In this document: piece by piece, positions 1 to 21,602 of the stretch
Layout: each line of letters begins with the position of its first letter
How positions within the stretch are numbered: position 1 is the first letter of the stretch
Source of the DNA: a virus
Strand: one strand, 5' to 3'
Length of the DNA stretch: 21,602 nt
IMG/VR virus record: IMGVR_UViG_3300003691_000064
Location: 1-21,602 of that record
Translations under genes and position numbers: made by a program
Notes under the pieces: model-generated
Told to the model about the DNA's origin: nothing
The model's input: only the letters and a program-made list of their open reading frames with translations
The model's database searches: none

Positions 1-253
1 AATTTCTAATCAAAATAAAGTCCCCGTCGTCACAATATTCCAAGTCTTTTATGTAACTTTTCGAGGTTCTTTTAACCTCTAAAAAATCGTATTTGTGGCA
101 CAAACAAACCGGGCCTTCTAGGTCAATTGGTTCGACAACAGTACACCTTTCAAACCACCTTTCTTCCATGGATAAATTGGGAGTATTTGCAGTAGCACAA
201 GACACTAAAAGACAGGAGATTAATGACCAATTAAGGAAGGTTATCAAACGCAT
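1..253 (-). CDS. Small lipoprotein, possible outer-membrane spanin (3' end outside window)
   Basis: Reading from an ATG at 253 the frame stays open to base 1 (84 codons), so the C-terminus lies outside the window. The N-terminus is a lipoprotein signal: MRLI, a hydrophobic stretch, then lipobox L-V-S-C with the lipidated cysteine at residue 19, followed by ATANTPN. The mature part is cysteine-rich for its size (C37, C50, C52, C74, with C50-L-C52 a CxC pair). The start lies inside the last 23 bases of the 97-aa membrane-protein gene, in another frame. Overlap of a membrane-protein gene with a lipoprotein gene at the lysis end of a phage genome is typical of Rz/Rz1 spanin pairs, which fuse inner and outer membranes. 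That role is inferred from context: I see no proline-rich Rz1-type segment. The lipobox itself is clear. The ribosome site is weak (AAAG), which suggests translational coupling to the upstream gene. Confidence 0.7.
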   Translation of the reverse strand, partial: MRLITFLNWSLISCLLVSCATANTPNLSMEERWFERCTVVEPIDLEGPVCLCHKYDFLEVKRTSKSYIKDLEYCDDGDFILIRN

Positions 254-524
254 CTTTAATGGCTTTAATGGTTTGCTTTTTATCTTTCGCATCTTTCAAT
301 TCCTTGGCCAGTGTCTTAGCTAATTTCTTATCTTTTACTGCAATAATATCAGCGATCTTTTTATCTACTTTAGGTTTCAACCATTTCAAAGCTAGATCAA
401 TTGCAAAGTTAATCGGCTTAGAAAATAACGGGTTTGCTAAAGAAGTAGTTACGGCCAAAGATATTCCCGATGATATAATTGTCCATATATTATTATAAAG
501 TTTCATCAAGTTTAACTTGGCCAT
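231..524 (-). CDS. 97-aa one-pass membrane protein, possible inner-membrane spanin or holin-like
   Basis: I chose the ATG at 524 (MAKLNLMK) over an in-frame GTG two codons earlier, because AGGGTGG then sits at normal ribosome-site spacing; this gives 97 aa. Residues about 12-32 (NIWTIISSGISLAVTTSLAN) form one probable membrane segment. The rest is a lysine-rich, strongly helical tail (KPKVDKKIADII, then KELKDAKDKK). I do not recognise the family. One N-terminal membrane segment plus a charged helical domain, with a lipoprotein gene starting inside its 3' end, fits an i-spanin. A holin or other lysis accessory protein is equally possible. It lies in a tight run of small genes after the tail fibre, 6 bases after the preceding stop. 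Confidence 0.7.
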   Translation of the reverse strand: MAKLNLMKLYNNIWTIISSGISLAVTTSLANPLFSKPINFAIDLALKWLKPKVDKKIADIIAVKDKKLAKTLAKELKDAKDKKQTIKAIKDAFDNLP

Positions 525-536
525 AACCACCCTATT

Positions 537-845
537 TTAGTTTAAAATTTTACCGGCTGCTTCTTTGAACGACTCTAAAAGAGCAAGCTCTACTTCGAAC
601 ATTGGTTCACCATCTTTGTCTGTGTCGATTGTCATAATCGCTTTATCGCCTTCCATTTTGAAAGTGATGATAGCGTTTACTTTAGTCTCGGCACCTTCGC
701 TTTTTGAAAGAGCTGCAATTGCTTCTTGTACTGCTTCCATAGAATGAAATCTAACTACCGCTGATTTAATTCCGTCCTTGTTAAAATCTGTTGAAAATTC
801 TACTGTAGAAACCTCTGTCGATAATTCTGTTGTTTCATTTGTCAT
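537..845 (-). CDS. 102-aa acidic protein of unknown function with two DxD/NxDG motifs
   Basis: The gene starts at an ATG one base after the stop of the 66-aa gene, with ribosome site GGAGGG well placed inside that gene's last codons, so the two are translationally coupled. The protein is acidic, starts with a Thr/Glu/Ser-rich stretch and has no membrane segment or signal peptide. Two short motifs resemble calcium-binding loops: DFNKDG at residues 20-25 and DTDKDG at 74-79. Neither continues as a full EF-hand, since there is no acidic residue at loop position 12. The middle (about 35-95) could be a small alpha/beta domain. I do not recognise the family. Its place between a holin-like gene and a membrane protein suggests a lysis or accessory role, but nothing in the sequence proves it. 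Confidence 0.65.
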   Translation of the reverse strand: MTNETTELSTEVSTVEFSTDFNKDGIKSAVVRFHSMEAVQEAIAALSKSEGAETKVNAIITFKMEGDKAIMTIDTDKDGEPMFEVELALLESFKEAAGKILN

Positions 846-846
846 T

Positions 847-1047
847 TTACTTCCCTCCGAGGAAATATTTGGTGATTATAAATGTCAAACCTGAGACCGT
901 ACCTGAAACTAAGAGAGTTTTAGTTCTCAAGTTCGACAAATCCATTTTGATTTTATTTACGTCTTTTCGAGTTTCACGAAGTTCATAAAGAACTAAGTCT
1001 CTCCACTCTTTATTATTCTTTGATTCAATTTTCAATTCGTTCGACAT
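847..1047 (-). CDS. 66-aa holin-like protein, XhlA type
   Basis: The protein has a charged N-terminal half predicted to form a coiled coil (about residues 12-42: EWRDLVLYELRETRKDVNKIKMDLSNLR) and one C-terminal membrane segment (about 44-62: TLLVSGTVSGLTFIITKYFL) ending in GGK. This is the layout of the haemolysin XhlA / phage holin-associated family: a cytoplasmic coiled coil followed by a C-terminal membrane anchor, 60-90 aa in total. Such proteins sit beside phage lysis genes and help permeabilise the inner membrane. The ATG has the ribosome site AGGA nine bases upstream. It follows the tail fibre by 54 bp with no visible terminator. Assignment rests on architecture rather than diagnostic residues. 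Confidence 0.65.
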   Translation of the reverse strand: MSNELKIESKNNKEWRDLVLYELRETRKDVNKIKMDLSNLRTKTLLVSGTVSGLTFIITKYFLGGK

Positions 1048-1101
1048 AAAACTCTGTCCTAAGTTCTAGTGTTTGTTTTTGTTACTTCTATTTCATTCTA
1101 A

Positions 1102-3849
1102 CTATGGTTTGGTGTATCTCAATATGTAACTAACTTCCTGAATTAATAGTCCGGTATTTTGGAGCGTTACATTGCCGTTACTTTTTTGGTAATAAAGCCC
1201 TATATTGTTTGTCCCGTCAGCTACTATCACACCTAAGAATGTCCTAGCGGCTCCTGAGTAGTATACTGAATTTTGCATTTCTAAATTTGTTGCAAGAGTG
1301 TCAATTACAAATGTTGCAGATGAAGTACCTGCCCATGAAATATTGTAGGCCCATATAGGTTTGCCATTGGGGGCCTCTTCGCCTGTTAGATATTCTGTAG
1401 CTGTTTGTTTAATCTTTGGAAGTATTACTACTATGTCTTGAAGATCTTTGTAGTCAGTATCAGTCTTTTCAAAAAACATTTTTACATTGTTTGGTGAATG
1501 TGAACCACCGCCTACCCTAAACCATTTAACTCTGTATCCCCACACTGACCCAGTATCTAACGTGGGTACTCTCATGCTATCTAACATATCATCAGAGCTT
1601 ACACTTCCTTGATACATTACTGATTTTAGATTTGGTGCTGACGAGAATAATGACTTCTTAATTAAAACATTTAGTTGGTAACGATCCGTTGCATTTGCAT
1701 ACTCACCTAGGCTATCAACAACGGTATCAGTTCCAGAATCCGTGGTAACAGTTGCGTCCTCAACAAGAACGGTGCTCGGATCTACTATTATAGAAAAATC
1801 ATTCCTCGCCTGCTTGCCGGTTAGAATTGTCCCTTCTATTTCTGAGACCTCGTGAAGTTCAAACCAAGTTCGATCACCTGCTGATATTGAACCAGTATTT
1901 GTTATTGTTGCGTCAAGAGTTAGAGCACCGCCATTATATGTGAAAGTCTGACTCGTAAAACCTGATACCCTAAAATTATTCCCTGTTCCACCACTATCTA
2001 AAAACATACTCAATCTTTGAGTAGTCCCACCATTTGTATATTCAATTATTGATTGATCGCCACTAGCAATATTAGAATGATAAGCCGAACCTCTTATGAA
2101 GTACTTCTTTCCACTTGTAGCCGAACTAGCAAAGTCTTTAATAACAGATGAAGTTGTAATATTGGAAGGTGCTACATGTGAATCAACTACCTTACTACCC
2201 GAAACATTCATAGTCCCTGTATTTGCAGCGTGAATTTGTGCCCATGGAATATCTACTTCCAAGGCTACGTTCAAACTTGCAGAAGTCGTAAAATTGGAAT
2301 CAAAGATATACCTGATTTCTGTGATAAAAACCGAGTCACCTGCCTCATAGTAAGTTGAAGCTTGAATTTCTCTGAATGGTTTAGCTCTTGAAACAACTTC
2401 CCAATCTGTAGCTAAATAAGATGCGCCACTGGTAAAGTCTATCTTCGAACGACGTAGTGAAACATCGTGGAAGATCATATCATTTTGCTTATAAACTTTT
2501 AGAGCTTCAAAATCAGGAGCGCCGCCGGCACCTCCGACTTTTCTCCAAAGGGTATCATTGAACCCAATTCCACTTGTAACAAGATCACCCGGTCCAATTA
2601 ATGTGTATAGAGTCCCGTCTTGGATAACCGATTGATCTTGCTTATATGTAGTTGCAACATCGTTATAATTATATACCTTAGTCTTTTCAACATCGACCCA
2701 ATCTGCCATGGCCTTCGAAGTAGGAACCGAAGTATCAAGTGGAGTACCTGGAACGATTGTGTCGAATTTATCAATCTTCGTCGCTTGATCTACTACAAAC
2801 ATTAATTTATTTGTTTGAGTTTCAAGAGAGTTTAAGAAGGTTCTATCTTCTGTAATTTTAAATATAGAACTAGCAGTTGAACCCGATACTTTAAAAACTG
2901 ATTCGGTGCTAGAAAGTTGACCGGCTTTCGCTTCTAAATGTAGCCCACCATTTGTAATATCTTTTTCAAGTAATAATTTGTGATCCAAATCGAGGTCATA
3001 AGCTTGTTGAATATCTTCTTCATCAATTGGGTCCCAATTCGCAATTGTAAAAATAACCGCATTAGAGGTGAAGCCAACTTTAGGTGTATAAGTTTTCAAA
3101 CCTGAGCGTACAATATCAGAAGTTAAATAAGGGGTTGATGCGGTCCAAACCTTTATGGCCAGATTAGCTTTATGATATTTGTCTACCGATAAAGTTGTTG
3201 GGAGCGAAGTATCAGCCGGAGTAACTAAAATCATATCCGTTTCGTACTTGGCAATCTTAACAGTGTTATCCGCTGCAAATTCTAAGGTCCCGTCTAATTG
3301 AATCTCAGTTGCTTTTAAGTATAGAAGATCAGGTGAAACTTTAAGCTGTAGAGTTGCTCCATCAAATACTGCAAAACGTGCATGAGTTCCAAGATCGAGG
3401 TTGTCACCTACTATATTAAATTGTCCTAGAGAACTAGCCTCCGTTGAACTTACTGCCAGAGTTATATCAGAACCTAAAGTCGCAGGAGTAATGGCATTGG
3501 GTGTGATATTGAATACACCTTGAAGACCGCCTGTTAAATTATTCCATTTGGAAGTTCCAGGGTCGAAGAATAACAAATCTGTTGTAACTGGTGCCATTGC
3601 TCCTGTTACATCTCCAAGTTCTGTCATAAAAGAGGCACCAGACATATTTGCCCAAACTGCTCCGTTATAAACTTCGAGAAGTCCAGAATCCGTATTGAAA
3701 AGGATCATCCCTTTCTTAGCATAAGGTAATGCGTCCCTCTCGACCGTTGTATAACTTTGATATACTGGTAAATTGAAGGTTGCCGACTGAGCATCTAAAA
3801 CGAAGAACAGTAAAATAGTTATAAGTAATAAATTAAAAAATGTTTTCAT
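1102..3849 (-). CDS. Tail fibre / receptor-binding protein with N-terminal signal-peptide-like sequence
   Basis: A 915-aa protein, very probably the distal fibre or receptor-binding part. The N-terminus has K2, a hydrophobic core (about residues 5-18) and AQSA at 20-23, a textbook Sec signal with cleavage after A23. Next comes a fibre module typical of tail proteins and secreted adhesins (ERDALPYAKKGMILFNTDSG, then EVYNGAVW, about 37-66). At least four short W/Y-rich beta modules follow (about 234-275, 393-437, 448-485, 494-525), with pattern Y..gd.v...Y....FTSGA...W. The last 100 residues (816-915, starting TATEYLTGEEAPNGKPIWAY and ending YILRYTKP) match the common C-terminal domain of phage fibres. 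The ATG is right after the upstream stop (TAATATG) and has a GGGG ribosome site, so the signal-like start is real. The next Met (48) would cut into the first module. No chaperone gene is evident. Confidence 0.85.
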   Translation of the reverse strand: MKTFFNLLLITILLFFVLDAQSATFNLPVYQSYTTVERDALPYAKKGMILFNTDSGLLEVYNGAVWANMSGASFMTELGDVTGAMAPVTTDLLFFDPGTSKWNNLTGGLQGVFNITPNAITPATLGSDITLAVSSTEASSLGQFNIVGDNLDLGTHARFAVFDGATLQLKVSPDLLYLKATEIQLDGTLEFAADNTVKIAKYETDMILVTPADTSLPTTLSVDKYHKANLAIKVWTASTPYLTSDIVRSGLKTYTPKVGFTSNAVIFTIANWDPIDEEDIQQAYDLDLDHKLLLEKDITNGGLHLEAKAGQLSSTESVFKVSGSTASSIFKITEDRTFLNSLETQTNKLMFVVDQATKIDKFDTIVPGTPLDTSVPTSKAMADWVDVEKTKVYNYNDVATTYKQDQSVIQDGTLYTLIGPGDLVTSGIGFNDTLWRKVGGAGGAPDFEALKVYKQNDMIFHDVSLRRSKIDFTSGASYLATDWEVVSRAKPFREIQASTYYEAGDSVFITEIRYIFDSNFTTSASLNVALEVDIPWAQIHAANTGTMNVSGSKVVDSHVAPSNITTSSVIKDFASSATSGKKYFIRGSAYHSNIASGDQSIIEYTNGGTTQRLSMFLDSGGTGNNFRVSGFTSQTFTYNGGALTLDATITNTGSISAGDRTWFELHEVSEIEGTILTGKQARNDFSIIVDPSTVLVEDATVTTDSGTDTVVDSLGEYANATDRYQLNVLIKKSLFSSAPNLKSVMYQGSVSSDDMLDSMRVPTLDTGSVWGYRVKWFRVGGGSHSPNNVKMFFEKTDTDYKDLQDIVVILPKIKQTATEYLTGEEAPNGKPIWAYNISWAGTSSATFVIDTLATNLEMQNSVYYSGAARTFLGVIVADGTNNIGLYYQKSNGNVTLQNTGLLIQEVSYILRYTKP

Positions 3850-3850
3850 A

Positions 3851-5053
3851 TTAAAGCCCCACTGGAAATTCTCTTCCGACGTATTTCATTGTTGCGTTGT
3901 AATTGGCACCAGCCATATTGTCCGAGGTGTATCGAATTGAACCGACTTTATCGGCAAGGTTTACAACGGTGAATTTAAGACCGTCGATGTTTCCTGCGTG
4001 ATAAATCGTTCTCTCTCTTTGGATTTGCCAAGCGCCACCGTGAAAAAGAGCATTTAAAGTAACAACGACAAGTCGTTCCTCTAAGTCTGTTTTACGGTTA
4101 ATCATTACGGAAATTGTCATCGAGAAAGTTCCATCTCCGTCAACTTGCATAATGTCACCATTTCCACCAGGGTCATTAACTCCCCTGATTTCAAGAGGAA
4201 CTGCTTGAGCATTTACAAGACCTGTCGAACCAGAAATTGAAGTGACTCTCGTAATTGATTCTAAAAGAAGTAAACGGCTTTTCGCTGCTGTGATCTGTGA
4301 AATGTTTGTAGATATTTTTGTATCGAGAGCATCTGTAATTGTTTGTAGGGCTGTAGGAGCTAAAGCAGTTATCGCTTCCAGAACTCTAAGAGCAGTCATC
4401 CCTAATATATTATCAGCACCGGCTTGCGCTTGAGCTTGAGAAGCAATCGCTGTGAAGATACCGTCGTTTCCATTGGCACCGTTTATCCCTGCAGCACCTT
4501 GAGGACCTACGCCACCAGTTGCGCCCGTATTTCCTGCGGTACCCTGTGCCCCGGCATTTCCTGTCTGGGTAAGAGAAACTAAGTTACCATTTCCCACGTC
4601 AATTGCAGGTGAAGCACCCGACGTATAGTCATTAGCTACTCGGTATAAGATACCTGCAGATACAAGGAGAGCTTTCTCTTTATAAGGAGTTGCAGTTACC
4701 CATGAACCAGCTTCACTAGTCGGAGCTGCAACGGTTGCCGCTTGGGAAACTGTTATCTCTTGAATAATGGAAATCAATCTGTCCAAAGCAACTTGGGTAT
4801 AAGTTTCCTCAACATTCATAGTGGAAACAAGTTTGACTGTTTCCCTTTGAATTTTAATTACTACACCATTTGCAGGTGCGGCATCTAAAATTAAACGAGT
4901 GTTCGCTTCATCTTTTACAAAAAGAGCTGTTTCAACCTCATCTAAGTAGACATGAATTTCATCGATATCTAAATAGCTAAATGTGATAGGTAAGTTTACT
5001 GTAGTTCCGTCTGAAGTGTATTCTTCGAAACTATTAAGCGTTGTGATTTCCAC
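3851..5053 (-). CDS. Tail fibre adaptor with T7 gp17-like N-terminus and collagen-like segment
   Basis: The gene starts at GTG (5053) with a consensus GGAGGCGG ribosome site six bases away; no ATG competes. Residues 1-100 resemble the virion-attachment domain of T7 gp17 fibres (VNLPITFSYLDIDEIHVYLD at 19-38, then an ILDAAP / KIQRET pattern). This domain normally docks on the tail tube. Residues about 118-163 hold one W..A.PY...aLLVSAGILYRVANDYTSGA module like those in the neighbouring fibre. Residues 165-198 are Gly-X-Y collagen-like repeats (GNAGAQGTAGNTGATGG onward), which usually form a trimeric rod. A helical stretch (about 235-268) is followed by a beta-rich C-terminal domain. At 400 aa with no recognised receptor domain it is best read as the proximal fibre or adaptor to which the 915-aa protein attaches; that partnership is inferred. 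Confidence 0.85.
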   Translation of the reverse strand: MEITTLNSFEEYTSDGTTVNLPITFSYLDIDEIHVYLDEVETALFVKDEANTRLILDAAPANGVVIKIQRETVKLVSTMNVEETYTQVALDRLISIIQEITVSQAATVAAPTSEAGSWVTATPYKEKALLVSAGILYRVANDYTSGASPAIDVGNGNLVSLTQTGNAGAQGTAGNTGATGGVGPQGAAGINGANGNDGIFTAIASQAQAQAGADNILGMTALRVLEAITALAPTALQTITDALDTKISTNISQITAAKSRLLLLESITRVTSISGSTGLVNAQAVPLEIRGVNDPGGNGDIMQVDGDGTFSMTISVMINRKTDLEERLVVVTLNALFHGGAWQIQRERTIYHAGNIDGLKFTVVNLADKVGSIRYTSDNMAGANYNATMKYVGREFPVGL

Positions 5054-5072
5054 TAACCGCCTCCAAAATTAT

Positions 5073-7550
5073 TTACCTCGTAACATTTATACGAGGTTTA
5101 TATTTCTTCAGCTTCTTTCGTCGTTTTTTGTCTGCTAAGTTTTTAACTGACGGCCAATTGGTCGTGTGGTTAAGGACACCCTCTAATAGAAAATGATTTG
5201 GAACTAACGCCCTTACGTTTCTAGTGTATAATTTATCGTATTCTTTTTGAAGTTTTTTATTGCTATCTGCGGTCCCTGCTTTATACAAAGTCTTACCAAC
5301 ATCTATCAATCTATTTGCAGGTACGAATATCGGGAAGTTACCTACCCCAACCTTTCCTTCAGCAGCGGAAGCAACAATTTGTTCAATCATTGGGTACATA
5401 ACCCCACTTTGAAGTACACCTCTTTTCGCTATATTAAAAAGGTATTTAGTCCTGGCATCGATCTGATCTTCTGTTTTAGCATCAAAGAAAGCAGGGTTTA
5501 CCTTGTTGGAGAGGATATCCTTGAGCAATTGAGCGGCCATAAAGGTTCCAGTACCGAACATGACTGCCCCACCGATTGAACCAATAGCATTTATATTCTT
5601 CTTGGAAGTGTTTAATCCAAAGTCATGTCTATTGTTTGAAGCTCTGTTGGCAAAATGTAGAGAGGAATTCATTGTTGCGGTTGCAGTTGAGGCGAGGAAC
5701 CCTATTACATCTGCCCTAAGCCTTGCACCACTGCCACGTTTTGCATATTTATTGAGGAAAGCACTCTCTTTACCTTGAGCAATTGGGACGGACCTCTTCG
5801 CTTGCCCATGATAATAAGATTGAAGTTTCGACTGTAATTTTATAGTAGCTTCTTTTGCCTTTGCTGCAGATAAATGAGGGAATAACTCCCCTGCTTTAAA
5901 AGAATCAATTGAATCGTAGGTGATTTTCTTAGTAGCACTTGAAACTTTTTTGAGGGCCTTCAAATCGACTTCATCAATGCCGAAACTGTGAAGCTCATCA
6001 CCTACTTTTGAGGAGTCATTTATAATTTGCCTGATATTAAGTTCATTCAAACGAAACGAGGTACTCCTTGATAACTTTGTTACCTGATTAATTCCTGTAC
6101 TAGACATAAAACTATCAGTTATTCGACTCATTCTAGTTTTCTTAGAACCAAAATCGGCCATGTACCGACCATGATCGTCAGCCATAAGCCTTAATTGATC
6201 TGCGAAATTACGTTTTTCTTTACTAGTTAAGCCTTCAACCCAAGAAAACATGTTCTTTGTTAGAGCTTCGCCGTACCCAGCACCCGATGACATTTTATAA
6301 GTTAAAACTGAATGGGTAATATCATTGATCGCTGATAGAGCAGTCTTCCCTAGAAGTAACATGGAAGCTGCCATCTTGCTCCCATCAACTACTGACTGGG
6401 CACCTCGCATGAAGGCACTATCTACCTCGGCATTTCCTTCACCACGATATTGTCTCAGGGTTTTTGTAACAGCATCCTTGTCATAGGTTTGCCGTTTTCC
6501 TTTAGCGACTGATTCAGTCAGATACTTTGCAACCTTATCAAGATTCTCTTCAGCATTTACACCCATAATTTGAGCAAGGGAAATCTTACGAGCTGATCTT
6601 CTGGCAGTTGAATCAACCATCTCCATTAGATTATCACCATATCCCCAGGTTTTATTGTGCATATATTCCGCATGAGCGTCTTTAAATGGGACCTGTTGTC
6701 TTGCAAAATTCCCTTTAGACTTTACTCCTGAGATATTGAAATCGCCTTGATGCTCCCAATTATCAACCATCTGAGTTGCAATTTCTTCCAGGGAGTCCAT
6801 ATCTCCGACTTTATGTGGAACTAAGATAGATTCACCACCTTTCTTCACGGTTAAATGAAGTTGGGATTCATCTAAATAAGTCATAAGGTCTTTGATGTAA
6901 CCTTCTTTATTTTTGAATATTTTATCTTGGTCATAGGTCATCGACATAAAGAAGTTACTCTTCTTACCAATCGGCATCCCTAAATCAATAGCTTCTTTGT
7001 AAATGTAATCTTGGAATTCACGGATAACTTGAATACCTATTTTCACATTCTCAGGAAGATCTTTTATACGACCTTCCATAAAATCCGTGGCGTGTTTCAT
7101 CACAGTATCAGTATATTTGGCATCCCTAAATAAATCCTCCAGGCCGTGCTTTCTTATCTTCTCTCTGATGATGAAATCGTAATTCGATTCTCTAACAGTT
7201 TTAATAAAATCAGCGTTGTAATTGCTGAAGGTGCTCCCAAATCTATTGGTCCCGTGGACAATTGACTTGATGGCTTCAGTGATATTCATTTTACCATCAC
7301 GCTCAATGAACGCTGTTTTGGAATTTAGAACTGACATAGTTAAATCTTTAACTTTTATAGCGTCGTTCAATTCTGCAATGATATGTTGTTGTCTTTCAGT
7401 TGTAGCAGTCTTTATCGCTTCAAGAGCTTTCGCACGATTAATCATCCAATCTTCTTCAATACGATCAGAGATATCTTTTGCATAGTCGATGAGGTCTTTA
7501 TCAATATGCTTATACGCTTCAAGGAGTGCTTTATAACATTTATCTGACAT
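5073..7550 (-). CDS. Large internal virion / DNA-ejection protein (825 aa)
   Basis: This is the third of three large proteins between the tail tube and the fibres, where T7-like phages encode their core and ejection proteins (gp15, gp16). It is mostly alpha-helical by composition: a charged helical N-terminal region (1-180), a middle region with hydrophobic patches (about 390-415, MAASMLLLGKTALSAINDIT), a further hydrophobic stretch (652-680, INAIGSIGGAVMFGTGTFMAAQLLKDIL) that could span a membrane, and a very basic tail (808-825, KKRRKKLKKYKPR) suited to DNA or membrane contact. I see no lytic transglycosylase, peptidase or other catalytic motif. The ATG has TAGGA eight bases upstream and follows the 573-aa gene by seven bases. 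Role by position is fairly safe; the molecular function is unknown. Its length plus that of the 573-aa protein (1398) is close to single-chain T7 gp16 (about 1318), so it may be half of a split gp16 counterpart. Confidence 0.75.
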   Translation of the reverse strand: MSDKCYKALLEAYKHIDKDLIDYAKDISDRIEEDWMINRAKALEAIKTATTERQQHIIAELNDAIKVKDLTMSVLNSKTAFIERDGKMNITEAIKSIVHGTNRFGSTFSNYNADFIKTVRESNYDFIIREKIRKHGLEDLFRDAKYTDTVMKHATDFMEGRIKDLPENVKIGIQVIREFQDYIYKEAIDLGMPIGKKSNFFMSMTYDQDKIFKNKEGYIKDLMTYLDESQLHLTVKKGGESILVPHKVGDMDSLEEIATQMVDNWEHQGDFNISGVKSKGNFARQQVPFKDAHAEYMHNKTWGYGDNLMEMVDSTARRSARKISLAQIMGVNAEENLDKVAKYLTESVAKGKRQTYDKDAVTKTLRQYRGEGNAEVDSAFMRGAQSVVDGSKMAASMLLLGKTALSAINDITHSVLTYKMSSGAGYGEALTKNMFSWVEGLTSKEKRNFADQLRLMADDHGRYMADFGSKKTRMSRITDSFMSSTGINQVTKLSRSTSFRLNELNIRQIINDSSKVGDELHSFGIDEVDLKALKKVSSATKKITYDSIDSFKAGELFPHLSAAKAKEATIKLQSKLQSYYHGQAKRSVPIAQGKESAFLNKYAKRGSGARLRADVIGFLASTATATMNSSLHFANRASNNRHDFGLNTSKKNINAIGSIGGAVMFGTGTFMAAQLLKDILSNKVNPAFFDAKTEDQIDARTKYLFNIAKRGVLQSGVMYPMIEQIVASAAEGKVGVGNFPIFVPANRLIDVGKTLYKAGTADSNKKLQKEYDKLYTRNVRALVPNHFLLEGVLNHTTNWPSVKNLADKKRRKKLKKYKPRINVTR

Positions 7551-7557
7551 AGTTTTC

Positions 7558-9279
7558 CTATAATTTACAATTCAAATAAGCTTTGGCCATTGCCGAAACT
7601 TCTGGAACTTGATTCGCTTTATCAGAGATAACCTTCAAATCTTCCAAAAGGCTTTCTTTCAATTTCTCTGATTTTATTTGAAGGCCGTTATTTCCTTCAA
7701 GCTTTAAATCTTCCATACCGCTTTCAAGGGAAGCTTTGGAATCTTCCACTAATTCAGCAGCTAAATTATCTACTTTATTAAATTCTAAAATATTCTCAGG
7801 GATATCCAGAATATCTTTCTCAGTGATTGAGTCATTTAATTTCGAGAGGCTCCCGACAATCCCTTTTTGAAGAGATGGGTTGATCTTCCCTGAACCTGGA
7901 AAGGGTGTACTCTTTAACCCTTTGACAGCATCCTTTGATATGTGGAGATATTCACCGTCGTTATAAGATTCTTTAAAAGCGTTGAACCCTTTGGACTCCA
8001 TAAACTTTCTAAAGATATTATTATTTCCTTCGACAACATTATCAAAACCTCTGACTTCAAAAGATAAATCTTTATAACTTATCATCTCCCCGTCCATAGT
8101 TTCTAAATGTTCGATGAACCCATTATATTTATTCTTAGATAGACCATTTACTTCTTTAGAAAAGGTCTTAAGGTATGTCGAAAGTTCTTTTAAATCGACT
8201 GCCTCATCCATGTTTAAGACTTTCAATTCTTTAAGAGAGAACTCTCCAACGCTTCCCGTTTCTCCAAGAGATGTTGTTGCTCTCCTGGCTACGTTCGGAT
8301 TATCTGTTAGAGTTAGCATCCCTCTAAAACCTGTTATCATTTGGTTTTGATTCTTAAGTCCAAACTTATCACCTAAGAATGAACCGAACATCTTATCACC
8401 TTTCTTAAATTGTATCTTTTGGTAAGGTACATCTAGGGCATCCGACTTAAGAAAATGTTCCTTAGTCAAATTCTCAACGGTAGCAACTATAGGAGGTGCT
8501 TTTATTTCGGGCACTACTTCAGAAACAGGGTTTGTTTTATTTGATTCGATCAATTCTTTTGCCGCTTGAGCATCTAATTTCGATTGAATATCTTTTGAAG
8601 GGATGTATTTACCAAAGCCTTTCCTGGCAACAGCGACACCACCTCTCATAATTAAGGCACCTAACAAGTTTTCAGTTAATTCTTGACCGAAAGAAACGTC
8701 ATAATCTCCTTCGATTTCATTGTCATATAATAAATTTTCAAAAGGTGTTCTTGTAAATTGAGTAAGAGTTGTTTCAATTAATGCTCCGATGCCTTCACTT
8801 GCAATAGCGACACCTGCGATTGTTGCTATTCCTGCACCACCGGCAGCCGTTAAACTTGCAGGGGCAGCAGCAGTAAGTCCCATGCCAACACCGGCAGCTA
8901 AAGCAACACCGGCCACGTCCATCACACCACCCATGGCCCCATATCCTAGATTGGAAAGGAAGCTTTGGTCATTTGGATTAATGTGTTTTTCATCTGTATT
9001 CGCTTGAATCTGATTATCTAATAACCAAGCTTCATATTTGGTAACTGGTACTTTGGAACCGAATCTCTTTTGGCTATCTTCAGCAGATAAGAAATTCTCT
9101 TCATCCGTTATTGTTCGACCTGCTCCAAAGATTGCTCTACCTAAAGTTCCAGTTAATCCATTCCAGGCCGCATTTCTTGTAATCGACCATTGGTCAGTTT
9201 GGTACTGGAAAACCGATTGATCGAACTTAAACTTTTGGACATCAGATATTTGTTTCTGACTATCACTTAGGAATGCCAT
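7558..9279 (-). CDS. Internal virion / ejection protein with ADP-ribosyltransferase-like region (573 aa)
   Basis: I chose the ATG at 9279, which overlaps the upstream stop as TAATG; an in-frame TTG three codons earlier has no better ribosome site. Residues about 110-172 are Gly/Ala-rich and hydrophobic (GVMDVAGVALAAGVGMGLTA, then GIATIAGVAIASEGIGALI), likely membrane-inserting during ejection. Residues about 285-455 look like an ADP-ribosyltransferase fold of the kind found in phage polyvalent and ejected proteins: IQFKKGDKMFGSF where families show HGT..DF..F, LTLTDNPNVARRA (322-334) where families show YFTDNP..A..YA, and GFNAF...YNDGEYLHISKDAVKGL (431-455), where DGEY carries the usual catalytic Glu (E443). 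The first catalytic His/Arg is not obvious, so the domain may be degenerate. The C-terminal quarter is helical and acidic. Position indicates an ejected virion protein. Confidence 0.75.
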   Translation of the reverse strand: MAFLSDSQKQISDVQKFKFDQSVFQYQTDQWSITRNAAWNGLTGTLGRAIFGAGRTITDEENFLSAEDSQKRFGSKVPVTKYEAWLLDNQIQANTDEKHINPNDQSFLSNLGYGAMGGVMDVAGVALAAGVGMGLTAAAPASLTAAGGAGIATIAGVAIASEGIGALIETTLTQFTRTPFENLLYDNEIEGDYDVSFGQELTENLLGALIMRGGVAVARKGFGKYIPSKDIQSKLDAQAAKELIESNKTNPVSEVVPEIKAPPIVATVENLTKEHFLKSDALDVPYQKIQFKKGDKMFGSFLGDKFGLKNQNQMITGFRGMLTLTDNPNVARRATTSLGETGSVGEFSLKELKVLNMDEAVDLKELSTYLKTFSKEVNGLSKNKYNGFIEHLETMDGEMISYKDLSFEVRGFDNVVEGNNNIFRKFMESKGFNAFKESYNDGEYLHISKDAVKGLKSTPFPGSGKINPSLQKGIVGSLSKLNDSITEKDILDIPENILEFNKVDNLAAELVEDSKASLESGMEDLKLEGNNGLQIKSEKLKESLLEDLKVISDKANQVPEVSAMAKAYLNCKL

Positions 9280-11825
9280 TAGAACCAACCTTCGATTGTA
9301 TCAAAAATCCCTTCTTCTTTTTTCCGTTTAAGAAGTTTAGGGATAACTTGAGGTTTAATCTCAGCAGCAACCTCTTTACCTGATCGGTCGGTTGCAGTCA
9401 CAGGAATTTCACCTCCGTCCGGTGTTATTATCATAGGTGTGAAGTTACCGTTTAAATTAGGTCTAAGTTTTATAGGTAGTGTTTCGAGAGCTTTTCTTGA
9501 AGGGTTGGCACTTGACTTGAAGTTATCCGTGATAGATTTATCTAGTTTTATTTTTCCTTCGACACCTTCGAAAATATCCTCTGCATTAAATCTCTTTGCA
9601 AACTCATTCATTTGTTCGGGAGATACATGCGCCCTATCAAGGATACTTTTTCTAAATATTATAGGATTGTCACCTTCTGTAATATGGTACGACGAAAGAA
9701 CTTTGTTAATTGATTCTAGGTAAGTTTCTGAGTTTGCTTCTGCCCCTCTGGAAACTTTACCAACGACATTCGAGATGATGAGTTCTCTTATATCCAATCT
9801 GGTCATAGAAGAAACTCTGTCCATCATCGAACCTTGTATTGCCGTTTCTACATGAGCTAACTCTTTAACTAAGCCTTGATGGATAGTATCTATTTTATCA
9901 GCGTCGCCTATCAAAGTGATGTTTGCAGCCTTCCCTTGTAGATCAATCATTAAATCAGCAGCGTTTCTCTCACCTTGTGGGCTATTTAGATCCATGTGTA
10001 GGAGAGATAAGTAACCTTTCTTCATTTGAACACCCTTACGGGTCTCCATAGAGTTTACAAGGCCCTCAAAATCACCGCCGAAAGCGTTCTGTAAATCTTT
10101 TAAACTTCCGACCGCTTTGGAAATTGATTGAGAACTAACTTCTTTATTTGAAGAGGTGTGTAACCTGGACACATTATCATTGAAACTGTTAATGAAAGGT
10201 TCAATGAATCCTTTAGGCAATTCTGAACCGCCGAAAGGAAGAATCCCTCTATCAACTTTATATTTCATTAAACTATTTTTATAACTATTATACTCTTTAT
10301 TCGAGGAAGGTTTACCAATTGAACCTTGAAATTTCTCCCAAGATCGGTTTACTCCTAGATCTTTTGAAACGGCATAAGAGGCAACATCTTTCATCATCTC
10401 TTTACGTTGCTGTTGAACTTGTGCTTTTAGTTTGTTACGAACACTTAGTTCAAGTTGCGGTGATAAAGAAGAATCATACTTCTTCCCATTTCCTTTCTTA
10501 AATAGAGAATCGATCTGTGCCATCTGTTCTGCTTCGGTACCTTGAACAGTATTGAAAGCAGAAGTTTGCATATACTGTGAAGCTCTAACAGAACCACTAA
10601 GGTCATGTTTTAGTTTTGCTGCTTCATTCTCAGACATAAGGTTGTTTTCTACTAACTGATCCATTGTTCTAGTTAAGACATTAATATCCGAAACGGTGTT
10701 CATATCATTAGGGTTTGTAATATTATTAAGTAAAGCGAAGTTCATATTCCTCACCTTCTCAACAACTTCCCCAGGTAACTTATTCTTCTTCTCTTTAAAC
10801 TTTCTAAGGAGTGTATGGAAATATCCGTCCCTTTGCTCAGGAGTAAGCGCCTCTTTAACAAGGTTCTTTTGCTTAGCTGAAACATGGCCCTCTATTCCTA
10901 TAGGTGCCATATCGTATTTATTGTGTGCCTTGGTTTTCTCTTGAACCATTACACCGTTGATCTTCTTAGGTTTCCCAAGACTGATGAACTCTTTTCCATC
11001 GATTATAAGACTTCCATCTTTAGCTGCCTTGGCATCAATTCGAGCATCTTGGAGAACAGTGATAAGTTCTTCACGTTCTTCAGGTCCTAACTTATTCCAA
11101 AAGCCTCTAGCATCAATCATATCTGCGAAGTCTCTTAGGTCTCCCGTTTGGGTTGCTGTGTGAAGAGTTGACTCGACAATTGATTTTGCAATCTGTGATC
11201 TAATTGGAGTGTTTAAAGCTTCGGATTCTGAATCATTGAAATAAGAACCCTTACTAAGAGCAGCCTTTTCAGCTTGCCTCTCTAGTATTACGTTCCCTTT
11301 AGCTAGATTCATGGAGCTATCATCTATTGCTTCATTAGATAATTGCTTACCTTGAAGCTCTAGTCCTGTAACCTTAGAATCTCTCTCCACTTTGAAGCTG
11401 ACATTATCTGCAAGTATCTTATTTTGGAGATGGACACCATCAATCTTGGAATGGAATTGGCTTGTAGCTAAGTCAGTCGGCATTGAATCCAACTGACCCT
11501 TATAAACTTTGTCCATTGTAGAGGTGTAAGCTTCTGTTAGTCTAACTCGCTTTCCATTTAAAGGAACTAATCCGTCCTCTCCGACATTGGTTTGAAGCTC
11601 TTTGAAAACTTCACCGCTTTTACGAGTGATTGCTTCTTTAGCGTTATAACTCGCTTCGTCGGCTTGAATCTTCTTTTGTTCAAGGGCCAAAGCTGTGGCA
11701 ATCTTTACACCGGCTGCACCTACTTTTTGAAGTACTTGTCCAGCACCTCCAACACTTGGTGCTAATGAAGCTCGACCACTTCTTATATTTTGTCTATTTA
11801 CGTTGAAAGGTTGTAATGAAGCCAT
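9279..11825 (-). CDS. Large internal virion protein, gp15-like by position (848 aa)
   Basis: I chose the ATG at 11825 (MASLQPFN) because the end of the upstream gene supplies GAGGA five bases before it; an in-frame TTG four codons earlier is the alternative. The protein is long, hydrophilic and almost entirely helical by composition. It has an N-terminal Gly/Ala stretch (about 24-47, SVGGAGQVLQKVGAAGVKIATALAL) followed by a long charged coiled-coil-like region. There is no signal peptide, clear membrane span or catalytic motif. In T7-like phages this position, after tail tube B and gp14, encodes gp15, which with gp14 and gp16 forms the ejected DNA-translocation conduit across the envelope. 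Lengths are comparable (T7 gp15 about 747 aa). I recognise no specific family from the residues, so the assignment rests on gene order, size and composition. The stop overlaps the next start (TAATG). Confidence 0.75.
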   Translation of the reverse strand: MASLQPFNVNRQNIRSGRASLAPSVGGAGQVLQKVGAAGVKIATALALEQKKIQADEASYNAKEAITRKSGEVFKELQTNVGEDGLVPLNGKRVRLTEAYTSTMDKVYKGQLDSMPTDLATSQFHSKIDGVHLQNKILADNVSFKVERDSKVTGLELQGKQLSNEAIDDSSMNLAKGNVILERQAEKAALSKGSYFNDSESEALNTPIRSQIAKSIVESTLHTATQTGDLRDFADMIDARGFWNKLGPEEREELITVLQDARIDAKAAKDGSLIIDGKEFISLGKPKKINGVMVQEKTKAHNKYDMAPIGIEGHVSAKQKNLVKEALTPEQRDGYFHTLLRKFKEKKNKLPGEVVEKVRNMNFALLNNITNPNDMNTVSDINVLTRTMDQLVENNLMSENEAAKLKHDLSGSVRASQYMQTSAFNTVQGTEAEQMAQIDSLFKKGNGKKYDSSLSPQLELSVRNKLKAQVQQQRKEMMKDVASYAVSKDLGVNRSWEKFQGSIGKPSSNKEYNSYKNSLMKYKVDRGILPFGGSELPKGFIEPFINSFNDNVSRLHTSSNKEVSSQSISKAVGSLKDLQNAFGGDFEGLVNSMETRKGVQMKKGYLSLLHMDLNSPQGERNAADLMIDLQGKAANITLIGDADKIDTIHQGLVKELAHVETAIQGSMMDRVSSMTRLDIRELIISNVVGKVSRGAEANSETYLESINKVLSSYHITEGDNPIIFRKSILDRAHVSPEQMNEFAKRFNAEDIFEGVEGKIKLDKSITDNFKSSANPSRKALETLPIKLRPNLNGNFTPMIITPDGGEIPVTATDRSGKEVAAEIKPQVIPKLLKRKKEEGIFDTIEGWF

Positions 11826-11826
11826 T

Positions 11827-12300
11827 TTATTCCTCAAGGGCCAAGAGATCTAAGTCATAGTCTCCTGGTGTACTTTGTAGATAAGAAAAAGAATTGATTG
11901 CGGTTGATGCTGTGATATCCAATAAAGCATTATCCACAATATCTGAACTCGCTGCCTCTAGGCTTGATATTCCTCTAGCTGCTGCATCCTTTTGATAGTT
12001 AACATCTAAATCAATGTTCGATATTTCAAGAGCTGCACGACCTGATATGTGATTTAACTTTTGAAAAGTTGTTGCACTCCCACCTTGACCACGACCTGCA
12101 GACTTTTCTAGTTGTGATGCCCTCGCTTGAGCTTCATCAGAACGAACTAAGAATTTATTAGCTTCCGCTTTTCGCTGGATTTCTTCAATCTGGTATTTAC
12201 GTTCTTTACTCTCAGCTTCAAGTCTTTCTTGTTGCCTTTGAGCTTCGGTAAATTTACCTAATGCTTGTAAACCCATTGCAGCGATAATTTGCCAGGCCAT
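11827..12300 (-). CDS. Small internal virion protein, gp14-like
   Basis: A 157-aa protein with N-terminus MAWQIIAAMGLQALGKF, a short amphipathic or hydrophobic helix, followed by a Glu/Gln/Lys/Arg-rich coiled coil (about residues 18-65) and a softer acidic C-terminal part. T7 gp14 and its relatives show the same arrangement: hydrophobic N-terminal helix, heptad region, about 150-200 aa, directly after tail tubular protein B. Those proteins leave the virion first and insert in the outer membrane to begin the ejection channel. GGAGGAATAAT precedes the ATG and contains the stop of the upstream gene, so the two are coupled; its own last codons provide the ribosome site of the next gene. Function comes from position and composition. 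Confidence 0.75.
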   Translation of the reverse strand: MAWQIIAAMGLQALGKFTEAQRQQERLEAESKERKYQIEEIQRKAEANKFLVRSDEAQARASQLEKSAGRGQGGSATTFQKLNHISGRAALEISNIDLDVNYQKDAAARGISSLEAASSDIVDNALLDITASTAINSFSYLQSTPGDYDLDLLALEE

Positions 12301-12301
12301 A

Positions 12302-14380
12302 TTATTCCTCCGTTACACCAAGAAAAGAAATGCTGTTGAGAACCATAGGGTGACCATCATCAGATATAACTTTAAAAGTGTAATCTTCTTTACTATTTGA
12401 GCTTATGTCTTTTACGACTATAGGACCTGAGTACCTATCTTCTAAGTTAATAGAAGCGGCTTTGGTACTAGCGATTAAATTCTTAGGGTACCCAATCGGG
12501 AAGAGTTTGCTATCACCTAAACGCCCTCCCTTTGAGAATGAAACATGTAAAACTGCTTTAACTATCTTTGTGAAAAGAGAAAGTGCGTCCCCTATCCTAG
12601 AACCTTTATCAATTGACATAGTTTCCACTTCTGCTTTTACAGGTATTCCTGCGACTGCTGATTGAGGTGACGTAATTCCGTTAACTTGTTTCACATAAAT
12701 CACATTGTAATTTGTGTTATTTTGGAACCATGTTTGATTTCTTGCTAACCCTTGGTAAGTTCCCCTCATATTAGAGACAGAATATTCTAAGGTGCCGGCA
12801 TTATCCGTGACTTCTGTAGAGATATTGTCAACGTAGAAGGTATTTGTCCGATACTCATAAGCATCACCTGGATCATTGGCAGGTTCAAAATCGTACTGGT
12901 AATAATCTTTATTAATGTTCCACGATGAAACAACACATTCGTCAATTGCTGTTGAAGTTGCCATGTGAAAGAATGTGTTACTTAATTGAAAGATGCTGTT
13001 AAGCTGCCCTTCTTTTGCAAACATGTCCGACTTAAGCCTTGACCATGCTACAGTTCCCCCACTTTGATCAACGACCAAAGCATAGAGAGTATTTTCTTGA
13101 CCACAATCAATTAGGATAAGTGATTTATCTACGACAACGGTTAGACGTTTTACTTCATTCTGGTAAGGGATATATTCATCATTTAAAATGGATAGATTTC
13201 TTGAAATATACCCACCGTTCTCTTCTGAATAGGAGAACTGGTAGACGGATCTTTTATCGTTCCCTACATAAAAAATAGAGTTCCCAAGTCTAACTGGATT
13301 TATACTTGAGCTTCCAGTGAAAGATTGAGCTTTTGCAAAAGGGTCCGAGGATTCAAGGTTTACAATATATTCTGCTTCTCTTGTTCCTACCAACAATTGA
13401 TTTGTTGAAGCAATCCACTCCACTTTTTCAGAGTCATCTATTGAGATAGATAGGGGGTCTGTAGCTAATGTGTCGCCATTCCCTACAGAATTATAACCAT
13501 CTCCCCAATTAGTAACAGTGGTACCGGAAGTTAAACATCTCTGACTTCGTAGGTGAAATATATTATTTGATTTGGAGGATACAATAGCCGTTCCTGCATT
13601 AAAGACAAGTCGCCCTCGGTGCATCGTACAATGTGTTGGCCAACCGTTACTTCCACCCCATTCGGAAACGTACCAGTTTGCAGTATCTCCAGAAATGAGG
13701 CCGCCGCCGTCAATAGGTGCAACCGTTGTCGCTCCCGTGACTTTAAAAATCCTAGTGGTAGGACTGCCACCACTATTATAAATAAAATATTTGCCTATAT
13801 CATCTGCATCAATTCCAGAAAATATAATATCGCTGCCGATTATAATATTTGAATCTGGGCTATTGTTTAATTTCTTGAAAGGTATTCTTAAACTTCCGAC
13901 TTTTGTTTCAACTAGCCAAGGTTTCGCTGTATAAATTGAACCAAATTTCTGAATATAGAAAGGAGGGTTTATACCGCCTATGGAAGTGAATACTGTTATA
14001 TCTCCAATGACATAACTATTCCATTCACCGCCTGTAGATATACCTGCAGTCGAGATATCCACAAAATTACTTAAACCGCCGTTACTTTCTTTAGCAGTAA
14101 AAGACCTCTCATCACCCGAGAAAGTTCTTCCTAAAAAGAATACTCCCCCAGAAACTCTATGAGCTGTACAAGTATTTAGTTGTTCGGAAACACCTGCGTT
14201 CCCTGGATTACCTAATCCAAAGAGAGGGGGTCTTTTATAAACCCCACCGCTTTTTAGAGCGATAAAATTATCTAAGACCCTTGCACCATTTTTATAGGCA
14301 GCTATATCGTTACGGCCGTAAAGCTTTGAGCTTAGACAGCCACTTGAAAAATTGTTTTGGGTTGAGGCGAACTTTGCCAT
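12302..14380 (-). CDS. Tail tubular protein B (T7 gp12-like)
   Basis: I chose the ATG at 14380, which overlaps the upstream TGA stop (TGATG); the TTG one codon earlier is unnecessary. The product is 692 aa. The N-terminus has the pattern of tail tubular B / gp12 nozzle proteins: FASTQNNFSSGCLSSKLYGR, then D..AYKNGARVLDNFI....GGVYKRP (Q.nFs.G..s..l.gR.D...Y..g...l.N.....G...rRp). The rest is beta-rich with many aromatic residues, as expected for a beta-propeller nozzle. Internal phrases such as WIASTNQLLVGTREAEYIV and VRLGNSIFYVGNDKRSVYQF fit propeller blades. In podoviruses six copies form the distal nozzle below the gp11 adaptor ring and carry the fibres. T7 gp12 is about 794 aa, so this one is somewhat short. 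Confidence 0.88.
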   Translation of the reverse strand: MAKFASTQNNFSSGCLSSKLYGRNDIAAYKNGARVLDNFIALKSGGVYKRPPLFGLGNPGNAGVSEQLNTCTAHRVSGGVFFLGRTFSGDERSFTAKESNGGLSNFVDISTAGISTGGEWNSYVIGDITVFTSIGGINPPFYIQKFGSIYTAKPWLVETKVGSLRIPFKKLNNSPDSNIIIGSDIIFSGIDADDIGKYFIYNSGGSPTTRIFKVTGATTVAPIDGGGLISGDTANWYVSEWGGSNGWPTHCTMHRGRLVFNAGTAIVSSKSNNIFHLRSQRCLTSGTTVTNWGDGYNSVGNGDTLATDPLSISIDDSEKVEWIASTNQLLVGTREAEYIVNLESSDPFAKAQSFTGSSSINPVRLGNSIFYVGNDKRSVYQFSYSEENGGYISRNLSILNDEYIPYQNEVKRLTVVVDKSLILIDCGQENTLYALVVDQSGGTVAWSRLKSDMFAKEGQLNSIFQLSNTFFHMATSTAIDECVVSSWNINKDYYQYDFEPANDPGDAYEYRTNTFYVDNISTEVTDNAGTLEYSVSNMRGTYQGLARNQTWFQNNTNYNVIYVKQVNGITSPQSAVAGIPVKAEVETMSIDKGSRIGDALSLFTKIVKAVLHVSFSKGGRLGDSKLFPIGYPKNLIASTKAASINLEDRYSGPIVVKDISSNSKEDYTFKVISDDGHPMVLNSISFLGVTEE

Positions 14381-14919
14381 CAATGATCTTCCAGATAATC
14401 TAACCCATCGATTTCGTTTAAATGATTTAAACTGTCGATTGATCTAGCATTATCTTGTGCCATTTCTAAATCTAGTCTTAAACTTTCTTTTAGCTTTGAA
14501 TCACCTGTTAAAGTAGTACAAGCTTCAAGAGCAAGTTCCAAGAGGAAACATTTCTTAGCTAGAGATGAAAATAAACTTGTCTCCACATTGGAGATATACT
14601 CTAAATCAATTGAAAGACCTGAAGTGTAGAGGGTCAATCCTCGGATATTAAAGTCAAATGACGGATCACCATTGATACTAACGAACGCTAGATATTTCAT
14701 TGGAAGTGCAAAAGTTGAATCTCCTGCCATGGAACCTGTAGATAATAAGGTTTCCTTCACCATGGCAAATGACCAAACATGTTTAGATAGCATCTCTTCC
14801 TTAACATCATCGAAGATCCCTTCCATAATTGTTTTTCTGAGACTATCTACTGCTTGATCAATTGGCTCTTGCCCTAACTTGTAAAGTGCCCTATTAATGA
14901 TTTGGTAATCAACCGCCAT
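14380..14919 (-). CDS. Tail tubular protein A / head-tail adaptor (T7 gp11-like)
   Basis: The 179-aa product begins MAVDYQIINRALYKLGQEPI, the characteristic opening of the gp11 / tail tubular A family (.in.aL..lG..pI), continues with helices containing ML..HVWSFAM (family: l..~pW.fA...) and has ALPMKYL (family: lP.dyl). Twelve copies of such proteins form the ring that joins portal and nozzle and carry the fibre docking site. Length compares well with T7 gp11 (about 196 aa). The ATG has AAGG about nine bases upstream, just after the terminator that ends the capsid-cement unit. Tail genes must therefore be transcribed by read-through or by a promoter I could not identify. Its stop overlaps the tail B start by the TGATG arrangement. 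Confidence 0.88.
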   Translation of the reverse strand: MAVDYQIINRALYKLGQEPIDQAVDSLRKTIMEGIFDDVKEEMLSKHVWSFAMVKETLLSTGSMAGDSTFALPMKYLAFVSINGDPSFDFNIRGLTLYTSGLSIDLEYISNVETSLFSSLAKKCFLLELALEACTTLTGDSKLKESLRLDLEMAQDNARSIDSLNHLNEIDGLDYLEDH

Positions 14920-14936
14920 TTTATTTGCCTTATTTT

Positions 14937-14971
14937 ATAAAACCCCTCGAAGTCCTAAGAATCCGAGAGGT
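14937..14971 (-). terminator. Intrinsic terminator after the cement gene
   Basis: Read on the minus strand, ACCTCTCG (14971-14964) pairs with CGAGGGGT (14949-14942), an 8-bp stem with one G-T pair and a 14-base loop, followed by TTTTAT. It ends the capsid-cement unit before the tail genes, the same place as the main late terminator after gene 10 in T7. With only four Ts read-through is plausible, and it would be needed to express the tail genes unless they have their own promoter. Confidence 0.75.
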
Positions 14972-15007
14972 CCATAATGTATAGATATAAAAGTAAACGG
15001 AGAACTT

Positions 15008-15451
15008 TTACTCTACCGCATACTCAATTGAACTTCTCATTAGTGCATCAGCAACAGAACCATCCATTACTTCAGTACATTTGAGATAAACATCTCCCGT
15101 GTATCTTTGACCAAATACTTCTGAAAGTACGTCTAAAGATTTGAAAGCTGCTTGTCCACCACCATCAGCGGCTTTAACAATAACTTTCTCAGCACCGGCA
15201 GAATCTTTAACGATTAAATCGAAGATTCCTGTAGCACCTAGAGACTTGCTCAAAAGTACTGCTCCACCAAGAATGATTGCATTTTCAGGTAATTTACCTA
15301 CATAAATCAAATCATTTACTGCCGTTGCAGCCGGTAATGTAATTGAGTCAGAGATTGATCTTCTCTTCCCATTGTGCGCTCCATCGAAAGCAAGCTTTGA
15401 AGGCTTGTCAATGAAAGCACCCTTATAATTGTCAGCATAATAATTTGCCAT
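15008..15451 (-). CDS. Capsid cement / decoration protein (Bbp16-like)
   Basis: I chose the ATG at 15451 (MANYYADNY, 147 aa), with GGAGA six bases upstream; an in-frame TTG four codons earlier overlaps that ribosome site. The protein is small, soluble and beta-rich: an N-terminal extended arm, then SDSITLPAATAVNDLIYVGKLP, an Ala/Gly-rich beta region and a C-terminal strand (SSIEYAVE). In BPP-1-type podoviruses a protein of this size immediately follows the major capsid protein and binds between capsomers as cement. The phrase LPENAIILGGAVLLSKSLGA (p..a.i.gg.l......lG) is typical of this family. It is the second and last gene of the unit between the promoters upstream of the capsid gene and the terminator downstream. 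Family assignment is from gene order plus this pattern. Confidence 0.75.
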   Translation of the reverse strand: MANYYADNYKGAFIDKPSKLAFDGAHNGKRRSISDSITLPAATAVNDLIYVGKLPENAIILGGAVLLSKSLGATGIFDLIVKDSAGAEKVIVKAADGGGQAAFKSLDVLSEVFGQRYTGDVYLKCTEVMDGSVADALMRSSIEYAVE

Positions 15452-15461
15452 AGTATTCTCC

Positions 15462-15491
15462 AAAAAGGGAGGGTGGCCGTTAAGCCACCCC
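15462..15491 (-). terminator. Hairpin with T-tract between capsid and cement genes
   Basis: On the minus strand GGGTGGC (15490-15484) pairs with GCCACCC (15477-15471) around a six-base loop, then TCCC and TTTTT follow. The T-tract is separated from the stem by a few bases, so it is at best a weak or attenuating terminator. It may instead protect the 3' end of the capsid message and set a high capsid-to-cement ratio. It ends just before the ribosome site of the cement gene. Confidence 0.5.
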
Positions 15492-15496
15492 TTTGA

Positions 15497-16474
15497 TTAA
15501 GCTTCTCTGTAAAGCACTTCGATAACTTGTTCTTCTTCCATACGAAGACCACCCATATTCATTCTTAGGTAGACTTGCCAAGAGTGGTGTTTATCCTCTC
15601 TCTCAGAAATTCTTGAGAACATAGATTCTTGTTGTCCAAGTTTCGCTGCTGTCTTTTCCTTGAAAACAATTGAACGTCTAGCGTTTCCAATTGCGATTGG
15701 AGTTGAAGCTGCTGCAGCTAAACCACCATGCTCGGCTAAAGTCACAACTGCACCCGTAAGCTTGTTGTAATAAACGATTGCATCGTTGAAAGGTAGTAAC
15801 TCTAGCTCTACAAACTTGAATCCCATGAAAGAATCAACTTCACCGTTAACAAGTGTTTGAACTGAGTTGAAGTCTTTGCTTGTAACTTCAGTCGTTCCTA
15901 ATAATTGATCTAAACCTTCAGCAGAGTATGCCCAGATTAAGCCACCTTTTACTTCAGCTTGACCGAATTTCTTTTTAACTGCTCTCATTGTCTCTACATT
16001 CAGAGCTTCGATAGTGTCACTTGACCCATCTTTAGAAAAAGCAACTAGCTTTTGTGTATTTGGTAGGACAACTGCCGAACTTGGCTTGTCGTTTCCTTCC
16101 ATTGCTGTACCTAAAAGAGCTTCAATAGCGATTTCATCTCTTTTACGTGACATACCTGCAGCCATTGCAAGCGCAGTTTCGTTTGTAACATTATGGATAG
16201 TTTCTAAATCATCCAATGTGTCGAATAATTCCGAGTCATACCATTGTTCAGTGAAAAGCCATCTGTTTGACTTAGGTGTTTGAGAGAAATCCGTATCAGA
16301 ATTGCGACCTTGCTTTCTGCGTGGGTCACGTTTTCCATATCTGTCGAATCTCTTCATTGAAGAGTTTACAACTTCAGGTGTTAAATATTGAGCAATCCTA
16401 GAATCACTTTGTTGTGAAAGGTGAAGAACATTGTCCGAAAACTGTTTGACCTTCACTTTATCAAATTCATTCAT
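15497..16474 (-). CDS. Major capsid protein (Phage_capsid_2 / BPP-1 Bbp17-like)
   Basis: A 325-aa protein that fits the podoviral capsid family of BPP-1 and relatives (HK97-type fold). Features are an N-terminal arm with LSQQSDSRIAQYLTPEVV (residues 19-36; family: Q...S.l...v), a basic loop (KRDPRRKQGR, 48-57), RWLFTEQWYDSELFDTLDDL (71-90; family: D..D.ld), the helix NETALAMAAGMSRKRDEIAIEALLGTA (spine-type helix with R..D..i..al.G.A) and a C-terminal region (VYLRMNMGGLRMEEEQVIEVL; family: ...G..R.ee..Vv.i.). No protease gene or obvious cleavage site is seen; a separate scaffold precedes it. The ATG has AAGGAA eight bases upstream. It is the only gene here with a long dedicated leader and a promoter directly behind a terminator, as expected for the most abundant virion protein. 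Confidence 0.9.
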   Translation of the reverse strand: MNEFDKVKVKQFSDNVLHLSQQSDSRIAQYLTPEVVNSSMKRFDRYGKRDPRRKQGRNSDTDFSQTPKSNRWLFTEQWYDSELFDTLDDLETIHNVTNETALAMAAGMSRKRDEIAIEALLGTAMEGNDKPSSAVVLPNTQKLVAFSKDGSSDTIEALNVETMRAVKKKFGQAEVKGGLIWAYSAEGLDQLLGTTEVTSKDFNSVQTLVNGEVDSFMGFKFVELELLPFNDAIVYYNKLTGAVVTLAEHGGLAAAASTPIAIGNARRSIVFKEKTAAKLGQQESMFSRISEREDKHHSWQVYLRMNMGGLRMEEEQVIEVLYREA

Positions 16475-16606
16475 GGTCTTTTCCTTGATGATTTGGTTAG
16501 TGTTTTTAATTGGTAAAGTTTTTCGGAGTGTCCTAGTATTTAGGGTCCAGGTATCAAATGTGGTTGGGATGACTAGAAGGTTCTTGCGAGGTATCTTATC
16601 CCATCT
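16475..16606 (-). other. Long 5' leader of the capsid message
   Basis: About 130 nt separate the predicted start of promoter P2 from the capsid ATG. No open frame of note lies here. TGGGAT near the start can pair with ATCCCA about 25 nt later, GATACCT occurs twice, and CCTA...TAGG forms a small inverted repeat closer to the gene. The last 15 bases hold the AAGGAA ribosome site. A structured leader could stabilise the transcript or tune capsid translation; no known riboswitch is recognised. Confidence 0.5.
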
Positions 16607-16608
16607 AT

Positions 16609-16635
16609 ACTTAGTCTAAGTGGTACAACATACCA
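16609..16635. repeat. Two adjoining inverted repeats over the capsid promoter
   Basis: ACTTAGTCTAAGT (16609-16621) is a perfect 13-bp odd palindrome covering the -10 element. TGGTA (16621-16625) and TACCA (16631-16635) form a second perfect repeat with a five-base spacer inside the promoter spacer. The two share base 16621. Two symmetrical sites between -35 and -10 suggest a repressor or activator operator, but the regulator is unknown and is not in this window. Confidence 0.55.
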
Positions 16636-16642
16636 ATGTCAA
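16613..16642 (-). promoter_or_regulatory. Sigma70-like promoter P2 for the capsid gene
   Basis: On the minus strand a perfect -35, TTGACA (16642-16637), is followed after 18 bases by TAGACT (16618-16613), which matches TATAAT at four of six positions. Transcription would start near 16606. It begins directly after the terminator at 16644-16688, so it restarts transcription for capsid and cement. Use of bacterial-type elements suggests transcription by host RNA polymerase rather than a T7-type polymerase; no T7-like promoter is seen here. Confidence 0.65.
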
Positions 16643-16643
16643 A

Positions 16644-16688
16644 TAAAAAACCCTCCCAAATATCAAGCAAGCCTGTAAAGGGGAGGGT
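16644..16688 (-). terminator. Strong intrinsic terminator upstream of the capsid promoter
   Basis: On the minus strand ACCCTCCC (16688-16681) pairs perfectly with GGGAGGGT (16657-16650) across a 23-base loop, followed by TTTTTTATTT. The stem is GC-rich and the T-tract is long, so it should be efficient. It would end transcripts of the packaging/portal/scaffold operon and also any transcript starting at P1 about 75 nt upstream. Confidence 0.85.
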
Positions 16689-16720
16689 ATAAACATTCCG
16701 ACGAAAGAAGATTTAAAGTT
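16644..16720 (-). ncRNA. Possible small RNA or attenuated leader between P1 and the terminator
   Basis: Initiation at P1 would start near 16720 and the strong terminator ends near 16644, giving an RNA of about 77 nt. It contains no open reading frame with a ribosome site. The 5' half is AU-rich and probably unpaired (ACUUUAAAUCUUCUUUCGUC...), the 3' half is the terminator hairpin with a 23-nt loop. This is the anatomy of a bacterial regulatory RNA, or of an attenuator controlling read-through into the capsid gene. No target or known family is recognised; the call rests only on promoter and terminator placement. Confidence 0.4.
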
Positions 16721-16726
16721 AAAACA

Positions 16727-16755
16727 ATTGTATTAATTGGCAACACGTACGTCAA
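16727..16755 (-). promoter_or_regulatory. Near-consensus sigma70 promoter P1
   Basis: On the minus strand TTGACG (16755-16750, five of six consensus) and TACAAT (16732-16727, five of six) are separated by exactly 17 bases. It begins nine bases after the scaffold stop codon. The only thing directly downstream is the terminator, so the promoter must serve either a short RNA or read-through transcription of the capsid genes. Confidence 0.65.
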
Positions 16756-16763
16756 GAGCCATT

Positions 16764-17696
16764 TTATACCATGGCAATATTCGTTAAATCATACATTTCT
16801 TTTTGAGCGGCGGCGTGATTTGGGTGGGTAGAATCCCAAAATGCCCCTTTTGTATCTGCTCGCATTGAGTTCATTTTATATGTTGCTTCAGCAGGAGTCA
16901 TAGTTGTTCTATTTGGTCTCCTATCTCCACTACCCGGGGCACCATCTTCCGGTTCCCCTTCTACGAGTTTGTCCATGAACTTCATAAAAGCTGGACTTGC
17001 ACCTAAACCACTGTCCATAATTGCTTCTTTTAAACTAGAATCCATTTCATCTTGGTAGTAGGTCTTAATGTTTGCAAGTTTAGCGTCGAAAGATTCTCCC
17101 CATTCTTTTGAAAGAGACTCCCTGTCAGTCTTGTATTTATCATCAAGAAGAGTCTTAGCACCTGAAGCTTTATCAACTTGGAACTTATCCACTGATGAAA
17201 GAATTGCTTGAAGTGATTCCGAGGGGAGATTATGTTCAATTCCCATTTTCTTCATATCTGCCATAAGTAAATCGTCGAAAGAAACTTTGTTCTCTCCAAA
17301 TTCTAAAGTGTACTTATCTGGATCAATCCCTAGAACTTCCCTTCTAAACTTTTGAACTTCTTCATTAGTGGCATGTTTACCTGGCTTAATTATTTTGTCA
17401 GCTCCTACCATCTTTGAAGCGTGGGCAAGGGCCTTGAACATTTCGTTATTGTTGAAAGTCTTATCCTCATTCAAGTATTTCTCAAAGACCTTCTCCCCTT
17501 TTAAATCTTCAGGAAAACCTTCTGGAAAAACTGTAGTGGAAGGGGGTAAGTCACCTGCCGGTGGTTTATCGTCAACGGGAGGTTTGTCATCTGCCGGTGG
17601 GCCATCATCTAAAAAACCTGCGCTCCCTCTATCATCATGGAATATAACCATGAAAAATGTTATAAAATTAAATAGTATGCTTTTAAAACTCTTCAT
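16764..17696 (-). CDS. Scaffold / capsid assembly protein with hydrophobic N-terminus
   Basis: A 310-aa acidic, helical protein immediately before the major capsid gene. The C-terminus has the pattern of podoviral scaffolds: TPAEATYKMNSMRADTKGAF (267-286) then HPNHAAAQKEMYDL (291-304), cf. family 'A...i..l..d..fa.....HP.H..Av..m..L'. The middle contains PEDLKGEKVFEKYLNEDKTF and LGIDPDKYTLE, also common in scaffolds. Residues 29-55 carry a Pro/Asp repeat (DDGPPADDKPPVDDKPPAGD). Unexpectedly, residues 1-20 (MKSFKSILFNFITFFMVIFH) look like a signal peptide or membrane anchor. The first ATG has GGAGAAG upstream and overlaps the preceding gene by 14 bases; the next Met (16) has no ribosome site and leaves only part of the hydrophobic run. 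Size is like T7 gp9 (about 307 aa). No protease motif is seen. Confidence 0.78.
   Translation of the reverse strand: MKSFKSILFNFITFFMVIFHDDRGSAGFLDDGPPADDKPPVDDKPPAGDLPPSTTVFPEGFPEDLKGEKVFEKYLNEDKTFNNNEMFKALAHASKMVGADKIIKPGKHATNEEVQKFRREVLGIDPDKYTLEFGENKVSFDDLLMADMKKMGIEHNLPSESLQAILSSVDKFQVDKASGAKTLLDDKYKTDRESLSKEWGESFDAKLANIKTYYQDEMDSSLKEAIMDSGLGASPAFMKFMDKLVEGEPEDGAPGSGDRRPNRTTMTPAEATYKMNSMRADTKGAFWDSTHPNHAAAQKEMYDLTNIAMV
17547..17600 (-). repeat. Three 18-bp tandem repeats encoding the scaffold Pro/Asp segment
   Basis: Three successive 18-bp units (for example CCACCGGCAGATGACAAA on the minus strand) encode PPADDK, PPVDDK and PPAGDL. Units 1 and 3 differ at few bases, the middle one is more diverged. 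In-frame length means copy number can change without breaking the gene. It forms a flexible acidic linker between the hydrophobic N-terminus and the helical body of the scaffold. Confidence 0.8.
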
Positions 17697-18000
17697 TTTC
17701 CGCTTCTCCGTTTCCGTATTCTGATTTAATCAGCTCTCGCATGATATTTATTTCTTGTAAGATATCTGGCCCTGTCATTTTCATAAGCTCAAAACCGACT
17801 TCCCTCTTTCCTTCTGCTCTCATTATCTCATGTGAGTCCGAACCTGCAGGAGTCGTTGAACCGACCCCACAAGATTGTAATATTGCAATTAAAACTTCCT
17901 GACCATATTCTCCACCAAAGACTTTCTGGAACTTAACAACCATTTCCTTCTGAGTATTAAGGTGTTCAAGTTCTAATTTTTCATCATCCGACTGCTGCAT
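17683..18000 (-). CDS. Bbp19-like small head protein
   Basis: A 105-aa protein whose centre matches the Bbp19-like phage domain: KFQKVFGGEYGQEVLIAILQ (about residues 23-42; family: F.tp.G..vL..L), followed by SHEIMRAEGKREVGFELMKM (56-75; family: ....r.aG.R.vg..i.), including the conserved G-x-R. In BPP-1 and many related podoviruses this gene sits between portal and scaffold/capsid genes, exactly as here. Its role in head assembly is not established to my knowledge. The ATG lies inside the last codons of portal (17-bp overlap) with GGGAGAAG as ribosome site, and its own 3' end overlaps the scaffold start, so portal, this gene and scaffold are translationally coupled. Confidence 0.82.
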   Translation of the reverse strand: MQQSDDEKLELEHLNTQKEMVVKFQKVFGGEYGQEVLIAILQSCGVGSTTPAGSDSHEIMRAEGKREVGFELMKMTGPDILQEINIMRELIKSEYGNGEAENEEF

Positions 18001-19591
18001 TTGCTTCTCCCATCGTCTTAGCGGCTTGTGCTTGGCTATTTGCTAACTCAGCTTCCTGAGCTTCTTTTTGTATTTTTGCTCTTTGCTCTCTAATCCCTTT
18101 AACATCTTCAGGAAGGCGAATTAAGTTTCTATCCACATTCCACCTATCAAGTGAGTTAAGGAGAGATTTATCACCATCAATTAAATCCAATATGTTTGGG
18201 TCCTTTTCTATAAGGACACCATTTTCTTGGATTGCTCTAAGAAGTGATTCACCTTCGCCAGCACCTTGAGCTTTAGAAACAAGAGAGGTGTATTTAGGTA
18301 TGATATTTTTAAGGTCTTTAAGTTCTTTAGGTCTTTCGGGTATTTCATCTGAGACAAGATCAAATACTCTATCGATAACTATTCTTAAATCTTCGTTAGA
18401 GAATCTAGTGAGGAATGTCCCAATTGATCTAAATTGTTCATCTCTTCTTTGACTAACTTCCACGGCAGTCATTCTATCGCTTTCTACCAGACGTAATTTA
18501 TCGAGCATGAAAGCTTTCTCAAGTTTCTGTTGCATACGAACGATTTTATCGTTAGCAATATCTGGCCTTGTACCTGTGAAGATAGGTTTAATCTCAGCGT
18601 TTCTTCTTGTGACATTTACCGCAAGAGGTGTGAGTCTAAGAGGTCGAATCATCCCGCTATCTTGAATTTGGACAGGAGGGGTAATCGCTATTTGAGTTCC
18701 TAGTAAATCGGCTTTCACCATTTTGTTTAAAACTTTTACATCACCTAGTTTTCTAGTAAGAGGTGAACGACCAAAGGATTCCGCACTTGTTGTAAAGAAG
18801 CGAGGAAATGCCATAGGGTTAGAACTGTAACCACTTTCCTTAAGGATATGTTTTTTATCCACAAGTACATGGTATGAAACGAACTTAAATTTCACACCCT
18901 TTCTTCTTTTATTAGATTGGTTGTAAGCTGTTTTATCATTTGGTTCTATGTAATGAATTACTTCCCACTCTTTATCTTGAAGCTTTTGTTCATCAATATC
19001 TTTCTTAAAGTCAGTTGGGAAAGCATCTTCCCCGTATTCATCGACCAATTGATTATAGTTGTACGTGTATTTTATTGCGTATTTTTTTATTACCCCTTTG
19101 GCACCAGGAGTAATCATCACGTTGAATACTGGGATTGTTTCGAATACTAATTTACCATCAGCATTTTTTGAAACAACCATTGGGGCCGTACCAAGAGAAC
19201 CTAGATCCACAAGCTGTTCAGTTATTGCTTCCGTAAAATTACTATCTGATAACTTTGATAATATAATTCTAGTTACGTCCTGCAACCATTTCGAAGTCTT
19301 GGGTCTTTGGTCTAATTGATTATTTCCTGTTGACCAGATGAACCAAGGGGTTGCTGGATTAACAAGGAGTCCTGCCATAATCGAGGCAAATTCTTCAAGA
19401 GCATCTGTCGCCGAGGAATCATAGATATGTTTATTCATCCGGCTCCCGATTTGAGCTTTCGAGTTGAACATCATATCTTTTTCGGGGTAAGTCCATTTTA
19501 GAACCTCTTGCCACATTGGATGCCAACGACGGGAGAGGGCCTTCATTACCTCGATTTCTTTTATGAGTTTTTCAATTATTTCTAGTTTCAT
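17984..19591 (-). CDS. Portal protein / head-tail connector
   Basis: A 535-aa protein that fits the podoviral head-tail connector family (T7 gp8, PF12236). The N-terminus has RRWHPMWQEVLKWTYPEKDM (21-40; family: R......e...y..P), then YDSSATDALEEFASIMAGLLVNPATPWFIW (57-86; family: yDs.a..a...lAa.l...l.pp...WF.l). The central part carries the receptor-like beta region and the C-terminal third is helical, ending in an Ala/Gln-rich coiled coil (QKEAQEAELANSQAQAAKTM). Twelve copies form the ring through which the terminase pumps DNA and to which tail tubular protein A binds. Length equals T7 gp8 (about 536 aa). The ATG has AAGGGA seven bases upstream. Confidence 0.92.
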   Translation of the reverse strand: MKLEIIEKLIKEIEVMKALSRRWHPMWQEVLKWTYPEKDMMFNSKAQIGSRMNKHIYDSSATDALEEFASIMAGLLVNPATPWFIWSTGNNQLDQRPKTSKWLQDVTRIILSKLSDSNFTEAITEQLVDLGSLGTAPMVVSKNADGKLVFETIPVFNVMITPGAKGVIKKYAIKYTYNYNQLVDEYGEDAFPTDFKKDIDEQKLQDKEWEVIHYIEPNDKTAYNQSNKRRKGVKFKFVSYHVLVDKKHILKESGYSSNPMAFPRFFTTSAESFGRSPLTRKLGDVKVLNKMVKADLLGTQIAITPPVQIQDSGMIRPLRLTPLAVNVTRRNAEIKPIFTGTRPDIANDKIVRMQQKLEKAFMLDKLRLVESDRMTAVEVSQRRDEQFRSIGTFLTRFSNEDLRIVIDRVFDLVSDEIPERPKELKDLKNIIPKYTSLVSKAQGAGEGESLLRAIQENGVLIEKDPNILDLIDGDKSLLNSLDRWNVDRNLIRLPEDVKGIREQRAKIQKEAQEAELANSQAQAAKTMGEANAAVG

Positions 19592-19600
19592 GATTATCCC

Positions 19601-20008
19601 TTAAACTAATGATCTAGTTGGTGATTGGTAATAATCTTCTTGTTCGTCGGATTGTAGTACTAGGCTTGAAACAGAGAGTCCTTCACTAGAACTTTCATTC
19701 ACCCCTGTGGATAAAAAATTGGGGGAATTGTCTCTTTCTGCTTTTATGTTGGTTGTATATAAATCAGTGTCCTCTTGAGAACTTTTAATCAAGGCATCAA
19801 CTGAGTCTGTGTTCTTAGCTTTTCCGTAATAACCCCCGTGTTGTTGGTTATCAAAATAAAAAGTTATCTCATTTAAAGAGTCTTTGAATTCTTGAGTGTC
19901 GGAAATGTTTAGCTTTGCGGCTTGATCTTTGTAGCCCTGATAAATCCCATTAGTGAATTCCTCGTAAGCTTTATTGTAAGCAGCATTTCCATTTACTTTC
20001 TTGGCCAT
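19601..20008 (-). CDS. 135-aa hypothetical protein between terminase and portal
   Basis: I do not recognise this family. The ATG has AGGAAA six bases upstream and begins eight bases after the terminase stop; the portal begins nine bases after its own stop, so it belongs to the packaging operon. Residues 1-75 are mixed charged and aromatic (NKAYEEFTNGIYQGYKDQAA, then ITFYFDNQQHGGYYGKAKN). Residues 85-135 are Ser/Glu-rich and probably disordered. There is no signal peptide, membrane segment or catalytic motif. Position suggests a head-completion, packaging or portal-associated accessory protein; this is inference only. Confidence 0.7.
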   Translation of the reverse strand: MAKKVNGNAAYNKAYEEFTNGIYQGYKDQAAKLNISDTQEFKDSLNEITFYFDNQQHGGYYGKAKNTDSVDALIKSSQEDTDLYTTNIKAERDNSPNFLSTGVNESSSEGLSVSSLVLQSDEQEDYYQSPTRSLV

Positions 20009-20016
20009 AATATTTC

Positions 20017-21516
20017 CTATGCTGAATCCGAGAGAGGGTCATAACTATCTGACAAGTCAAAGCTCTCCTGGGCGTATTGTTCCATTTCTTCTTGTTTACT
20101 ATTTAAGCGACCGTTTCCACCAAAGGACCCATTATAGTTGTCGTTCAAAGTTCCATCGAAATCGACGGCAAATTGTCTAAATGAATCCGCTGCATGACTG
20201 GCCCAATTGTGTTTAGGTTTATCTTTGTATCTTTGGTTCTTGTCGTCGTACCCTTTTTCATAAGCAGCGAGGGCCTTAAGTCCGATCTTGCATTTATTAA
20301 TATCGAAGTAACAAATCGGAAGGACTTGTCTAACGGCATGAATATCTTCATTAACATTTGCTGTACGAGGTAAAACGTCGAGGCAACCAGGTTTCCACAT
20401 ATTATGCTTACGCATGAATTCTTCCATGAAGTCCACACGAGTTCTTCCCGTTGATAATTCATGATGTTCGGCATCGTGAGGCAGTACCCAACGAGAATAA
20501 GAATAAGGTTTCTTCGCAAGTTCCTCGACGTAATGTTCAAAGCCTTTCCCATTATTTTCATAATAATCTATGACTCTGATTTCCCTTCCAATAGTTTGGA
20601 AGAACCAAATTGAATTTGTATCGTTGAATCCTAAATCCCAATAAGTAATTACGGGAACCATAGGGTCGTAAGGTACGGAAGTTATGCGACCATCTTTCCT
20701 AGCATCATCAATGTATTTCTGATAGTACTTTCCTGAAGGTGCGGCATTGAAATCACACTCAAACTCTTGAGCATATTCTTCTGCAGACATTTCTCTCTTG
20801 GCATCTTCCAAAGCTTCTTCAGATATAAGACCTGTGACAGAGACCGGAAGTTTACAATGGAACCAACTCTCCGAGTTTTCAACCGCATGGTCGTAAACAT
20901 CTTTGAAAGCATTCTCCCCTTTCGGAGTTCCAATAATTGCTTCCCATCCAAGACGATCAGCAATAGTTGGTTGAAGCGCTTTCCCTCTGGTGTCAGGGTG
21001 CATATCTGCATATTCATCTAAAACATACCCATCTAAATATAGTCCACGGAAAGCGTCGAAGTTTTCAGCACCCATTACATAAATGGTTGATTTACTCTCC
21101 TGACCACCGTGAGTAAGTCCGTGTATCTCGATTGTTAATTCGGATTCATTGAAAGTTACGTTCGGTAATTTACCTAGATATGTTTTAAAATAATCCCAAG
21201 ATATTCTCTTGGCCTGTTTGTATGTTGGAGCAATGTAAGCGAATTTAGGATCGGTTAAAGGATTTCCCGTAAGAGGGTCGTTTTTTTCGAAAGTTAGTGC
21301 CGCCATCACAATGTGATTAATTGCCCAAACGGTCTTACCACCACGACGATGGAAAACTAGGCAAGCGTGACGAAATCTTCTCCTTGGAACATTACCAAAC
21401 TTTTTGTACCCAAGCATTGTGGCGTGTGCCCACTTCTGCCAAGTACGAGGAATATAGCCAGTAGAGTACTTACCATCTTTCCTAAGTTTTCGTTTATCTA
21501 AGGTTTTCTTCGCCAC
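20017..21516 (-). CDS. terL: Terminase large subunit
   Basis: A 499-aa DNA-packaging ATPase and nuclease. ATPase motifs: Walker A variant FHRRGGKT (55-62, the R-x-GK-T form of terminases), Walker B YVLDEYADM (164-172, hydrophobics then D-E), and coupling motif IGTPKG (195-200). Nuclease motifs of the RNase H-like domain: WDLGFND (293-299) with the first acidic residue D294, PHDAEHHELSTGRTR (346-360) with the second, and HAADSFR (441-447) with the third. An intact motor and headful or site-specific cutting activity is therefore expected. It binds the portal, encoded downstream. The start is GTG at 21516 with AGGT upstream, 11 bases after the preceding gene's stop; no earlier in-frame start is plausible. 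Motif spacing is closer to Terminase_6 type proteins than to T7 gp19. Confidence 0.95.
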   Translation of the reverse strand: MAKKTLDKRKLRKDGKYSTGYIPRTWQKWAHATMLGYKKFGNVPRRRFRHACLVFHRRGGKTVWAINHIVMAALTFEKNDPLTGNPLTDPKFAYIAPTYKQAKRISWDYFKTYLGKLPNVTFNESELTIEIHGLTHGGQESKSTIYVMGAENFDAFRGLYLDGYVLDEYADMHPDTRGKALQPTIADRLGWEAIIGTPKGENAFKDVYDHAVENSESWFHCKLPVSVTGLISEEALEDAKREMSAEEYAQEFECDFNAAPSGKYYQKYIDDARKDGRITSVPYDPMVPVITYWDLGFNDTNSIWFFQTIGREIRVIDYYENNGKGFEHYVEELAKKPYSYSRWVLPHDAEHHELSTGRTRVDFMEEFMRKHNMWKPGCLDVLPRTANVNEDIHAVRQVLPICYFDINKCKIGLKALAAYEKGYDDKNQRYKDKPKHNWASHAADSFRQFAVDFDGTLNDNYNGSFGGNGRLNSKQEEMEQYAQESFDLSDSYDPLSDSA

Positions 21517-21527
21517 TTAAGTATTAC

Positions 21528-21602
21528 CTAAATCTCGAAATCCTCTTCAGAAGCAATTGCTTTAGAAGCTGTGATAATCTTTTGAACTATATCTTTCTTC
21601 TT
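21528..21602 (-). CDS. C-terminal end of upstream gene, possibly small terminase
   Basis: The minus-strand frame starting at the window edge reads KKKDIVQKIITASKAIASEEDFEI and stops with TAG at 21530-21528; the rest lies outside the window. It is 11 bases before terL. A small terminase subunit usually sits here and often ends in a short charged helix, but 24 residues are too few to identify it. The frame is open over its whole visible length and is followed by the terL ribosome site. Confidence 0.5.
   Translation of the reverse strand, partial: KKKDIVQKIITASKAIASEEDFEI

What the first reader, a model, noticed from the sequence alone, without database searches (positions are those of the whole stretch)
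7915..8427. ADP-ribosyltransferase-like region inside an ejected internal virion protein
Residues about 285-455 of the 573-aa protein follow the order of ART domains known from phage polyvalent proteins: an F..GD.MF.SF segment, TLTDNPNVARRA (usual form YFTDNP..A..YA), then GFNAF...DGEYLHISKDAVKGL (usual form G.DGI...E.VVF.p..IK), with E443 where the catalytic glutamate lies. A protein that enters the cell with the genome could modify host proteins before any phage gene is expressed, as T4 Alt does, though here in a podovirus core. The first catalytic His/Arg is not clear, so it may be inactive.
Basis: partly seen in the sequence, partly recalled or inferred. Interest (0 to 1): 0.62.

Follow-up and report, generated by a model that had tools for sequence, protein, structure and literature searches.

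The report
Phage ejection protein, not demonstrable ADP-ribosyltransferase
The gene encodes the middle one of three proteins that a short-tailed virus of bacteria injects with its DNA; its proposed toxin-like enzyme domain cannot be told from chance, but its single cysteine, at the very end, is part of a cysteine pair shared with the neighbouring gene across the virus group that I found described in no paper I could search.

Summary
The protein is the middle of three ejection ('internal virion') proteins of an HTVC010P/phiV10-like podovirus, shown mainly by synteny. The ADP-ribosyltransferase (ART) reading fails its own test. No Pfam, PHROG, NCBIfam or PDB match exists; an ART-PolyVal profile scores it like shuffled sequence; a motif-chain score gives P=0.25, while true ART-PolyVal members left out of the model score 85-125 bits. 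The family's invariant His and Asp are Lys292 and Asn433. Two AlphaFold jobs gave no usable model, so a very divergent ART is not excluded.

The idea is nevertheless right for relatives: the same slot holds a true ART-PolyVal in Vibrio phage 1.182.O, an Alt-like ART in IMG/VR contig L130, and zeta-type kinases or a transglycosylase in others. So residues ~256-480 are probably a phage-specific insert in a swappable slot.

Following the protein outward gave a stronger result. In this protein and 29 relatives the only cysteine lies 2-8 residues from the C-terminus, and the adjacent ejection protein has its only cysteine at residue ~3-12. An inter-protein disulfide is the likeliest meaning (inferred).

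The parts
7558..9279 (-).
   Evidence: translation; synteny; phrog_342 E=0.0023 at residues 37-174
8515..9279 (-). Residues 1-255: N-terminal ejection part, with an Ala/Gly-rich hydrophobic stretch at about residues 111-172
   Evidence: Hydropathy; phrog_342; pairwise z 4.6-6.3 with middle proteins of L092, L107, L106. A family HMM did not recover it
7840..8514 (-).
   Evidence: No homologue in any collection searched; no family match; pairwise z at most 1.9 with other middle proteins
8278..8313 (-).
   Evidence: resemblance at chance level
8404..8406 (-). Lys292, at the place of the invariant His of ART-PolyVal
   Evidence: Hand alignment to the YHG motif of nine ART-PolyVal domains
7915..7989 (-). 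GFNAF...DGEYLHISKDAVKGL, residues 431-455; Asn433 at the place of the Asp in G[YF]D[GS]; E443 at 7951-7953
7567..7569 (-). Cys571, the only cysteine of the middle protein, 3 residues from the end
5073..7550 (-). Third ejection protein (825 aa, phrog_684 virion protein), immediately downstream
   Evidence: phrog_684 E=5.7e-24; homologous to L088, L004, L106, L130 and others
7536..7538 (-). Cys5, the only cysteine of the third ejection protein
   Evidence: Invariant in alignment A6
9279..11837 (-). First large ejection protein (852 aa), no cysteine
   Evidence: Position
11827..12300 (-). T7 gp14-like small internal protein (157 aa), no cysteine
   Evidence: Position; T7_gp14 Pfam match only weak, E=2.3
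17984..19591 (-). Portal (head-to-tail connector), used to place the phage
   Evidence: PF12236 E=2.4e-94; 247 phage records, best Pelagibacter phages at 28-29% identity

Best explanation
The protein is the middle of three large proteins stored in the head and ejected with the genome by an HTVC010P/phiV10-like podovirus. It is modular: an N-terminal part with a long hydrophobic stretch that probably helps form the conduit through the envelope; a central region (~256-480) in a slot whose content differs from phage to phage; and a C-terminal helix ending in the protein's only cysteine. In some relatives the slot holds a recognisable effector (ART-PolyVal, Alt-like ART, zeta-type kinase, transglycosylase), so the slot can carry cargo into the host; here its content has no recognisable relative and no demonstrable ART character. 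The single cysteine near the C-terminus and the single cysteine near the N-terminus of the next ejection protein most likely join the two end to end by a disulfide, in the virion or in the oxidising periplasm during ejection. Shown: gene order, homology of the third protein, cysteine pattern, effectors in relatives. Inferred: ejection of this protein, disulfide, function of the insert.
For: Synteny with annotated internal virion proteins and phrog_684/phrog_342 matches. Slot content in relatives: PF18760 3e-17 in Vibrio phage 1.182.O; PF03496 2.2e-10, phrog_3895 2e-6 and phrog_802 Alt-like 9.7e-4 in L130; Zeta_toxin 8.8e-16, 5.8e-14 and 8.5e-19 in L019, L268 and L270; SLT 2.5e-11 in BcepC6B. 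Cysteines: among 22 loci (21 distinct, window included) reached by gene order or by homology of the third protein without regard to cysteine, all have the pair; eight more were found by looking for the pair. Of 480 other ORFs of 390 aa or more, one has its single Cys in the last 8 residues, and it is itself a middle protein, that of phage BUCT708. The other core proteins mostly have no cysteine.
Against: The N-terminal homology of this protein is weak: a family HMM missed it. No proteomics and no usable structural model. A disulfide is not visible in sequence; each cysteine could instead make a homodimer or do something else. No solved structure exists for the two families.
Confidence: 0.6

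Rival explanations
1. Residues ~285-455 are a very divergent or degenerate ART fold that sequence profiles cannot see, catalytically inactive or using other residues.
For: True ARTs of two different families sit in the same slot of two relatives; by eye the order of motifs and E443 in GEYLHI resemble the family.
Against: No profile match; chance-level scores; His replaced by Lys292, Asp by Asn433; no usable model.
Confidence: 0.15
2. An active ART that modifies host proteins on entry, like T4 Alt.
For: Same context as T4 Alt in principle, and a relative (L130) does carry an Alt-like ART in this position.
Against: All of the above, and the catalytic positions are not kept.
Confidence: 0.04
3. 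The insert is another effector or nucleic-acid-binding domain unrelated to ARTs.
For: Relatives carry zeta kinases, ParB-like regions and a transglycosylase in the slot.
Against: No match to any family above a curated cut-off.
Confidence: 0.35
4. The insert is structural filler (helical core scaffold) without an effector function.
For: Many relatives have middle proteins without any recognisable domain.
Against: Composition of 256-480 is less Leu/Glu-rich than the helical tail 481-573.
Confidence: 0.4
5. The conserved cysteines act separately (homodimer disulfides or another chemistry) rather than joining the two proteins.
For: Each protein has only one cysteine, so a homodimer link is possible; nothing in sequence tells partner identity.
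Against: The two cysteines occur together in every pair examined, at facing ends of products of adjacent genes; Carin1, with one 2854-aa protein in that position, has none.
Confidence: 0.3

Closest known systems
Middle internal virion proteins of HTVC203P (gp46), phiVC8 (p18), phiV10 (p19), phage Tr60_Ab31 (ORF15)
   Same: Gene order, hydrophobic N-terminal part, single cysteine a few residues from the C-terminus
   Different: Only about 15-21% identity where measured; none shares the central insert of the window protein
Vibrio phage 1.182.O NVP1182O_16 (ART-PolyVal, PF18760)
   Same: Same slot, same architecture, same terminal cysteine
   Different: It has a true ART-PolyVal domain with His and Asp; the window protein has neither profile match nor these residues
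IMG/VR contig L130 middle protein (ADPrib_exo_Tox PF03496; phrog_802 Alt-like)
   Same: Same slot and terminal cysteine
   Different: Recognisable R-S-E type ART (by eye FRG, GSF, EREF)
T4 Alt and polyvalent-protein ARTs such as the Roseovarius Plymouth podovirus 1 virion RNA polymerase (PMC5512222)
   Same: Concept of an ejected protein carrying an effector
   Different: No ART shown here; an ART in an ejected podovirus protein was already predicted in 2017

Membership tests
ART-PolyVal (PF18760, Tox-ART-HYD2 clade) | Significant match to the family profile | tested here: not met
   No match at E up to 10, whole protein and pieces; shuffles score as well
ART-PolyVal (PF18760, Tox-ART-HYD2 clade) | Active site His (strand 1), Tyr (strand 2), Asp (strand 5), as in PMC5512222 | tested here: not met
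ART-PolyVal (PF18760, Tox-ART-HYD2 clade) | Split beta-sandwich ART fold | tested here: inconclusive
   AlphaFold models with pLDDT 37 and 33; not searched by fold because meaningless
R-S-E ARTs (T4 Alt, ADPrib_exo_Tox) | Profile match to PF03496, phrog_802 or phrog_3895 | tested here: not met
   None for the window protein, though L130 matches
Podovirus ejection (internal virion) proteins of the HTVC010P/phiV10 type | Place between gp14-like/first core protein and phrog_684 protein | tested here: met
Podovirus ejection (internal virion) proteins of the HTVC010P/phiV10 type | Sequence homology of the N-terminal part | tested here: inconclusive
   phrog_342 E=0.0023, pairwise z up to 6.3, own HMM no hit
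Podovirus ejection (internal virion) proteins of the HTVC010P/phiV10 type | Single near-C-terminal cysteine, with a single near-N-terminal cysteine in the next protein (a hallmark seen here, not a published criterion) | tested here: met
   C571 and C5
Podovirus ejection (internal virion) proteins of the HTVC010P/phiV10 type | Presence in the virion and ejection into the cell | not testable with these tools
   Needs proteomics or cryo-EM

The most novel reading that the evidence does not exclude
In this broad podovirus group two of the three ejection proteins are built with one cysteine each, at facing ends, and become one covalent chain by a disulfide, while the middle one also carries a swappable effector; the redox change from periplasm to cytoplasm could then release the effector-bearing part inside the host.
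Probability: 0.3. Interest if true: 0.7.

Novelty: new variant of a known kind. Interest (0 to 1): 0.42.

Why it matters
As an ART the finding would be one more predicted ejected phage effector and, here, an unproven one. What matters more is (1) a variable slot in the middle ejection protein that holds ARTs of two different families, zeta-type kinases and a transglycosylase in related phages, so that effectors entering with the genome can be looked for by position rather than by sequence; and (2) a cysteine pair kept across proteins with roughly 15-21% identity in a core that otherwise nearly excludes cysteine, which makes a question about how ejection proteins hold together directly testable with gels and Cys-to-Ser phages.

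Tried and rejected
Relatives of the protein or its central part: none in phages, IMG/VR or GTDB genomes. AlphaFold of residues 262-475 alone and of the whole protein in an alignment of nine sequences gave pLDDT 37 and 33; no fold search was run on such models. Single-sequence hhalign against the ART-PolyVal of L090 and the look-alike region of L106 was uninformative. The L106 region (GDGVIELSDN...GFDGYKYSDV) looked like an ART to the eye but also scores like many unrelated chunks, and the only locus found was L106's own contig. DUF7726 (E=0.009 on one fragment, below cut-off, 29 residues) is taken as chance. Gene fusion as a substitute for the cysteine pair in Baldr and Carin1 rests on position only; the third-protein HMM does not detect homology in those giant proteins.

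Full report
What is there.

Which phage and which protein. The window holds terminase, portal (PF12236, 2.4e-94), scaffold, capsid, tail tube proteins, a gp14-like protein and three large proteins, all on the minus strand. Portal matches place it with HTVC010P-like Pelagibacter phages, phiVC8, BPP-1 and similar podoviruses at 26-29% identity. In HTVC203P, phiVC8, a Manatee Spring phage, phiV10, Tr60_Ab31, BcepC6B and others the same order is found: gp14-like, first core protein, middle protein, third protein. The window protein is the middle one. The third one is recognisable (phrog_684, 5.7e-24; homologues). The N-terminal part of the middle one matches phrog_342 weakly, over the profile stretch that several relatives match strongly.

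Is it an ART? No family library or PDB sequence gives a match to an ART. I collected 11 ART-PolyVal domains from phages, plasmids and an IMG/VR contig, starting from a true one in a syntenic relative. With a profile of these and all filters off the segment scores 1.9 bits, beaten by 73 of 1000 shuffles. With a chain of five motif blocks it reaches 4.7 bits, P=0.25, and 415 of 2299 chunks of other phage proteins do as well; true members left out of their own model reach 85-125 bits. The block definitions are mine, but the gap is large. The family's active site is His-Tyr-Asp (PMC5512222); the residues aligned to His and Asp are Lys292 and Asn433. AlphaFold gave no usable model. The claim is therefore unsupported, not disproved.

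Why the idea was still good. The same slot in relatives does hold ARTs: PF18760 at 3e-17 in Vibrio phage 1.182.O, and an ADPrib_exo_Tox/Alt-like domain in contig L130. It also holds zeta-type kinases and a transglycosylase; many members have nothing recognisable. ARTs in ejected podovirus proteins were already predicted by Iyer et al. 2017 (PMC5512222).

The cysteine pair. Aligning the middle and third proteins of four phages showed invariant C571 and C5. Counting then showed that the middle protein has exactly one cysteine, 2-8 residues from its end, and the third protein exactly one, near residue 3-12, counting from the likely start codon. Twenty-two loci (21 distinct), the window included, were reached without regard to cysteine: L004, L005, L007, L019, L088-L097 and seven contigs found with the third-protein profile. 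All have the pair. Eight more came from a search for the pair itself and are not independent evidence. Among 480 other ORFs of 390 aa or more, one has its only cysteine in the last 8 residues, and that is the middle protein of BUCT708. In 13 annotated phages the first core protein lacks cysteine in 12, and the gp14-like protein in 10 of the 11 where it was counted. I found no mention of this in the papers searched, a limited library. A disulfide between the two ends is the simplest reading; it is inference. In Carin1, whose one giant protein occupies the position of both, there is no cysteine; in Baldr there are two, at residues 533 and 556 of 2329. This fits but rests on position only.

Verdict. 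An ejection protein with an orphan insert; ART not demonstrated; the cysteine pair and the cargo slot are the parts worth testing.

Noticed in passing
window 7567-7569 and 7536-7538; L004, L005, L007, L019, L088-L097, L105-L107, L121, L122, L130, L148, L154, L163, L267-L273: The middle ejection protein has its only cysteine 2-8 residues from the C-terminus and the next protein its only cysteine near residue 3-12, in every pair examined.
   Followed up: yes
L090 3031-4731: Vibrio phage 1.182.O middle ejection protein carries a true ART-PolyVal domain (PF18760, 3e-17) at residues 310-462; annotated only as 'coil containing protein'.
   Followed up: partly
L130 17050-18981: Middle ejection protein with an ADPrib_exo_Tox/Alt-like ART (PF03496 2.2e-10, phrog_802 9.7e-4).
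   Followed up: partly
L019 6216-9707; L268 105-3686; L270 68-3715: Middle ejection proteins of about 1160-1220 aa with a zeta-type kinase domain and, by eye, a ParB-like domain upstream of it.
   Followed up: partly
L106 15922-17763: The C-terminal half looks like an ART to the eye (GDGVIELSDN...GFDGYKYSDV...NGVILFDEG) but scores at chance level.
   Followed up: partly
L003 15422-22411; L034, L059, L072, L074; L006 15041-23605: Giant (about 2200-2330 aa where complete) proteins in the position of middle plus third protein have two conserved cysteines 22-23 residues apart (about 527/550); Carin1 gp32 (2854 aa) has none and carries PBECR5 and LPD22 domains.
   Followed up: no
L002 11529-16346: In HTVC010P the ejection-protein region is annotated as several short pieces; contigs L149 and L157 have one 1232-aa ORF that shares a sequence stretch with one of them, so the HTVC010P record may hold frameshifts.
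   Followed up: no
window 1102-3849: The 915-aa tail protein begins with a signal-peptide-like stretch (MKTFFNLLLITILLFFVLDAQSA), unusual for a tail protein; possibly a wrong start codon.
   Followed up: no
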